A DNA stretch of 64,000 nucleotides. It comes from Pandoraea norimbergensis (lineage in GTDB: Bacteria; Pseudomonadota; Gammaproteobacteria; Burkholderiales; Burkholderiaceae). Positions within the stretch are counted from its first letter, which is position 1. Every line of letters begins with the position of its first letter. The DNA lies in assembly GCF_001465545.3 (NCBI RefSeq), contig NZ_CP013480.3:3658001-3722000 (forward strand). Direction: 5' to 3'. A program made the position numbers and the translations under genes. Below are positions 1 to 64,000 of this stretch, piece after piece. The notes below the pieces were generated by a model, which was not told the origin of the DNA, did no database searches, and was given only the letters and a program-made list of their open reading frames with translations.

Positions 1-174
1 GGCACGCGTCGCGAAGAGCTGCTGATCAAGCCCGAGATCCTGCAAAAGATCTGGGTGCTTCGCAAGCTGATCTACGACATGGACGAGGCCGAAGCGATGG
101 AATTCCTGCTTGGCAAGATCAAGCAGACGAAGAACAACGCCGAGTTCTTCGATCTGATGCGCCGCGGCGGCTGA
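1..174 (+). CDS. rho: Transcription termination factor Rho, C-terminal end (partial)
   Basis: The reading frame is open from the first base and ends at TGA 172-174, giving 57 residues of a protein whose start lies left of the window. The fragment has the hallmark Rho C-terminus: the RREELLIKP stretch, then [21 protein letters not shown] and the ending FFDLMRRGG. Rho is the hexameric RNA helicase/ATPase that ends transcription of untranslated RNA. The ATPase domain is outside the window. An intrinsic terminator follows 22 bases after the stop, so rho is the last gene of its transcript. Confidence 0.95.
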
Positions 175-195
175 TAGCCCGACGCGCATCACGTC

Positions 196-230
196 AAAAA
201 GCCGCGACACCCGTCGCGGCTTTTTTATTT
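196..230 (+). terminator. Intrinsic terminator of rho
   Basis: A perfect 8-bp GC-rich stem (201-208 with 213-220, loop ACCC) is preceded by five A and followed by TTTTTTATTT. It is placed directly after the rho stop. Confidence 0.9.
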
Positions 231-325
231 CGCACCGTCCTCCACGACCGCCCGGCATGCTTCGGGCTGTCACGAACCCTGTTATATGATGGGCGCAATC
301 CCCACGCCCCCATGGAGAATCTGCC

Positions 326-1360
326 ATGTCTGAACAAGACGATCTGTCGAACGACCTGATAGCCGAAGCGGCCAACCACCTTGAGGCCGGGGACCCCGAG
401 TCTGCGCTGGAAATCGGCAAGCAGCTCGAATCGATGAAGCACCTGAGCGGCTATGAGATTCAGGCAGCCGCCTATGCCGAAATGGACGAGATGGAACAGG
501 CAGTGTCCGTGCTCGAGTCAGGCGTCGCCCAAGCAGAAGTCGGCGCATCGGGCCTTTGGCGTCTGTGGCAATTGCTCGGTAACTTTCGGGCCGACCTCGA
601 CCGCTTCCCCGCCGCCGTCGACGCGTACGAAGCCGCCGGCAATGCCGCCCCCGACGAAGATGTCGTCATCATCGACTTCAACCACGCCAACGCCCTCTCG
701 CGTCACGGGGACCGCGAGGCCGCGCATCTTCGTCTAGACCGCGTCTTCGAGAGCCCCTATCTGGCGCAGAACGGCCATGCGTTCATCGAAGCCGCTATCG
801 CGCTGCGCATGCATCTGTTCAATGCGCAGGGTGACGCCCAAGCCGCCATCGACACCTTCAACGCGCTGCACAATCACGAAGGCGATGAAGAGGGCAGCAA
901 CGAATCCATGGCCGGCGTCTACGCCGAACTGTCGCTCGCCTACAAGCAGTCGGGCGACGACGCGAAGGCGCTTGCCGCCGCCCAGGACGCCGTGCAGCTT
1001 TACAAGTGGAGCGAGCTCGTCCTCTGGTCGCTGCGTGCGGCGCGTGGCGAGCAATCGGACACGGCCAAGGCCATGCATCTGATCGTCGAAGGCCAGTGGT
1101 ACGAGCCACTCGAAGATGAAGACCCCGACGGCCCTGCCCCTGAATTCGTCACCACGTACGACGTGGTCGCCGAGAACGAGGAAGAAGCCCTGCGCCTGAT
1201 CGCCGAGTGCGAGCCGCCGCAAGTCCGCGCGTCGCTGCGCATCGCCGAGACGCATCCGGTCGATCACGACGACGAATCGCCGACGCCGTACAAGGGCGTG
1301 TACGCGACCGGCGACTATCACATGTACCAACCGGGCGACGAAGACGAAGAAGTCGACTGA
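326..1360 (+). CDS. Tetratricopeptide-repeat protein, function unknown
   Basis: A 344-residue soluble, acidic protein with no signal peptide or membrane segment. Degenerate TPR-like helix pairs run through roughly residues 10-235 (ALEIGKQLESM, AVSVLESGVAQAE, AAVDAYEAAGNAAP, AELSLAYKQSGDDAKALAAAQDAVQLY). The last 80 residues are not TPR-like and end in an Asp/Glu-rich tail. The ATG at 326 has GGAGA about 10 bases upstream. TPR proteins are scaffolds for protein contacts; nothing here shows the partner. It stands alone between rho and a convergent iron-binding protein and ends at a shared bidirectional terminator. I recognise it only as a TPR-family hypothetical protein of this bacterial group. 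Confidence 0.8.
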   Translation: MSEQDDLSNDLIAEAANHLEAGDPESALEIGKQLESMKHLSGYEIQAAAYAEMDEMEQAVSVLESGVAQAEVGASGLWRLWQLLGNFRADLDRFPAAVDAYEAAGNAAPDEDVVIIDFNHANALSRHGDREAAHLRLDRVFESPYLAQNGHAFIEAAIALRMHLFNAQGDAQAAIDTFNALHNHEGDEEGSNESMAGVYAELSLAYKQSGDDAKALAAAQDAVQLYKWSELVLWSLRAARGEQSDTAKAMHLIVEGQWYEPLEDEDPDGPAPEFVTTYDVVAENEEEALRLIAECEPPQVRASLRIAETHPVDHDDESPTPYKGVYATGDYHMYQPGDEDEEVD

Positions 1361-1371
1361 GCTTCGCGATC

Positions 1372-1407
1372 GGTATCAGTATCGGTATCGGTATCGGTAT
1401 CGGCGTC
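1372..1407. repeat. Hexanucleotide tandem repeat (GGTATC)
   Basis: Five units of GGTATC (the second is AGTATC) run from 1372 to 1401, followed by a degenerate GGCGTC unit to 1407. The repeat begins 12 bases after the TPR gene stop and ends before the terminator, so it is non-coding. It is a likely site of slippage-type length variation. Confidence 0.85.
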
Positions 1408-1443
1408 GAGGACGGCAATGCCTCACGCCGATGCACGATAAAC

Positions 1444-1480
1444 AAAGGGCGCCGGAGATCCTCCGGCGCCCTTTGCATTT
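1444..1480. terminator. Bidirectional terminator between convergent genes
   Basis: A perfect 14-bp inverted repeat (1444-1457 with 1461-1474) with a 3-base loop and A/T flanks on both sides. It can serve both the plus-strand TPR gene and the minus-strand iron-binding protein. Confidence 0.9.
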
Positions 1481-1519
1481 TGCAGGCCGTCAACGCGTCA
1501 ACCGCGACGCGCCACCGTA

Positions 1520-2575
1520 TTACTTGTAGCCCGCGCGATCGAGAATACGCTGCGCTTCCGGCAGGTTCTTCGCGATGGTGCCAATGGGCACCGTCTCGGC
1601 CTTGAAGTCGCCCAGCGAGGCGAGTGCCGGGTTATCGACCTTCGTCGTCGGCACGGCCGGCCATTCGTTGTTGCCGTTGGCAAAGTATTGCTGCGCTTCG
1701 TCGCTGGCAAGGTATTCGAGGAATTTCACGGCGTTGTCGCGGTTCGGTGCGTGCTTGGCTACACCAGCACCCGCAACGTTCACGTGCGTGCCCGCCCCTG
1801 CCTGATCCGGCCACAGGAAGCCCACCTTCGACATCAGCGCCTTGTCTTCCGGCTTGTCTGAGCGCGCCATGCGCACGTAGTAATACGAGTTGGCGAGCGC
1901 CACCCCGCATTCGCCCGTCGCGACCGCCTTGATCTGATCGGTATCGCCACCGCGCGGTGCACGCGCGAAATTCGCGACCATGCCTTCCGCCCACTTCGTG
2001 GTCGCCGCCGCGCCGTCACGTGCGATCAGCGCACCGACCAGCGACAGCATGTACGGGTGCGAACCCGAGCGCGTGCAGACCTGCCCCTTGTGCTTCGGAT
2101 CGGCCAGCGACTCATACGACGCCACCGTCTTCGGGTCGACCTTGTCCTTGTTGTAGACGATCACGCGAGCGCGCGTCGAGAAGCCATACCAGTCGGTGCC
2201 CTTGTTGGTGCTGGCGGCATGCAGCTTGGCGGGAATACGCGCGTCGAGCGTGGCGGACTTCACCGGTTGAAAAAGCCCGGCCTCGTCGGCCTTGGCCAGA
2301 CGTGCGGCATCGACCATCAGAATCACGTCGGCCGGGCTCTTCGCGCCCTCGCCTTTCAAACGCTCCAGCAACGCGGCGTCGTCCGCTTCGATGCGATTGA
2401 TCTTGATGCCGGTCTGCTTGGTGAACGTGCCGTAAAGCTGCTCGTCGGTCTGGTAATGACGTGCCGAGTAAAGATTCAGCACCTTATCGGTATCGGCTTG
2501 GGCACCGAATGCTGCGGCCATCGTGGCCCCCAGCACCGTCAGTCGCGTCAGTTTGCCAATCGTCGTCGCCTTCAT
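1520..2575 (-). CDS. Periplasmic iron(III)-binding protein of an ABC importer (FbpA/FutA family)
   Basis: A 351-residue protein. An N-terminal signal peptide (MKATTIGKLTRLTVLGATMA..FGAQA) is followed by the FbpA-type start LNLYSARHYQTDEQLY, where a Tyr is a usual iron ligand. Near residue 245 the NSYYYVRM segment carries the tyrosines that bind ferric iron in this family. The length fits the family (about 330-350). The ATG at 2575 has GGGGAA upstream; the frame stays open 36 codons further but only this start opens the signal peptide. A strong Fur-type box lies in the promoter, so iron repression is expected. No permease or ATPase gene lies beside it, so its transporter partners must be elsewhere. 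Confidence 0.88.
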   Translation of the reverse strand: MKATTIGKLTRLTVLGATMAAAFGAQADTDKVLNLYSARHYQTDEQLYGTFTKQTGIKINRIEADDAALLERLKGEGAKSPADVILMVDAARLAKADEAGLFQPVKSATLDARIPAKLHAASTNKGTDWYGFSTRARVIVYNKDKVDPKTVASYESLADPKHKGQVCTRSGSHPYMLSLVGALIARDGAAATTKWAEGMVANFARAPRGGDTDQIKAVATGECGVALANSYYYVRMARSDKPEDKALMSKVGFLWPDQAGAGTHVNVAGAGVAKHAPNRDNAVKFLEYLASDEAQQYFANGNNEWPAVPTTKVDNPALASLGDFKAETVPIGTIAKNLPEAQRILDRAGYK

Positions 2576-2689
2576 GGGCAGTTCCCCGGAGAAATAGTGA
2601 GAGTGAGTGAGTGCGAGTGAATCTGAATGCGCCCGGAAAGCCGCTGAAAATCCCGACAATCGGCGGCAAACGGTTTTGCACAAAGGAAC

Positions 2690-2738
2690 AGCATAATGAA
2701 ATATTCATATCAAAGCAAATGATTCTTATTCTCATTTG
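2690..2738 (-). promoter_or_regulatory. Promoter with Fur-type box for the iron-binding protein
   Basis: Reading the minus strand, CAAATGA-N9-TCATTTG (2716-2738) is a perfect 7-bp inverted repeat. Its core TGAGAATAAGAATCA matches 11-12 of 14 positions of the 7-1-7 Fur consensus TGATAATNATTATCA. A candidate -35 TTGCTT (2713-2718), exactly 17 bases, then -10 TATGCT (2690-2695) abut it, so bound Fur would cover the -35 element. The start codon lies about 115 bases downstream. Confidence 0.75.
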
Positions 2739-3002
2739 TTTCGATATTCACCATTTCCCGAGTGAATCGTTGCGGGCGCATGGAGGAAGAAGATGGGGGA
2801 TGGGGCACAGCAGATGGTTGCGGCAGATAAGACGAGTGCTGCCGGAGAAGGTTCCGCAAGGGCGCCGACGAGTCGACGCCCCTCGACTTCCCCCTCCAAA
2901 AGTGAACTGATGGGTATTCGCGACGCTCCAATCGCCGTAAAATTGCGCGTCGGTGCCCCCTGCTGCCGTACTCGCCCGTCCCGCCCTGTTGGAGTTCTCC
3001 CC

Positions 3003-4031
3003 TTGTTGCCGTTGTTCCCCACTTTGCGCCGTGTGCGCCCCACGCTTGCGGCACTGACCGTGGCCGCCGTCTTGGCTGGTTGCGCCAGCGCCCCCTCCGT
3101 CGATGTCAGCGCCAACGGCGGCAATGCCCCGGCAACCCAGACCTCCCCCGCTACGCCGCTCGCCCAGACCCCGGCAACACCCGCCACGCCGCTCACACCA
3201 CCCAAGGTTGTCCGCCCCCTGAAGATCGGGCTGGCACTCGGTGGCGGTGCCGCACGCGGCTTTGCGCACGTGGGCGTGATCAAGGCACTGGAAGCGCGTG
3301 GCATTCACGCCGACATCGTTGTGGGCACCAGTGCCGGCAGTGTCGTGGGCGCCATGTACGCCTCGGGCCTGAACGGCTTCCAGCTCAACCGTCTGGCCTC
3401 GACGATGGACGAGGCCTCGATCAGCGACTGGACGATGCCGTTCCGGTCGCGCGGCATGCTGCGCGGCGAAGCGCTTCAGTCGTACGTCAACAAGGTCCTC
3501 AAGGACCGTCCGATCGAACAGATGCCGCGTCAGCTCGGCATTGTGGCGACCGACCTGCAAAGCGGCGCGCCGATCCTGTTCCGCCGTGGCAACACGGGTC
3601 AGGCCGTGCGGGCGTCCAGCAGCGTGCCGGGCGTGTTCGAACCCGTGCATATCGGCAACCGCGATTACGTGGATGGCGGCCTCGTGGCGCCGGTGCCGGC
3701 CGAGTACGCGCGTCAGATGGGCGCCGACTTCGTGATTGCGGTCGACATCTCGGCCAACCCGACCGCACAGGCAACGCAGGGGCAGTTCGACATCCTGATG
3801 CAGACGTTCACGATCATGGGCCAGTCGATCAAGCAGTACGAACTGGAGAAGAACGCGGACGTGGTCATCCGCCCGTCGCTGGCCAAGATGGGGGCCTCGG
3901 ACTTTCAGGGGCGCAATCGCGCCATTCTGGCGGGAGAGGAAGCCGTGTCGCAACAATGGCCGCAGATTCAGCGCAAGCTCGCCGAAGCTCAGGCACAGGC
4001 AGCCAACGGCACCCAGCAAGCCGCCCGCTGA
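3003..4031 (+). CDS. Patatin-like phospholipase lipoprotein
   Basis: About 342 residues from a TTG start at 3003, which has GGAG 9 bases upstream and opens a lipoprotein signal peptide with lipobox LAGC (Cys about 27). An ATG at 2910 would add 31 residues without a good ribosome site and would bury the signal. A Pro/Thr-rich linker follows. The patatin domain then shows the glycine-rich oxyanion loop LGGGAARG, the nucleophile elbow GTSAGS (Ser about 110) and the catalytic Asp in DYVDGGL (Asp about 224). The RssA/YlbK-type lipases form this family. The lipobox predicts an envelope-anchored esterase or phospholipase; the substrate is unknown. It ends at a terminator shared with the convergent NlpC gene. 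Confidence 0.85.
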   Translation: MLPLFPTLRRVRPTLAALTVAAVLAGCASAPSVDVSANGGNAPATQTSPATPLAQTPATPATPLTPPKVVRPLKIGLALGGGAARGFAHVGVIKALEARGIHADIVVGTSAGSVVGAMYASGLNGFQLNRLASTMDEASISDWTMPFRSRGMLRGEALQSYVNKVLKDRPIEQMPRQLGIVATDLQSGAPILFRRGNTGQAVRASSSVPGVFEPVHIGNRDYVDGGLVAPVPAEYARQMGADFVIAVDISANPTAQATQGQFDILMQTFTIMGQSIKQYELEKNADVVIRPSLAKMGASDFQGRNRAILAGEEAVSQQWPQIQRKLAEAQAQAANGTQQAAR

Positions 4032-4052
4032 GAACCCATTGGCCTTAGCCAT

Positions 4053-4085
4053 AAAAAATGCCGCCCGAGGGCGGCATTTCTTTTG
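4053..4085. terminator. Bidirectional terminator
   Basis: Stem AAATGCCGCCC (4056-4066) pairs with 4069-4079 around a tight GA loop. A-rich sequence precedes it and TTTCTTTTG follows. It sits between the convergent patatin and NlpC genes. Confidence 0.88.
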
Positions 4086-4133
4086 TTCGTCTGGCTGAGG
4101 CGTCCCGGCGTTTGCCCCGGGCACACCTGCCAC

Positions 4134-4859
4134 TTACATCGGGTGATCGTTCTTGAAGATCTGTTCGACGCGCGACAGCTCGGCGCTGGCCTTGAGCGTC
4201 TCGACGCGGCGCGCGCCGTTGTAGCGGGCCGACCAGTACGACTCGCTCAGCGTTTCCACGCGAATCTTGCCGCCCGTGGCCGGGGCGTGCACGAACTTGT
4301 CGCCACCAATATAGATACCGACGTGCGAGAAGCTGCGGCGCATGGTGTTGAAGAACACCAGATCGCCCGGCTTCAGATCGGTCTTGGCAATGCGCTCACC
4401 CACCTGACTCATCTCTTCCGAGCGGCGCGGCAGCATGAAGTTGAGTGTGTCCTGGAACACATAGCGCACGAAGCCGCTGCAATCCAGACCGCTGTCCGGC
4501 GTGTTGCCACCGTACTTGTAGCGCACGCCAATGTAGTTCAGCGCGCCCAGTACGACGTCCGACGCCTTGTCCGTCACATTCGAGAGCAGCTTCTGCGCAC
4601 GTTGCACGCGCGACTCTTCCACGGCGGCAACCGGCGTATCGCCCGTTGCAATACCCGTCGCGCCCGAGGAGGCGTTGCTGGTCGAAGTCGAGGAGGAAGT
4701 TTGCGAAGCGGCCTGAATAGCAGCCGCCGCAGCGCGGGCGGCGGCCGAGGGGCCGTTGTTGTAGTCGTCAGCTTTTGCCGTCAACGAGGCGGTGACGAGC
4801 CCAGCGGCAGTGAACGCGAGAAGGAGAGTCTTGCGGGTGCGCTTAGGTTTCGTCTGCAT
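4134..4859 (-). CDS. NlpC/P60-family cell-wall endopeptidase
   Basis: A 241-residue secreted protein. A basic N-terminus and hydrophobic stretch (LLLAFTAAGLVTASLTAKA) form a signal peptide, then an Ala/Ser-rich linker to about residue 85. The C-terminal C40 peptidase domain has the catalytic Cys in GLDCSGFV (Cys127), the His in SFSHVGIYIGG (His179) and a third polar residue at His191 (KFVHAP). Such enzymes cut the gamma-D-Glu-diaminopimelate or similar peptide bonds of peptidoglycan in the periplasm. It has its own strong-looking promoter with a leader of about 135 bases. The specific cut site and physiological role are not evident from sequence. Confidence 0.88.
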   Translation of the reverse strand: MQTKPKRTRKTLLLAFTAAGLVTASLTAKADDYNNGPSAAARAAAAAIQAASQTSSSTSTSNASSGATGIATGDTPVAAVEESRVQRAQKLLSNVTDKASDVVLGALNYIGVRYKYGGNTPDSGLDCSGFVRYVFQDTLNFMLPRRSEEMSQVGERIAKTDLKPGDLVFFNTMRRSFSHVGIYIGGDKFVHAPATGGKIRVETLSESYWSARYNGARRVETLKASAELSRVEQIFKNDHPM

Positions 4860-4971
4860 TGGTCGCCGGGTTGAGGGTGTCGGATGGCCGATGAGTAGCT
4901 CGTCAGGTGCAACTACGGTGGTGCTATGTCGGATATCTCGGGGTTACCCTCGCTTTCGCTTCGGTTAACTC

Positions 4972-5028
4972 GTTGAATATTCAACTTAATTGGTACGCGA
5001 TAGTAATGTGAACGTCACACGATGTCAA
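4972..5028 (-). promoter_or_regulatory. nlpC promoter with two palindromes
   Basis: On the minus strand a perfect -35 TTGACA (5023-5028) is followed by exactly 17 bases and TACTAT (5000-5005). The spacer contains TGTGA-CGT-TCACA, an inverted repeat between -35 and -10. A second perfect 14-bp palindrome, GTTGAATATTCAAC (4972-4985), lies just after the expected transcription start. The rest of the 4860-5154 intergenic region is AT-rich, with no gene seen. Confidence 0.65.
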
Positions 5029-5154
5029 AAGGTAATAGAAAAAAACAATCATTACAACCAGAAAATTTTCATTAACAATCAAGCCCTTGTGATTTAGCCG
5101 ACGTTTCGTGACGTTGCCCGATGTTTCGCCGCCGCGTCACGCAACTTGAGGTGA

Positions 5155-6750
5155 CTACAACATGGCAGCCGCGACCAGTTCCCGGGTGTAATCGTTTTGC
5201 GGGTCAAAAAATACTGATTCCGTATCGCCCTGCTCCACCAGATGCCCATCTTTGAACACCAGCACGCGGTGCGCCATGGCACGCATAACGGCCAGATCGT
5301 GACTGATGAAGAGGTAGCTCAGGTTGTATTTCACCTGTAGCTGCGCCAGCAGATGGAGCACCTGCTGCTGAATCGACACGTCGAGCGCACTGGTCGGCTC
5401 ATCGAGCACGAGAATTTGTGGATCGACAACCAGCGCCCGGGCAATGGCAATGCGTTGCCGTTGCCCACCCGAGAACTCATGCGGATAACGCGACATCGCG
5501 CGGGCGTCGATACCCACTTCGCGGAGCACGTCTGCAACCCTTGCGCGGCGGTCCGCCTCCGATTGCTGCGGGCGATGCAACGCCAGCCCTTCGCCGACAA
5601 TCTCCTCGATGGTCATGCGTGGCGACAGCGAGCCGTAGGGGTCTTGAAACACGATCTGCATATGTGAGCGCAACGTGCGCTGCGCCATCCCCCGGTAGCT
5701 GGCCAGCGGCTCGCCGAGAAACTCGATCTGGCCGGCACTTGCCCGCTGCAACCCGAGCAGTGTCATCGCCAGCGTCGACTTGCCGGACCCCGACTCCCCC
5801 ACCACGCCCAGCGTCTCGCCCTGACGCAGCGACAAATCGACGGGATGCACCGCGCGGAACAGGCCTCGCTTGAACCAGCCACGCATGCCCGGTTGCGCAA
5901 TCGAGTAGTCGACCGTCACACCTTTCGCTTCGAGCAACACTGGCGCAATCGGCAACACCGGGTGAATCTCGCGCTGCGGGCGGCTGTTGATGAGCTTCTG
6001 CGTGTACGGATGCTGCGGCTGCGTGAACAGCGTTTCCGTGTCGGCACACTCCACCAGCACGCCCTTCTCCATCACCGCCACGCGCTCGGCAAAGCGACGC
6101 ACCAAATTCAGATCGTGCGTGATGAGCAACACCGCCATCCCGCGCGTCGCGGCGGCGTCACGCTGCAACTCCAGCAGCAGCTCCATGATCTGGGCACGAA
6201 TGGTGACATCGAGCGCCGTCGTCGGCTCATCGGCCAGCAGCAGCTTCGGGTGACACGCCAGCGCCATCGCGATCATCGCGCGCTGGCGCTGACCGCCGGA
6301 CAACTCATGCGGAAAGTGCGAAACGCGGCGCTCCGGCTCCGGAATCCCGGTGCGGCGCAGCAAGGCAATCGCACGCGCCTTGGCATCTTTCGGCGACAAG
6401 CCCTCATGCAGCTCCAGCGCCTCGGCAATCTGCTCGCCGATCGGATAGAGCGGATTGAGCGCGGTCATCGGCTCCTGAAAGATCATCGCGATATCGTTGC
6501 CGCGCAGCGCCCGCATATCGCGCTCGCGCAGCGAGGCGAGATCGACGCCGTCGAGCACAACCTTGCCCTGCACCTGCGCATCTTGCAGCAGCCGAAGAAT
6601 GGCCAGCGCCGTTACGCTCTTGCCCGAGCCCGACTCGCCCACGAGGGCCACGCGTTCGCCGCGTCCGATGGCAAGACTCAGATCCTTCACGACCTCGGTG
6701 TCGCCAAAGCGCACCGACAGGTTTTCGATACTCAGCAGCGGCGCGCTCAC
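5155..6750 (-). CDS. yejF: Peptide ABC transporter ATPase with two nucleotide-binding domains (YejF-like)
   Basis: A 531-residue fusion of two ABC ATPase domains, as in YejF of the microcin C/oligopeptide importer. The first domain has Walker A GESGSGKSVTA, signature [15 protein letters not shown] and Walker B LLLADEPTTALD. The second has GESGSGKSTLAM, FSGGQRQRIAIARAL and ILVLDEPTSALD. Each is followed by the oligopeptide-family C-terminal extension (QPQHPYTQKLI and DPQNDYTRELV). The chosen start is GTG 6750, which overlaps the permease stop as GTGA, the sign of translational coupling. It is last in a four-gene operon yejA-B-E-F. Confidence 0.9.
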   Translation of the reverse strand: MSAPLLSIENLSVRFGDTEVVKDLSLAIGRGERVALVGESGSGKSVTALAILRLLQDAQVQGKVVLDGVDLASLRERDMRALRGNDIAMIFQEPMTALNPLYPIGEQIAEALELHEGLSPKDAKARAIALLRRTGIPEPERRVSHFPHELSGGQRQRAMIAMALACHPKLLLADEPTTALDVTIRAQIMELLLELQRDAAATRGMAVLLITHDLNLVRRFAERVAVMEKGVLVECADTETLFTQPQHPYTQKLINSRPQREIHPVLPIAPVLLEAKGVTVDYSIAQPGMRGWFKRGLFRAVHPVDLSLRQGETLGVVGESGSGKSTLAMTLLGLQRASAGQIEFLGEPLASYRGMAQRTLRSHMQIVFQDPYGSLSPRMTIEEIVGEGLALHRPQQSEADRRARVADVLREVGIDARAMSRYPHEFSGGQRQRIAIARALVVDPQILVLDEPTSALDVSIQQQVLHLLAQLQVKYNLSYLFISHDLAVMRAMAHRVLVFKDGHLVEQGDTESVFFDPQNDYTRELVAAAML

Positions 6751-7877
6751 ATTACCCCCCCGGCGGCAGCCTGCTTGTCGGCCACGCGCGTATCGAGCGC
6801 ATTGCGCAGCGCATCGCCCATGAACGTGAGCAACAACAGCGTGAGCACGAGCACCACGAACGTCGCCAGCGAGATCCACCACGCGTCGAGATTTGCCTTG
6901 CCCTGACTCAACAGTTCACCGAGGCTCGGCGTCGGCGGCGGCACCCCGAGTCCGAGAAAGTCCAGACTCGTGAGCGCAAGAATCGCCCCGCTCATGCGGA
7001 ACGGCAGAAACGTAATGACCGGCGTCATGCTGTTGGGCAGCACGTGCCGCCGGATGATCTGCCAGTTCGACAACCCCATCGCCCGCGCCGCCCGCACGTA
7101 ATCAAGCTGGCGATTGCGCAGGAACTCGGCGCGCACGTAATCGGACAACCCGATCCAGCCGAACAGCGAGAGCAGCACGAAGAGCAGCCACAACTGCGGC
7201 TCGAAGATCGACGCGAAGATGATCAGCAGATACAGCTCCGGCAGCGAGCCCCAGATTTCGATCAGCCGTTGCAGCGTCAGGTCGATGCGTCCGCCGTAGA
7301 AGCCCTGCACGGCGCCCGCCAGAATGCCCAGCAGCGTGCCCGAGATCGTGAGCGCCAGCGCGAAGATCACCGATAACCGGAAGCCGTACAGCAGCCGCGA
7401 GAACACGTCACGCCCACGATCATCGGTACCGAGCCAGTTCTCGGACGACGGCGGCGCCGGATTGGGCACCTTCGCGAAGTAGTTGATGGTGTCGTAGCTG
7501 TAGCGCACCGGCGGATAGATCGCGAAATTGTCACCCGAGCGAATGCGCTTCTCGATGAACGGATCGAGGTAATCGGTTGGCGTGGGGAAGTCGCCGCCGA
7601 AGGTGAGTTCGGGATACGTCTTGACGAGTGGGAAGTACCACTGGCCTTCGTAGCGCACCACCCACGGCTTGTCGTTGCAGAGCACTTCGGCAAACAGGCT
7701 GATGCCGAACAGCACGACGAACGCGATGAGGCTCCAGTAGCCGAGCCGCTCGCTGCGAAAGCGCCGCCAGACGCGCCAGCGTGGCGAGCGCGCCGAGTGT
7801 GACGGGCGGGCAGGTGCCGCGACGGGCGGCAATGACGAACGAGGCGGACGCGGCGATGGCGTGTCGGATCGGTTCAC
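6747..7877 (-). CDS. yejE: Peptide ABC transporter permease (YejE-like)
   Basis: A 376-residue inner-membrane protein. A Pro/Arg-rich cytoplasmic N-terminus is followed by one membrane segment, a large periplasmic loop (about residues 65-165) and a C-terminal block of five membrane helices. That block carries the permease coupling motif RAARAMGLSNWQIIRRHVLPN, here split as RAARAMGLS then the IIRRHVLPN tail. This is the dipeptide-permease C family. The start is GTG at 7877, one base after the stop of the upstream permease. Together with YejB it would form the transmembrane channel energised by YejF. Confidence 0.9.
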   Translation of the reverse strand: MNRSDTPSPRPPRSSLPPVAAPARPSHSARSPRWRVWRRFRSERLGYWSLIAFVVLFGISLFAEVLCNDKPWVVRYEGQWYFPLVKTYPELTFGGDFPTPTDYLDPFIEKRIRSGDNFAIYPPVRYSYDTINYFAKVPNPAPPSSENWLGTDDRGRDVFSRLLYGFRLSVIFALALTISGTLLGILAGAVQGFYGGRIDLTLQRLIEIWGSLPELYLLIIFASIFEPQLWLLFVLLSLFGWIGLSDYVRAEFLRNRQLDYVRAARAMGLSNWQIIRRHVLPNSMTPVITFLPFRMSGAILALTSLDFLGLGVPPPTPSLGELLSQGKANLDAWWISLATFVVLVLTLLLLTFMGDALRNALDTRVADKQAAAGGVM

Positions 7878-7878
7878 G

Positions 7879-8934
7879 TCAATGCTCCAGTCGGTCGAAT
7901 TGAATGCGCGGGTCGACCAGCACGTAGCACAGGTCGGAGATGAGTTTGGTCACGAGTCCGATCAGCGTGAACAGGTAGAGCGAGCCGAGCACGACCGGAT
8001 AGTCGCGCCGCTGCACCGATTCGAACGACAGACGGCCGAGCCCGTCGAGCGAGAACAGCGTTTCGATCAGCAGGCTGCCCGCGAAGAACGCACCGATAAA
8101 CGCCGCCGGAAAGCCGGTGATGAGCGGAATCAGCGCATTGCGGAAGACATGCTTGAACAGCACCTTGCGCTCCGAGAGCCCTTTCGCGCGCGCGGTCAGC
8201 ACGTACTGCTTGCGGATTTCGTCGAGAAACGCGTTCTTGGTGAGCATGGTCACCACGGCAAAACTGCCCACGACCGATGCCGTCACCGGCAGCGTGATGT
8301 GCCAAAGATAGTCGGTAATTTTCGCGGGCCACGACAGCTCGGCCCAGTTATCCGAGACAAGTTCGCGCAACGGAAACACTTGCCAGAACGTGCCGCCACC
8401 GAAGAGCACGAGCAGCAACACGCCCAGCACGAAGCCCGGGATGGCGTAGCCGACGAGCACGACCAGACTGGTGAGTGTGTCGAAGCGCGAACCGTTGCGC
8501 ACCGCTTTGGCGATGCCCAACGGCACCGATATCAGATACGTCAGGAAGAAGGTCCATAGCCCGAGCGAGATCGACACCGGCAGCTTTGAGACGATCAGCG
8601 ACCACACGCTCTGATGGTGAAAATAACTCTGGCCGAGATCGAACTGCGCGAAGCGCTTGAGCATCAGCCAATAGCGCTCCGCCGGCGTCTTGTCGAAGCC
8701 GTAAAGCGCCTTGATCTGCGCGAGTTGCTGGGCATCGACGCCGTTGCGTCCGCGATAGTTGTTGCCGCTGCCCCCGCCGCTCGCTTCACCGCCGCCACCG
8801 CGATGCTTGAGCTCGAGAATCACCTGTTCGACCGGACCACCCGGCACGAACTGGATGACGACGAAAGTCAGGGTGATCACGCCGAGCAGCGTCGGGATCA
8901 TGATCAACAGACGCTTGAGTATGTAGGACCACAT
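7879..8934 (-). CDS. yejB: Peptide ABC transporter permease (YejB-like)
   Basis: A 351-residue inner-membrane permease beginning MWSYILKRLLIMIPTLLGV, the typical first helix of the DppB/OppB/YejB family. The YejB-specific extended loop after helix 1 is Gly-rich and Arg-containing (about residues 45-65). The ABC-contact motif TARAKGLSERKVLFKHVFRN lies near residue 245. ATG 8934 is preceded by GGTCC-type sequence with no strong ribosome site, but it opens the first helix exactly; the frame continues 28 codons upstream without family similarity. It lies 32 bases after yejA and next to yejE. Confidence 0.9.
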   Translation of the reverse strand: MWSYILKRLLIMIPTLLGVITLTFVVIQFVPGGPVEQVILELKHRGGGGEASGGGSGNNYRGRNGVDAQQLAQIKALYGFDKTPAERYWLMLKRFAQFDLGQSYFHHQSVWSLIVSKLPVSISLGLWTFFLTYLISVPLGIAKAVRNGSRFDTLTSLVVLVGYAIPGFVLGVLLLVLFGGGTFWQVFPLRELVSDNWAELSWPAKITDYLWHITLPVTASVVGSFAVVTMLTKNAFLDEIRKQYVLTARAKGLSERKVLFKHVFRNALIPLITGFPAAFIGAFFAGSLLIETLFSLDGLGRLSFESVQRRDYPVVLGSLYLFTLIGLVTKLISDLCYVLVDPRIQFDRLEH

Positions 8935-8966
8935 GGTGGAAGACAGCTCCTGTAGGTGCCCGGCGG

Positions 8967-10883
8967 TCAGTGGCGGTCGGCGCTGGCCGCGCCCTTGCCG
9001 ACACGCGAATCCCACCACATCGCGATGAGCCAGCCATCGGCGGTGTAGTACAACGGCAGCGTGTCGGGAAAGCGCAGATAGCTTTTGTATGCCATGCGGT
9101 GTGTCGACGAGAACCAGTGCGGCACGATGTAGTAACCGTGCGAGAGCACGCGGTCGAGCGAGCGTGCTGATGCGACCAGATCTTCATACGTATGGGAACG
9201 CACCAGCGCCGCCACGAGCGCGTCGACGGCCGGGTCCTTGAGGCCGATGACGTTATCCGAGCCGTCGACATTGGCCGACTGACTGCCGAAGCGGTCGATC
9301 AACTCGGTGCCCGGAATCTGCGAATCGGGGAAGCGCAGCGAGATCATGTCGAAGTCGAAGGTCTCGATGCGTTTCTGATACAGCGCGAAGTCGCTCGTGC
9401 GGAAGTTCAGCGTGATGCCGAGCTTGGCCAGATTGCGCGCGTAGGCGGACGCCACCGGCCCCATCGAACCGCCGTCGTCGATGAACTCGAACACGAACGG
9501 CTCACCCTTCGCGTTACGCAGTGCGCCGTCGCGATACGTCCATCCGGCTTGGGCGAGCAGTTCGCGCGCCTGACGCAGATTTTCGCGCAGGCTCGCCGGG
9601 GGCGTCGTCGTGGGTTGCACGACCATCGGCCCGAACACGGCCGGGTCGAGCTTCGCGCGCAACGGTTCGAGCAGCTTCAGTTCATCCGGCGTGGGCAGGC
9701 CGCGCGCCGCAAGATCGCTGTTGGTGAAGTAACTGTAGATGCGCTGGTACTGGTCGTAGAACAGCTGGCGGTTGAGCCATTCGAAGTCCAGCGCGAGATC
9801 GAGCGCGCGGCGCACGCGCACGTCCTGAAACATCGGCCGGCGCGTGTTGAAAATAAAGCCCTGCATGCCAGCGGCGTTGTGATGCCCGAACTCGCGCTTG
9901 ACCAGCTCACCACTATTGAAGCGCTTGCCGACGTAGCTGCGCACCCAACTGCGCGCGCGATACTCGGTCGTTGCGTCGAACTCACCCGCCTTGAAACCTT
10001 CGAGCCGCACGATGTCGTCGGTGTACAGCTTGTACGCGATGCGCTCAAAGTTGAACGTGCCGCGCCGCACCGGCAGGTTGTCGCCCCAGTAGTTCGGATC
10101 GCGTTTGAAGGTGATGCGCCGGCCGCCGTCGTACGACTCGATCAAGTACGGGCCGCTGCCGATGGGCTTCTCGAAGGTCAGTGCATCGAACGGCTTGCGC
10201 TTGCCATCCGGACCCATGCCCCACTTCGGCGAGAATACCGGCACCCCCGCCACCAACAGCGGCAGGTCGGGGCTCACGCGGCGAAAATCGAAGCGCACGC
10301 GGCTTTTATCGAGCACAGTCACGCCCTTCACGTCGGAGAGCATCACCTTGAAACCGGGCGCGGCCTGCGGACTGATGAGCGTGTCGAAGGAGTATTTGAC
10401 GTCCTGTGCGGTCACCGGATCGCCGTTGCTGAAACGCGCGGCCGGGTTCAGGTGGAACGTGACCGAGGTGCCGTCGGGCGACACGGCAATGTCGTCGGCC
10501 AAGAGGCCATAGACGGTGGCGGGTTCGTCGCCGCTGCCGATGCCCAGCGTCTCGAACATGAGGCTGGCGACACCGGCCGGTGCCGAACCGCGCAGCGTGA
10601 ACGGATTGAACTTATCGAAGCTGGTGCGCCGGTCGGGGTTGGCCAGCGTGAGCGTGCCGCCGCGCGGGGCATCCGGATTGACGTAGTCGAAGTGGGTGAA
10701 GCCTTGCGGGTATTTGGGCTCGCCATACTGGGCGATGGCGTACTTGGCATACGCCGGCTGGCTCATACCGAGGCCAGCGAACAACACGACAATCAACGCA
10801 GCAAAAAACGCTTTGAGAGGCACGAATGGCCGAGGCAAATCATCTTCGGTCGTGCGTGGATGCTGTGTCGTTTGCGCGCTCAT
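8967..10883 (-). CDS. yejA: Periplasmic peptide-binding protein (YejA-like)
   Basis: A 638-residue family-5 solute-binding protein. A long basic/acidic N-terminal stretch precedes a hydrophobic signal (AFFAALIVVLFAGLGMSQPAYA); the mature part begins near KYAIAQYGEPKYPQGF, typical of YejA. Family landmarks include YGLLADDIAVSPDGTSVTFHL and FNTRRPMFQDVRVRRALDLA. The ATG at 10883 has AGGAGA 7 bases upstream. YejA captures peptides or peptide-like compounds in the periplasm and hands them to YejB/E/F. It is first in its operon; the intergenic region upstream holds a phased CGTAAC repeat. Confidence 0.9.
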   Translation of the reverse strand: MSAQTTQHPRTTEDDLPRPFVPLKAFFAALIVVLFAGLGMSQPAYAKYAIAQYGEPKYPQGFTHFDYVNPDAPRGGTLTLANPDRRTSFDKFNPFTLRGSAPAGVASLMFETLGIGSGDEPATVYGLLADDIAVSPDGTSVTFHLNPAARFSNGDPVTAQDVKYSFDTLISPQAAPGFKVMLSDVKGVTVLDKSRVRFDFRRVSPDLPLLVAGVPVFSPKWGMGPDGKRKPFDALTFEKPIGSGPYLIESYDGGRRITFKRDPNYWGDNLPVRRGTFNFERIAYKLYTDDIVRLEGFKAGEFDATTEYRARSWVRSYVGKRFNSGELVKREFGHHNAAGMQGFIFNTRRPMFQDVRVRRALDLALDFEWLNRQLFYDQYQRIYSYFTNSDLAARGLPTPDELKLLEPLRAKLDPAVFGPMVVQPTTTPPASLRENLRQARELLAQAGWTYRDGALRNAKGEPFVFEFIDDGGSMGPVASAYARNLAKLGITLNFRTSDFALYQKRIETFDFDMISLRFPDSQIPGTELIDRFGSQSANVDGSDNVIGLKDPAVDALVAALVRSHTYEDLVASARSLDRVLSHGYYIVPHWFSSTHRMAYKSYLRFPDTLPLYYTADGWLIAMWWDSRVGKGAASADRH

Positions 10884-11010
10884 GCGTCTCCTGTCGTCTC
10901 CGATGCAGCATCGTGTGTGCACCCGCCTGCCGGGGCTGAACGCATCCTGCCCCTCCCCTTCGCCCCGTCGGCATCGTGCCCCTGTGTTCTGCACACAAGC
11001 GCGTTTGTGC

Positions 11011-11036
11011 CGTAACCTGCCGTAACCTCTCGTAAC
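11011..11036. repeat. Three CGTAAC motifs at exact 10-bp spacing
   Basis: CGTAAC occurs at 11011, 11021 and 11031, and the flanking bases of the first two copies also agree (CGTAACCT). A 10-bp step places all copies on one face of the helix. The array lies between the divergent yejA operon and the hydroxylase gene, about 130 bases from yejA and 145 from the hydroxylase. It could be a regulator binding array; the regulator is unknown. Confidence 0.6.
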
Positions 11037-11066
11037 GCGTCTGCCGGGGAGATTCCCCCGTGAGGC

Positions 11067-11095
11067 TTGGCGGCAGGGCCGGACCGCGCGACAAT
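11067..11095 (+). promoter_or_regulatory. Candidate promoter of the hydroxylase gene
   Basis: TTGGCG (11067-11072) and GACAAT (11090-11095), separated by 17 bases, each match 4 of 6 consensus positions. The predicted leader to the TTG start at 11182 is about 80 bases. Confidence 0.4.
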
Positions 11096-11181
11096 TGTAC
11101 CCAAAAGCCCGGTCCGTATGCCGCTCTTAAGGACACATACCCGCCGGATCGGTTCCCCCGCTCCCGCCCTGGAGGCCGCCG

Positions 11182-12162
11182 TTGAGTGCTACACGATCGC
11201 CTGTGCAGAACCCCAACCGTACCCTGCCCCGCTGGCTTGCCCGATTTTTTTTCCAGTGTGTTGAAGCCGCGCAACGCCGCATTGCCCGGGGTTCACTGGT
11301 CGGTGACCGGCCCATCTTCGATAACGCCCTGTTCCCTTGGGTCGGGGCACTCGAAGCGCAGGCCCCCGCGATCGCCAAAGAACTCGACGCCGTGCTCGCC
11401 ACGCCCGGACGTCTGCCGGCCTTCCACGAAATCTCACCCGACGTCGCCACCATCACGCAAGACCATCAATGGCAGACCTTCGTGTTTCTCGGCTACGGCA
11501 TGCGCGCCGAGCGCAACCTCGCGCGGTGTCCGGCGACGGCGGCGGCACTCGATGGCATTCCCGGCTTGCGCACGGCCTTCTTTTCGATCCTCTCGCCGGG
11601 CAAGCAGATTCCCCTGCACAGCGGCCCCTATAACGGCGTGCTGCGCCTGCACCTCGCGCTGAAAGTGCCGCGCGAGCGCGAGCAATGCTGGATTGAAGTG
11701 AATGGGCAACGCTACGTGTGGCAGGCCAATCGCGCAGTGATCTTCGACGATGCCTATCCGCATGAAGTGCACAACGACACCGACGAAACGCGTGTGGTGC
11801 TGTTCGTCGATTTCGAACGCCCCTGCAAGGTGCCGGTGTCGTGGCTCAACCGGTTGCTGCTGGCCTTCGCGCCGCTGACACCCGAGTTGCAGCAAGCCAA
11901 GACGAATCACGAGAAGTGGGAGCGCGACTACTACGCTGACGACGGCCAAGCCGCGCCGGACACTGCGCCTGCCACCGCTGGCAGTGGTGCCACTGCCGTC
12001 ACTGCCGCTGCGGCAGCCGCTGCTACGCCCTCGCCCAGCGCGACGTCCACGTCGGCCGCCAAACCGCGGGTGCCGCCACAGGAGGCCGATGCGTCACATG
12101 TTGCGCACGCCGAGCATTCCGAACACGCAGAAGCGTCCAGCAACGAGCGAGCGCACGGTTGA
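11182..12162 (+). CDS. Aspartyl/asparaginyl beta-hydroxylase family dioxygenase (LpxO-like)
   Basis: A 326-residue protein. Residues about 1-245 match the Fe(II)/2-oxoglutarate hydroxylase family that includes LpxO, which adds a 2-hydroxyl group to lipid A acyl chains. Iron-ligand candidates are His146 in IPLHSGPYNG and His194/His197 in FDDAYPHEVHND; Arg204 (ETRVVLFVDF) fits the 2-oxoglutarate site. The start is TTG 11182 with GGAGG 6 bases upstream; no in-frame ATG is better placed. The last 75 residues are an Ala/Thr/Ser-rich low-complexity tail absent from typical LpxO, ending in His/Glu-rich sequence. It is monocistronic with its own terminator. A protein substrate rather than lipid A cannot be excluded. 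Confidence 0.8.
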   Translation: MSATRSPVQNPNRTLPRWLARFFFQCVEAAQRRIARGSLVGDRPIFDNALFPWVGALEAQAPAIAKELDAVLATPGRLPAFHEISPDVATITQDHQWQTFVFLGYGMRAERNLARCPATAAALDGIPGLRTAFFSILSPGKQIPLHSGPYNGVLRLHLALKVPREREQCWIEVNGQRYVWQANRAVIFDDAYPHEVHNDTDETRVVLFVDFERPCKVPVSWLNRLLLAFAPLTPELQQAKTNHEKWERDYYADDGQAAPDTAPATAGSGATAVTAAAAAAATPSPSATSTSAAKPRVPPQEADASHVAHAEHSEHAEASSNERAHG

Positions 12163-12186
12163 CGCATTGATCCGGCCGCCACCCAC

Positions 12187-12223
12187 AAAAAAGCCAGCGA
12201 AATTGCTTTCGCTGGCTTTTTGT
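12187..12223. terminator. Bidirectional terminator
   Basis: A perfect 14-bp stem (12189-12202 with 12207-12220, loop TTGC) with A-tract and T-tract flanks. It separates the hydroxylase gene from the convergent MFS gene. Confidence 0.92.
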
Positions 12224-12280
12224 TTTGTTGCCTGTCAACGCCGTTGATTCACTGACGCAAGCGCCTTCCGATGGACGTCG

Positions 12281-13522
12281 TTACGTCTGACGCCCCGGTT
12301 GTGCGAGGACGTCCTGCGCCGGCGGCGGCACGAAGTTCGCTGCCAGCACGGCAACGAGTGCTGCTGCCATCATGGCGCCAATGCCGAGTGCCGCATCCCC
12401 GAAATGCAGATACGCCATCTTCATCGCTTCGATCACGGCCACCGCCACGACGATGGTGATCATGCTGAGCATGCCCGCGACCGTCGCGCGATTGGGGCTG
12501 TCCACGGCAAACAGCGACTGCCGATACACCACGCCATAGCTCATGCCCATACCGAACGCATGCAGCGACGTGCCGACGAGCAGCGCCGGATACCCGGGGG
12601 CCAGAATGGCCGTCCCCACGAGCGACACCGCCGCGCCGATCAGCATCGCGGCCACCCCGGTGGCCAACAGCCGGCCATTCGACCAGCGGCCCACCTGACG
12701 CGCGAGCACGACGTTGCCGAGAATCAGTGCCGCGAACACCGGCACCTGCAACATCGCGTAGTGCATCTGCGACAGCCCGGCACGCTCGATCAGGAACACC
12801 GGACCCAGTGCAATCCACGTGAGCAACGGCGTAATCGCCACGCCCGTCAGCACCGCACCGCGCCAGAACCGCGCGCTCGAGAGCGGCAGCTTGTAACCCG
12901 CCCAGAGCGCTTTCGCGTTGAGCGCATTGCGGTCATGCCGCGAAAGCTCCGGCATCGTGCGATACAGGCCGATAAACGACGCCACGGCCACCAGCGCAAT
13001 CAACCAGAAGATGCTGCGCCACGGCCAGTACGACACGACGGCGGCACCCGCGAGCGGGCCGAACAAGGGCGAGAGCAGTGACACGTTGGCCATCAGCGCC
13101 ATCACCCGCACAGCCGTCTTCTCTTCGAAGGCTTCATGCACGGTCGGGTAGCCAACGGTCAGCACGAAGCAGCAGCCCATGCCTTGCAGGAAACGCAGCG
13201 CGATGAATTGCGGCATCGTCTGCACGTAGTGCATCGCGAGACACGCGAGCACGAACATCGTGAGACCGGAGAGCAGTACGCGACGGCGTCCGAAGCGATC
13301 GGAGAGCGGGCCGAGCAGCCATTGCAGACTCGCGTTGCCAAGCATGGCGGCGGTGAGTGCGAGTGTCGTCATTTCCGCCGACGCGCCGAATTCGCGCGTC
13401 ACCAGCGGCATGCCGGGCATGATCATGTCGTTCGAGATGTAGACCGCGAACTCGAAGAGCACCAGCGAGAAGGGAAACCAGAATCGTGAAACGCGTAAAG
13501 CAGGAGTTGCTGAGTGAGACAC
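12281..13522 (-). CDS. MFS multidrug efflux transporter (MdfA/Bcr-like)
   Basis: A 413-residue protein with twelve predicted membrane helices. Helix 1 contains LVLFEFAVYISNDMIMPGMP, where an acidic residue (Glu) within helix 1 is a signature of MdfA-type multidrug/proton antiporters. MFS motif A is GPLSDRFGRRRVLL, between helices 2 and 3. The antiporter motif C is represented by LSPLFGPLAGA in helix 5. The GTG start at 13522 has AAGGAG 9 bases upstream; an upstream start would add 33 residues with no family likeness. The substrate cannot be read from sequence. It lies downstream of the FKBP gene but is separated from it by a strong terminator. Confidence 0.85.
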   Translation of the reverse strand: MSHSATPALRVSRFWFPFSLVLFEFAVYISNDMIMPGMPLVTREFGASAEMTTLALTAAMLGNASLQWLLGPLSDRFGRRRVLLSGLTMFVLACLAMHYVQTMPQFIALRFLQGMGCCFVLTVGYPTVHEAFEEKTAVRVMALMANVSLLSPLFGPLAGAAVVSYWPWRSIFWLIALVAVASFIGLYRTMPELSRHDRNALNAKALWAGYKLPLSSARFWRGAVLTGVAITPLLTWIALGPVFLIERAGLSQMHYAMLQVPVFAALILGNVVLARQVGRWSNGRLLATGVAAMLIGAAVSLVGTAILAPGYPALLVGTSLHAFGMGMSYGVVYRQSLFAVDSPNRATVAGMLSMITIVVAVAVIEAMKMAYLHFGDAALGIGAMMAAALVAVLAANFVPPPAQDVLAQPGRQT

Positions 13523-13570
13523 CTCGTAAGGCTCCTTTGTGTGGCCGACGCTTATGACGAAGGCCCACGT

Positions 13571-13612
13571 AAAAAGACAACACCCCCGGTGCCAGCGAGG
13601 CACCGGGGGTGT
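13571..13612 (-). terminator. Terminator of the FKBP gene
   Basis: A perfect 14-bp stem (13580-13593 with 13599-13612, loop AGCGA). On the minus strand it is followed by TTGTCTTTTT. It ends transcription between the FKBP and MFS genes. Confidence 0.88.
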
Positions 13613-13660
13613 CTGTTGCATCGGCCGTATCGTTATCGGTCAGATACGGCGTTCGATGGT

Positions 13661-14002
<342 letters not shown>

Positions 14003-14069
14003 CGTGGTTCTCGCTCGAAGAGGGGGGAAGAAATCGACGCGCGAGGTATCGCCAACGCGCGAACTCGGG

Positions 14070-14108
14070 AAAGAAAAAACCCCCGGCTCTCCGCGAAGAG
14101 CCGGGGGT
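14070..14108 (-). terminator. Terminator after tRNA-Ser
   Basis: Stem CCCCCGGCTCT (14080-14090) pairs with AGAGCCGGGGG (14097-14107). On the minus strand it is followed by TTTTTTCTTTCCC. It lies 18 bases beyond the encoded CCA end of the tRNA. Confidence 0.9.
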
Positions 14109-14125
14109 GTTCCGCCAAGGCGACT

Positions 14126-14219
14126 TGGCGGAGACGGAGGGATTCGAACCCTCGATCCAGGTTTTGGCCCAGATGCTCCCTTAGCAGGGGAGTGCCTTCG
14201 ACCTCTCGGCCACGTCTCC
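14126..14219 (-). tRNA. tRNA-Ser (anticodon GCT)
   Basis: The minus-strand sequence folds as a class II tRNA: acceptor stem GGAGACG/CGTCTCC, the D-arm TGGCCGAGAGGTCGAAGGCA, an anticodon stem CTCCC/GGGAG around CTGCTAA giving anticodon GCT, a long variable arm, and the T-arm GAGGGTTCGAATCCCTC. The 3' CCA is encoded (14126-14128). It reads serine AGC/AGU codons. It has its own promoter and terminator. Confidence 0.96.
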
Positions 14220-14262
14220 CAAACTTGTCGTCACATCAGGGAGGTGATGTAACGAAGGCGTG

Positions 14263-14291
14263 ATATTACCTAGTGTTCCGCGTTGCGTCAA
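14263..14291 (-). promoter_or_regulatory. Promoter of tRNA-Ser
   Basis: On the minus strand TTGACG (14286-14291), exactly 17 bases, then TAATAT (14263-14268), placed about 44 bases before the mature tRNA 5' end. No other gene was found in the 305-base gap 14220-14524. Confidence 0.7.
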
Positions 14292-14469
14292 ACATTATGC
14301 GCATCAAAATCCAACTTTTTTTGCGCACCTGTCATGCTTTCGCCACGCACGGGGAGTTTTCCCCGCATCACGACACCGCAATGTCGTTTCGCGCCGCATT
14401 CACGCTCCATCCGTCCCGCGAGAATCCGACGCGAATTTCTGCTGCTGATTCAAACACTTCAGACACTTT

Positions 14470-14495
14470 GCATCGCACGTTTGCACGCGCGATGC
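14470..14495 (-). terminator. Hairpin downstream of lysC (possible terminator)
   Basis: GCATCGC (plus bases 14470-14476 with 14489-14495) plus inner pairs close a GCAA loop on the minus strand, 30 bases after the lysC stop. It lacks a T-tract in the lysC direction, so it may be an mRNA end-stabilising stem rather than a true terminator. Confidence 0.4.
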
Positions 14496-14524
14496 GTTTT
14501 CCATGTCTCGTGACTTCGAGTGAC

Positions 14525-15775
14525 TTACGCCTGATCGAGTTCGAAAGCCTTATGCAGCGCGCGCACGGCGAGCTCCATGTACTTTTCGTCGATCAGCACC
14601 GAGATCTTGATTTCCGAGGTGGAGATCATCTGGATGTTGATGCCCTCTTCCGACAGCGTGCGGAACGCCTTGCTGGCGATACCGACGTGCGAGCGCATGC
14701 CCACACCCACGATCGAGACCTTCGAGACCTTCGGGTCGCCCGACACTTCCGCCGCACCGATATGGCCTTGCACGTCGTTTTGCAGCAGCGTCATAGCGCG
14801 CTGGAAGTCACCACGCGGCACCGTGAACGTGAAATCGGTCTTGCCGTCCACGCTCTGGTTCTGGATGATCATGTCGACATCGACGTTCGCGTCGGCGATC
14901 GGGCCGAGGATCTGGTAGGCGATGCCCGGGCGGTCCGGCACACCGCGCACGGTGATCTTGGCCTCGTCGCGCTGGAATGCGATACCCGAAATGATGGCCT
15001 TTTCCATTTGTTCGTCTTCCTCAAAAGTAATCAGCGTGCCCGAGCGCGCTTCTTCGTCGAGCGCAATCATCGGATCGGTCAAGCTCGAGAGCACACGCGT
15101 CTTGACCTGGTACTTGCCGGCGAATTCCACCGAGCGGATCTGCAACACCTTCGAACCGAGGCTGGCCATTTCCAGCATCTCTTCGAAAGTCACCTTATCG
15201 AGGCGGCGAGCCTCGTCGACCACACGCGGGTCGGTGGTGTACACACCGTCCACGTCCGTGTAGATCAGGCATTCGTCGGCCTTCAGTGCGGCTGCCACAG
15301 CAACTGCCGACGTGTCCGAACCGCCACGGCCGAGCGTGGTCACGTTGCCGTTCGGGTCGATCCCCTGAAAGCCGGTGATGACGACCACGCGGCCGGCATC
15401 GAGATCGGCCATCACGCGCTTGTCGTCGATTTCCGAAATACGGGCTTTGGTATGGGCACTGTCGGTCTTGATCGGCACTTGCCAGCCGGCGTAGCTCACG
15501 GCGTCGACGCCCTCAGCTTTGATAGCGAGCGCCAGCAGGCCAACGCTCACTTGCTCGCCCGTGGCGGCAATGGCGTCGAGTTCGCGCGGATCGGGTTCGG
15601 CCGAAATCTCTTTGGCCAGACCCAACAGACGATTGGTTTCGCCGGACATTGCCGACGGCACCACCACCATCTTGTGACCGGCCTTATGCCATTTGGCCAC
15701 GCGCTTGGCGACATTCTTGATGCGCTCCACCGAGCCCATCGACGTGCCGCCGTATTTGTGTACGATCAGAGCCAT
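14525..15775 (-). CDS. lysC: Aspartate kinase
   Basis: A 416-residue enzyme that phosphorylates L-aspartate, the first step toward lysine, threonine, methionine and diaminopimelate. The kinase domain opens with [16 protein letters not shown] (ATP-binding Lys7) and contains [23 protein letters not shown] split across the phosphate loop region near residue 145. Two C-terminal ACT domains (about 265-335 and 345-410) end in the regulatory half, expected to mediate feedback by lysine and threonine. The length is typical for the monofunctional alpha-type enzyme. The next pathway enzyme, asd, is 44 kb to the right. The gene appears monocistronic. Confidence 0.96.
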
Positions 15776-15869
15776 AACATTGCTAACACATTGATTTGAA
15801 ACCGTTTATGAATCCTGCGCAGATACCCTGGAACGGGCATCGATGACGTTTCGATTCGCGGAACTTTTG

Positions 15870-15878
15870 ATTATCGCA
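15870..15878 (-). promoter_or_regulatory. Candidate extended -10 promoter of lysC
   Basis: The minus strand reads TGCGATAAT, an extended -10 with 5 of 6 core matches, giving a leader near 90 bases. No convincing -35 is seen. The remainder of 15776-16073 shows no gene or clear terminator. Confidence 0.4.
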
Positions 15879-16073
15879 CGAATGTATCGCACATGAGCCG
15901 GTTTGGCGCAGATTGCACTGTCAGGGGGCTCACGCGCCGCATTCGGCAGCAGATCATGCTGCAGATTTCAGCGGTTACGAGGGGATATGCCGAATCGCCC
16001 GATCAAGGGCGGAGATAGCAGCATGATGTGATTGGCGCGGTGGATGCGAGGTGCAATGAAGGCGGTCAGCCGA

Positions 16074-17630
16074 TCATGCCTCGTCGCGCCACATCATCCG
16101 CCAACGCGGGCCGTCGATGCACAACGCGGCACCATCGATGCCCAGACGTGGCACGAACACAATGCCCGACGCTTGCCAGACGATCGGCACATGGCGCTGC
16201 CACGCCGGCACGCCCTTGTTCTGATACCAATGCTTGAGCGAGCGCGAATGCCCGTCGGCACGTTCGCGCCAGCGCTCCCCCCCTGCCCGCTCGCGAGCGA
16301 TCAGCGGGTGCGCACGCAACGCCGCTTCGGCAATTCCTGCCGTCTCCGTTGCCGCGACCGCGTCCACCACCGGCTCGAATACGACACTCCCCTGCCACTG
16401 CGGCAACGGCCAGACGCGCTCGCCTGACCAGCGCAGTACAACGTCATCGACGGCAGCGTCGGCATCCGCGGCGGCATAAACCGGCGTCCATTGCAGCACG
16501 TCGCGATACAGGCGCAATACGGCATTGCCGTGTGGCAGCGTGAGCGACGCGTCGGGTTGCGCATCGCGAATCTGCCGCACCCATTCATCGAGACGCGCCT
16601 CGGGCGGCGGCGCCAACCCTTCGCGCGCTGCCCAATAGCGCAACAGGTTCGCCAGACGCGCGATGTCGAGGCCCTGCAAACGACGGCGTTGCAGACGCGA
16701 CGCATCGACATGCGCGGCGTCAAAATCCATCTGTGCGAGTTGATCGAGCAACGACTGGGCCTGCGCCGCGTGCCGAGCGAAACGGGCGAGCGTTTCGCGA
16801 TAAGCAGGCACGTGCGAGGCAATCGCGGGCATCACGTCGTGACGCAGTGCATTGCGCAAATACTGACGATCCTGATTGGAGGGATCTTCCACCCACGACA
16901 GCGAACGCACCGTCGCAAAGGTCTGCATCGTTTCGCGCGAAACGTCGAGCAGCGGACGAAGCAATTTCGCCGGGGACGCGACCGGCAACACCCCCGCCAC
17001 GGCCATCGCCGCAACACCCGGCAGCCCGGCGCCGCGCAGCATTTGCAGCAACACCGTCTCGGCCTGATCGTTCGCATGATGGGCCGTGAGCAGCCAGTCG
17101 ATGGCGTGTTCGGCGCAACACTCGGCCAGTGCGGCGTAACGCGCCGTGCGCGCGGCCCCTTCGATACCCTGACGCGCGTCGCGCGGCACATTCACCCGAC
17201 GTGCCTCGAAGGCAAAGCCCCGCAGACGCGCCTCACGCTCGCACGTGGCCAGCCACTCGTCGGCGTGCCCGGACAATCCGTGATGGATATGAATGGCCAG
17301 CGGCAGCGCCACCGGCTCACCGGCGTCGCGTCGCGATTGTGTCCAGTGTGCCAATGCATCGAGAAGCACCATGGAATCGAGACCGCCACTGAGCGCCAAT
17401 GCCAGACGTGGCACGGCAGACGATTCGAGAGAGGTGGACGTCGAAGGATTTGCCGGCGTGGCGGGCGCGCACACGGCAGGCGGTTCGCCATCGCGCGCAG
17501 CGAAGGCATGGGCCAACGCGACGCGCAAAGCGACGTCCACATGTACAACTGCCGCGTCACCTCGGGCAGAGGCGAACGCGGCAGCGGTATGAGGCGAGGA
17601 AGACACGGGCGGTGTGCCGCCAGACGTCAT
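16074..17630 (-). CDS. tilS: tRNA(Ile)-lysidine synthase
   Basis: TilS converts cytidine 34 of the CAU-anticodon tRNA-Ile to lysidine, so the tRNA reads AUA. The PP-loop ATPase motif SGGLDS lies at about residues 81-86, followed by the IHIHHGLSGHADEW and LLTAHHANDQAETVLLQ motifs typical of the family. The C-terminal half covers the TilS tRNA-binding and C-terminal domains. The start is uncertain: ATG 17630 gives 518 residues just beyond accA, while ATG 17696 would overlap the end of accA by 32 bases. Neither has a strong ribosome site. The region before the PP-loop is Ser/Ala-rich, longer than usual for TilS. It is probably cotranscribed after accA. Confidence 0.88.
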   Translation of the reverse strand: MTSGGTPPVSSSPHTAAAFASARGDAAVVHVDVALRVALAHAFAARDGEPPAVCAPATPANPSTSTSLESSAVPRLALALSGGLDSMVLLDALAHWTQSRRDAGEPVALPLAIHIHHGLSGHADEWLATCEREARLRGFAFEARRVNVPRDARQGIEGAARTARYAALAECCAEHAIDWLLTAHHANDQAETVLLQMLRGAGLPGVAAMAVAGVLPVASPAKLLRPLLDVSRETMQTFATVRSLSWVEDPSNQDRQYLRNALRHDVMPAIASHVPAYRETLARFARHAAQAQSLLDQLAQMDFDAAHVDASRLQRRRLQGLDIARLANLLRYWAAREGLAPPPEARLDEWVRQIRDAQPDASLTLPHGNAVLRLYRDVLQWTPVYAAADADAAVDDVVLRWSGERVWPLPQWQGSVVFEPVVDAVAATETAGIAEAALRAHPLIARERAGGERWRERADGHSRSLKHWYQNKGVPAWQRHVPIVWQASGIVFVPRLGIDGAALCIDGPRWRMMWRDEA

Positions 17631-17664
17631 CGCCACCAACGGCGGCGACGCGCTGGCCGACGAC

Positions 17665-18633
17665 TTACTTGGTGCCGGCTTCCTTGAACTTGCCATAGCT
17701 CATCAGACGTTCGAAACGACGATCGAGCAGCTCCTTGTGGCTCATGCCCTGGAACTGGCGCACCGAGTCGGCGAGCGCACGCTTGAGCATGCCGGCCATG
17801 CCGAGCGGGTCGCGATGCGCACCACCCAGCGGTTCGTTGATGATCTTGTCGATCAGGCCGAGCGCCTTCAGACGGTGAGCGGTCAGGCCCAGCGCTTCAG
17901 CAGCTTCCGGTGCCTTCGCAGCGCTCTTCCACAGAATGGAGGCGCAACCTTCCGGCGAAATGACCGAGTACGTCGAGAATTGCAGCATCGCGACCGTATC
18001 GGCCACGGCCACGGCGAGCGCACCGCCCGAGCCGCCTTCACCGATGATCGTGGTGATGATCGGCGTCTTGAGCTCGGCCATGACGAACAGGTTATGACCG
18101 ATGGCTTCCGACTGGCCGCGCTCTTCGGCATCGATACCCGGATAGGCACCCGGCGTGTCGACGAACGTGAACAGCGGCAAACCGAACTTCTCAGCGAGCT
18201 TCATCAGGCGCATGGCCTTGCGATAGCCCTCGGGGCGCGGCATGCCGAAATTGCGCAGTGCGCGCTCCTTCGTATCACGGCCCTTCTGATGACCGATGAC
18301 CATACAGGCCTGACCGTTGAAACGGGCCATGCCACCCACGATGGCATGGTCGTCCGAGAACTCGCGATCGCCATGCAACTCGTGAAAGTCGGTAAAGATG
18401 TCGCGCACATAGTCGAGCGTGTAAGGACGCTGCGGGTGACGCGAGATTTGCGAAACCTGCCACGGCGACAGGTTCGTATAGATGTCCTTGGTGAGCTGCT
18501 GGCTCTTTTTAGAGAGGCGCTCGATCTCTTCGGAAATATCGACGGCGGAGTCGTCCTGCACGAAGCGTAATTCTTCAATCTTCGCTTCGAGTTCGGCGAT
18601 CGGCTGTTCAAAATCCAAAAAGGTGTTCTTCAT
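17665..18633 (-). CDS. accA: Acetyl-CoA carboxylase carboxyltransferase, alpha subunit
   Basis: A 322-residue subunit that, with AccD (50.2-51.1 kb here), transfers carboxyl from carboxy-biotin to acetyl-CoA to make malonyl-CoA for fatty acid synthesis. It starts [20 protein letters not shown], shows the conserved THRD-equivalent [31 protein letters not shown] and the oxyanion-type loop [10 protein letters not shown]. Length and sequence are typical of E. coli-type AccA. It is immediately upstream of tilS on the same strand. Confidence 0.97.
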
Positions 18634-18660
18634 CAGGTTTCCCCGGAAATGCGGCAGCGT

Positions 18661-18691
18661 ATTGTACCGCCGGCGACCACTGTCCGATCAA
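18661..18691 (-). promoter_or_regulatory. Candidate promoter of accA
   Basis: The minus strand reads TTGATC (18686-18691), 19 bases, TACAAT (18661-18666). The -10 matches 5 of 6, but the spacer is long. A 6-bp inverted repeat GGACGT-N7-ACGTCC (18758-18776) lies further upstream, beside the glycosylase stop. Confidence 0.4.
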
Positions 18692-18788
18692 GATAGGCAA
18701 CTTTCATCGCCTCTCGACAAACAATAGACACCGATAATGACTAAATGATACGGAATCGGACGTGGATTATACGTCCTAAGCGGAACAA

Positions 18789-19997
18789 TCAGTATTCGAC
18801 CGGTACCGGTTCGAGACTTCGCCACATGTACCACGTAGCGACGGAGCGCCAGGGCTCCCAATTGGCGGCCACTTCGCGCGCTTCACTGCGCGTGACGGGC
18901 TCGCCGCTGAAGTAGTTGACGCTGATGGCGTTGATGAGCCCGACATCGTCGAGCGGCAGCACATCGGGGCGCAACAGGTTGAACATCAGGAACATCTCGG
19001 CCGTCCAGCGTCCGATGCCGCGAATGCCGGTCAGCTCGGCAATGACGGCCTCATCGTCCATGCTGGCCCACGCGTCCACGTGCAACGCACCCGACTTGAA
19101 GTGGGTTGCCAGATCGAGGATGTACTCGGCCTTGCGACGCGACAGCCCGCAACCGGCCAGCGCGTCGTGCCCTGCCTTGATGAATTGGGCCGGCGTGAGC
19201 TTCGGGCAGATGGCGACCACACGGTCCCATACCGCTTGTGCCGCTTTCACCGAAATCTGCTGGCCGACGATCGAGCGCGCGAGCGTGACGAACGGCTCGC
19301 CGCGACCGGTCAGATGCGCCGGGCCGAATTGGGGAATCAGTTTCTTGAGGATGCGATCGCGTCGCATGAGATCGGCGCAGGCCTGATCCCAGAAGTCGGG
19401 GCGCGTCGCGCCCGGCGCGACCGGCAGCGGCACCACACCGGTGACAGCCTGCTCCACGACGTCGGTTTCGATGCGGGCAATCTCCGGCGTGACGATACGC
19501 GTCTCGCCGTCGCGCTTGGCGATCACGCGACGCGTGGTCGCAACGCCCGCCGCGCCGTTGCCCTTCGCCGCCGTTCCGGTGGCGCGCGTGGACTTCGCGG
19601 GCTTGGCCTGACGGGTCGGCTTGGCCGCCTTCGCCGGCACATCCGCGCCATCGGCTTTGGCCATCCGGGCCGACGCCTTACGCGCCGCCCCCGCAGCGAC
19701 CTTGGTCGACTTGCCCGCGGCGCCATTGCCAGCTTTCACTACCTTTTTGAGCTTGTCGGCAACCGCCGCCGCACCATTGCCGCTGCTGGCACGTTTGGTC
19801 GCCACAGGCGCCGGCGCCGCCTTTACGGCAGCTGTCTTCGCGCCGGCCTTGCTCTCGACCTTGCGGGACTGGCCATCGGCCTTGGGCACCTTGGCAGGCG
19901 CCGCGCGCTTGGCCGTCGGCCGCGTGGCCTTGGCAACGCGTCCGGTCGTGGCGGTTTGGGTCGTGGCCTTTGCGGCCACGGATTTACGAGTCACCAT
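18789..19997 (-). CDS. DNA-3-methyladenine glycosylase (AlkA type) with a histone-H1-like N-terminal tail
   Basis: A 402-residue two-part protein. Residues about 199-402 form an HhH-GPD DNA glycosylase: FVTLARSIVGQQISVKAA, the helix-hairpin-helix LTGIRGIGRWTAEMF (321-335) and the catalytic Asp in LPLDD (350/351). Such enzymes excise alkylated purines in base-excision repair. Residues 1-165 are a low-complexity Lys/Ala/Thr/Arg-rich tail with AKPAK- and KAA-type units resembling histone H1 C-terminal tails. There is almost no acidic residue in the first 40 positions, so it should bind DNA without sequence preference. No alternative start near residue 195 has a good context, and the tail begins with a plausible ATG at 19997. 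It lies between cysS and accA. Confidence 0.87.
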   Translation of the reverse strand: MVTRKSVAAKATTQTATTGRVAKATRPTAKRAAPAKVPKADGQSRKVESKAGAKTAAVKAAPAPVATKRASSGNGAAAVADKLKKVVKAGNGAAGKSTKVAAGAARKASARMAKADGADVPAKAAKPTRQAKPAKSTRATGTAAKGNGAAGVATTRRVIAKRDGETRIVTPEIARIETDVVEQAVTGVVPLPVAPGATRPDFWDQACADLMRRDRILKKLIPQFGPAHLTGRGEPFVTLARSIVGQQISVKAAQAVWDRVVAICPKLTPAQFIKAGHDALAGCGLSRRKAEYILDLATHFKSGALHVDAWASMDDEAVIAELTGIRGIGRWTAEMFLMFNLLRPDVLPLDDVGLINAISVNYFSGEPVTRSEAREVAANWEPWRSVATWYMWRSLEPVPVEY

Positions 19998-20021
19998 GAA
20001 ATTCGCCTCGATACGCCGCGC

Positions 20022-21425
<1,404 letters not shown>

Positions 21426-21610
21426 AGATAAATGCTTGACCGGGGGCGAGACAGCGCCGGGCGCTGCGACGATGCCTCCGGGCACGATTCGTGTCGTGCG
21501 GCGGGAGCGACATCGCGAGGCGGGCTGCGCGCCGTGCGGTAGAAAAAACGAACCTGCGAACCGTATCCGCCGCCACAAGATCAAATGGCGCAGGCCGGGC
21601 GCAGGTGTTT

Positions 21611-21619
21611 TGTTAGAAT
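21611..21619 (+). promoter_or_regulatory. Candidate extended -10 promoter of the TPR gene
   Basis: TGTTAGAAT is an extended -10 matching 5 of 6 core bases, with no clear -35. It lies in the 322-base gap 21426-21747 between divergent cysS and the TPR gene. Nothing else was identified there. Confidence 0.4.
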
Positions 21620-21747
21620 GCGGCCGAGTATAGCATCTCTTGCGCACCTCTCAGGTATCCCAAGCACCCATCATGACGCAACGAAGCCGGTCCCTTTCGC
21701 GCAGTGCAACGCGCCTGCTTTCCCGCCTCCGCCCGAGCGCTTTCACC

Positions 21748-22413
21748 ATGAACGCTGCCCGCCGTCATACCCACGCGCTCACGCTCGCAAGCGTGACGCT
21801 CGGCCTTGCCGGCACGCTGTTTGCGCTGCCCGCAGGTGCCCAGGCAATCATCGATCCGCCCCCGCCTGCCCCGCTGCAAACGCCGCAGCAGGCCAGCGAA
21901 TCGGCGATCAACAAACTGGTCGAAGCGCGCAAGTACAGCGACGCCCTCACGAAGATCGACGATCACCTGAAGCAATACCCGCGCGATGCGCAGGTGCGCT
22001 TCACGCGTGGGCGCGTGCTCATGGAGATGGGCCGCACGCCCGAGGCCATCGACGCCTTCACCGCGCTCACGCAAGACTTCCCGGAACTGCCCGAGCCGTA
22101 CAACAACCTGGCCGCGCTGTACGCGCAGACGGGTGAGTACGACAAAGCGCGCGCCGCACTGGAGAGTGCGATCCGCAACAACCCGAGCTTTGCCGTGGCG
22201 TATTCGAACCTTGGCGACATCTACGCCAAGCTCGCGCAGCAGGCCTATCAGAAGGCCCTCAAGCTTTCGCCGACGGCGCGCGTGTCGAGCCGCGAGAAGG
22301 TACTCGCCGACATGCTGGCCCCGCAACGTGCCGCGCCGGTCGCCCAGACGCCCTCGCCGGCCAAGCCCGGCGAAGATGCCAATTTGAAGAACGTCGGCAA
22401 GTCGGGGAACTGA
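21748..22413 (+). CDS. Exported tetratricopeptide-repeat protein
   Basis: A 221-residue protein from ATG 21748, which opens a signal peptide (THALTLASVTLGLAGTLFALPAGAQA). Earlier in-frame ATGs at 21640 and 21673 would add 36 or 25 residues before the signal. A short Pro-rich linker leads to three or four TPRs: INKLVEARKYSDALTKIDDHL, VRFTRGRVLMEMGRTPEAID, PYNNLAALYAQTGEYDKAR and VAYSNLGDIYAKLAQQAYQ. The tail is Pro/Ala-rich. A periplasmic scaffold role is likely. It sits upstream of two cyclophilin genes on the same strand, so it may help with envelope protein folding or assembly, but this is inference. Confidence 0.8.
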   Translation: MNAARRHTHALTLASVTLGLAGTLFALPAGAQAIIDPPPPAPLQTPQQASESAINKLVEARKYSDALTKIDDHLKQYPRDAQVRFTRGRVLMEMGRTPEAIDAFTALTQDFPELPEPYNNLAALYAQTGEYDKARAALESAIRNNPSFAVAYSNLGDIYAKLAQQAYQKALKLSPTARVSSREKVLADMLAPQRAAPVAQTPSPAKPGEDANLKNVGKSGN

Positions 22414-22436
22414 TCTCCCCGCCGCACGACCTCATA

Positions 22437-22467
22437 CGAATTCACGAATTTTCGAATTTTCGAATTC
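22437..22467. repeat. Four CGAATT motifs at exact 8-bp spacing
   Basis: CGAATT starts at 22437, 22445, 22453 and 22461. The outer units are ACGAATTC-like and the inner ones are CGAATTTT, so the block is nearly palindromic as a whole. It lies 23 bases after the TPR stop and 19 bases before the ppiA ATG, just before its ribosome site AGGAGA. It may be a folded mRNA element or a slippage tract. Confidence 0.75.
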
Positions 22468-22485
22468 ACAGCCCAGGAGACCCGC

Positions 22486-23088
22486 ATGTCCCTTCCGAAT
22501 CGCCTGCGCCGCGCACTGCTCGGCGGTGCCGTCGCAGCCGCTGCACTGACTGGCACCGTTGCCAGCCTGCCTGTGCTCGCACAGGCCACGCAGCCGCAGG
22601 TGCAGTTCAAGACGTCGGCCGGCAACTTCACGGTAGAACTCAACCCGAAGGCAGCGCCGAAGACGGTCGAGAACTTCCTGCAATACGTCAACAGCGGCTT
22701 CTACAACGGCACGGTCTTCCACCGTGTCATTCCCGGTTTCATGATTCAGGGTGGCGGTTTCACGGCCGACATGAATGAAAAGCCGACCCGCGCACCGATT
22801 CCGATCGAATCGCAAAACGGCTTGAAGAATACGAAGGGCACGATCGCGATGGCGCGTACGTCGAATCCGAATTCGGCGACTGCGCAATTTTTCGTGAATG
22901 TGTCGGATAATGCGTCACTGGACTACCCAAGCCCGGACGGCTATGGTTACGCAGTGTTCGGCAAGGTGGTCGCCGGCATGGACACTGTCGAGAAAATCAA
23001 GGGTGTCGCCACGACCAGCAAAGGCATGTACCGCGACGTGCCTGTCACGCCCGTCGTGATCGAATCGGCCAGCGTCGTCAAACGCTGA
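22486..23088 (+). CDS. ppiA: Periplasmic cyclophilin-type peptidyl-prolyl isomerase
   Basis: A 200-residue protein with a cleavable signal peptide ([27 protein letters not shown]) and a complete cyclophilin domain. Active-site motifs are [15 protein letters not shown] (the catalytic Arg and the Phe/Met/Gln groove), [16 protein letters not shown] and [12 protein letters not shown]. It catalyses X-Pro isomerisation of exported proteins in the periplasm. The ATG has AGGAGA 7 bases upstream. Its paralogue without signal peptide follows 56 bases later, so the pair gives one periplasmic and one cytoplasmic isomerase. Confidence 0.94.
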
Positions 23089-23144
23089 ACACGACGCTGA
23101 ACTCCTCCGGCCTGCCGGGACCATTTCATCAGAAGGAAAGCATC

Positions 23145-23639
23145 ATGGTTGAACTGCAAACGAATCACGGCGTCATTCGCATCGAACTCGACGAAGCCAA
23201 GGCACCGAAGACGGTTGAAAACTTCCTGACCTACGTGAAGGAAGGCTTCTACGACAACACGGTGTTCCACCGCGTAATTAACGGCTTCATGATTCAAGGC
23301 GGCGGCTTCGAGCCGGGCATGAAACAAAAGGCCACCAACACGCCGATCGAGAACGAAGCCAACAACGGCCTGAAGAACGACAAGTACACGCTGGCCATGG
23401 CCCGCACGAACGATCCGCACTCGGCCACGGCTCAGTTCTTCATCAACGTGAACGACAACGACTTCCTGAACCACAGCGCACCGACGCCGTCGGGCTGGGG
23501 CTACGCCGTGTTCGGCAAGGTCGTCGAAGGCCAGGAAATCATCGACGCGATCAAGGGTGTCAAGACCGGTTCGCGTGGCATGCATCAAGACGTGCCGGTT
23601 GACGACGTCGTCATCGAAAAGGCCGTGATCGTCGCGTAA
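23145..23639 (+). CDS. ppiB: Cytoplasmic cyclophilin-type peptidyl-prolyl isomerase
   Basis: A 164-residue cyclophilin with no signal peptide. It has the same active-site set as its upstream neighbour: [31 protein letters not shown] and [12 protein letters not shown]. The length equals E. coli PpiB. AGAAGGAAAG precedes the ATG. It is about half identical to the ppiA product by eye, consistent with a tandem duplication. It is cotranscribed with ppiA and probably lpxH, which starts 28 bases downstream. Confidence 0.95.
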
Positions 23640-23667
23640 GCGCCCATCTCGTCACCGACGACACTCG

Positions 23668-24528
23668 ATGCCAGTATCGACTGCGCGGTGCCCGCAATGT
23701 CCCGTGACACCACGGGGCGACGGGCCCGCGCTTTTCATTTCCGATCTTCACCTCGCGCCGGCCCTGCAGCGTACGGTGCAAGTCTTCGAAGACTTCCTGC
23801 GCGGTCCCGCGCGTGAAGCGTCCATCCTCTTCATCCTTGGCGACCTGTTCGAATACTGGGTCGGCGACGACATGCTCGGCGCTGACAAGGATGCCCCCGC
23901 ACGACACACCGGTACGCCCGACACCGAGCCCCTTGGCGCCTTTGCACGTCGCATGACGGCCGCCATCGCCGAGCTGTCCGCCAGTGGCGTGCCCGTGGCG
24001 ATCATGCGCGGCAATCGCGATTTCCTGCTCGGCAAGCGCTTCGCACGCGCGTCAGGCGCCGTCATGCTCGACGATCCGTGCGTGTTCTCGTTTCTGGAGC
24101 AGGCGCTGGTGCTCAGTCACGGCGACCAGTTGTGCACGGACGATGTGGGGTATCAGCGCTTTCGGCGCGTCGCGCATTCGCCGCTGGGCAAGGCCTTCTT
24201 TCTCGCGTTACCGCTACGGGTGCGCATGGCGATTGCCGATCGTATCCGGCGGCGCAGCGCGGCCAAAGGCGCCCACCGCATGGCCTATGCCGATGCGAAT
24301 GCGCAAGCCATCAACGCACTGCTCGATGCGGCCGGTGAGCGCACGCTCGTGCACGGCCACACGCACCGGCCGGCGCGACACGCCGAAGGCCGGCGTGTGC
24401 GCTGGGTGCTGCCCGACTGGGAGTTCGATATCGAGCCGCCGCGCGGCGGCTATCTGCAATGGGATGCGCACGGACTACGGGCGATCGATCTCGTGGCATC
24501 GACGCCCGCGCCGGCTCACATATCCTGA
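23668..24528 (+). CDS. lpxH: UDP-2,3-diacylglucosamine diphosphatase
   Basis: LpxH cleaves UDP-2,3-diacylglucosamine to lipid X in lipid A synthesis at the inner membrane. The metallophosphoesterase motifs are all present: ISDLHL (Asp26, His28), [31 protein letters not shown] and VHGHTHRPA. The 286-residue length is somewhat longer than E. coli LpxH (240), mainly because of an insertion after [10 protein letters not shown]. The C-terminus converges on cysE: the last 13 bases overlap the cysE stop region on the other strand. The ppiB-lpxH adjacency is familiar in Burkholderiales. Confidence 0.93.
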
Positions 24529-25295
24529 ATTTCCTTGCCGAGCTTGCGAAGTTCGGCCGTGTCGATCTTGCTCGCCCCGAGCGCTTCCAGATGCGCGCCC
24601 AACTGGTTGAGCGCGGCCACCATCACATCGATCTTGTGCGACTGGTCGGTCGCGTTCTCGATCAATCCATGAATGGCCAACGACACCGGGTCGTCTGCGT
24701 TCGGGGTAATGCCATAGGCGGAAAACTCGGCTTTGCGGCCATTACCGTTCGGCTTGCCTTCGGCATTTTCACGCGGGGCATCGGGACGGATGACGCGCGC
24801 CGGATTACCCACCGCCGTGCCGCCCGCCGGCACCGGCTTGACCACTACAGCGTTCGAGCCGATCTTCGCGCCCTCACCGACCGTAAAGCCGCCGAGCACC
24901 TTGGCACCGGCGCCAACAATGACGCCGGCCTCCAGCGTCGGGTGACGCTTCGCGCCGCGCGAGAGCGACGTGCCACCGAGCGTGACGCCCTGATAGATCG
25001 TGCAGTCGTCGCCGATGATCGCCGTCTCGCCGATCACCACACCCATGCCGTGGTCGATGAATACGCGGCGGCCTAGCGTCGCGCCCGGGTGAATTTCGAT
25101 GCCCGTGAGAAAGCGTGCGTAATGCGAGACGAAGCGCCCGAGCCACTTGAAACCGGACGTCCAGCAACGATTCGCCACGCGATGGAGCATCACGGCATGC
25201 AGGCCGGGATAGCAGGTGAAGACTTCCCAGTTACTGCGGGCAGCGGGGTCTTTTTGCCGGATAGCGGCAATATCTTCGCGAAGGCGGGTAAACAT
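24516..25295 (-). CDS. cysE: Serine O-acetyltransferase
   Basis: CysE makes O-acetylserine from serine and acetyl-CoA, the committed step of cysteine synthesis. The 259-residue protein starts [20 protein letters not shown] and has left-handed beta-helix hexapeptide repeats from [10 protein letters not shown] onward. The catalytic His/Asp segment is [14 protein letters not shown] and the acetyl-CoA site is [14 protein letters not shown]. The C-terminal tail from residue 190 is longer than usual and ends DM rather than the Ile that often docks in O-acetylserine sulfhydrylase. An upstream ATG at 25445 would add 50 residues of unrelated sequence. It is convergent with lpxH. Confidence 0.93.
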
Positions 25296-25662
25296 GAGCC
25301 TGATGTCGATCCTGTAGTGCGCGTCCTGCCGTCTTGGGGCGGGATCGTGCGAAATCACCGGAATGCGTGCCGGCCGAAGCCGGCAGACGTTGAGCGGCGT
25401 GACTGACGAGGAATGGAGAACACGACAGGTGTCCGGCCTCGCCACACCGTGGCGCGAGGGCGTGCGTTAACAGTGCACGTAATAAGGCAGGGAGGCGGCG
25501 CAACGCTCGCGCAATCGGTTCATATTCGCGAAGGGCTAATAAGCTTGTGACTGAGAATTGTATGGGGTTTTCACAATGCGTGCAGACGCCCGGAAAATGA
25601 CCGGATACGCGGTAAGGGCATAGCGTACGTGCCCTTCGGCTACCTTGCCCCCTACCCAGCCA
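25296..25662. other. Intergenic region between trmJ and cysE
   Basis: These 367 bases contain no supportable gene. On the minus strand TACAAT (25557-25562) could be a -10 for cysE, with a weak CTGCAC -35 17 bases upstream and a leader of about 255 bases. No riboswitch-like structure was recognised. Confidence 0.4.
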
Positions 25663-26493
25663 TCAACGCCGGATCTTGCGCTCGAGAATGTGCTTCGAGA
25701 TACCGCGCAGAATATTGACCTCTTCGCGCTCCAGATGACTCTTGGCGAAAAGGCGACGCAGACGCGTCATGAGTTTCTTGGGATTGTCCGGATCGAGATA
25801 GTCGAGATCGACCAGCGCCCGCTCCAGATGCGCCAGCATGCCTTCCACGTCGTCGCGCGTGGCGAGATGATCGTGCGGTGCACCGGCATTCGGACTTGCA
25901 TTGACGGCGCCCGCCGCCAGCACGGCCACCGCATGCGCTGCCGCACCACCGCGCTCGACACCGAGACATGCCATGCGCACTTCATACGCGATCAACTGCA
26001 CGGCCTGCGACAGATTGAGCGAGCTGTAGACCGGGTTCGCGGGAATGTGCACGAGCGCATTGCATCGCTCGACATCCGTATTCGACAAGCCCGTTCGTTC
26101 GCTGCCGAACACGAACGCCACCGCCTCGCCCTGCCCCGCGTGCTGCACGGCCAGCGCAGCGCTCTCACGCGGCTCGGCGTTGGGCGGGCCATATTCGCGC
26201 GTGCGTGCCGACAGCGCGACGGCCCAACCCACCCCCTCCAGTGCGGCGTCGAGATCAGCCACCACACGCGCGTTGGCCAGCACGTCGTCGGCACCGCTCG
26301 CGAGCGCGATGGCCTCCGGGTCGCGCAACACATCGGCCCCGAAACGCGGCGCTGCAAGCACCAACTGGCCAAAGCCCATCGTCTTGATGGCGCGCGCCGC
26401 CGAACCGACGTTGCCCGGATGGCTCGTCTCGTTGAGCACAAAGCGCACTTGATCAAAGAGCGGCGAAGGGACGGGAGCAACAGACTGGGACAT
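25663..26493 (-). CDS. trmJ: tRNA (cytidine/uridine-2'-O)-methyltransferase TrmJ
   Basis: A 276-residue SPOUT-class methyltransferase that, in E. coli, methylates the ribose of nucleotide 32 in several tRNAs. The N-terminal SPOUT domain opens VRFVLNETSHPGNVGSAARA and includes FGSERTGLSNTDVERCNALVHIP and the knot segment YSSLNLSQAVQLIAYEVR. The C-terminal extension (about 175-276) ends in basic sequence KHILERKIRR, typical of TrmJ. It is divergent from suhB with a 311-base intergenic region. Confidence 0.92.
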   Translation of the reverse strand: MSQSVAPVPSPLFDQVRFVLNETSHPGNVGSAARAIKTMGFGQLVLAAPRFGADVLRDPEAIALASGADDVLANARVVADLDAALEGVGWAVALSARTREYGPPNAEPRESAALAVQHAGQGEAVAFVFGSERTGLSNTDVERCNALVHIPANPVYSSLNLSQAVQLIAYEVRMACLGVERGGAAAHAVAVLAAGAVNASPNAGAPHDHLATRDDVEGMLAHLERALVDLDYLDPDNPKKLMTRLRRLFAKSHLEREEVNILRGISKHILERKIRR

Positions 26494-26804
26494 GAGCAGG
26501 CGGCAGGTAGGGAGATGGCGTACAGAAAGAAATTCGGGATGAAATTCAGCGCAGGCCGCTATTTTGCCCTGATTCGCCGACCCCGTGGCACCGAAAAAGG
26601 GTCAGAAGATGCGCACAACAGAGCGCAGGCGGCCGGTTTTTGCTAAAATACGCGTTTTCGTCCCTGCAATCGAGCCGCTAAGTCAGCTGCGGCACTTGCC
26701 GGGCATCGCTCTTGCCCAATTCGTTCGCTTTGTCTGCCATGCCTGCCAGCCGGCCCAGAGGGGGTCGCGTTTGACGCGGGCGATGGCCTTAACAGGAATC
26801 TGTC
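26494..26804. promoter_or_regulatory. Divergent promoter region of trmJ and suhB
   Basis: The 311-base gap holds an extended -10, TGCTAAAAT (26641-26649, plus strand), 5 of 6 core matches, suitable for suhB with a leader near 150 bases. No -35 or operator is obvious and no gene is present. Confidence 0.4.
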
Positions 26805-27662
26805 ATGCAGCATCCCATGCTCAATATCGCGGTGAAGGCCGCCCGTAAAGCCGGCAACATCATCAGCCGCGCGTCGCTCGACCTCGACAAGGTCCTGGTC
26901 AGCAAGAAGCAGCACAATGACTTCGTGACGGAAGTGGACAAAGCGGCAGAGCAAGCGATCATCGACGTCCTCCTGCAAGCCTATCCGGACCACGCCATCC
27001 TCGCCGAAGAATCGGGCGAAGAACACGGCAAAGCGGGCTCGGAATTCCAATGGATCATCGATCCGCTCGACGGCACCACCAACTTCATTCACGGCATGCC
27101 GTATTACTGCACGTCGATCGCGCTCTCCCACAAGGGCATCGTGTCGCAAGCCGTGATCTATGACCCGACGCGCAACGAGCTGTTCACCGCCTCGCGCGGC
27201 CGTGGTGCCTACATCGACGGCAAGCGCATTCGTGTGTCGCGCCGCGACCGTCTGGCCGATGGCCTGATCGGCACGGGCTTCCCGTTCCGCGATCTGCAAG
27301 GCGTGGAGAACTACCTCAAGATGTTTGGCACGATGACCGAGCATTGCGCCGGTATCCGCCGCCCGGGCGCCGCCGCACTCGACTTGGCCTATGTCGCCGC
27401 CGGCCGCATGGACGGGTTCTTCGAGCAAGGCCTGAACCCGTGGGATATGGCCGCCGGCAGCCTGCTGGTGACCGAAGCCGGTGGTCTCGTGGGCAACTAC
27501 ACGGGCGAATCGGACTTCCTGTTCGAAGGCGAAGTGCTCGCCGCGAACCCGAAGATCTACGCGCAAATGGTCAAGGTGCTTGAAGGCTATTCGCGCACCA
27601 AGCGCGCACCGGCCCCGGCCAAGACCAGCACTGTCACGCTGGAAGCCAAGCCGCAAGCGTAA
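26805..27662 (+). CDS. suhB: Inositol-1-monophosphatase family protein SuhB
   Basis: A 285-residue magnesium-dependent phosphatase of the IMPase superfamily. The metal site is complete: Glu68/Glu69 in [24 protein letters not shown] (Asp86, Asp89) and the second Asp in NPWDMAAG. In E. coli SuhB also binds Nus factors and supports rRNA antitermination; whether this is true here is unknown. ATG 26805 precedes a second ATG (Met5, 26817), so the start could be four residues later. The last 20 residues are a Lys/Ala/Pro tail. A hairpin and a strong terminator follow. Confidence 0.94.
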
Positions 27663-27675
27663 GTTTCACGGCGGC

Positions 27676-27749
27676 GGCAGCCATCCCTTGGGGTGGCTGC
27701 CACAGTCACAAAAAACCCCGGCGATGCCAAGGCATCCCGGGGTTTTTTG
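27676..27749. terminator. Hairpin plus bidirectional terminator between suhB and gltX
   Basis: First a GGCAGCCA...TGGCTGCC stem (27676-27701). Then AAAAAACCCCGG (27709-27721) pairs with CCGGGGTTTTTT (27737-27748) with further pairs inside. The second stem with A and T tracts can stop both convergent genes. Confidence 0.88.
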
Positions 27750-27793
27750 TTACGTCACTGTGCTTGTTGCGCTTGTTGCGCCGGTTACGCCGC

Positions 27794-29185
27794 TTACGCC
27801 GCCAGACGTGCCAGCACCGTATCGCGGCCCAGCAGCTCGAGCACGGCGTCGATGGCCGGCGTGTGCGTGGTGCCCACGACGAGCAGACGCACCGGCATCG
27901 CCAGTTGCGGCATCTTCATGCCGTGCTGCGCGAGCGTGGCCTTGAACACCGGCGAAATGGCTTCCTTCTTCCACTCCGGCAGTGCGGCGAGACCAGCCGC
28001 CAGATCCTTCACCGCAGCGCGTGCCGTGTCGGTCAGATGCTGTGCGACATCTTCGGCGGACGGTTGCGGCTGGCGATAGAACATTTCTGCGCTCGCGGCG
28101 ATGTCCTTGATCGTGTTAGCGCGATCCTTGAACAGCCCTACCACGCCCGCCAGCGACGGACCGCCGTCGATCGAGACACCCGCCTTTTCGAGGAACGGCT
28201 CGGTCAGACCGGCCAGACGCTCGTTATCGGCCTGCTTCAGATACTGATTGTTCAACCACAGCAGCTTTTCCGGATTGTGCTGTGCCGGCGACTTGCCGAG
28301 GTGATCGAGATCGAACCACTCCACGAACTGGTCGCGCGAAAACACTTCCGCGTCGCCGTGCGCCCAGCCCAGACGCGCCAGATAGTTCACCACCGCCTCG
28401 GGCAGGAAGCCCTCTTCGCGGTACTGCACCACGCTCATAGCGCCATTGCGCTTGGACATCTTCTCGCCCTGGTCATTGAGCACCGTGGGCAAGTGAGCGT
28501 AGATCGGCGGCTGCTTGCCGAGCGCTTCGAAGATGTTGATCTGACGCGGCGTGTTGTTCACGTGATCGTCACCGCGAATCACGTGCGTGATATCCATGTC
28601 GATGTCGTCAACGACCACGCAGAAGTTATACGTCGGCGTGCCATCGGGGCGGGCGATCACGAGATCGTCGAGTTCTTCGTTCGAGATCTCGATGCGGCCC
28701 TTGACGGCGTCTTCCCAGACCACGCTGCCCGCGAGCGGGTTCTTGAAGCGCAACACCGGCTGCACACCGGCCGGCGGCTCCGGCAAGACTTTGCCCGGCT
28801 CCGGGCGCCAGCGGCCGTCGTAACGCGGCTTTTCGCCGCGCTCACGCTGCTGCTCGCGCAACGCGTCGAGTTCTTCCACGCTCATGTAGCACGGGTAGAC
28901 GTAACCGGCGTCCTTCATCTGTTGCAGCACTTCGCGATAGCGATCCATGCGCTCCATCTGATAGAACGGGCCCTCGTCGTAATCGAGGCCCAGCCATTCC
29001 ATGCCCTCGAGAATGACCTGCACGGCTTCCGGCGTGGAGCGTTCGAGATCGGTGTCTTCGATACGCAGCACGAAAACACCGTGGTTGTGACGCGCAAACG
29101 CCCACGGGTAGAGAGCGGATCGGATGTTGCCCAGATGGATGAATCCGGTCGGGCTAGGCGCAAATCGGGTGCGGACAGTGGTCAT
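27794..29185 (-). CDS. gltX: Glutamyl-tRNA synthetase
   Basis: A 463-residue class I synthetase that charges tRNA-Glu. The start [20 protein letters not shown] has the class I signature (HLGN variant of HIGH), followed by [10 protein letters not shown] and the KMSKRNG loop. The C-terminal anticodon-binding domain is alpha-helical, as in bacterial discriminating GluRS. A second ATG six codons upstream (29203) is possible, but the family consistently begins close to [13 protein letters not shown]. It is the only gltX in the window and ends at the terminator shared with suhB. Confidence 0.96.
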
Positions 29186-29213
29186 GGTTTGGCTTCGGTG
29201 CATCGCGTCGGCA

Positions 29214-29262
29214 ACAAATAAAAACGCCCGCAGCGGAAAGTCTCGCGCAGGCGGGTCGCCGA
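29214..29262 (-). terminator. Terminator of the ssu cluster
   Basis: On the minus strand CCCGCctGCG pairs with CGCtGCGGG, followed by CGTTTTTATTTG. It lies about 140 bases after the ssuF stop and before gltX, so it would end the ssu transcript. Confidence 0.6.
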
Positions 29263-29403
29263 CATTCGGAAGCCGTCATTATATCAGCCGAGTGCGTGCA
29301 TTCGCGGCACAGTCCGAGCCGGGGTTCGGAATTTCCCCGCTCCGGCATCGGACTTCGCCCGGCAAGCCATCCTCAAAACGCTGGAACTGCTGAAATCTGC
29401 GGC

Positions 29404-29619
29404 TCAGAGCTTGGCGAGCGACACTTCGGTGGCTTTCACGAGGGCCACGACTTCGGAGCCGACGTCCAGACGCAGCTCGTCGATAGAGCGCGTGGTGATG
29501 ACCGAGGTGACGATACCGCTCGGCGTTTCGACATCGACCTCGGAGAGCACCGGGCCGCGCAGAATTTCGCGAATACGGCCTTTGAACTGATTACGGACAT
29601 TGATGGCGGTGATACCCAT
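29404..29619 (-). CDS. ssuF: Molbindin-like (TOBE domain) protein of the sulfonate cluster
   Basis: A 71-residue single Mop/TOBE domain (AINVRNQFKGRIREILRGPV, then SEVDVETPSGIVTSVITTRS, ending VVALVKATEVSLAKL). Such domains bind molybdate or related oxyanions as hexamers. In Pseudomonas putida the last gene of ssuEADCBF encodes this type of protein and is needed for growth on sulfonates, so the position after ssuB supports the name. Its biochemical job in sulfonate use is unclear. A start at ATG 29619 has a GGAG-type site upstream. Confidence 0.85.
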   Translation of the reverse strand: MGITAINVRNQFKGRIREILRGPVLSEVDVETPSGIVTSVITTRSIDELRLDVGSEVVALVKATEVSLAKL

Positions 29620-29708
29620 GATGAACTCCTGCGTTCAGTGATTCAGATAAAAGACGGTCGGATGAACGTCAGTCGGATAAAAAGACGGCGAAGGATGAAT
29701 GTGACGGG

Positions 29709-30653
29709 TCAGACAGCCCAGCGCACCGTCGCGGCGGGCCAACTGGGTTCGGGCGCGGCAGCCACCGGCGTGCCGCTCGATTCGGTTTGCAGCACACGAT
29801 CGAGCACCTGCGCTTCGAGTTGTGCGAAATCGACACTGCCGCGCGCTCGCGGACGCGCCAGCGTTACCGGCTGATCGAGCCCCAACTGGCCCTGCTCGAT
29901 CAACACCACGCGATCGGCCAGTGCGACGGCCTCCTGCACATCGTGCGTGACGAGCAGCGCCGTGAAGCCGTGGGCGCGCCACAGACGTTCGATCAGCGCA
30001 TGCATTTCGATCCGCGTGAGTGCGTCGAGCGCACCGAGCGGCTCATCGAGCAGCAGCAAATCGGGTCGATGCACAAGGGCACGTGCCAGCGCGACGCGTT
30101 GACGCTGACCGCCGGAGAGTTGGCTCGGCCAGTCGTTGGCGCGCTCGGCGAGGCCGACTTCGCGCAACACGTCCAACGCCTGCGGATACGCCGACTTCGG
30201 CAACCCGATGGCGACGTTTTGCAGCACCGTGCGCCACGGCAACAGACGGGCGTCCTGAAACATGATGCGCGTCGACACCTTGCTCGACGTGGTGCCCAGC
30301 GCATGACCATCGAGGGCGATGGTGCCCGCGTCGGCCGCTTCCAGCCCGGCGATCAAACGCAGCAGCGTTGACTTGCCGCAGCCGCTGCGTCCGACGATCG
30401 CGGCAAAGCCGCCACGCGGAATCGCCAGCGAGAAGTCCGTCAATACGGCGCGCGCGCCGTAGTGCTTGTTCACACCGTCGATGCGCAGACCTGCCGAGGC
30501 GGCGACGTCATGCGTCTGACGCACGACTTTGAGATTCGCGCCGGCATTGGTGTTGGTGTTAGCGGGCGTGGCGGACGTGGTGGCGCGTTGTTCTGCGGTC
30601 CATTCGGACTCGATGTCCACGCCTGCGACGGGGGCCAGTTGTTGTGCGCTCAT
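29709..30653 (-). CDS. ssuB: Sulfonate ABC transporter ATPase
   Basis: A 314-residue ABC ATPase. Walker A is [15 protein letters not shown], signature [16 protein letters not shown], Walker [17 protein letters not shown] and the switch His lies in [11 protein letters not shown]. The [11 protein letters not shown]-loop is typical of the SsuB/TauB group. An N-terminal extension of about 55 residues (Thr/Asn/Ala-rich, NTNTNAG) precedes the domain and is not usual. ATG 30653 overlaps the ssuC stop as ATGA, supporting coupled translation. It powers uptake of alkanesulfonates through SsuC. Confidence 0.9.
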
Positions 30654-31513
30654 GCGGCGGTTCCTCGTTGAAAGGCCGGGTGCCAGCGCAACCAGCGAAA
30701 CTCCAGTTCCTTGGCCAGCACATCGGCCAGCTTGCCCAGCAGCGCGTAGAGCAGAATGCCCACCAGCACGATGTCGGTCTGCAAGAACTCACGGGCGTTC
30801 ATCGTCAGATAGCCGATACCCGACTGCGCCGAGATGGTTTCCGCCACGATCAGCGTCACCCACATCAGGCCCAGCGAGAAACGCACGCCCACCAGAATCG
30901 ACGGCAGCGCGCCCGGCAGAATCACATCGCGATACAGCGCCCAGCCGCGCAAGCCGTAGCTGCGAGCCATCTCGACGAGTTGGCCATCAACGGCGCGAAT
31001 ACCGGCGTACGTGTTCAGATACATCGGGAAGAACACACCAATCGAGACGAGAAACAGCTTGGCTTTCTCGTCGATACCGAACCACAGAATCACCAGCGGA
31101 ATGAGTGCCAGATGCGGGATGTTGCGCAGCATCTGGAACGACGAATCGAGCGCTGTCTCGGCGAACCGCGACAGGCCCGTGAGCATGCCGAGCAACAACC
31201 CAAGACCGCCGCCGATCACAAAACCGAGCACGGCACGGCCGGTCGACACGCCGATATCGCGCCAGATCTGACCGCTCACCGCGAGTTGCCACGCGGCATC
31301 GACCACGGCGGATGGCGCGGGCAAGACACGCGTCGAGAGCCAGCCCGCTTCGGCGGCAATCTGCCAGACGGTGACGAGCACAATGGGGACGAGCCACGGT
31401 GCGAGCCGCCGTGCGGCAACGCGCCAGACGCGCTGCCACGTGCCCGGCTCAGTACTGGACGCGCCGGACGCACCCGCCGGCGTCGCGGCAGGAGCAAGCG
31501 TTGATTGGGTCAT
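30650..31513 (-). CDS. ssuC: Sulfonate ABC transporter permease
   Basis: A 287-residue inner-membrane protein with about six helices. After a Pro/Ala-rich cytoplasmic N-terminus comes the SsuC-type core, with [15 protein letters not shown], then the EAA loop [20 protein letters not shown] that contacts the ATPase, and [20 protein letters not shown]. It overlaps ssuB by 4 bases. A 244-base gap separates it from ssuD, yet no terminator or promoter is clear there. SsuC needs a periplasmic sulfonate-binding partner (SsuA), which is not encoded nearby. Confidence 0.9.
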
Positions 31514-31538
31514 ACGAATTTCTCCGCGGGCCGGGTTG

Positions 31539-31633
31539 GCCCGATGTGCCCGATGTAGCCGGACATTGGCTGATGTGGCCAGGGTCGCCCGGCGTGACTG
31601 CCGGGCATCCGTGATGCGCCGCGCGTGCGGCGC
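31539..31633. repeat. Short repeats and a hairpin between ssuD and ssuC
   Basis: GCCCGATGT occurs twice in tandem (31539-31547, 31548-31556) with a weaker copy GGCTGATGT at 31568. A perfect 7-bp stem GCGCCGC/GCGGCGC with loop GCGT lies at 31616-31633. There is no T-tract, so it could be an mRNA processing or stability element inside the operon. No remnant of a gene was recognised in 31514-31757. Confidence 0.5.
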
Positions 31634-31757
31634 GATGGGTGAGTTCGCTCAGCGGGACGTGCCGCGTATCAACATCGTCCTGCGGGGGCGTTCAACCGCA
31701 TTCGCCGCAAGGCGTGGATGGAACGCATGGCGTGCCTTGGCATCGAGCGCATCGTCA

Positions 31758-32909
31758 TCAGCTTTGCGAGGCCTGCGGCAGGATGTTGTTGGCCATGACT
31801 TCGCCCACCGGGCCACCGAGTTGCGTGTTGCCCAGACGCTCGCGCACGTCGAGCGGCAGGTGCGGGAACACCAGTTCGGCGAAGCGATACGCTTCTTCCA
31901 GATGCGGGTAACCCGACAAAATGAAGGTATCGATGCCCAGGTCGGCGTACTCGCGCAAGCGCGCCGCAACGGTCGGCCCGTCGCCCACGAGCGCCGTGCC
32001 CGCGCCACCGCGCACGAGCCCGACACCGGCCCACAGGTTCGGCGCAATCACCAGTTTGTCGCGGCGGCCGCCATGCAGCGCCGCCATGCGTCGCTGCCCT
32101 TCCGAATCCATCTTGGCAAACTGCGTCTGCACGCGCGCGATGGTCGCGTCATCGAGCTTGCTGATAAGCGAGTCGGCGGCACGCCACGCTTCGTCTTCGG
32201 TCTCGCGCACGATCACGTGCAGGCGCAGCCCGAAGCGCAACGTGCGCCCCAGCTTGGCAGCACGTGCGCGCACGTCGGCGATCTTTTCAGCCACGTCGGC
32301 GAGCGGTTCGCCCCACGTGAGGTAGACGTCGAGTTGTTCGGCCGCGATCTGCCGCGCCGCTTCCGACGAGCCACCGAAATACAGCGGCGGGTGCGGTTTC
32401 TGCACCGGCGGGTACAGCAGCTTCGCGTCCTTCGCGCGCAGATGTTTGCCTTCGAAATTGACGGCCTCACTCGTGTGCGACTTCTCACCTAGCTCGCGCC
32501 AGATTTTCAGAAATTCGTCGGTCACTTCGTAGCGTTGCGCGTGATCGGCGAAGAAGCCGTCGCCTTCCAGCTCACCGGCATCGCCACCGGTCACCACGTT
32601 GATCAGCAGGCGGCCACCCGACAAGCGATCGAACGTCGATGCCATGCGCGCCGTGAGTGCGGGCGAAGCGATACCCGGGCGAATCGCCACGAGAAACTTC
32701 AACCGCCGGGTCGATCCAATCAGGCTCGACGCGGTCACCCAGGCGTCTTCGCACGAGCGGCCTGTGGGCAGCAGCACACCCTCGTAGCCCAGCGAATCGA
32801 CCGCGCTGGCAATCTGACGCGCGTAGTCGAAATCGAACACACGCCCGCCGTCGGACGTACCCAGATAGCGCGTGTCGCCGTGTGTCGGAATGAACCAGAA
32901 GACTTTCAT
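31758..32909 (-). CDS. ssuD: FMNH2-dependent alkanesulfonate monooxygenase
   Basis: A 383-residue flavin-dependent oxygenase of the luciferase superfamily that splits alkanesulfonates to aldehyde and sulfite using reduced FMN and oxygen. It starts [17 protein letters not shown], a characteristic SsuD N-terminus, and keeps [34 protein letters not shown] and [17 protein letters not shown]. Length matches E. coli SsuD (381). The upstream start at 32957 would run into the ssuE stop region without similarity. It begins 13 bases after ssuE, its reductase partner. Confidence 0.95.
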
Positions 32910-32922
32910 TACGGACTCCGGA

Positions 32923-33516
32923 TCAGGCGGCGAGCGTGGCTTGCAGCGCACCGGCACGTGCCTGATGCGCGGGCCACTGGCGAATCACTTCGCGTTCATG
33001 CAGCCACTGCGAGAGCTGGTCGACGGTCGCGCCGAGACGTTCGGCAACGGCGGCGTCGAGCGTTGCGCCCTCTTCCTTCGGGACTTGCTGATCGACGGCG
33101 AACACGCCACGCAGAATGTGTTGTGCGCCCAGCGCCGAGAGCACCGGCTTGAGCGCGTAATCGAGCGCGAGCAAATGCGCGGGGCTGCCGCCCGTCGCAA
33201 ACGGGGCAACGAGCTTGCCGGCGAGGCCGTCTTGCGGCAACACGTCGAGAAAGGCCTTGAGCAAGCCGCTATAGGCGGCCTTGTAGACAGGCGTGGCGAC
33301 GATCACCGCTTGCGCACCGGCCACTTGGGCGAGCGCATGACGCAGATCGTCGTGCGTGGTATCGGCCGCGAGCAGCGCGGCAGGCGAGAGCGCGCGAATG
33401 TCGATGCGACGCACGGCGATGCCGGCGGCGGTCAGATCGGATTCGATAAAACGCAGCAAACGCGCACTGCGCGAGGCGGCCGACGGGCTGCCGGAGATCG
33501 TGACGGCGTATGTCAT
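32923..33516 (-). CDS. ssuE: NAD(P)H-dependent FMN reductase
   Basis: A 197-residue flavodoxin-fold reductase that supplies FMNH2 to SsuD. The start [17 protein letters not shown] carries the FMN phosphate loop, and [18 protein letters not shown] is the family motif in the flavin site. The TATG start at 33516 has AGGGAAG 5 bases upstream; 61 open codons beyond it lack similarity. It is first in the operon, facing a divergent AraC-type regulator across 212 bases. Homologues in other bacteria are induced during sulfate starvation; no CysB-type site was confidently recognised. Confidence 0.93.
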
Positions 33517-33728
33517 ACTTCCCTGCCAAAGACGGGTGCCAGCGCAGTCCGACGCGCCACGCACCCTGAGGATTCGAAGCACACCGGCGTCTTCACGCCG
33601 ATGCTGGCCGGATCGCCCCGACCACTGGAGAACCAGTGTAGCGATGCGCCCCGCGCGCCCGAACCAATGAATCCGGGAAAGCTTTGCGCGTTTTTTCATA
33701 ACCTGTAGTCATACTGTCTCTGCGCCTT

Positions 33729-34505
33729 ATGCCCAGCGCAATCCTTGAACTTCGCGAATACCGCCCGACCGACAGCACCGACACGCACGATTTCCATCAG
33801 GTGGTGATCGGGCACTCGGGGCGGATGGCGATTTCGCTCGACGGCGACGCGTCGCAATACGGCCGCGTGGGCGCGCGCAATGGCGTGGTGATTCCTGCGG
33901 GGGTGCGGCATGACTACCGCGGCGACGGGCCGAACCAGCAGGTCGTGCTCGACGTGCCGACGACGGTGGCCCGCACGACGGGGAGCGAACGGGCGTTCGA
34001 TCACGAGACGTTCTTCGCGCTCGATGCGGCAATGCTGGACCTGGTGCGCCGCGTGTCAGCGTTTGCATCTGCACACGCCGACCACCATGCGCTGAGCGCC
34101 GACGATCCGGGTGTGCGCGAAATGCTCACGATGCTCACCGCAAAGCTGGCCCCGGCGCGCCCGGCCCTGCGCACGGCGAAGCTCGATCTGGCCACGGTCG
34201 ACGCACGGCTTCAGGCCGATCTGGCCGCACCGCCCGACACCGCGACACTCGCGCTCGAAGCGGGCATGAGCGTGCGCCACTTTCACGATTGCTTCGTTGC
34301 CATGACGGGCGAAACGCCCCATCGACATTTGATGCGGCTACGACTCGCGCGCGCCGCCGTGCTGCTGACGACGCACGACGCCCCGCTTGCCGAGATCGCC
34401 CTCGATGTCGGCTTCAACGATCAGAGCGCCCTCACCCACGCGTTTCGCCAGCACTACGGCCAGACGCCCGCCGTGTGGCGACGGGAACGCGCCGGTACAC
34501 GCTGA
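33729..34505 (+). CDS. AraC-family transcriptional regulator
   Basis: A 258-residue regulator. The N-terminal cupin-like sensor (ISLDGDASQYGRVGARNGVVIPAGVRHDY) is followed by a C-terminal double helix-turn-helix: TLALEAGMSVRHFHDCFVAMTGETPHRHLMRLR, here read as two segments, then LAEIALDVGFNDQSALTHAF with the ending FRQHYGQTPAVWRRE. It is transcribed away from ssuE, and the shared 212-base region makes it a candidate regulator of the ssu genes, though it could instead act on itself or distant genes. The ligand is unknown. ATG 33729 lacks a strong ribosome site. Confidence 0.87.
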   Translation: MPSAILELREYRPTDSTDTHDFHQVVIGHSGRMAISLDGDASQYGRVGARNGVVIPAGVRHDYRGDGPNQQVVLDVPTTVARTTGSERAFDHETFFALDAAMLDLVRRVSAFASAHADHHALSADDPGVREMLTMLTAKLAPARPALRTAKLDLATVDARLQADLAAPPDTATLALEAGMSVRHFHDCFVAMTGETPHRHLMRLRLARAAVLLTTHDAPLAEIALDVGFNDQSALTHAFRQHYGQTPAVWRRERAGTR

Positions 34506-34685
34506 GCGCCTGCGCCGTCGACGCGCCGACAACGCACCGACGGCGCGCCCACGTTGTCCCCACGCAAGACCGAAGCCACCGCCTGCCGTTTTTCACAATC
34601 CTTGCGCGCCCGCCGGGCGCTACGCTCGCCTTTTCTCTATTTGTTTCGTGCGGCCCCGGCTGCGCGTCAGCACAGGAAGCAAGAC

Positions 34686-35024
34686 ATGGCCGAGACCATC
34701 GAGTGGCAGGATTTCGAAAAGATCGAATTGCGCGTAGGCACTGTCATCGCCGCGCGCGTCAACGAGAAGGCTAAGAAGCCGGCGTACGTGCTTGAAGTCG
34801 ATCTGGGTGAACTCGGCGTGAAGACATCGAGCGCGCAGATCACCGTGCACTACACGACCGAATCGCTTATCGGCCGGCAAGTGCTGTGTGTGTGCAACTT
34901 CGCGCCGAAGCGAATTGCAGGCGTGGCGTCGGAAGTGCTGGTTACCGGCTTTGCCGACGCCAGCGGTGCCATCGTGCTCGCTGGTGTGGAACGTGCCGTC
35001 CCCAACGGCGCACGCCTACATTAG
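34686..35024 (+). CDS. tRNA-binding-domain protein (CsaA-like)
   Basis: A 112-residue protein that is a single EMAP/tRNA-binding OB-fold domain: WQDFEKIELRVGTVIAARV, KKPAYVLEVDLGELGVKTSSAQIT, then QVLCVCNFAPKRIAGVASEVLVTG and the terminal ANGARLH-type end. This arrangement matches CsaA, a secretion-related chaperone of Bacillus, and the free-standing domains of many proteobacteria. ATG 34686 has AGGA 8 bases upstream; an open extension to 34554 has no similarity. It converges on the peptide deformylase gene with only 7 bases between stops. Its function in Gram-negatives is not established. Confidence 0.85.
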   Translation: MAETIEWQDFEKIELRVGTVIAARVNEKAKKPAYVLEVDLGELGVKTSSAQITVHYTTESLIGRQVLCVCNFAPKRIAGVASEVLVTGFADASGAIVLAGVERAVPNGARLH

Positions 35025-35031
35025 CCCCAGA

Positions 35032-35574
35032 TTAAGGCTGCGGGCAATAATCGACTTGCTGCGCAAACGTCGGGCGATCGGCGTCGAACACGTCGCGTTG
35101 CACGATGGCGTTCTCGCCCACGGCGCGGTCAAACGACAGCTTGCCGTCGAGATGGTCGATCTCGTGCTGCAACAGTTCGGCTTCGGCCAGCGGCAGTTGC
35201 GCCTTCATGTGCACCTCGCCCGACAGGTCGACGCAACGCACGGAGATCGATGCGTAACGCGACACCCGCACCAGCGTGTCCGGAAAGCACATGCAGTCGT
35301 CCCAGAGCGTGACGCGTTCATCGCTCGTCCATACGATTTCCGGATTGACGATCACGTCGGGCCAACCGGGCACGGCGAGCGCAATCATGCGCCGGTCGAT
35401 ATCGATTTGCGGGGCGGCGATGGCGCGTCCGAAACCATGCGCCGCGCGAAAGGCTGCCAACGCCTCACATAAATCGGCAGCGTCGCGCCGCACCACCGGA
35501 TCGGTGACGTCTACCACCCCGGCCGCCACCCGGCGCAACGACGGCGCGCCCACACGAAGAATCTCACGCGTCAT
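35032..35574 (-). CDS. def: Divergent peptide deformylase
   Basis: A 180-residue member of the deformylase family, which removes the formyl group from new protein N-termini. Motif 1 is GFGRAIAAPQ (47-56), close to GxGxAAxQ. Motif 3 is QHEIDHLDG with the metal-binding His137/His141 and catalytic Glu138. Motif 2, usually EGCLS, is DDCMCF here; the metal-ligand Cys94 is kept, but the flanking residues differ. It is therefore a second, divergent deformylase, probably not the housekeeping enzyme that is normally next to fmt. Start ATG 35574 begins the family N-terminus MTREILRVG. Substrates are unknown. Confidence 0.82.
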   Translation of the reverse strand: MTREILRVGAPSLRRVAAGVVDVTDPVVRRDAADLCEALAAFRAAHGFGRAIAAPQIDIDRRMIALAVPGWPDVIVNPEIVWTSDERVTLWDDCMCFPDTLVRVSRYASISVRCVDLSGEVHMKAQLPLAEAELLQHEIDHLDGKLSFDRAVGENAIVQRDVFDADRPTFAQQVDYCPQP

Positions 35575-36072
35575 GACGCCTCCCCGGTTGCGGGCACAGT
35601 GTCGCCACTTTGGCGGGCGAGGTGCGACCGCCAAAGTAGCGGATGGGGGGATCTGGACGGTTCACACATCGTGTCTGGCGGCATCGGAATCCACGAATAT
35701 CGGTTGAGCGAATGGCACGATTGTAGGGGGCTGCCGCGAAATGCAATTTCGTTGAAGCGCGCTTTACGTCAATAAACTTCCATGCGCGAGTGAGCGTCAC
35801 GACACTTGCCGACTTGGCGAGTGAAAACGTCGAACACACCGAACACACCGAACACGCTTTTTCCCACGCTATCGCATGGGAATTCACTTCAACAAGCCAA
35901 TACCGACCTACATTCGCCTAAAAAAGTCGCACAACGCCGACACTTTCCCGAGTCTTGGCAGTCGAAACGCCCGATTCGGCAGCCTACGCGGTGCCGGGCG
36001 GGAGCTCTCATCCCGCAAAGACATGTGGCCACAGCACGAAATGGCCCGAAAAAAGTTCGGCGGAGACAGCGA
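35575..36072. other. 498-base intergenic region with a 9-bp repeat
   Basis: No gene could be supported between the deformylase start and the transferase start. CGAACACAC-type 9-mers occur three times in tandem (35831-35857). An open frame continues upstream of the transferase to 35806, but that extension is Asn/Thr/Pro- and Arg-rich, lacks family similarity and has only a TTG start. Confidence 0.5.
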
Positions 36073-37722
36073 TTGAAACCCTTATTGCATCGGCTTTACC
36101 TCGGATTGGGCGGACTGGCCGCGTTCTGGGCCCTCGGCATGATCAGTGCGAACGAATACGGCAAGAGCGCCGCCCTGATGGTGACCGCGCTACCCGGTCT
36201 CGCGGGGCTCTGCCTGCTGTTGCGCGCGCGGCCGGCGTGGTTCAGCGCCACCACGCTCAGCGTCATCGCCGTGTTCTTCCTCGATGCGGCCACCAAGGGC
36301 TTCCTGCGCGACTACTTCGGCATGCGCCCCAATCACTTGTTGGTGCTGCACGCAGTGTTCAACACCAATCCGTCCGAAACCAACGAGTTCTTCCGCCATA
36401 ACTGGCGCGATGTCTTCGAAGCCAGCGCGGCATTCGTCGTGCTGATGGGTGCCGTCGTGTTCGGCGAGCGCCGCTTCGCACGCGACGAGGCCCGGCAATC
36501 GCCCGCACCGATGCGGCGCACCGGCAAGTCTGCCGTCGTGGCGCTGCTGGCCGTCTTCCTCGCGCTGCACTTCAACCCGACGATGGCCAAGGAGAATCCG
36601 CTGCTCTATTGGCCGATGCGCTATCTCGATTACAAGGGACAGGCTGATCACGCCGCGCAGTTGCAACGCGATCTCGACCGCAATATGGCGCACCGCGCAG
36701 ATTGGCGCGTGCAGTATCACGGGCCGGACAAGAACACCGTCGTCTGGGTGATCGGCGAGAGTCTGAATCGCAATAACATGTCGCTCTACGGCTACGCGCG
36801 CAACACGACGCCGATGCTCGATTCTCTGCGCGGCGATCTCACAGTGTTCCGCGACGTGGTGTCGTCGGAACCGGCAACGATGTCGTCGCTCATGAAGATG
36901 CTCACGCCGGCCAGCCTCGACGACCCCGAAGCATGGACGCGCCAGCCCGATGTCGTGATGCTCGCCCGGGAGGCCGGCTATCACACGTACTGGATCTCGA
37001 ATCAGGTGCCCAACGACGGCTGGCTCGGCTTGGTGGCCAAGCGCGCCGACGAGCAGGTGTTCATCAACAAGGGGTACGGACGCGGCGAGAATAACGTCGA
37101 CGGCAATCTGCTGCCCGCGTTTGATGCGGCGCTGGCCAGCGAAGCCCCGAAAAAGCTGATCATCGTGCACTTACTGGGCGCCCACCCGACCTACGATATG
37201 CGCTATCCCGAGGAGTTCGCGCGCTTCGACAATACCGACGATTCGGTCATGGCGTCACTCGCCGCTCAAGGCCGGTCGACGTGGGTACGGCACCTGCGCA
37301 ACGAGTACGACAACGCCATCGCGTACAACGATTTCGTGGTCTCGAATCTGATTCGCAAAACGATGGCGACGGGTGCGCAGAGCGACGCCAGTCTGCTGTT
37401 CAGTTCCGATCATGCGCAGGAAGTGGGGCACACCCGCAATCATGCCGGGCAGTCGGTGGCGGATGCGTCCGGCTATGAGATCCCGATGGTCGTGTGGTCA
37501 CGCGACGGCGCACAGCCTCCGGGTGTTCAGAACCCATTGACACAGGCAGCCCTCGAATCTCGCCCGTATCAGACGGACCGTCTCGAACATACGCTGCTAG
37601 GCATGCTCGACATCGACACGCGTTACTACAGTGCCTCGGACGATCTGCTCAGCCCGGCCTTTACGCCACGCGAGCGTCGCATCAACGGGCAGGCGTACAC
37701 GCGGCAGCAGCCGAACAGCTAG
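36073..37722 (+). CDS. Phosphoethanolamine transferase (EptA/CptA family)
   Basis: A 549-residue inner-membrane protein from TTG 36073 (GGAG 7 bases upstream). Five N-terminal helices (about to residue 172) are followed by a periplasmic sulfatase-fold domain. The NTNPSETNEFF segment between helices is shared with EptA. Metal and catalytic residues fit the family: Glu229 in VIGESLNRNNMSLYGYARNT, candidate nucleophile Thr269 in SSEPATMSSL, and Asp446/His447 in FSSDHAQE. The Glu-to-Thr spacing of 40 residues equals that of Neisseria EptA as I recall it (E240, T280). Such enzymes add phosphoethanolamine to lipid A or core sugars and can raise polymyxin resistance. The acceptor here is not determined. 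Confidence 0.87.
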   Translation: MKPLLHRLYLGLGGLAAFWALGMISANEYGKSAALMVTALPGLAGLCLLLRARPAWFSATTLSVIAVFFLDAATKGFLRDYFGMRPNHLLVLHAVFNTNPSETNEFFRHNWRDVFEASAAFVVLMGAVVFGERRFARDEARQSPAPMRRTGKSAVVALLAVFLALHFNPTMAKENPLLYWPMRYLDYKGQADHAAQLQRDLDRNMAHRADWRVQYHGPDKNTVVWVIGESLNRNNMSLYGYARNTTPMLDSLRGDLTVFRDVVSSEPATMSSLMKMLTPASLDDPEAWTRQPDVVMLAREAGYHTYWISNQVPNDGWLGLVAKRADEQVFINKGYGRGENNVDGNLLPAFDAALASEAPKKLIIVHLLGAHPTYDMRYPEEFARFDNTDDSVMASLAAQGRSTWVRHLRNEYDNAIAYNDFVVSNLIRKTMATGAQSDASLLFSSDHAQEVGHTRNHAGQSVADASGYEIPMVVWSRDGAQPPGVQNPLTQAALESRPYQTDRLEHTLLGMLDIDTRYYSASDDLLSPAFTPRERRINGQAYTRQQPNS

Positions 37723-37735
37723 GCAGCGCCTCGCC

Positions 37736-37771
37736 GAATTCCATCGCAAATCCATCGGAATTCAATCGCAA
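37736..37771. repeat. Direct repeat GAATTC-n-ATCGCAA upstream of the MFS gene
   Basis: Two 14-base copies (37736-37749 and 37758-37771) differ at one base and are 22 bases apart, about two helical turns. They lie 65-100 bases before the MFS gene start and after the transferase stop, so they may be a regulator site or a leader element. Confidence 0.55.
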
Positions 37772-37835
37772 GAAACGGAGCGTCCCTCTGCCCGGCTCCG
37801 CCTAGACTCCCCCTCGTCTGACCAATTTCGAGGGG

Positions 37836-39119
37836 ATGGGTATGGCACAGGAGTGGGCACAGCGCCCGAAGGCACCGCCCGTCACGTCGCTCGTGACATC
37901 GCTGTCGCATGCGAATCTCGCCGCGCAGTTCAGCGAACAGATGACGCTCGCCGTCATTCCCATCGTCGCCGTCATCGCGCTCGGGGCCTCGGCCGAACAG
38001 ACGGCCTCGTTACAGGCGGCCACCACACTCCCCTTTCTGCTGCTCTCGCTGCCCGCCGGTGTGCTGGCCGATCGCTATCGGCGCAAGCCGCTCATGGTCG
38101 CGACGGAGTTGCTGCGCGCGCTCGCCCTGCTGGGCCTGTTCGCGCTGTTCCGTGCGCATCTGCTGACACTGCCCGCGTTGGGCATGCTCGGCTTTGCGAT
38201 GGCCACGGGCACGGTCGTCTTCGGTGCCGCCGCGCCGTCACTGGTAGCTGCGCTCATCGATCCGGCGGACCTGCTCACCGCAAACCGGCGGCTTGAGATT
38301 GCGCGCAGTATCGCCTTTACGGCAGGACCGGCATTGGGTGGTCTATTGGCGGGATGGGCATCGGGCACGCTCGCCTTTGCCGCCGCGTTCGTGCTCTCGC
38401 TCGCCAGTGTCTATTGCCTGACGCGCTTGCCCGCCGAAGCACCGCGCGTGGCATCCCGCCGCCATTTCGTGCATGAACTCGCCGAAGGCGTGCGCTTCAT
38501 TACGCGCAGCCCTTACCTTCGGCCTATCGTGGCCACAGCGTTCGTCTTCAATACCTCGTGGTATCTGCTGCTCGCCATCTTCGCGTACTACGCCATTCAC
38601 TCGCTGGCGTTCTCGGCGCAGGCGGTCGGCATTGCGTTGGGGGTCTACGGTTTCGGGATGGTGTGCGGGGCGTTCGGCTACCGGCGCGTGGCAAAGCGGC
38701 TCTCGTTCGGCCGGCAGATCGTGCTCGGGCCCGCCTGCGCCGCCATCGCGTCGTTGCTGATGGTGGCGACGTGGCAGATGTCGGGGGGCATCGCAGCTTA
38801 CGTCGTGGTATTCGCTGCGTTCTTCCTGTTCGGCTTCGGCCCGATCGTGTGGACCATCTCCACGACGTCGCTGCGTCAGGTCGTGACGCCGGGTGGTTTG
38901 ATCGCCCGCGTGTCAGCGGTGACGATGACTGCCACGGCCGGGGCGCGTCCGTTCGGAGCGTTTCTCGGCGCATGGCTGGCCTCGACCCTCGGCACGCGAT
39001 ATTGTCTGGTTGCCATGGCGGCCGGCTTCGCGATGCAACTCGGCATCATCGTGTTTTCGCCGGCGGCGCGACTGTCCGCCATCGAAGCGGCCTCGCTGGA
39101 TGCCGCCGTACCGGCCTGA
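37836..39119 (+). CDS. MFS transporter (MFS_3/EntS-like)
   Basis: A 427-residue protein with ten to twelve predicted helices. Helix 1 region SHANLAAQFSEQMTLAVIPIV and motif A-like LPAGVLADRYRRKPLM mark the MFS_3 group, which includes the enterobactin exporter EntS and macrolide efflux proteins. A long central loop (AEAPRVASRRHFVHELAEGVRFI) separates the two halves. ATG 37836 lies close after a GAGGGGATGGGT sequence; Met3 (37842) is an alternative start. The substrate is unknown; the siderophore link would be speculative because no synthesis genes are present. Confidence 0.82.
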   Translation: MGMAQEWAQRPKAPPVTSLVTSLSHANLAAQFSEQMTLAVIPIVAVIALGASAEQTASLQAATTLPFLLLSLPAGVLADRYRRKPLMVATELLRALALLGLFALFRAHLLTLPALGMLGFAMATGTVVFGAAAPSLVAALIDPADLLTANRRLEIARSIAFTAGPALGGLLAGWASGTLAFAAAFVLSLASVYCLTRLPAEAPRVASRRHFVHELAEGVRFITRSPYLRPIVATAFVFNTSWYLLLAIFAYYAIHSLAFSAQAVGIALGVYGFGMVCGAFGYRRVAKRLSFGRQIVLGPACAAIASLLMVATWQMSGGIAAYVVVFAAFFLFGFGPIVWTISTTSLRQVVTPGGLIARVSAVTMTATAGARPFGAFLGAWLASTLGTRYCLVAMAAGFAMQLGIIVFSPAARLSAIEAASLDAAVPA

Positions 39120-39194
39120 GTCGTCCGCATGCGCTGACGCGCTACCGACCTGACCGGCGTTGCGGCACTTGTCGCCTGCGAGATTGGGCGCTGC

Positions 39195-40154
39195 TCAACG
39201 ACCTGAGCCGTTCTCATGAACGGCCTGATCGTCATCGCTGTACGAGAGCTGGGCGCGACCGCCCCTGGACGGCGGCAATGCCAGGCGAACGATGGGAATC
39301 GCCTGCGCATAGAGATCGAAGTACTTCTGTTGATCGTGTCGTGCGCCGGTAAGTCCCGCCTCACTGCCTTCCTCGTAGAAAAAAGCAATGATCGGCAGCG
39401 TTGCTGCCGTGCCCGGTTGCCACGTGGCAAGACGAAGTTCGTTCCATGTGACCCAAGCCCAGTCGGGAAACATCGCTTTGGCCAGAATCACTTGCATGAA
39501 CCTGTCAGCCTGATCTTGCGCACTCTCGCGGATGTTGAAGCCGCACGTTTCCGAAAACTTGTCCGTTGCTGCTTCCCACAGCGTGAACCATTGCGCGGCG
39601 GTCGTGATGCCCTGCACATCGCAAGGACGGCTGATGTCCGGCGGCGCCAGCAATGACTCACCGCACCCTTGCTCGTTGCGATAGGTGGTCAGACCATCGT
39701 TGGGAAACGCGCACAGGACGTCGATACCGCCGTTCTTGTCCGGTGGCGTGCGCAGCTTCGGATAGAAGAAGAAACCGTTGGTGCGGCTGATCGGAAACAG
39801 CGAGAAATTCAAATCCTGGCGGAGCCACGAGAACGACACGCCACCACTCTCAATCGCCGAATCGCTGGGCTCCCACGGCGTGCCATTGGGGACGTTCTCC
39901 GTCGCGCGAAGCGGCACACCGCTGCACAGTACCGCGGGAAGTCCGGGCCCGCCACAATCGGCCGCTACCGCGTTGTAGTAGGAATAAAGCGTGATGATCG
40001 TCTCCAGCCCACGCGCGTGAAGGCTTGCGATATCGCGCAGTTGTGACGTGGCCGGCAACTGACCGGACGGCATCTGCATCGGGGAGGACGCGCAAGCGCT
40101 GAGCAGCGATGCGAACACGATGGCAGCGCATAGGGTCTTGGATAGCTGGCGCAT
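39195..40154 (-). CDS. Cysteine-rich lipoprotein, possibly halovibrin (HvnA)-like
   Basis: A 319-residue protein with a lipoprotein signal peptide (MRQLSKTLCAAIVFASLLSAC, acylated Cys21). The mature part has six further Cys (CGGPG, LCSGV, LCAFP, GCGES, PCDVQ, TCGFN), suggesting disulfides. The pattern LPAVLCSGVPLRAT then SAIESGGVSFSWLRQD with NGFFFYPKL is one I associate with secreted Pseudomonas proteins annotated halovibrin HvnA; this is from memory. Later parts include WVTWNELRLATWQPG. ATG 40154 begins the signal; the open frame upstream is not similar to anything. It stands alone between convergent MFS and the aldehyde dehydrogenase gene. Enzymatic activity is not evident. Confidence 0.7.
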   Translation of the reverse strand: MRQLSKTLCAAIVFASLLSACASSPMQMPSGQLPATSQLRDIASLHARGLETIITLYSYYNAVAADCGGPGLPAVLCSGVPLRATENVPNGTPWEPSDSAIESGGVSFSWLRQDLNFSLFPISRTNGFFFYPKLRTPPDKNGGIDVLCAFPNDGLTTYRNEQGCGESLLAPPDISRPCDVQGITTAAQWFTLWEAATDKFSETCGFNIRESAQDQADRFMQVILAKAMFPDWAWVTWNELRLATWQPGTAATLPIIAFFYEEGSEAGLTGARHDQQKYFDLYAQAIPIVRLALPPSRGGRAQLSYSDDDQAVHENGSGR

Positions 40155-40327
40155 GGTGTTCGTCCTCTCGTCGAGGCTCGGACGGGGTCTCGTCCGAGCG
40201 CTCTCAGAGTGGTTGCAAACCTTGCGCGCCACAACTGGCAACGTTGACAGGTTCCGGCAAATGGCAGGCCTGTTTGAAGACCCGCCAAGTCCCTTGCCAA
40301 CGCGCGCTCTGCCCCCCGCAAACGACA

Positions 40328-40360
40328 ACGGCCGACGCCCCTTTACAGGGCGTCGGCCGT
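40328..40360 (-). terminator. Hairpin terminator after the aldehyde dehydrogenase gene
   Basis: A perfect 13-bp stem ACGGCCGACGCCC with its complement (40328-40340, 40348-40360) and a 7-base loop. The T-tract on the minus strand is weak (TTGTCGTTTG). Confidence 0.65.
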
Positions 40361-40392
40361 CTTCGGAGCCGCCAGCTATTGCGTTACGGCAA

Positions 40393-41826
40393 TCAGACGT
40401 CGAGACGCGTGACGAACTTCGGTTGCAGATACGCTTCGAGGGCTTCCGGGCCGCCTTCCGAACCGTAGCCGCTGTCCTTCACGCCGCCGAACGGCACTTC
40501 CGGCAGGGCGAGGCCCGAATGGTTGATCGTCAGCATGCCGCTTTCCACGCGCGTGGACAGGCGCTGCGCCGTGCCGGCCGACGTGGTGTAGGCATACGCG
40601 GCCAGACCATACGGCAGACGGTTGGCTTCGGCGATGGCTTCTTCTTCCGTATCGAACGGGTTGATGATCGCCACCGGACCGAACGGCTCTTCGTGCATGA
40701 TCTTTGCCGTGAGCGGCACATTGCACAGCACCGTCGGTGCGTAGAAGTGACCACCATCGGCGGCACGCTTGCCACCGGTTTTGAGTTCGGCACCGTGAGC
40801 CACGGCGTCATCCACGATGGCGCTGATGGCTTCGAAACGCTTGCCGTTCACGAGCGGGCCCATCGTCGTTTCCGGGTCCAGACCGTTACCCACGCGCACG
40901 GCTTCGGCCGCCTTCACGAAGGCCGCGACAAACTGGTCGTACACGCCGCGCTGCACGATGAAACGCGTCGGCGCGATACAGACCTGACCGGCGTTGCGGA
41001 ACTTGCCGCCGGCGAGGTTGCGCACGGCAGCCGCGATGTCGGCGTCGTTGAAGATCAGCGCCGGGGCATGGCCACCGAGTTCCATCGTCACGCGCTTCAT
41101 GTGCAGACCGGCCATGGCGGCCAGTTGCTTGCCCACCGGCGTGGAGCCCGTGAACGAAACCTTGCGGATGGTCGGGTGCGGAATCAGGTACGACGAGATT
41201 TCGGCCGGTACGCCGTACACGAGGTTCAGCACGCCATCGGGCAGACCAGCGTCCGCGAACGCGCGAATCAGCGCAGCGGGCGATGCCGGGGTTTCTTCCG
41301 GTGCCTTGACGATCACCGAGCAACCGGCGGCCAGCGCAGCGGAGACTTTGCGCACGACCTGATTGACCGGGAAGTTCCACGGCGTGAAAGCAGCGACGGC
41401 GCCAACCGGGGTCGGGATCACCAACTGGGTGACGTTCGGCACACGCGACGGCACGAGGCGGCCGTAGGCGCGTTTGCCTTCTTCCGCGAAGAATTCAATG
41501 ATGTCGGCGGCGGAGAGCACTTCGCCCTTGGCTTCACCGACCGGCTTGCCCTGCTCCAGCGTCATCTGGCGGGCGATATCACCCACGCGCTCGCGCAGCA
41601 GGCCGGCGGCCTTGCGCATGAGCTTGGCGCGCTCGAACGGGGCAACTTCGCGCCACTTGGCGAAACCGGCTTCGGCGGCGGCAAGGGCCGCGTCCAGATC
41701 CGGTTGCGTGGCGCGGGCCACGGTGCCGATGGTCTCACCGGTGGCCGGGTTTTCGATCGGCAGCGTCAGGCCTTCTGCGCCCGCTTTCCACTGCCCATTG
41801 ATAAAGAGTTCTACGTTGTGCGACAT
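40393..41826 (-). CDS. NAD(P)-dependent aldehyde dehydrogenase, probably succinate-semialdehyde dehydrogenase
   Basis: A 477-residue aldehyde dehydrogenase. The general base lies in [10 protein letters not shown] and the nucleophile in [23 protein letters not shown] and [18 protein letters not shown] are also standard. The overall resemblance ([46 protein letters not shown] read in two parts) is closest to GabD-like succinate-semialdehyde dehydrogenases, but substrate preference cannot be fixed by sequence alone. ATG 41826 has GGAG 9 bases upstream. It is not next to a GABA aminotransferase. Confidence 0.85.
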
Positions 41827-41933
41827 GCTCAAGTCTCCGGTTGGCAATACGTGCGACAGCATAACGCAGCCTATCGATTCTCGCCGGGACCGCATTCAGG
41901 CGGTGCGGGCGCCTCTTTTTTATTTTTCCGGTG

Positions 41934-42335
41934 TCACTTGACGGGGCGGCGCGTCGACGGTGCTTCCGATTCGTCACGGAACCCGGCCTCTTTGACGCTT
42001 AGCAGGCAATCTACCGCCCACAGCGTCAGAAACATGCCGAACTGTGCACCGAGCGCGCTTCGTGCGAGCAAGCCTGCGACCGTACCCACCAGCCCCAGCA
42101 CGATCGCGCCGCGCCAAAAGTGCACGGTTTTGACGCCGAACGTCGTACGCGGCTGTCGGCGCGAACCATAAAACCAGCTCGGGAACACCACCATGAAGAT
42201 CGAACACGCGAAATAGCTGAACAGCGCCGGGACGTAACTCCCCATCACCCTCGACCAGCCAACCAGCCAGAACACCCCAGCGAGGAGCAGCAACGCACCG
42301 TACCAACCGGCGCGTGGGAGATATGTCTTTTTCAT
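41934..42335 (-). CDS. Small membrane protein of unknown function
   Basis: A 133-residue protein with four predicted membrane helices (about residues 10-29, 32-52, 72-90 and 95-111) and a hydrophilic C-terminus. A cytoplasmic loop (YGSRRQPRTTFGVKTVHFWR) is basic. The ATG at 42335 has GAGA about 8 bases upstream. I do not recognise a characterised family. It lies between the aldehyde dehydrogenase gene and the hisC terminator on the same strand, which offers no functional hint. Confidence 0.7.
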   Translation of the reverse strand: MKKTYLPRAGWYGALLLLAGVFWLVGWSRVMGSYVPALFSYFACSIFMVVFPSWFYGSRRQPRTTFGVKTVHFWRGAIVLGLVGTVAGLLARSALGAQFGMFLTLWAVDCLLSVKEAGFRDESEAPSTRRPVK

Positions 42336-42400
42336 GGGGCATCTCTCTGATCAAATTCCCGCCATCGTAACGGCGTACCTGCCACCTTGCCAGAACCCGA

Positions 42401-42456
42401 AACAAAAAAGGCCGGTACCCAGTGCAACGCGTAATGCGCCACCGAATACCGGCCTC
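42401..42456 (-). terminator. Terminator after hisC
   Basis: AGGCCGGTA (42410-42418) pairs with TACCGGCCT (42447-42455), enclosing a smaller stem. On the minus strand TTTTTTGTTTC follows, a clear T-tract. It is placed 35 bases beyond the hisC stop. Confidence 0.8.
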
Positions 42457-42491
42457 GCGAGCGCTGACGTTTCCGTCCGCGCTCTGGCAAA

Positions 42492-43562
42492 TCAGCCCGC
42501 CAGAATTTCCTTCAATGCGTCTGTGAAGGTCTCGCACTCGGCGTCGGTGCCCACCGTAATACGCAGGAACTGCGCTACGCGCGCGTTCTTGAAGTGACGC
42601 ACGATGATCGCGCGCTCACGCAGCGCGGCCGCCAGTTGCGCCGCATCGTGCGACGGATGACGCGCGAACACGAAGTTTGCCTTCGACGGCAGCACTTCAA
42701 AGCCCAGCGCCGTCATGCGTTCTACCAGCGCCTCGCGACTCGCGATCACTGCCTGACGCGTCTGCTCGAAGTACGGCTCGTCTTCGATCGCCGCCACACC
42801 GGCCGCTTGTGCCAGCCGGTCGAGCGGATACGAGTTGAAGCTGTTCTTCACGCGCTCTAGTGCTTCGATCAGATCCGGGTGACCGATGGCGAAACCCAAC
42901 CGCAATCCGGCCAGCGAGCGCGACTTCGACAGCGTCTGCACCACCAGCAGGTTCGGATACTTCGCAATCAGCCCCGCCGCCGTCTCGCCGCCAAAGTCGA
43001 TATACGCCTCGTCGATCACGACCACCGAGCCGGCGTTATCCGCCAGCACGCGCTCGATCTCGCCCAAGCCAATCGCACGGCCCGTCGGGGCGTTCGGATT
43101 CGGGAAGATGATGCCGCCGTTCGGCTTGCGGTAATCCTCCGCGCGAATCTCGAACGTGTCGGACAGCGGCACGGTCTCGAATGCGACGCCATACAGCCCG
43201 CAATACACCGGATAGAAGCTGTACGTGATGTCCGGGTAGAGAATCGGCTTGTCGTGTTTGAGCAGCCCCTGAAACACGTTGGCCAGCACTTCGTCCGAAC
43301 CGTTGCCCACGTGCACGTTGGCAACCTCCAGACCGAAACGCGTCGCGATCGCCTGCTTGAAGCGGCTCGCATCCGGGTCCGGATACAGCTTCAGTGCCTC
43401 GGCATCACTGCCGAGCGCGTCGCGAATCGCGGCGAGCACGCGCGGCGACGGGCCGTACGGGTTCTCGTTGGTATTGAGCTTGATGAGCCGCTGCATCTGC
43501 GGCTGCTCACCGGGCACGTAGGGCGTCAGATCGGCAACGCCCGCGCTCCAGAATCGACTCAT
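42492..43562 (-). CDS. hisC: Histidinol-phosphate aminotransferase
   Basis: A 356-residue class I/II PLP aminotransferase that turns imidazole-acetol phosphate into histidinol phosphate. The [17 protein letters not shown] start, [10 protein letters not shown], the substrate-recognition [12 protein letters not shown] and the PLP-Lys in [17 protein letters not shown] are intact. It is not within a his operon here; instead it follows metZ by 14 bases, suggesting cotranscription and a possible broader role as an aromatic aminotransferase, as in other species that carry several HisC paralogues. The assignment to histidine synthesis is from family similarity. Confidence 0.9.
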
Positions 43563-43576
43563 GCGCTGCGCTCCGC

Positions 43577-44773
43577 TTATTGCGCGTTCGGCGCAAAGCC
43601 GCGCGACAGATCGGCCTGAATGTCGGCGGGCGACTCAAGCCCCACCGCCAGACGAATCAGCCCTTCCGTAATCCCCGCGGCAGCGCGTGCTTCCGGCGTG
43701 ATACGGCCGTGCGTGGTGCTGGCCGGGTGCGTGATGGTCGTGCGCGTATCGCCCAAGTTGCCGGTAATCGACAGCACGCGTGTGTTGTCGATGACGCGCC
43801 AGGCGTTTTCGCGTTGTTCGGCAGGCGTGGCGCCCTTCAGCTCGAACGCGACGATGGCGCCGCCCGCCTTCTGCTGACGCTGCGCCAGTTCGTATTGCGG
43901 ATGCGACGGCAGGCCCGGGTAGAACACGCGCGCCACTTGCGGTTGCTGCTCCAGCCATTGCGCTACGGTCAGTGCGCTGGCCGATTGCCGCTCCATGCGC
44001 AGCGACAGCGTTTCCATGCCCTTCAGAATCACCCATGCGTTAAACGCCGAGAGCGTCGGGCCCGCGCTGCGCACGAACGGGAAAACCTTGCCCATGATGA
44101 AGTCTTTCGTGCCCACGATGGCACCGCCCAGCACACGGCCCTGACCGTCGAGATACTTGGTGGCCGAGTGCACGACCACGTCCGCGCCGTATTCGATCGG
44201 ACGCTGCAACGCCGGCGTACAGAAACAGTTGTCGACGACGAACAACGCATTCGCTTCCTTCGCGATCTTGCCGATGGCGGCAATGTCGGCGATGTCGGTG
44301 AGCGGGTTCGACGGGGTTTCGAGGAAGAACATCTTCGTGTTCGGCTTGATCGCGGCGCGCCAGGCGTCGAGATCGGTCGGATCGACGAAGGTCGTCTCCA
44401 CGCCGAAACGGCTGAAGATCGTCGAGAACACGTTCAGCGTGGAGCCAAAGATGCTTTGCGAGCTGACGAGGTGATCGCCGGCCGACAGGGCCGTCATCAC
44501 GACCGAGACAATCGCGGCCATGCCCGAGGCGGTAGCCATACAGGCCTCACCGCCTTCGAGTGCCGCCAGACGGTCCTGGAACATCGACACCGTCGGGTTG
44601 GTGAAGCGCGAATAGGTGAAGCCCTCTTCCGAGTGCGCGAAGCGCTCGGCAGCCTCGGCTGCGCTCTTGAAGACGAAGCTCGAGGTCAGGTACAGCGCCT
44701 CGGAATGCTCACCAAACTCGGAGCGCTGCGTGCCCGCGCGCACCGCCAGGGTATCGAAATCGAAGGAGTCCAT
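43577..44773 (-). CDS. metZ: O-succinylhomoserine sulfhydrylase
   Basis: A 398-residue Cys/Met-metabolism PLP enzyme that makes homocysteine from O-succinylhomoserine and sulfide. The [27 protein letters not shown] start, the PLP-phosphate Tyr/Arg region [11 protein letters not shown] and the Schiff-base Lys in [16 protein letters not shown] are typical of MetZ. The leader contains a SAM-II-like aptamer and then a terminator, so expression should fall when S-adenosylmethionine is plentiful. Only about 15 bases separate the terminator T-tract from the ATG. hisC follows by 14 bases, so the riboswitch may govern both. Confidence 0.95.
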
Positions 44774-44787
44774 CGTGTATCTCGTTT

Positions 44788-44828
44788 CAAAAAGAAAAAG
44801 CCCGTTTCGCTTGTCAGCAAAACGGGCT
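44788..44828 (-). terminator. Leader terminator in front of metZ
   Basis: On the minus strand AGCCCGTTTTGC pairs with GCGAAACGGGCT (one G-U pair, loop TGACAA), followed directly by TTTTTCTTTTT. It stands between the aptamer and the metZ start codon, where it can act as the switchable off-signal. Confidence 0.88.
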
Positions 44829-44847
44829 CGAAATCCATCTGTCTAGG

Positions 44848-44909
44848 CCTCGCTTTAGCTGTTTCGGGGATGTTCCCCCACGTCCGCAAGCTGAAATCAA
44901 ATCGACGTG
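44848..44909 (-). promoter_or_regulatory. SAM-II-type riboswitch aptamer
   Basis: Minus-strand RNA features: P1 stem CACGUC (44909-44904) with GACGUG (44884-44879); loop GAUUUGAUUUCAGCUUGCG; then an optional 5-bp hairpin GGGGA/UCCCC; then the conserved AAACAGCUAAAGCGAGG. Loop bases UUUC-A-GCUU can pair with AAGC-GAGG in the 3' tail to form the pseudoknot P2 with one bulged A. GAUUU, CUUGC, AAA and GCUAAA are the landmarks of SAM-II (SAM-alpha). A possible -10, TACACT (44916-44921), puts the transcript start at the first base of P1. The gene controlled is metZ, matching the ligand. Confidence 0.8.
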
Positions 44910-45027
44910 AAAAGCAGTGTAGCACGTTGCAGGCGCGGAAGGAAAATCCCCCTTTGCGCTGCTGACCGGCCTCTGGCGCCGTAGCGCGTTGGCCGTCCGG
45001 TCTGAGCGGCGCGCCCAGCCACTGGCC

Positions 45028-46569
45028 TTACAGGCCGAGCTGAGCCCCGCGGGGCTCGTTTTCGTCACCCTCGCCGCCATCGCCATTGTCACCGGCATCG
45101 CGCTCGACCGACGCCTTCGGCGCCTTGCGTTGCTGTTCCAGACGGTTCAGGTATTCGACGGTGATGTCGCCCGTGATGTAGTTGCCATCGAAGCACGAGG
45201 CATCGAAGTCAGTCAGCGCCGGGTTGATGTCACGCACGGCAGCCTTCATGTCTTCGACGTCCTGATAAATCAGTTCGTCGGCACCGATGATGCGCGCCAC
45301 TTCTTCGTCGCTGCGATCGTGGGCCACCAGTTCGCTGCGCGTCGGCATGTCGATGCCGTACACGTTCGGGAATTTCACGGGCGGCGCCGCCGACGCGAAG
45401 ATCACCTTGCGGGCACCGGCGTCGCGCGCCATTTGCACGATTTCCTGGCTGGTCGTACCGCGCACGATCGAGTCATCGACGATCAGCACGTTCTTGTCCT
45501 TGAACTCAACGCGCATGGCGTTGAGCTTCTGGCGCACCGACTTCTTGCGCATCGCCTGACCGGGCATGATGAAGGTACGGCCAACGTAGCGGTTCTTGAA
45601 GAAGCCTTCGCGATAATTCAGGCCCAGACGCTTGGCAACCTGCATGGCGGCCGGACGGCTGGAGTCCGGAATCGGCATCACGACGTCGATGTCCTTGTAA
45701 TCGATCTCGCGGCGAATCTTCTCGGCGAGATAGTCACCCATGCGCAGACGTGCGTCGTAGACCGCCACGCCATCGAGCACCGAGTCAGGACGGGCCAGAT
45801 ACACGAGTTCGAAAATGCAGGGATGCAGCGACGTGGCTTCCGCGCATTGCTGCGAGGTCAGTTCGCCGTCGTTGCTGATGAAGATCGCTTCGCCCGGCTT
45901 GACGTCGCGCTCGAACGCGAAGCCCATGCCTTCGAGCGCCACCGACTCCGACGCCACCATCCACTCCGTGCCGTTCGGGCCTTCGAAGCGGCCGATGCAC
46001 AGCGGACGGATACCGTTCGGATCGCGGAACGCGAGCAGACCGAAGCCGGAGATGATCGAGACAATCGCGTACGAGCCACGCAGGCGACGATGCACACCGC
46101 GCACGGCTTCGAACAGCGACGGCACGCTCAGGCCGTCGAGCGAGCTTTGCTGCAACTCGTGCGCGAGCACGTTGAGCAGCACTTCGGAGTCGGAGGTCGT
46201 GTTGATGTGACGGCGGTCGATGCGGAACATCTCGTCTTTGAGCTGTTCCCAGTTCGTCAGATTGCCGTTGTGCGCGAGCACGATGCCGTACGGGGCATTC
46301 ACGTAGAACGGCTGCGCTTGCGCCGCGCTCGACGAGCCAGCCGTCGGGTAGCGCACCTGACCGATACCCACCTGACCCGGCAGGTCACGCATGTTGCGCG
46401 TGCGGAACACGTCGCGCACCATGCCGTTGCCCTTGTGCATGTAGAACGACTGGCCATCCGTCGTCGCAATGCCGGCGGCGTCCTGGCCGCGATGCTGCAA
46501 GAGCAGCAGGCTATCGTAAATGAACTGATTGACAGGGGACTTGGAGACTACACCGACGATGCCACACAT
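45028..46569 (-). CDS. purF: Amidophosphoribosyltransferase
   Basis: A 513-residue enzyme that makes 5-phosphoribosylamine, the first step of purine synthesis. MCGIVGVVSKS gives the N-terminal Cys nucleophile of the glutaminase after Met removal. GQVRYPTAGSSSAAQAQPF and NGNLTNWEQLK are glutamine-domain motifs. The PRPP-binding loop is VLIVDDSIVRGTTSQE. There is no iron-sulfur Cys pattern, so it is the E. coli-like class. A charged C-terminal tail follows. It is downstream of cvpA by 59 bases, the classic cvpA-purF pair. Confidence 0.96.
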   Translation of the reverse strand: MCGIVGVVSKSPVNQFIYDSLLLLQHRGQDAAGIATTDGQSFYMHKGNGMVRDVFRTRNMRDLPGQVGIGQVRYPTAGSSSAAQAQPFYVNAPYGIVLAHNGNLTNWEQLKDEMFRIDRRHINTTSDSEVLLNVLAHELQQSSLDGLSVPSLFEAVRGVHRRLRGSYAIVSIISGFGLLAFRDPNGIRPLCIGRFEGPNGTEWMVASESVALEGMGFAFERDVKPGEAIFISNDGELTSQQCAEATSLHPCIFELVYLARPDSVLDGVAVYDARLRMGDYLAEKIRREIDYKDIDVVMPIPDSSRPAAMQVAKRLGLNYREGFFKNRYVGRTFIMPGQAMRKKSVRQKLNAMRVEFKDKNVLIVDDSIVRGTTSQEIVQMARDAGARKVIFASAAPPVKFPNVYGIDMPTRSELVAHDRSDEEVARIIGADELIYQDVEDMKAAVRDINPALTDFDASCFDGNYITGDITVEYLNRLEQQRKAPKASVERDAGDNGDGGEGDENEPRGAQLGL

Positions 46570-46628
46570 GGCATGAATCCTTCAAAAAACTTCGAAATCT
46601 GTGTCAAACGAACGGACCGTATTATCCG

Positions 46629-47531
46629 TCATTCGGAAACCTTGTGCAGGCCGGCGGACGGCGCGGCCGATCCGCCGCTGCGCATGCCCCACCCCTGCTG
46701 TATGCCGTCGCTCGCACCCGGGCTCGCCAAACCGGTGCCCGGCGCTTGGCCGGATGCGCTCCCAGCGCTACCGCCGCCGAGGCCCGCGTTCGTTGCGGCG
46801 CCATTCGCAACCCCGCCGGTACCGTTCGTCTGCCCCGCCCCTGCGGCACCGCCGCTGAGGTTGTCGCGAATCCCGACCATCTCGCCCCGGCTCTTCAAGC
46901 CGCCCTGCCCGCCGAGCATTTCCTGCATCCGGCGAGTCGGTTCCAAACTACGTTCCAATTGTGGCAAGGGGATCGGTGTACCCAGCGGATTCACGCTCGG
47001 CACGGCCTCTTCGGGCTTGTGAAGGTAATGCTGGACCGGCTCGGGCAGATACGGCATCAGGCGCTCCAGCCCGGCTTCGACCCACGGGCGCACCATCGAG
47101 TGCTGCCACGCCGGTTGCTGCGGCAATGCTGTCAATCTGGCGGCGACCAGCAACAACATCAAGAGCAACATGCCGCGAACAATACCGAACAACATGCCTA
47201 AACCGCGATCGGCCGGACGCAGTCCGATCATGTCGGTCATGCGTCCCACCAGCGCGCTCACGATGCCAGCCCCGAAGACGACGGCCACCAGCACCAGCAG
47301 GAAACCGAGCGCACCCTGCGTCATCTCGCCGCCCGGCAGGTCGGCCGGCAGCCAGTGCGCCACGGTCGGGCCGAAAGCGCGCGCCACGAAGAACGCCACC
47401 ACCCAGCCCACGAGATTGAACAGCTCGCGTACCAGACCGCGCAACATGCCCAGCACCATCGAGCCGAGCAAAATCGCGATCGCCGCGTAATCCACTACGG
47501 TCAGCAGACCGCCCTGCGCAAAATTACCCAA
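46629..47531 (-). CDS. cvpA: CvpA family membrane protein with Gly-rich tail
   Basis: Up to 300 residues. Four membrane helices occupy about residues 12-165 (VVDYAAIAILLGSMVLGMLRG, LVGWVVAFFVARAFG, GALGFLLVLVAVVFGAGIV, LFGIVRGMLLLMLLLVAAR). CvpA is required for colicin V production in E. coli and is linked to envelope stress tolerance. The tail from about 190 is Gly/Ala/Ser-rich low complexity and is not normal for CvpA (about 160-200 residues). The longest start is TTG 47531, one base after the dedD stop. A later start around LTVVDYAAI or GTG at Val13 also fits the family, so the N-terminus is uncertain. Confidence 0.85.
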   Translation of the reverse strand: MGNFAQGGLLTVVDYAAIAILLGSMVLGMLRGLVRELFNLVGWVVAFFVARAFGPTVAHWLPADLPGGEMTQGALGFLLVLVAVVFGAGIVSALVGRMTDMIGLRPADRGLGMLFGIVRGMLLLMLLLVAARLTALPQQPAWQHSMVRPWVEAGLERLMPYLPEPVQHYLHKPEEAVPSVNPLGTPIPLPQLERSLEPTRRMQEMLGGQGGLKSRGEMVGIRDNLSGGAAGAGQTNGTGGVANGAATNAGLGGGSAGSASGQAPGTGLASPGASDGIQQGWGMRSGGSAAPSAGLHKVSE

Positions 47532-47532
47532 C

Positions 47533-48534
47533 TCAGCCCGCCTCGGCGACCATGGCCGTCAAACCGGCATCACGGATCTTCTTGCTCGCGGCTTCGGCGC
47601 TGTTACGGTCGGGGAACGGACCGGCACGCAGCAGATACAGCTCGCGACCGTCGACGTTGCCCTTCACCATGTAGCTCGGCACGTTCACGAGCTTGAGCTT
47701 GACGAGCCACGCCTGCGCGCGGTCCTGCGTCGAGAAGGCGCCGATGCGCACCAGATACTTGCCATTGCCCGCAGGTGCCGCCGCTTTGGCTTGTGCGTTG
47801 TCGTGATTGGCCGCCGGCTTGGCGTTGTTGTTCTGCGCAAACTGGGCAATCGGGTCGGCCGCGTTCAGATCAGGCTTGTTGGCCGCCTTGGGCGTGTCGT
47901 GCGACTCGCTGGGCTTGGCCGCAGGCTTCGCTTCGGCATGCTGCTCCGGCTTCTTCACCTCGGGCTTGCTCTCCGGCTTCGATTCCGGCTTGGCCTGTGC
48001 CACAGGCGGCGTGACCGGCGTAAGGGGCACGGCCGGGGCGACCGAAGTGCTCGGCGACGACGGGGGCACACCTGTCGGTGCAGGCGGCACTGCCGCGGCT
48101 TGCGACTGGGACGAACCCGGCTTGTTGGTGTTGCCACCGCTGCTATTACTGTTCGCGAGCGCGTTGCCGTCGACGGCTTCCTCACCCTTGTCGAGCGACG
48201 CATCGGTCGACGGTGCCGCCGCCTGCGGCTTCACGCGCACGGGCGGCGAATTGGCATCTTTACCGGGAATCTGGATCGCGATGTCGTCGGCAGCCGGCTT
48301 GGGTTCGGGGGCCAGCACCATCGGCAGGATGATGACGGCCGCGAGCACCAACGCCAGCGCGCCCACCAGACGGCGGCGCGCGCGTTGCTTCTCGGGCAGC
48401 AGCGGGTCGAGTTGCTCGTGCTCGCTGTATTCGCCCCCTCCCGCCGTACGGCTGCCGGTGCGGCCGCTCTTGCGGCTACCGCGCTTCGGGGAAACGGCTT
48501 CGGCGTCTTTCTTGCGGAAGGAAAACAATCCCAT
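47533..48534 (-). CDS. dedD: SPOR-domain cell-division protein (DedD-like)
   Basis: A 333-residue membrane protein. MGLFSFRKKDAEAVSPKRG is a short basic cytoplasmic part, followed by one helix (LVGALALVLAAVIILPMVLA) and a long periplasmic linker rich in Pro, Lys, Ser and Ala (with KPESKPESKPEVKKPE). The C-terminal 75 residues are a SPOR domain (YLVRIGAFSTQDRAQAWLVKLK) that binds denuded septal glycan. ATG 48534 has AAGGGCC 5 bases upstream; ATG 48585 or 48603 would add 17-23 residues. Position between folC and cvpA matches E. coli and Burkholderia. Confidence 0.88.
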   Translation of the reverse strand: MGLFSFRKKDAEAVSPKRGSRKSGRTGSRTAGGGEYSEHEQLDPLLPEKQRARRRLVGALALVLAAVIILPMVLAPEPKPAADDIAIQIPGKDANSPPVRVKPQAAAPSTDASLDKGEEAVDGNALANSNSSGGNTNKPGSSQSQAAAVPPAPTGVPPSSPSTSVAPAVPLTPVTPPVAQAKPESKPESKPEVKKPEQHAEAKPAAKPSESHDTPKAANKPDLNAADPIAQFAQNNNAKPAANHDNAQAKAAAPAGNGKYLVRIGAFSTQDRAQAWLVKLKLVNVPSYMVKGNVDGRELYLLRAGPFPDRNSAEAASKKIRDAGLTAMVAEAG

Positions 48535-48658
48535 AGGCCCTTGGCTCAGGTCGAAACTTGCGTCGTTGGATTGATCATCGCGCATCCGGTGCATCCTGCG
48601 CATGACATTTCTCGTAAGAAAATGTCACTGCATGTCACTGCGATTACACCATCAGGCG

Positions 48659-49957
48659 TTAGTGGCGCTGCAATTTGCGGTGCGACATCACACCCGCCAC
48701 CGTAAAGAACGATCCAAAAACCACAATTCTATCATTCTCCCCGCACTGCTCGAGCGCGGCGGCATAGGCTTTCTCAGGGGATTCGAAGGTTTCGACCGAA
48801 TGATCGGCGTCATCGACAAACCCGACGGCACGAAGCTTCTCTTCAAGCACTTCCGGACTCGCCGCGCGCGGGGTCGGCAAACCGCACAAGCGCCAGTGAT
48901 CGACCTTGTCGACCATGTGCCGCAGCACGCCTTCGATGTCCTTGTCGGCCATGGCGCCGAACACCGCGTAGGTGTACGGAAAGAACCCCATGCCGTCGAG
49001 GTTGTGGCCCAGCGCTGCGGCCGCGTGCGGGTTGTGTGCCACATCGAGCACCACGGCCGGACGCCCCGGCAGCACCTGAAAACGCCCCGGCAATTCGACC
49101 GACGCCAGCCCCAGACGGATGTCCTGTGCCGACACCGGCAACTCGGCCCGCATCGATTCCAGCGCCGCGAGTGCAGCAGACGCGTTCAGCAACTGGTTGG
49201 CGCCCCGCAGTGCCGGGTACGCCAGTGCCGGGCGTCGCATGTTGCGCCCTGCGTAGCTCCACTGCTGCTTGTCGCCCTGATAGTTGAAGTCGCGCCCGAA
49301 TTGCCAGAAGTCGGCACCGATGCGCTCGGCTTCTGCGGCCAGCGTGGCTGGCGGCATCGGGTCGCCGCAAACCGCCGGCTTGCCCGCGCGGAAGATGCCG
49401 GCCTTCTCGATGGCGATCGCTTCGCGCGTGTTGCCCAGATACTCGGCGTGATCGATGTCGATGCTGGTGATGACGGCGCAGTCGGCGTCAATGATGTTCA
49501 CGGCGTCGAGACGGCCGCCCAGCCCGACTTCGAGAATCACGGCATCGAGCCCGGCGGTAGCGAACATCTGCATGATCGCCAGCGTGGTGAATTCGAAATA
49601 GGTGAGCGACACGGGTTCGTCAAAGCTCGTGCGGGCACGCTCGACGGCCTCGAAGTGCGGCAGCAGCGTCGCATCGTCGACGATCTCGCCATTGATGCGG
49701 GCGCGCTCGTTGAACGTGAGCAGGTGCGGTGAGGTGTGGCAGCCGACGCGATAACCGGCCGAGAGCAGAATCGCCTCGATGATCGCGCAGGTCGAGCCTT
49801 TGCCGTTGGTCCCGCCGACGGTGAAGACCGGACAGGGGAAATGCAGGCCGAGGGCCTCTTTCACGCGCCCGATGCGCGTAAGCCCCATGTCGATGCCCAC
49901 AGGGTGAGCGGTTTCAAGATGGGCGAGCCAGGCGTCGAGAGTGGAGTATGTCGGCAT
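48659..49957 (-). CDS. folC: Bifunctional folylpolyglutamate/dihydrofolate synthase
   Basis: A 432-residue Mur-ligase-like enzyme. It adds glutamate to dihydropteroate and then to folates, in the cytoplasm. The ATP loop is VFTVGGTNGKGSTCAIIEAI, read as VGGTNGKGS; it is followed by YRVGCHTSPHLLTFNERARI, ITSIDIDHAEYLG with its metal ligands, and DVAHNPHAA in the C-terminal domain. It begins MPTYSTLDAWLAHLETAHPVGIDMG. accD is upstream on the same strand but separated by a clear terminator, so folC probably has its own promoter. Confidence 0.94.
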   Translation of the reverse strand: MPTYSTLDAWLAHLETAHPVGIDMGLTRIGRVKEALGLHFPCPVFTVGGTNGKGSTCAIIEAILLSAGYRVGCHTSPHLLTFNERARINGEIVDDATLLPHFEAVERARTSFDEPVSLTYFEFTTLAIMQMFATAGLDAVILEVGLGGRLDAVNIIDADCAVITSIDIDHAEYLGNTREAIAIEKAGIFRAGKPAVCGDPMPPATLAAEAERIGADFWQFGRDFNYQGDKQQWSYAGRNMRRPALAYPALRGANQLLNASAALAALESMRAELPVSAQDIRLGLASVELPGRFQVLPGRPAVVLDVAHNPHAAAALGHNLDGMGFFPYTYAVFGAMADKDIEGVLRHMVDKVDHWRLCGLPTPRAASPEVLEEKLRAVGFVDDADHSVETFESPEKAYAAALEQCGENDRIVVFGSFFTVAGVMSHRKLQRH

Positions 49958-49967
49958 GAATGTGCGG

Positions 49968-50002
49968 GCAGAAAAGCAAAGCGCGGACGAACGTCCGCGC
50001 TT
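49968..50002 (-). terminator. Terminator after accD
   Basis: A perfect 10-bp stem (AAGCGCGGAC with GTCCGCGCTT, loop GAAC) is followed on the minus strand by TGCTTTTCTG. No other feature was found between accD and folC (49958-50179). Confidence 0.75.
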
Positions 50003-50179
50003 GAGATCCTGCTAAGTAATGCAATGGCAGTGGGTGACACGTACGTGGCACTGCGTGGCGTGGCGCCATTTTACGCCGATGCGCGCGCCTTGGGGGCCGC
50101 ATACCGAACGTTGCAACGCCATGCCGCAGTGCCTCGCCGCACCGCTTCACCGTAGTGCAGCGGTGCGGTGCGCCACGCA

Positions 50180-51055
50180 TCAGGCCACCGCGTCAGCCGG
50201 CTGGCACTGCATCAGTGCGATCAGACGCGCGATTTCTTCGCGCATCTTGCGGCGGTCGACGATCATGTCGATCGCGCCCTTTTGCAGCAGGAACTCCGAA
50301 CGCTGGAAGCCTTCCGGCAGCTTCTCACGCACGGTCTGTTCGATCACGCGCGGACCGGCAAAACCGATCAGCGCCTTCGGCTCGGCCATCACCACGTCGC
50401 CCAGGAAGGCGAAGCTTGCCGACACGCCACCCATCGTCGGGTCGGTCAGCACCGAGATGAACGGCAGCTTGGCGTCGGCCAGTTTGGTCAGCATGGCCGT
50501 GGTCTTGGCCATCTGCATCAGCGAAAGCAGGCTTTCCTGCATACGCGCACCGCCCGAAGCGGTCACGCAGATGAACGGCACGCCCTGCTCCAGCGCATTC
50601 TGCGCACCGCGCACGAAGCGCTCGCCGACCACCGAACCCATCGAACCGGCCATGAATGCGAATTCGAAGCAAGCCACCACCACCGGCAGCGTGTGAATCG
50701 CCCCGCCCATCACGACCATGGCGTCGGTTTCACCCGTGTCGTCCATGGCTTCCTTGATGCGGTCCGGGTACTTGCGGCTGTCCTTGAACTTGAGCGCGTC
50801 GACCGGCACGATTTCCTGACCCAGCTCGTAGCGGCCTTCCGGATCGAGCAATGCGTCCAGACGGGCGCGCGCACCGATGCGCATGTGATGGTCGCACTTC
50901 GGGCAGACATGCAGATTCGCTTCCACGTCGTTGCGATACAGCACGGCTTCGCACGACGGGCACTTGATCCACAGCCCTTCCGGGATGCTCTTGTTGCGCT
51001 GCGTCGGATCGGTTTGCTTGATCTTCGGGGGCAGCAGCTTATCGAGCCAGCTCAT
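50180..51055 (-). CDS. accD: Acetyl-CoA carboxylase carboxyltransferase, beta subunit
   Basis: A 291-residue subunit partnering AccA (17.7-18.6 kb). The N-terminal zinc ribbon has Cys32, Cys35, Cys51 and Cys54 ([20 protein letters not shown]). The carboxyltransferase core includes [21 protein letters not shown] and [20 protein letters not shown]. The start [12 protein letters not shown] has AAGGAGA upstream. It follows trpA on the same strand, an arrangement common in Burkholderiales, with a GC-rich hairpin in the 114-base gap. Confidence 0.97.
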
Positions 51056-51071
51056 AGTTTCTCCTTGGCAA

Positions 51072-51099
51072 ACGCCCGCCCCCGGGCGGGGACGGGCGT
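51072..51099 (-). terminator. GC-rich hairpin between trpA and accD
   Basis: ACGCCCG (51072-51078) pairs with CGGGCGT (51093-51099), with inner C/G pairs making a long stem. On the minus strand only TTTGCC follows before the accD ribosome site, so it is a partial terminator or attenuator at best. Confidence 0.45.
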
Positions 51100-51169
51100 C
51101 TCAGCGGCCTGACGGCCGTTTCAATTCAGCGTTTCATCGGCGGGATGATACCCCACCCGGCCGCGCGTG

Positions 51170-51994
51170 TTACCGCGCTGGCAGGCCCTCGTCGAGCGCC
51201 TGACGGATTTCGCCGATGAATTCAGCCAGCGATTTTACCGCGTTCTGGCCTTCCAGATCACGCGGCGTGTTTTCGAGCCGTTGCACGATGGCACTGCCGA
51301 TCACCACGGCATCGGCCACACCCGAGATGGCACGGGCCGTTTCGGCATCGCGAATACCGAAGCCCACGCCCACCGGCAGCGGTGCCACCGCCTTGATCTG
51401 GGGGATTTTCGCGGCCACGCTGTCCAGATCGAGGCTCGCTGCACCGGTCACGCCCTTGAGCGAGACGTAGTACAGATAGCCGCTCGCCTGCTTGGCCACG
51501 GCGGCAATGCGCGCATCGGTCGAGGTCGGCGCCAGCAGGAAGATCGGATCGATACCGCGGGCGCGCATGGCACCGGCGTATTCCTCGGCTTCTTCCGGCG
51601 GGTAGTCGACCACCAGCACGCCGTCTACACCGGCCGCCGCTGCCCGTTCGGCAAAGGCGTCGAGCCCCATCGCCTCGATGGGGTTGGCGTAGCCCATCAG
51701 CACGATCGGGGTGCGGTCGTTGGTCTGGCGGAATGCAGCCACGTAGCCGAGCACCTCGGCGAGGCTCACGCCACGTGCCAACGCGCGCTCGGACGCGCGC
51801 TGAATCACCGGGCCGTCGGTCATCGGGTCGGAAAACGGCACACCGAGTTCGATGACGTCGGCGCCGTTATCGGCCAGTGCATGCATCAGTTTGACCGTCC
51901 AGCCCGGCTCGGGGTCACCGGCGGTGATGAACGGAATGAGGCCCTTCTTACCCTGCGCTTGCAAGGCTTGGAACGTCGCTTGAATGCGGGACAT
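51170..51994 (-). CDS. trpA: Tryptophan synthase, alpha subunit
   Basis: A 274-residue TIM-barrel enzyme that splits indole-3-glycerol phosphate to indole, channelled to Trp[21 protein letters not shown] and [21 protein letters not shown] hold the catalytic Glu and Asp. [15 protein letters not shown] is the phosphate site. ATG 51994 lies 47 bases inside the upstream methyltransferase gene, and the overlap implies translational coupling. Together with trpB and trpF it forms the trpF-trpB-methyltransferase-trpA order. Confidence 0.97.
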
Positions 51995-52910
51995 GATCGG
52001 AAAGTCTCTGAAGTCGTTGGTTTGCGAGCGCGTGGTAGTGCGCGTTCAGCTCGAAGCCGACGAAACGCCGGCCGTGCAGCGCGCAGGCCACGGCAGTCGT
52101 GCCACTGCCCATAAACGGGTCAAGCACGAGGCCGCCGGGCGGGCAACTCGACAGCACCATGCGCTCGATGATATGCAGCGGTTTCTGCGTCGGATGATCG
52201 ACGCGTTCGGGGTCTTGCCGGTGCAATCGCGAGATGGACCACAGATCCTTGGGGTTGTAACCGAGTTCCAGCCACTTGCTGCCCTCGAAGATGCGACGCG
52301 AGCGGGCCTTCTTCGTCGCGGCGTCATAAGGCACGCGCACGGCATCGAGATCGAAGTAATAGTCTTTCGAAACCGCGAAGAAGCCGATGTTGTCGTGCAC
52401 CGACGAAAAGCGTCGCGTGCTGCCGCCCATGCTCGGTACGCGGCGATCCCAGATGATCTCGTTGATCATCAGCATGCGCTGCTTGAGGAACACGAACAGC
52501 TCGGGGGCGTATTGCCACGTGCAGAACAGATACAGCGAGCCGCGCGGCGCAAGTTTCGGAATCGCCGCTTCGAGCCAGCCGTACGTCCAGCCGAGAAAAT
52601 CCTCGCCCGAGCGCTTGTCGGAGTCGTTGCCGTAATCCTTGCCCAGCCCGTACGGCGGGTCAGCAAGAATCAGGTCGACGGACCCATCTGGCAGTTCATG
52701 CACGTGTTGCAGGAAGTCGGCATGACGTAGCGCGATGTCGCCCGGCGCCCAGCGCGCGCGAAGCTCGCCGGCCGCCTCCATGGCTTCAAGACGCGCAGCC
52801 GCGGCTTCGGTGGCATCAACAGGACGAGCGGGACGCGCAGTCCCGAGGACGTCATTTTGTGCCTCGCCCTGAGCGATGGTCTCTTGCGGCGGCGCGTTGC
52901 GGTCGGTCAT
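51948..52910 (-). CDS. Orphan DNA methyltransferase within the trp operon
   Basis: A 320-residue amino-methyltransferase (adenine-N6 or cytosine-N4). The catalytic motif DPPY is at residues 84-87 ([13 protein letters not shown]), and the SAM-binding motif [17 protein letters not shown] at 264-280, with [13 protein letters not shown] before it. This order (catalytic first, SAM later) is the beta class, with the recognition region between them. No restriction endonuclease gene is nearby, so it is probably regulatory. In Burkholderia a methyltransferase in this trpB-trpA position has been tied to GTWWAC methylation as I recall; target identity here is inferred. It starts 46 bases after trpB and overlaps trpA by 47 bases. 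Confidence 0.9.
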
Positions 52911-52956
52911 GCGGGTTCTGGTTACCTGTCGAATCGGTGGAGTCTCGCGGCGCCGC

Positions 52957-54156
52957 TCAGGCGTCGCTGGCCGGTTTGGCCATCGCCATCACGGTGTGCA
53001 TGTCCTTGTCACCCCGTCCCGAGAGGTTGACCAGAACGATCTGGTCGCGGCTCAGCGTGGGCGCAAGTTTGCACGCGTAGGCGAGCGCGTGGCTCGACTC
53101 CAATGCGGGGATGATGCCCTCGATCCGGCAGCAGTCATGGAAAGCCTTGAGGGCTTCGGTATCGGTGATGCCCACGTACTCGGCACGATGGATATCGTGC
53201 AGCCATGCGTGTTCGGGGCCGACACCCGGATAGTCGAGACCGGCCGAGATCGAATGCGTCTCGGTGATCTGGCCATTGGCGTCTTGCAGCAGATACGTGC
53301 GGTTGCCGTGCAGCACGCCCGGCGTGCCACCGATGATCGACGCCGCGTGACGGCCGGTTTCGATGCCGTCGCCCGCCGCTTCCACGCCCACGAGCTTGAC
53401 GTCGGGCAGATCGATGTACGGATAGAAGATGCCCATGGCGTTGGAGCCACCGCCCACGCAGGCGAGCACGTAGTCCGGCTGACGGCCGGCAAGCTCGGGC
53501 ATCTGCACCTTGCACTCGTCGCCGATCACGCGCTGGAAGTCGCGCACGAGCATCGGGTACGGATGCGGGCCGGCCACGGTGCCGATGATGTAGAACGTGC
53601 TTTCGACGTTCGTCACCCAGTCGCGCATGGCTTCGTTGAGGGCGTCCTTGAGCGTCTTCGAACCCGATTCGACGGGCACGACGGTCGCACCGAGCAACTG
53701 CATGCGATAGACGTTGGCGGCCTGACGCTTGACGTCTTCCGCGCCCATGTAGACGACGCATTCCATGCCGAAACGCGCCGCGATGGTTGCGGTGGCCACG
53801 CCATGCTGACCGGCACCGGTCTCGGCAATGACGCGGCGCTTGCCCATACGGCGGGCGAGCAGCGCCTGCCCGATCACGTTGTTCACCTTATGCGCGCCGG
53901 TGTGGTTCAAGTCTTCGCGCTTCAGATAGACCTGTGCACCGCCCAGCTCGCTGCTCCAGCGCTTGGCGTGATAAATCGGCGACGGACGGCCGACGTAGTG
54001 CTTCAGTTCGTAATTGAATTCTTCGAGAAAGGCGGGATCGTGCTGGTACTTGGCGTAAGCCTCACGCAGCTCGTCGAGCGCGTGAATCAGCGTCTCGGCA
54101 ACAAAAACACCGCCATATTGGCCAAAGTGGCCACGGGCATCGGGCAAATCGTACAT
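52957..54156 (-). CDS. trpB: Tryptophan synthase, beta subunit
   Basis: A 399-residue PLP enzyme that joins indole and serine. [21 protein letters not shown] opens the family fold. The PLP-Lys lies in [21 protein letters not shown] is the serine-carboxylate site and [10 protein letters not shown] binds the PLP phosphate. ATG 54156 has GAAGAG 8 bases upstream and is preferred over GTG 54165, where no ribosome site fits. It follows trpF by 59 bases and precedes the DNA methyltransferase gene. Confidence 0.97.
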
Positions 54157-54215
54157 GGTCGTCACTCTTCGCAGTAACCGGGGGTGCGGCCCATTGCGGG
54201 CGCCCCGGCAGGTTG

Positions 54216-54872
54216 CTATTCGGCGTCGGCAGCGCGCACTGCGCGCACGAACGCCGTCATTCGGGCGGGATCTTTCACGCCCCGTGACGCCTCAACACCG
54301 CTCGACACGTCGACGGCGTACGGCGTCACCTGGCGGATTGCCTCAGCAACGTTGTGTGCGTTCAAGCCACCACTCAAAACGGCCCGACGCGCGATGTCTT
54401 TTGGAATAAGTGACCAATCGAAAACCTTTCCCCCGCCCCCGTAGCCCTCAACCAGGGCATCCAGCAAAATACCTTGCGCGGCGGCGTATGCGTTTGCGAA
54501 TTGTAGCAAATCGCTACTGTCTTTCGTCTCCGGGCCAATACGCATGGCACGCGTGTACGGACGGTGCCCTGCGGCGGCGGACAACGCTGCGCAAACTTCC
54601 GGCGACTCATCGCCATGGAATTGCAGCGTGGTCAGCGGCACCGCCTCGACGGTACGCGCAATGTCGTCTGCCGTGGCGTTGACGAACAACCCCACCACGC
54701 TCACATACGGCGGCACCCGGCGGGCCAGTTCGGCGGCGCGCGCGAGATCCACGTAGCGTGGGCTGGGCGGGTAAAACACGAGGCCGATCGCATCGACGCC
54801 GAGGGCGACCGCGTGGTCGACGTCCGCCGGCTGCGACAGGCCGCAAATCTTGATTCGGGTGCGAGATGTCAT
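54216..54872 (-). CDS. trpF: Phosphoribosylanthranilate isomerase
   Basis: A 218-residue TIM-barrel enzyme for the third tryptophan step. [18 protein letters not shown] carries the catalytic Cys, [12 protein letters not shown] and [14 protein letters not shown] the phosphate and substrate contacts, and [15 protein letters not shown] holds the general acid Asp. ATG 54872 overlaps the truA stop as ATGA, so the two are translated in a coupled way. The longer open frame to 54914 adds residues within truA without similarity. Confidence 0.95.
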
Positions 54873-55681
54873 GAAGGGGTTCCGTCTTGTGCCCAAGGCA
54901 TCGGGAACGGCCACGCCGCCCAGTTGGGCTCGGGCACTGCGAAGCGCTCAGGATACCCCACGCGCGCGAGGTACAAGCCATCCGGCATGAACGTCGGCGC
55001 GGCCTGACGGCGGTCGCGGCTCTCCAGCACGGCCGCCATCCAGTCAACCGACTGACGGCCCCGGCCGATCGCCACCAGACAGCCCATGATGTTGCGCACC
55101 ATGTGATGCAGGAACGCGCTCGCCCGGAAGCGGAACACGAAGAAGTTGCCCTGCTGCTCGATATCGATGGCGTACAGATGCTTCACCGGTGTCTTCGCCT
55201 GACATTCGGACGAGCGGAACGCCGAAAAGTCGTGCTCACCGACCAGCGCCTGACCGGCGGCACGCATGGCGTCGAGATCCAGCGGGGTGTGCAGCCAGCC
55301 ACAACGGCCTTCGAGCAATGGCGAGCGCACCGGATGCACGTACAGCACGTAAAAGTACGTGCGCTCGAACGCAATGAAGCGCGCGTGGAAGTCGTCGGAC
55401 ATGGCCTGCGCCCATTGCACGGCCACGGTCTTCGGCAGAAACGCGTTCACGCCGCGCACCCACGAGAACATTGCCCGGTCGAGTTCGGTGTCGAAATGCA
55501 CCACCTGCCCGATGCCGTGCACGCCCGTATCCGTACGCCCGGCCACCGTCGTCGGCAGGGCGACGCCGCCGAACTCCCGCAACGCGGATTCGAGCGCCTG
55601 CTGCACGGTGTTGCCGTGCGGCTGCGATTGCCAGCCGGAAAACGCCGTGCCGTCGTAGTGGATGCCCAGTGCGATTCGCAT
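54869..55681 (-). CDS. truA: tRNA pseudouridine(38-40) synthase
   Basis: A 270-residue pseudouridine synthase for positions 38-40 of tRNA anticodon arms. [21 protein letters not shown] is the family start, and the catalytic Asp is in [38 protein letters not shown] is also typical. It begins after a terminator that ends fimV, so truA probably heads the trp transcript (truA-trpF-trpB-methyltransferase-trpA). Confidence 0.96.
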
Positions 55682-55712
55682 ATCTGATGCGTGCCCAACG
55701 GCACGCCTGCGG

Positions 55713-55748
55713 TAAAAGAAAAACGGGCGCCCAACCTACGAGCGCCCG
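55713..55748 (-). terminator. Terminator after fimV
   Basis: CGGGCGC (55724-55730) pairs with GCGCCCG (55742-55748) around an 11-base loop. On the minus strand TTTTTCTTTTAC follows, a clear T-tract. It lies between fimV and truA. Confidence 0.8.
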
Positions 55749-55879
55749 AAACTACGGTCAACCTGTGGTGTGTTCGCCGGTCGCTGCCGGCGTCACTGTG
55801 TTGCTGCGTTTCTGCGGACGATCAGGGTGTTCGGCGGTGTTCTGCCTCGCCCCCGACGTCGAATTTCACGCCGTTTTCG

Positions 55880-58800
55880 TCACTTTCCGAGTTCCGCCAG
55901 ACGGCTGCGGGCGACCGACTGTTGCGCCTCGTCGCCCCCCGCGATGACCTCTTCGAGCAACTCGCGCGCACCGTCGTCGTCGCCAATCGTCTGGTAAGCC
56001 GCCGCCAGTTCGAGTTTGGTGTGGAACTCGTCAGGCACCGCCAGATCGGCCAGTTGCGGCGCAATGGGGCTCGGCGCTGCGGGGGCGGGCGCGGGTGCAG
56101 CCGGGGCAGGAACGGGTGCCGCTGGCTCCGCAGGCGACGCAAAGGCCGGCGTATCCGGTGATTGCGACGGGGCCGCGTGTGCCCAAGTCTGAGCGGACGG
56201 CGTCGCGTGAGGCGCATAGCCCGTCGACGGCGCCGCTTGCGCAAAGGCGTCGTGCTCGACCAGCGCCTCATCGCCCGTGGCCTCCGGCAACGTCGGCGCG
56301 CTCACGAAGGCAGGCGCGATGGTCGTCACGTTTGCCTCGTCACCCTTCAAATCCAGACTGAAGTCCGACAGATCGAACGACATCGGCTTGAGCGACGGGG
56401 CTTCGTGGGCGCTGTCGGTATAGCTGCGCGGCGATTCGGCGGCGGCCTTGAGGGCTGCGTCGAAGTCGGCGTCGCTCAGTTCGCCATCGTCGGCATCGAA
56501 ATCGCCTTGATCGCCGGACGGTGCATGGATATGAGCCTCCCCTGCCTGCGGCGCCATCGTGAACTGTACAGAACCGATACCGCTTGAGAGCGACGGCAAT
56601 GCACCGCTGGCAATCGTGCCGACGTGTGCCGGCTGACCCGGCAAACCGAGATCGAGATCGCCCAACATGCCTGCCACGCCGTTTTGCGGCTCGGCTTCTG
56701 CGACAGGTTCGGCAACCGGTGCTTCGTGTTGCGGCTCGACCAACGGCTCGGCCACATGTGCCGAGGCTGCGGCAACGCCGCCGACGGCGGCAGCAGCACC
56801 GAGGGCTTCCAGCGCCGACAGACTTGCGGCGGCCGGATCGTCGTGCGGTGTCTGCGCTACCGGCACCTCGCCCGCCTGTTCGGCGAAGGCGTCGTCCCAG
56901 TTGATTTCCGGTTCGCTGGCGGCGTCCGCGACGGGTTCTTCGGCATCGCCATGCGCCGGGGCTTCCGGCGGCGTGACGAAGGCCTCTGGGGTGTCGGCGA
57001 GCGCCTCTGCGGCATCGAACGACGCTTCGTGCGTTTCGTGCGTTTCGTGCGTTTCGTGCGCCTCGTGCGCCTGATCGGCCAGATCGTCCGTCAGGTGTTC
57101 CTGTTCGGCATCCCATTCGCCCGGCAGCGCTGCGCCAGCAACTGTCGCATCGGGATGTTCCGCTTCCAGCGCGGCAACGCCTTCGCCTTCAGTCGGCTCA
57201 GCCGGCTCGACGGGTTCCGCCCAAGTATCGTCGGCGCTCGGATGCAAATGCTCGTCGGCTTCGGCCTGATGGGCGGCATACATGGCAGCAGCACCAGCGG
57301 CACCTGTGGCCACTGCTGCGCCCGTGACAACGCCCGCCACCGTCGAACCGCCTTGCGACAGTTGCGGCTCGGCGCCCTGCGGGCCGTCGTGCGGCGTGCG
57401 GCCATCGCTACCGTCACGACCATCGTCGTACGGACCGTCCTGACCCACCGGCGGCTCGGCGCGACGGCGGCGCATCAGCCACCAAAGGCCCATCAGCACC
57501 ACCAGAACGCCTGCGCCCGGCAGCACATACGGGTTGTCGCGCACCGCACGCCAGTTCATCGAAGCATTCGGCGCAGGCTTGGTTTCCGCTGCCGCCGCGC
57601 TGGCCGCTTGCGTCGCAGACGCTGCTGCCTCGCTCGCCACCACGGCTTGTGCCGCGGCATCCGAAGCGCTAGCCGCCGCAGTCGCTGCCGAAGCGGCGGC
57701 ACCCTCTGCTGCCGCGCCCGATGCGTTCGCGTCATTCGCCGCGGTTGCCGTGGCGTTAGCCGCGTTAGCCGCATTCGCCGCATTCGCCGCAGACTTCGCG
57801 TCCTTAGCCGTCGCGTTGGCGGCGTCCTTACCCTTGGCGGTATTCGCTTGCTTGTCTTGTGCAGTCGCCCCGGAAGCGATGGCGGCCTGCTCCTCCAGGT
57901 TGGCGACAGCCTGATTCTTCATCGCCAACAACTTCTGGAGATCTGCTACGTTCTTCTGCAACTCATTCACCCTGCCCTGAGCCTCGGTCTGTGCCTTGCC
58001 CTGAGCGATTTGTTCTTCCTCGCCGTTGCCGGTCTTGCCGGCTCCGCGCCCCTTACCGGGTCGCGACAGCTTCAATTCATCACGCGCGGCGGGGGCGGCG
58101 GCTTCCGGCGCCTTGCCCGCTTCAATCGCACCCTGCGCACTGCGGCCATTGGCCGGTGCTGCCTGCTGTGCCGTCGATTCGGCCAGCCGCGCGCGATACG
58201 CATCAAACTGTTCCCGCGCCGCCGACACAAACTTGCGTGCCTGCGTGGGCGGGACTTCCTGCACCTGTGCATCGGACGGGCGCGCGAGCGTCGCCCCCTG
58301 ACGCAAACGATTCGGGTCGTTGCCAATGAACGCCGAACGATTCGATTCGAACAACGCCGTCATCATCTGCGCGAGCGTGGTACCGCCCTCGCCGCCCGTG
58401 AATTCACGGGCAATCGACGACAGCGAGTCACCCCGCTCCACCGTGCGCGCGCCCTCGGCCGAAGCGCTCGAAGCCGCCGGTGCCGGTCTGGCGCTGGCTG
58501 CATTGCCCGGGCGTGTGGGTCGCGTCGATGGGTTCGATTCGTTCGATTGGCCTGACTGACCTGACGTAGCATCCTGCGCCGGCACATTCGCGGCGGCATT
58601 CGACGAGGCACTGGCTGCCGCAGCCGCGGGCACGACGGCCTGCGGTTGGGCGGCACTGGCTTCGGGAATGGCCGAGAGCGTCACGGCATTGGACTGTCGT
58701 CCGGTGCGCCACTCCAGCACGAGCAACAAATCGAGGAACGACGTGCTGATCGGCTCGGCCGAATCGACGTGGACGAGATACGTGCCGCTATAGCCCGGTT

Positions 58801-59122
58801 CGCGCCCGCCCGTCGGCTCGACAGAGACGGAAATCTTTTCGAGCGTCGGGTCGTAGCGCAGTCCGGCTTGCCGAAACGCATCGCGCCCGGCCAGCTTGAC
58901 GGACAGCCCATCGGCTTCGGCCTGCGACACATTGCCCAGCACGATCACCGCACGCAGCGGTTGCCCGGCAGTGGAGCGCACCTGTTGCGGGCCGAATTCG
59001 GCCGCACCGGCATTGAGAAGCCCGAGGCTCCACAAGACGGCCGCCGCCGCAGTCAGTCGAAACGAGTTGCGGGACGAGTTCCGGGACGAATTTGCACGCT
59101 TGCCGATCGAGTATTTCCGCAC
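55880..59122 (-). CDS. fimV: FimV-like peptidoglycan-associated membrane protein
   Basis: A 1080-residue inner-membrane protein of the FimV family, which scaffolds polar structures and type IV pilus or motility functions. The signal region is FRLTAAAAVLWSLGLLNAGA, followed by the FimV N-terminal domain, a LysM domain (GDSLSSIAREFTGGEGG, residues about 235-290), a coiled-coil (QGRVNELQKNVADLQKLLAM), one helix (YVLPGAGVLVVLMGLWWLM, about 535-555), and a long acidic, Ala-rich cytoplasmic part. The C-terminal TPR-like FimV domain ends RSRLAELGK. It has low-complexity stretches, with an in-frame 9-bp repeat. Exact function in this organism is inferred from the family. asd lies upstream. Confidence 0.88.
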   Translation of the reverse strand: MRKYSIGKRANSSRNSSRNSFRLTAAAAVLWSLGLLNAGAAEFGPQQVRSTAGQPLRAVIVLGNVSQAEADGLSVKLAGRDAFRQAGLRYDPTLEKISVSVEPTGGREPGYSGTYLVHVDSAEPISTSFLDLLLVLEWRTGRQSNAVTLSAIPEASAAQPQAVVPAAAAASASSNAAANVPAQDATSGQSGQSNESNPSTRPTRPGNAASARPAPAASSASAEGARTVERGDSLSSIAREFTGGEGGTTLAQMMTALFESNRSAFIGNDPNRLRQGATLARPSDAQVQEVPPTQARKFVSAAREQFDAYRARLAESTAQQAAPANGRSAQGAIEAGKAPEAAAPAARDELKLSRPGKGRGAGKTGNGEEEQIAQGKAQTEAQGRVNELQKNVADLQKLLAMKNQAVANLEEQAAIASGATAQDKQANTAKGKDAANATAKDAKSAANAANAANAANATATAANDANASGAAAEGAAASAATAAASASDAAAQAVVASEAAASATQAASAAAAETKPAPNASMNWRAVRDNPYVLPGAGVLVVLMGLWWLMRRRRAEPPVGQDGPYDDGRDGSDGRTPHDGPQGAEPQLSQGGSTVAGVVTGAAVATGAAGAAAMYAAHQAEADEHLHPSADDTWAEPVEPAEPTEGEGVAALEAEHPDATVAGAALPGEWDAEQEHLTDDLADQAHEAHETHETHETHEASFDAAEALADTPEAFVTPPEAPAHGDAEEPVADAASEPEINWDDAFAEQAGEVPVAQTPHDDPAAASLSALEALGAAAAVGGVAAASAHVAEPLVEPQHEAPVAEPVAEAEPQNGVAGMLGDLDLGLPGQPAHVGTIASGALPSLSSGIGSVQFTMAPQAGEAHIHAPSGDQGDFDADDGELSDADFDAALKAAAESPRSYTDSAHEAPSLKPMSFDLSDFSLDLKGDEANVTTIAPAFVSAPTLPEATGDEALVEHDAFAQAAPSTGYAPHATPSAQTWAHAAPSQSPDTPAFASPAEPAAPVPAPAAPAPAPAAPSPIAPQLADLAVPDEFHTKLELAAAYQTIGDDDGARELLEEVIAGGDEAQQSVARSRLAELGK
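57024..57068. repeat. 9-bp tandem repeat inside fimV
   Basis: Five 9-base units (consensus GTTTCGTGC on the plus strand, first and last degenerate) encode a run of HET/HEA residues in the acidic cytoplasmic part. Unit loss or gain would keep the frame, so length could vary between strains. Confidence 0.85.
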
Positions 59123-59200
59123 TGTGTCTTGTCAAGCCTGTCAGTCGATTGTTCTCACTGGCCGCCCCGCGAGTTGCAGGGGGCGCCTCCCAAAGCGCGG

Positions 59201-59223
59201 ACGGCGGCCACGCGGGCCGCCGT
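59201..59223 (-). terminator. Hairpin between asd and fimV
   Basis: ACGGCGGCC (59201-59209) pairs with GGCCGCCGT (59215-59223) around ACGCG. No T-tract follows on the minus strand, so termination is uncertain. Confidence 0.4.
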
Positions 59224-59253
59224 TCTTCACGCCTTACCGATGCACTGTAACGC

Positions 59254-60384
59254 TCAAGCGTCCAGCAGGATCCGCAGCATACGACGCAGCGGTTCTGCCG
59301 CCCCCCACAGGAGCTGATCGCCCACCGTGAACGCCGACAGATACTCCGGACCCATCGACATCTTGCGCAGGCGGCCCACCGGAATCGACATCGTGCCGGT
59401 CACAGCAGCAGGCGTCAAATCCTTCATCGACGCCTCGCGCGTGTTCGGCACGACCTTCACCCAGTCGTTCGCCTGACCGATGATGTCGGTCAGTTCATCT
59501 AACGGCACATCCTTCGTAAGCTTGATGGTCAGTGCCTGACTATGGCAACGCATCGCACCGATACGCACGCACAGACCGTCCACCGGAATGGCACGCGTGC
59601 CCGGGAAACCGTCACCCAGACCCAGAATCTTGTTGGTCTCGGCACCGCCCTTCCATTCTTCCTTCGACTGGCCGTTGCCCAGATCCTTGTCGATCCACGG
59701 AATCAGGTTGCCGCCCAGCGGCACGCCGAATTGCTTGGTCTCGTCAGCCGTCAGTGCGTGCTGCTTGGCCAGCACCTTGCGGTCGATTTCGAGAATCGCC
59801 GAGTGCGGGTCGTCGAGCAGCGCCTTGACTTCGGCGTTGATCGTGCCGAATTGCGTGAGCAGTTCGCGCATGTGCTGCGCACCGCCACCCGAGGCCGCCT
59901 GATACGTCATCGACGTCAGCCAATCAACCAGACCATGCTGGAACAGACCACCCAGGCCCATCAGCATGCAGCTGACCGTACAGTTGCCGCCGACGAAGTT
60001 CTTGGTGCCCTTGGTCAGCGCATTCTTGATCACATCGAGATTGACCGGATCGAGCACGATGATGGCATCGTCCTTCATGCGCAGCGTCGAGGCCGCGTCG
60101 ATCCAGTAGCCATTCCAGCCCGCTGCGCGCAGCTTCGGGAAAATCTCTGTTGTGTAGTCACCGCCCTGGCAGGTAATGATGATGTCGCATTTTTTCAGCT
60201 CATTGACATCATTGGCGTCTTTCAGCGAAGTCTCATTCTTCGCCATCGACGGGGCTTTGCCGCCCGCGTTGCTGGTGCTGAAAAACACCGGCTCGATCAA
60301 GGCGAAGTCGTTCTCCTGCTGCATGCGCTGCATCAGCACCGAACCGACCATGCCCCGCCAACCTACCAGACCTACGGTTTTCAT
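59254..60384 (-). CDS. asd: Aspartate-semialdehyde dehydrogenase
   Basis: A 376-residue NADPH-dependent enzyme that reduces beta-aspartyl phosphate, the step after Lys[19 protein letters not shown] is the dinucleotide-binding start, the nucleophile is Cys135 in [11 protein letters not shown] (same number as E. coli Asd), and [14 protein letters not shown] and [15 protein letters not shown] hold substrate-binding residues. The Gram-negative-type enzyme is recognised by the long insert near the active site. It is 60 bases downstream of leuB. Confidence 0.97.
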
Positions 60385-60444
60385 TTGTCCACTCTCTTAT
60401 CGTTGCAATTGCGCTGAGGGGCGTCTCCCGACGCCCCGTCAACG

Positions 60445-61512
60445 TTACAGCGCGGCAACCACCGCCGCGCCCATTTCGCGCGTACCAACCTTGGTCGCGC
60501 CTTCCTGCCAGATATCGGGCGTGCGCAACCCCTGCGCCAGCACCTTCTTCACTGCGCTCTCCACGCGATCGGCCTGTTCGGCGCGACCCAGCGTGTAACG
60601 CAGCATCATGGCCGCCGACAGAATCGTCGCCAACGGATTGGCCACGCCCTTGCCGGCGATGTCGGGTGCCGAACCGTGCGACGGCTCGTACAACCCCTTG
60701 TTGTTGGCGTCCAGCGACGCCGACGGCAGCATGCCGATCGAACCCGTGAGCATCGCGGCCTCGTCCGACAGGATATCGCCGAACATGTTACCCGTCACCA
60801 CCACGTCGAAGTTCTTCGGCGCCTTGACCAGTTGCATCGCGGCGTTGTCGACGTACATGTGCGACAACTCGACGTCCGGATACTGCTTGGCGACCTCGAT
60901 CATCGTGTCGCGCCACAGCTGCGACGTCTCGAGCACGTTGGCCTTGTCCACCGAGCACAAACGCTTGTCGCGCTTGGCCGCTGCCTGAAACGCCACGTGG
61001 GCGATACGCTCCACTTCGGGCACGCTATAGCGCATGGTATCAAAACCTTCGCGCGCACCTTCGAAAGCCCCATCCGGCGATTGACGGAAGCCCTTCGGCT
61101 GACCGAAGTAGATGTCGCCATTCAACTCGCGGATGATCAGGATATCGAGGCCTGCCACGATTTCCGGCTTCAGGCTCGATGCGGCGGCCAGTTCCTTGTA
61201 CAGAATGGCCGGACGGAAGTTGGCGAACAGCTGCAAATGCTTGCGCAGGCCCAGAATTGCTTGCTCGGGACGCAGTGCACGCTCCAGCGAATCATACTTC
61301 CAGTCGCCCACGGCGCCAAACAGGATGGCATCCGCTTCCTTGGCCAGCTTGAGCGTGGCGTCGGGCAGCGGGTGTCCCGATGCCTCATAACCCGCGCCGC
61401 CGACGGGCGCTTCTTCCAGTTCGAACGTCTCGCCAAGCGCATTGAGCACATTGACGGCTTCCTTCACGATTTCCGGACCAATGCCGTCACCCGGCAACAC
61501 AGCGATTTTCAT
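60445..61512 (-). CDS. leuB: 3-isopropylmalate dehydrogenase
   Basis: A 355-residue NAD-dependent decarboxylating dehydrogenase for the third leucine step. [19 protein letters not shown] is the family start. [15 protein letters not shown], the substrate Arg/Tyr residues in [12 protein letters not shown], and the metal-binding Asp segment [13 protein letters not shown] are present, as is the nucleotide loop [19 protein letters not shown] precedes the ATG. It is 25 bases after leuD. Confidence 0.97.
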
Positions 61513-61537
61513 GCGTTTCTCCTAGGGGGTGCGGGGC

Positions 61538-62188
61538 TCAGCCCGGCAGACGCGTCGAGAGCCACGGCTGCTTGGCAAGCCGCTCCGCTTCATACGCGCG
61601 AATCTTGTCGGCGTGACGCAGCGTCAGGCCGATATCGTCGAAACCGTTCAGCAGGCAGTACTTGCGGAACGGCGCGATGTCGAACTCATACGCGCGGCCG
61701 TCAGCGGCGATCACGGCCTGCTTGTCGAGGTCGATCGTCAACTGATAGCCCGGGAACGCGGCGGTCTCGTTGAACAGATGATCGACCTGCAACTCGGACA
61801 GCGCGATCGGCAGCAGCCCGTTTTTGTAGCAGTTGTTGAAGAAGATGTCGGCGAAGCTGGGCGCAATTACGGCGCGAAAACCGTACTGCTGCAAGGCCCA
61901 CGGTGCGTGCTCACGCGAGCTGCCGCAACCGAAATTCTTGCGGGCGAGCAGCACCGTCGAATTCTGGAAGCGCGGCTGGTTCAGCACAAAATTCGGGTTG
62001 AGCGGACGCGTGCTGCAATCCTGCCCGGGCTGACCCACGTCGAGATAACGCCATTCGTCGAACAGGTTCGGGCCGAAACCCGTGCGCTTGATCGACTTGA
62101 GGAATTGCTTGGGGATGATCGCGTCGGTGTCGACGTTCTCGCGATCGAGCGGTGCCACCAACCCCGTATGGACGGTAAATTTTTCCAT
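61538..62188 (-). CDS. leuD: 3-isopropylmalate dehydratase, small subunit
   Basis: A 216-residue swivel-domain subunit that completes isopropylmalate isomerase with Leu[31 protein letters not shown] is the usual start region, and [17 protein letters not shown] is represented here by the [16 protein letters not shown] motif that binds substrate. ATG 62188 has AGGTGG 7 bases upstream; the ATG six codons earlier (62206) is less likely. It lies downstream of the entericidin gene. Confidence 0.96.
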
Positions 62189-62325
62189 CACAAACCACCT
62201 GATCAAAACAGTTCGGCTGCGGTGTGATCCTTCGCCCTTTGGCGCAGGCCACCCCAGCCGGGAATCTCAAAGGCGCATATCGTGAGTCCGGTGAGACCGG
62301 AATCGTCACGACACGCGCCGTCGCA

Positions 62326-62454
62326 TCACTTCTTCGCCGCGTTTTCGAGCGCCGAGCCGGCAGCCTGCGTATCTTTGCCGAGGCCGGCCATCGTATTGCA
62401 GCCCGTCACGCCCAGTAGCAGCACCGCACCGATCAGCATCCACAGTTTCTTCAT
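62326..62454 (-). CDS. Entericidin-type small lipoprotein
   Basis: A 42-residue lipoprotein encoded between leuC and leuD. It starts MKKLWMLIGAVLLLGVTGC, with lipobox VTGC and acylated Cys19, then NTMAGLGKDTQAAGSALENA and a Lys-Lys end. This is the EcnA/EcnB pattern (N-T-x-x-G-x-G-x-D, then G-x-x-x-E-x-A). Entericidins are small membrane lipoproteins described as a toxin/antidote pair in Enterobacteria; the single copies in Burkholderiales are of unknown role. ATG 62454 lies 55 bases after the leuC stop with a weak ribosome site (GAGA). The location inside the leu operon recurs in this bacterial group, from memory. Confidence 0.85.
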   Translation of the reverse strand: MKKLWMLIGAVLLLGVTGCNTMAGLGKDTQAAGSALENAAKK

Positions 62455-62509
62455 GGTTTTGTCTCTCTAAAAGAAATTGTCAAACGACGGATAAATCGAT
62501 GCCTGGCGC

Positions 62510-63919
62510 TCAGACCAAGCGGCGCACGTCGACGAAATGGCCTTCGATGGCAGCGGCGGCGGCCATGGCCGGGCTCACGAGGTGCGTACGGCCACCTGCG
62601 CCCTGACGGCCTTCGAAGTTGCGGTTCGAGGTCGAGGCACAGCGCTCACCCGGTTCCAGACGGTCAGCGTTCATCGCCAGACACATCGAGCAACCCGGTT
62701 CGCGCCATTCGAAGCCGGCGGCCTTGAAGACCAGATCCAGCCCTTCCTGCTCGGCTTGATGCTTCACCAGACCCGAGCCCGGCACGACCATCGCCAGACG
62801 CACGTTCGATGCCACACGGCGGCCCAACTTCTTCACCACGTAGGCGGCCGCACGAATGTCTTCGATGCGCGAGTTGGTGCACGACCCGATGAACACCTTG
62901 TCGACGTTGATGCTCGACATCGGCGTATCCGGCGTAAGCGCCATGTACTCAAGTGCGCGCTCCATGGCGCTGCGCTTGACCGGGTCTTTTTCCTTCTCAG
63001 GGTCCGGCACGCGGTCGTCGATGCTGACCACCATTTCCGGCGACGTGCCCCAGCTCACTTGCGGGCGCAGGTCGGCGGCATTGATCTCGACGACGTGGTC
63101 GAACTTCGCGCCCGCGTCGGTGTGGAACGTGCGCCAGTAGGCTTCGGCCTGCTGGAATTCCACGCCGCTCGGCGAGAACGGACGGCCCTTCACGTAGTTG
63201 ATCGTGGTGTCGTCCACGGCGACCAGACCGGCGCGTGCGCCCGCTTCGATCGCCATGTTGCACACTGTCATGCGGCCTTCCATCGTCAGCGAGCGAATGG
63301 CCGAACCGGCGAATTCGATCGTGTAGCCGGTGCCGCCTGCGGTACCGATCTTGCCGATGACGGCCAGCACGATGTCCTTGGCCGAGCAGCCGCGCGGCAG
63401 CGTGCCTTCGACCTTCACGAGCATGTTCTTGCTCTTCTTCATGAGCAGCGTCTGCGTGGCGAGCGTGTGCTCGACTTCCGACGTGCCGATGCCGAAGGCC
63501 AGCGCACCGAAGGCGCCGTGCGTCGACGTATGCGAGTCGCCGCACACGACCGTCATGCCCGGCAGCGTGGCGCCCTGCTCAGGGCCGATCACGTGCACGA
63601 TCCCCTGACGGAGATCGTTCATCTTGAATTGGGTGATGCCGAAGCTGTCGCAGTTGGTGTCGAGCGTATCGACTTGCAGACGCGAAATCGGGTCGGCGAT
63701 GCCTTGCGTGCGGTCGGTGGTCGGCACGTTGTGGTCCGACACCGCGAGGTTCGCGGACAGACGCCAGACCGGACGCTGCGCGAGTTTTAGCCCCTCGAAC
63801 GCCTGCGGACTGGTCACCTCGTGCAGCAGGTGACGGTCGATGTAGAGCACCGTAGTGCCATCGTCCTCGGTATGCACGACATGTGCATCCCACAATTTGT
63901 CATACAGCGTCTGGGCCAT
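62510..63919 (-). CDS. leuC: 3-isopropylmalate dehydratase, large subunit
   Basis: A 469-residue aconitase-family subunit with an iron-sulfur cluster. [21 protein letters not shown] is the family start; the cluster Cys residues are in [15 protein letters not shown] and [34 protein letters not shown] is the substrate loop, seen as [15 protein letters not shown]. Together with LeuD it isomerises 2- to 3-isopropylmalate. It is first in the leuC-ecn-leuD-leuB-asd run and starts about 50 bases after a candidate promoter with repeated palindromes. Confidence 0.96.
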
Positions 63920-63943
63920 GATAAAAACGCGGGGCTAAATATT

Positions 63944-63983
63944 GTTCTGGGAACAGATTTCGTTCTGGGAACTTTTGATTATG
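63944..63983 (-). promoter_or_regulatory. leuC promoter with twin GTTCTGGGAAC palindromes
   Basis: The minus strand reads TGGCATAAT, an extended -10 (CATAAT core at 63978-63983). Just downstream lie two identical 11-base units GTTCTGGGAAC (63962-63972 and 63944-63954), 18 bases apart; each is an inverted repeat GTTC-N3-GAAC. They would cover about +1 to +28 of the transcript. The -35 and further upstream bases are cut off or unclear. Confidence 0.5.
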
Positions 63984-64000
63984 CCATAGCGCTTTCGCGC

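Follow-up and report, generated by a model that had tools for sequence, protein, structure and literature searches.

The leader of metZ in Pandoraea norimbergensis likely contains a divergent SAM-II-type riboswitch that works as a transcriptional OFF switch, in which SAM binding and ligand-dependent termination are predicted. The leader combines a SAM-II-like fold with helices that covary among relatives, the residues of the SAM pocket, a methionine gene context, a conserved terminator, and complementarity between a putative switching strand and that terminator. The window that we analyzed is a 64,000-nt stretch of contig NZ_CP013480.3 (positions 3,658,001-3,722,000 of the forward strand), and window coordinates are used throughout.

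Architecture of the metZ leader

The SAM-II-type element occupies the minus strand from 44909 to 44789, 5' of metZ. Its parts and the neighboring genes are as follows.

45028-46569, purF, upstream of metZ
44916..44924, minus strand, extended -10 promoter element TGCTACACT, with a start expected near 44909, at the first bases of P1
44904..44909, minus strand, 5' strand of P1, CACGUC (P1 covariation)
44885..44903, minus strand, L1, 19 nt, with SAM-pocket residues GAUUU (44903-44899) and UUGC (44889-44886)
44896-44888, minus strand, 5' strand of P2 inside L1, UUUC-A-GCUU (P2 pairs 21-129 and 22-128 covary)
44879..44884, minus strand, 3' strand of P1, GACGUG (P1 covariation)
44866..44878, minus strand, extra hairpin GGGGA-ACA-UCCCC between P1 and L3 (folding; L3 survey of the aligned rows)
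44848..44861, minus strand, CAGCUAAAGCGAGG, with pocket residues GCUAAA (44859-44854) and the P2 3' strand; proposed switching strand
44855-44848, minus strand, 3' pseudoknot strand of P2, AAGCGAGG
44798..44829, minus strand, intrinsic terminator stem-loop, 14 pairs, -23.4 kcal/mol (conservation)
44815..44827, minus strand, segment GCCCGUUUUGCUG of the terminator 5' arm, able to pair with 44861-44847 (13 pairs, -17.4 kcal/mol)
44789..44797, minus strand, U-tract UUUCUUUUU (sequence)
43577..44773, minus strand, metZ, O-succinylhomoserine sulfhydrylase (NF006003, 726.7 bits, cut-off 522; TIGR01325, 581.7 bits, cut-off 510.05)
42492..43562, minus strand, hisC, histidinol-phosphate aminotransferase (TIGR01141, 308.2 bits, cut-off 276.55)

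The first-pass annotation had described a complete SAM-II-like fold in this leader, and P1, both pseudoknot strands, the GCUAAA core, and the added hairpin are all present on the minus strand. The 13-nt hairpin is inserted before L3, which in known SAM-II is short, A-rich, and docked in the P1 minor groove; the sequence GAAACA is kept after the hairpin. Folded as a single sequence, the 152-nt leader gave z = -2.7 and its 103-nt nascent form z = -1.7, scores that we did not rely on alone. At the promoter, the leader has no -35 match and a sigma-70 scan returned no promoter there. The extended -10 TGNTANNNT, with its hexamer starting 17-20 nt 5' of L1, is present in 50 of 57 same-family metZ leaders.

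Because only 14 nt separate the metZ stop from hisC, the two genes are likely co-transcribed. The genome holds two genes over the HisC cut-off (TIGR01141), and the hisC after metZ is one of them. It had been suggested that this shared transcript would link SAM to an aminotransferase. The arrangement is constant within the genus, where hisC lies 3' of metZ in 14 of 14 loci, but hisC was not found past metZ in 27 other same-family loci with at least 480 bases there or in the 28 of 32 Burkholderia loci holding at least 700 bases there (16 family loci with 111-193 bases past metZ and 4 Burkholderia loci had too little sequence and were left out of the count). Among these loci the hisC-metZ pairing is seen in the genus of the window only, where a SAM link to hisC is plausible. 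The leader also contains an AUG at 44838, 9 nt past the GAGG of P2, that opens a 50-codon frame through the terminator and overlaps the metZ start out of frame with metZ; the same AUG is found in loci L001-L014.

Family membership, covariation, and gene context

We searched the leader with Rfam, where a hit to the SAM-II model above threshold had been proposed as a check. This hit was not obtained: RF00521 (SAM_alpha) gave a partial match of 13.4 bits (E 1.4; threshold 36). The best Rfam match at the window was instead RF02424 (Bp2_287), on the plus strand, with 58.3 bits (under its threshold of 70). This model also matched the strand opposite metZ in 17 of 17 same-family loci scanned, 11 of them over threshold, and RF00521 was found in none of the 17 at E up to 2. 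A search with the leader sequence hit 57 of 150 genomes of the window's family, at 58 loci, and 57 of these have metZ as the next gene in sense orientation. The exception (L058), an additional match within one genome where metZ is not next, was rejected as a chance match.

To reach beyond the family we used R1, a covariance model from 34 family metZ leaders with a structure of P1 and the hairpin only. At E up to 0.05, and counting the window's own family, R1 had matches in 195 of the 300 genomes searched in the order and in 48 of the 398 in the phylum sample. From the order search (195 genomes) we took 30 loci directly, the first few repeating family loci, and 60 further places; the search for the aptamer alignment took in 96 loci. 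Twenty loci from the order search and 20 from the phylum search were scanned with Rfam. Among the order loci, RF00521 appeared on the R1-match strand in 17 of 20 (E up to 0.5), 9 of which exceed the threshold; in 15 of the 20, RF02424 matched the opposite strand. RF00521 was likewise found in 17 of the 20 phylum-search loci, at or over threshold in three: L112 (67.4 bits), L102 (39.2 bits), and L098 (36.0 bits). L112 is a locus from another class that was found by R1. Six of the 40 scanned loci lacked RF00521 (L073, L075, L079, L100, L104, L108). All six have the L3 hairpin, which occurs in none of the remaining loci among the 35 of 40 with an alignment measured, and this suggests that the hairpin accounts for Rfam missing such members. 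Since R1 finds loci that pass RF00521, intermediates connect the window element with accepted members of SAM-II, and the searches support one continuous SAM-II family that would include the window leader.

Covariation was evaluated in an alignment of 105 R1 matches; R1 both selected and aligned these rows, and its structure includes P1 and excludes P2. The first-pass annotation had named a lack of covariation in P1 and the pseudoknot among relatives as evidence against the element, and both helices do covary: their score was 0.172 against a shuffled mean of 0.072 (0 of 500 shuffles as high), and the best slid version scored 0.068. Further pair types, at 22 versus 20.6 in shuffles (105 of 500 as high), were not above chance in the 105 rows. 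In these rows P1 is paired in 96.7% of cells with four pairs changing on both sides, and P2 in 88.4% with two such pairs. The outer pairs of P2 are open in 53 and 21 of the 105 rows, and pair 25-126 is open in 28. The 34 family-only rows vary little and point in the same direction (0.091 versus 0.054 shuffled), and further pair types were likewise not above shuffles among them.

The nucleotides listed for the SAM-II pocket, of which U11, U21, G22, U44, and A47 are described as contacting SAM (PMC3764141), are all present in the window leader. The pocket positions are invariant in 105 of 105 rows except for U10 (101 of 105), an invariance that selection of the rows by R1 favors. L3 is at least 18 nt long in 22 of the 105 rows, and all 22 carry a hairpin of -3 kcal/mol or better with varied sequence, so that the hairpin seems to be a recurrent insertion.

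Gene context was summarized for the 122 instances from L061 onward, which include four family repeats (L061, L062, L063, L090). Homologs of metZ, metX, or metK follow 87 of them, where the metZ label covers homologs to 34% identity, and 35 are without any. A Pfam scan of ten downstream proteins among the 35 gave two metH-like, one metF-like, two MATE-transporter-like, and two ABC ATPase-like proteins (one with a NIL domain), and three without a family. Taken with the fold, covariation, pocket residues, and bridge to RF00521 members, the metZ, metX, and metK context supports the earlier assignment of the leader to a SAM-II-type aptamer, although it misses the RF00521 threshold. We thus regard it as a real divergent variant below the Rfam threshold, for which SAM binding is predicted.

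Several further arrangements were noted among these loci. At L098 and L141 the gene after the R1 match encodes an ABC transporter ATPase, and one of the two proteins has a NIL domain, a mark of methionine importers. A metK homolog (the SAM synthetase gene) is preceded by a SAM-II-type leader at L064, L077, L078, L102, and L105. In the P. norimbergensis genome itself, metX is preceded by another SAM-II-like element, whose L3 hairpin is long (L115:1247-1349, contig C1). It scored 21.1 bits with R1 in a smaller search and 14.4 bits with RF00521 and was also seen by regular expression; the R1 search of the genome did not list it. Of 32 genus genomes, 27 have two R1 matches, the second with E up to 0.011.

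Terminator and switching strand

A terminator of 12 bp with a T-tract had been placed 20 bases downstream of the aptamer, with the suggestion that control may be by termination. The terminator and tract are there, with a stem of 14 pairs that begins 18 nt past GAGG. A simple terminator scan was non-significant (2 found versus 2.7 expected), and the weight of this feature therefore comes from its conservation. Of 180 aptamer instances, 164 are followed within about 190 nt by a terminator-like hairpin with an energy of -8 kcal/mol or lower. An instance was counted only with GATTT..TTGC[GA], GCTAAA at most 90 nt away, four of five P1 matches, and 195 nt of downstream sequence. The 180 include duplicates (e.g., L059 = L001 and L061 = L024), wrong cores where the GCTAAA just 3' of P1 was taken (L099, L101, L152), and over-extended hairpins (e.g., L066, L016).

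Some of the pocket nucleotides lie in the strand CAGCUAAAGCGAGGC of the window, which could also make a duplex of 13 pairs with the 5' arm of the terminator. In this duplex, which was noticed by eye and then computed, CAGC.AAAGCG.GGC pairs with GCCCGUUUUGCUG with two single bulges at -17.4 kcal/mol. We evaluated the same pairing at 56 loci, obtained from the 180 instances by removing 34 (no hairpin, a hairpin weaker than -10 kcal/mol, or one more than 60 nt away), leaving 146, and then 90 that were redundant; L152, L066, and L016 remained among them. On average, the core strand paired with the 5' part of its own terminator at -12.14 kcal/mol, versus -11.05 kcal/mol when terminators were swapped among loci (0 of 2000 permutations as low) and -8.33 kcal/mol when shuffled, and 27 of 56 loci fell in the 5% tail. 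A narrower version of the pairing gave -10.91 versus -10.13 (5 of 5000 permutations; 24 of 56 loci).

Six control pairings of other segments gave p values of 0.076-0.69 and 4-12 of 56 loci, apart from L1 with the terminator 3' part (p = 0.007; 15 of 56), a signal that we read as transitivity of the pairings. The core with the 3' part gave 5 of 56 loci (p = 0.48) and the 3' part of L1 with the terminator 3' part 12 of 56 (p = 0.076). The 3' part of L1 pairs with the terminator 5' part at -14.83, stronger in absolute terms than the core, with an own-versus-swapped p of 0.69. Antiterminator strength is uneven: at several of the 56 loci it does not exceed that of shuffles, and in many Burkholderia and related leaders the terminator is 40-120 nt away and the antiterminator pairing weaker.

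For the nascent RNA of the window at 100-109 nt, the computed probability of the antiterminator was 0.97-0.98. At 103 nt its energy was -31.3 kcal/mol, versus -21.4 kcal/mol with the aptamer constrained (energies of P2 and SAM not counted). In the full-length transcript the terminator is the favored structure whether or not the aptamer is constrained. Because the full-length RNA prefers the terminator in both states, switching must be kinetic.

These features suggest the following mechanism. Transcription would begin roughly where P1 does. At high concentrations, SAM would dock in the pocket formed by L1 and GCUAAA and CAGCUAAAGCGAGG would be held in the P2 pseudoknot; the downstream hairpin could then form and polymerase would stop in the U-tract, so that only a leader RNA of about 112 nt is made and metZ (and hisC) is not transcribed. 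At low SAM, CAGCUAAAGCGAGGC would pair with GCCCGUUUUGCUG of the emerging 5' arm, delaying the terminator and allowing read-through into metZ. The order of these kinetic steps, like the inclusion of hisC in the transcript, is our prediction.

Control by termination had been set against the ribosome-site-sequestering SAM-II examples, and that contrast is not new. Corbino et al. (2005) reported SAM-II promoters immediately before P1 and many terminators (PMC1273637), and Barrick and Breaker (2007) reported SAM-II mostly with terminators in alpha- and betaproteobacteria (PMC2258182). Termination by SAM-II was thus already proposed in 2005 and 2007; the pairing of the switching strand is the new addition, and together with the terminators at 164 of 180 instances it is what carries the earlier suggestion.

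Alternative readings and relation to catalogued RNAs

Another reading of the leader is that termination there is mostly constitutive and that SAM controls translation instead, by hiding GAGG (44851-44848), which metZ would use as a remote Shine-Dalgarno sequence or as a standby site. GAGG does lie within the 3' strand of P2, the terminator separates it from the metZ start 74 nt away, the Shine-Dalgarno sequence near the metZ AUG is weak, and the AUG at 44838 is 9 nt past GAGG. There is also a close parallel in Sinorhizobium meliloti metA, which has a riboswitch GAGG, an intervening terminator, and the same 74-nt distance, and where SAM acts on translation (PMC9373788). However, the spacing from GAGG to metZ is 74 or 97 nt in the four distinct genus leaders compared and for the most part about 140-200 nt in Burkholderia-like leaders, a Shine-Dalgarno-like motif lies at most 14 nt from GCUAAA in only 56 of 117 distinct leaders, and a translational effect leaves the terminator pairing signal unexplained. 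We therefore consider it unlikely. That the SAM-II scaffold senses another ligand, such as S-adenosylhomocysteine, is a very remote prospect. The L3 hairpin and low RF00521 score do indicate divergence, and there is a precedent in a riboswitch for spermidine that descends from a SAM aptamer (PMC10853860), but the SAM-contacting residues U11, U21, G22, U44, and A47 (PMC3764141) are unchanged. The downstream genes are, moreover, mostly genes of methionine and SAM synthesis. The SAM aptamer behind the spermidine riboswitch was reportedly SAM-I.

The Rfam matches raise the question of strand, as RF02424 models a small RNA, which here would be on the plus strand. In favor of this are its 58.3 bits on that strand of the window (threshold 70), its position opposite metZ in all 17 family loci (11 over threshold), and the RT-PCR, primed with oligo(dT), on which Khoo et al. 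(2012) list the candidate as a verified sRNA (PMC3521395). Read on the metZ strand, however, P1 has 26 G-U and 1 A-C cells and P2 34 and 21 (the weaker difference), and the metZ strand is favored as the RNA strand because G-U cells outnumber A-C cells in both helices. Of 128 distinct terminator hairpins, 85 are stronger on the metZ strand and 40 weaker; the extended -10 and U-tract are oriented with metZ; and products predicted on the metZ strand at five Burkholderia-like loci are 136-144 nt, near RIT77 (135 nt) and BTH_s31 (143). Khoo et al. themselves proposed a cis element of methionine metabolism (PMC3521395). We rejected a plus-strand sRNA on the strand counts and the direction of promoter and U-tract, and give it hardly any credence.

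The metZ-strand riboswitch that we prefer can be compared with several described systems. It shares with SAM-II RF00521 (the metA motif) an H-type pseudoknot, the pocket residues, a promoter just 5' of P1, methionine genes, and frequent terminators, and differs in the hairpin inserted before L3 and in its 13.4 bits against a threshold of 36. The S. meliloti metZ leader gives rise to an sRNA of roughly 100 nt that is higher in rich medium (Scheuer et al., 2022; PMC9373788). This SAM-II/sRNA RZ system resembles ours in gene name, aptamer, and a leader terminator that yields a short RNA, higher in rich (high-SAM) medium; unlike ours, it is alphaproteobacterial and was studied by experiment. The metXZ element of Leyn et al. 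(2014; PMC4239095) also lies in metX and metZ leaders and has two crossing helices (regions 1-4 and 2-6) with a terminator downstream. No ligand is named for it in the parts of that paper available, its antiterminator (regions 3 and 4) is different, and 30 of its 35 copies are at metXW. Compared by description of layout, the window-type element is probably the metXZ element. RF01726 (SAM-II long loops), judged by name, is SAM-II with enlarged loops and is listed for Bacteroidetes and marine sequences. It was not among the matches listed in our Rfam scans of the window, family, order, and phylum loci, and is perhaps outside the Rfam copy searched.

RF02424 (Bp2_Cand287_SIPHT) matches the same place as our element in 17 of 17 loci scanned and is modeled as an sRNA on the opposite strand; its sources, as far as available, carry no riboswitch assignment. 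A branch of SAM-II is thus apparently filed in Rfam as RF02424 on the wrong strand. A 2024 review equates RIT77, BTH_s31, and Bp2_287, lists them as sRNA, and gives RIT77 as 135 nt on the plus strand of chromosome 2 (PMC10987360). BTH_s31 appears with 143 in a table row beside BTH_II0686, which a locus-tag look-up identified as purF. From the family gene order we infer that RIT77 and BTH_s31 lie on the metZ strand with metZ as the next gene. In our incomplete coverage of the literature, we found no paper that joins the names Bp2_287, BTH_s31, RIT77, or metXZ with SAM-II, or SAM-II with Burkholderia metZ.

More generally, in betaproteobacterial SAM-II the ligand-binding strand (GCUAAAG and the P2 3' strand) may itself be the antiterminator for which SAM and the terminator 5' arm compete, and the terminated leaders may be Bp2_287, BTH_s31, and RIT77, which would make this control widespread under two wrong or unlinked names. 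We consider this broader claim evenly balanced between holding and failing. Were it true, RF02424 ought to be flipped to the other strand and joined to SAM-II, and an orphan element of betaproteobacteria would acquire a ligand. Several Burkholderia sRNAs now in catalogues would then report how much SAM is present, and a concrete, testable pairing would be available for the expression platform of SAM-II, which has been little studied. For biology at large it would be a modest extension of a known riboswitch class.

Tandem SAM-II arrangements, already known (PMC9481103), also occur in our set. Two SAM-II-type aptamers with a terminator-like hairpin after the first were found at L124, L134, L143, L148, L166, L167, L172, L174, and L177. 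A MATE transporter is downstream at L134 and L166, and a short ORF without a Pfam family at L143, L148, and L174. Outside the window's class, in the same phylum, tandem aptamers were found at L094, L097, and L106, and the second aptamer of L106 ends about 95 nt 5' of a metZ homolog.
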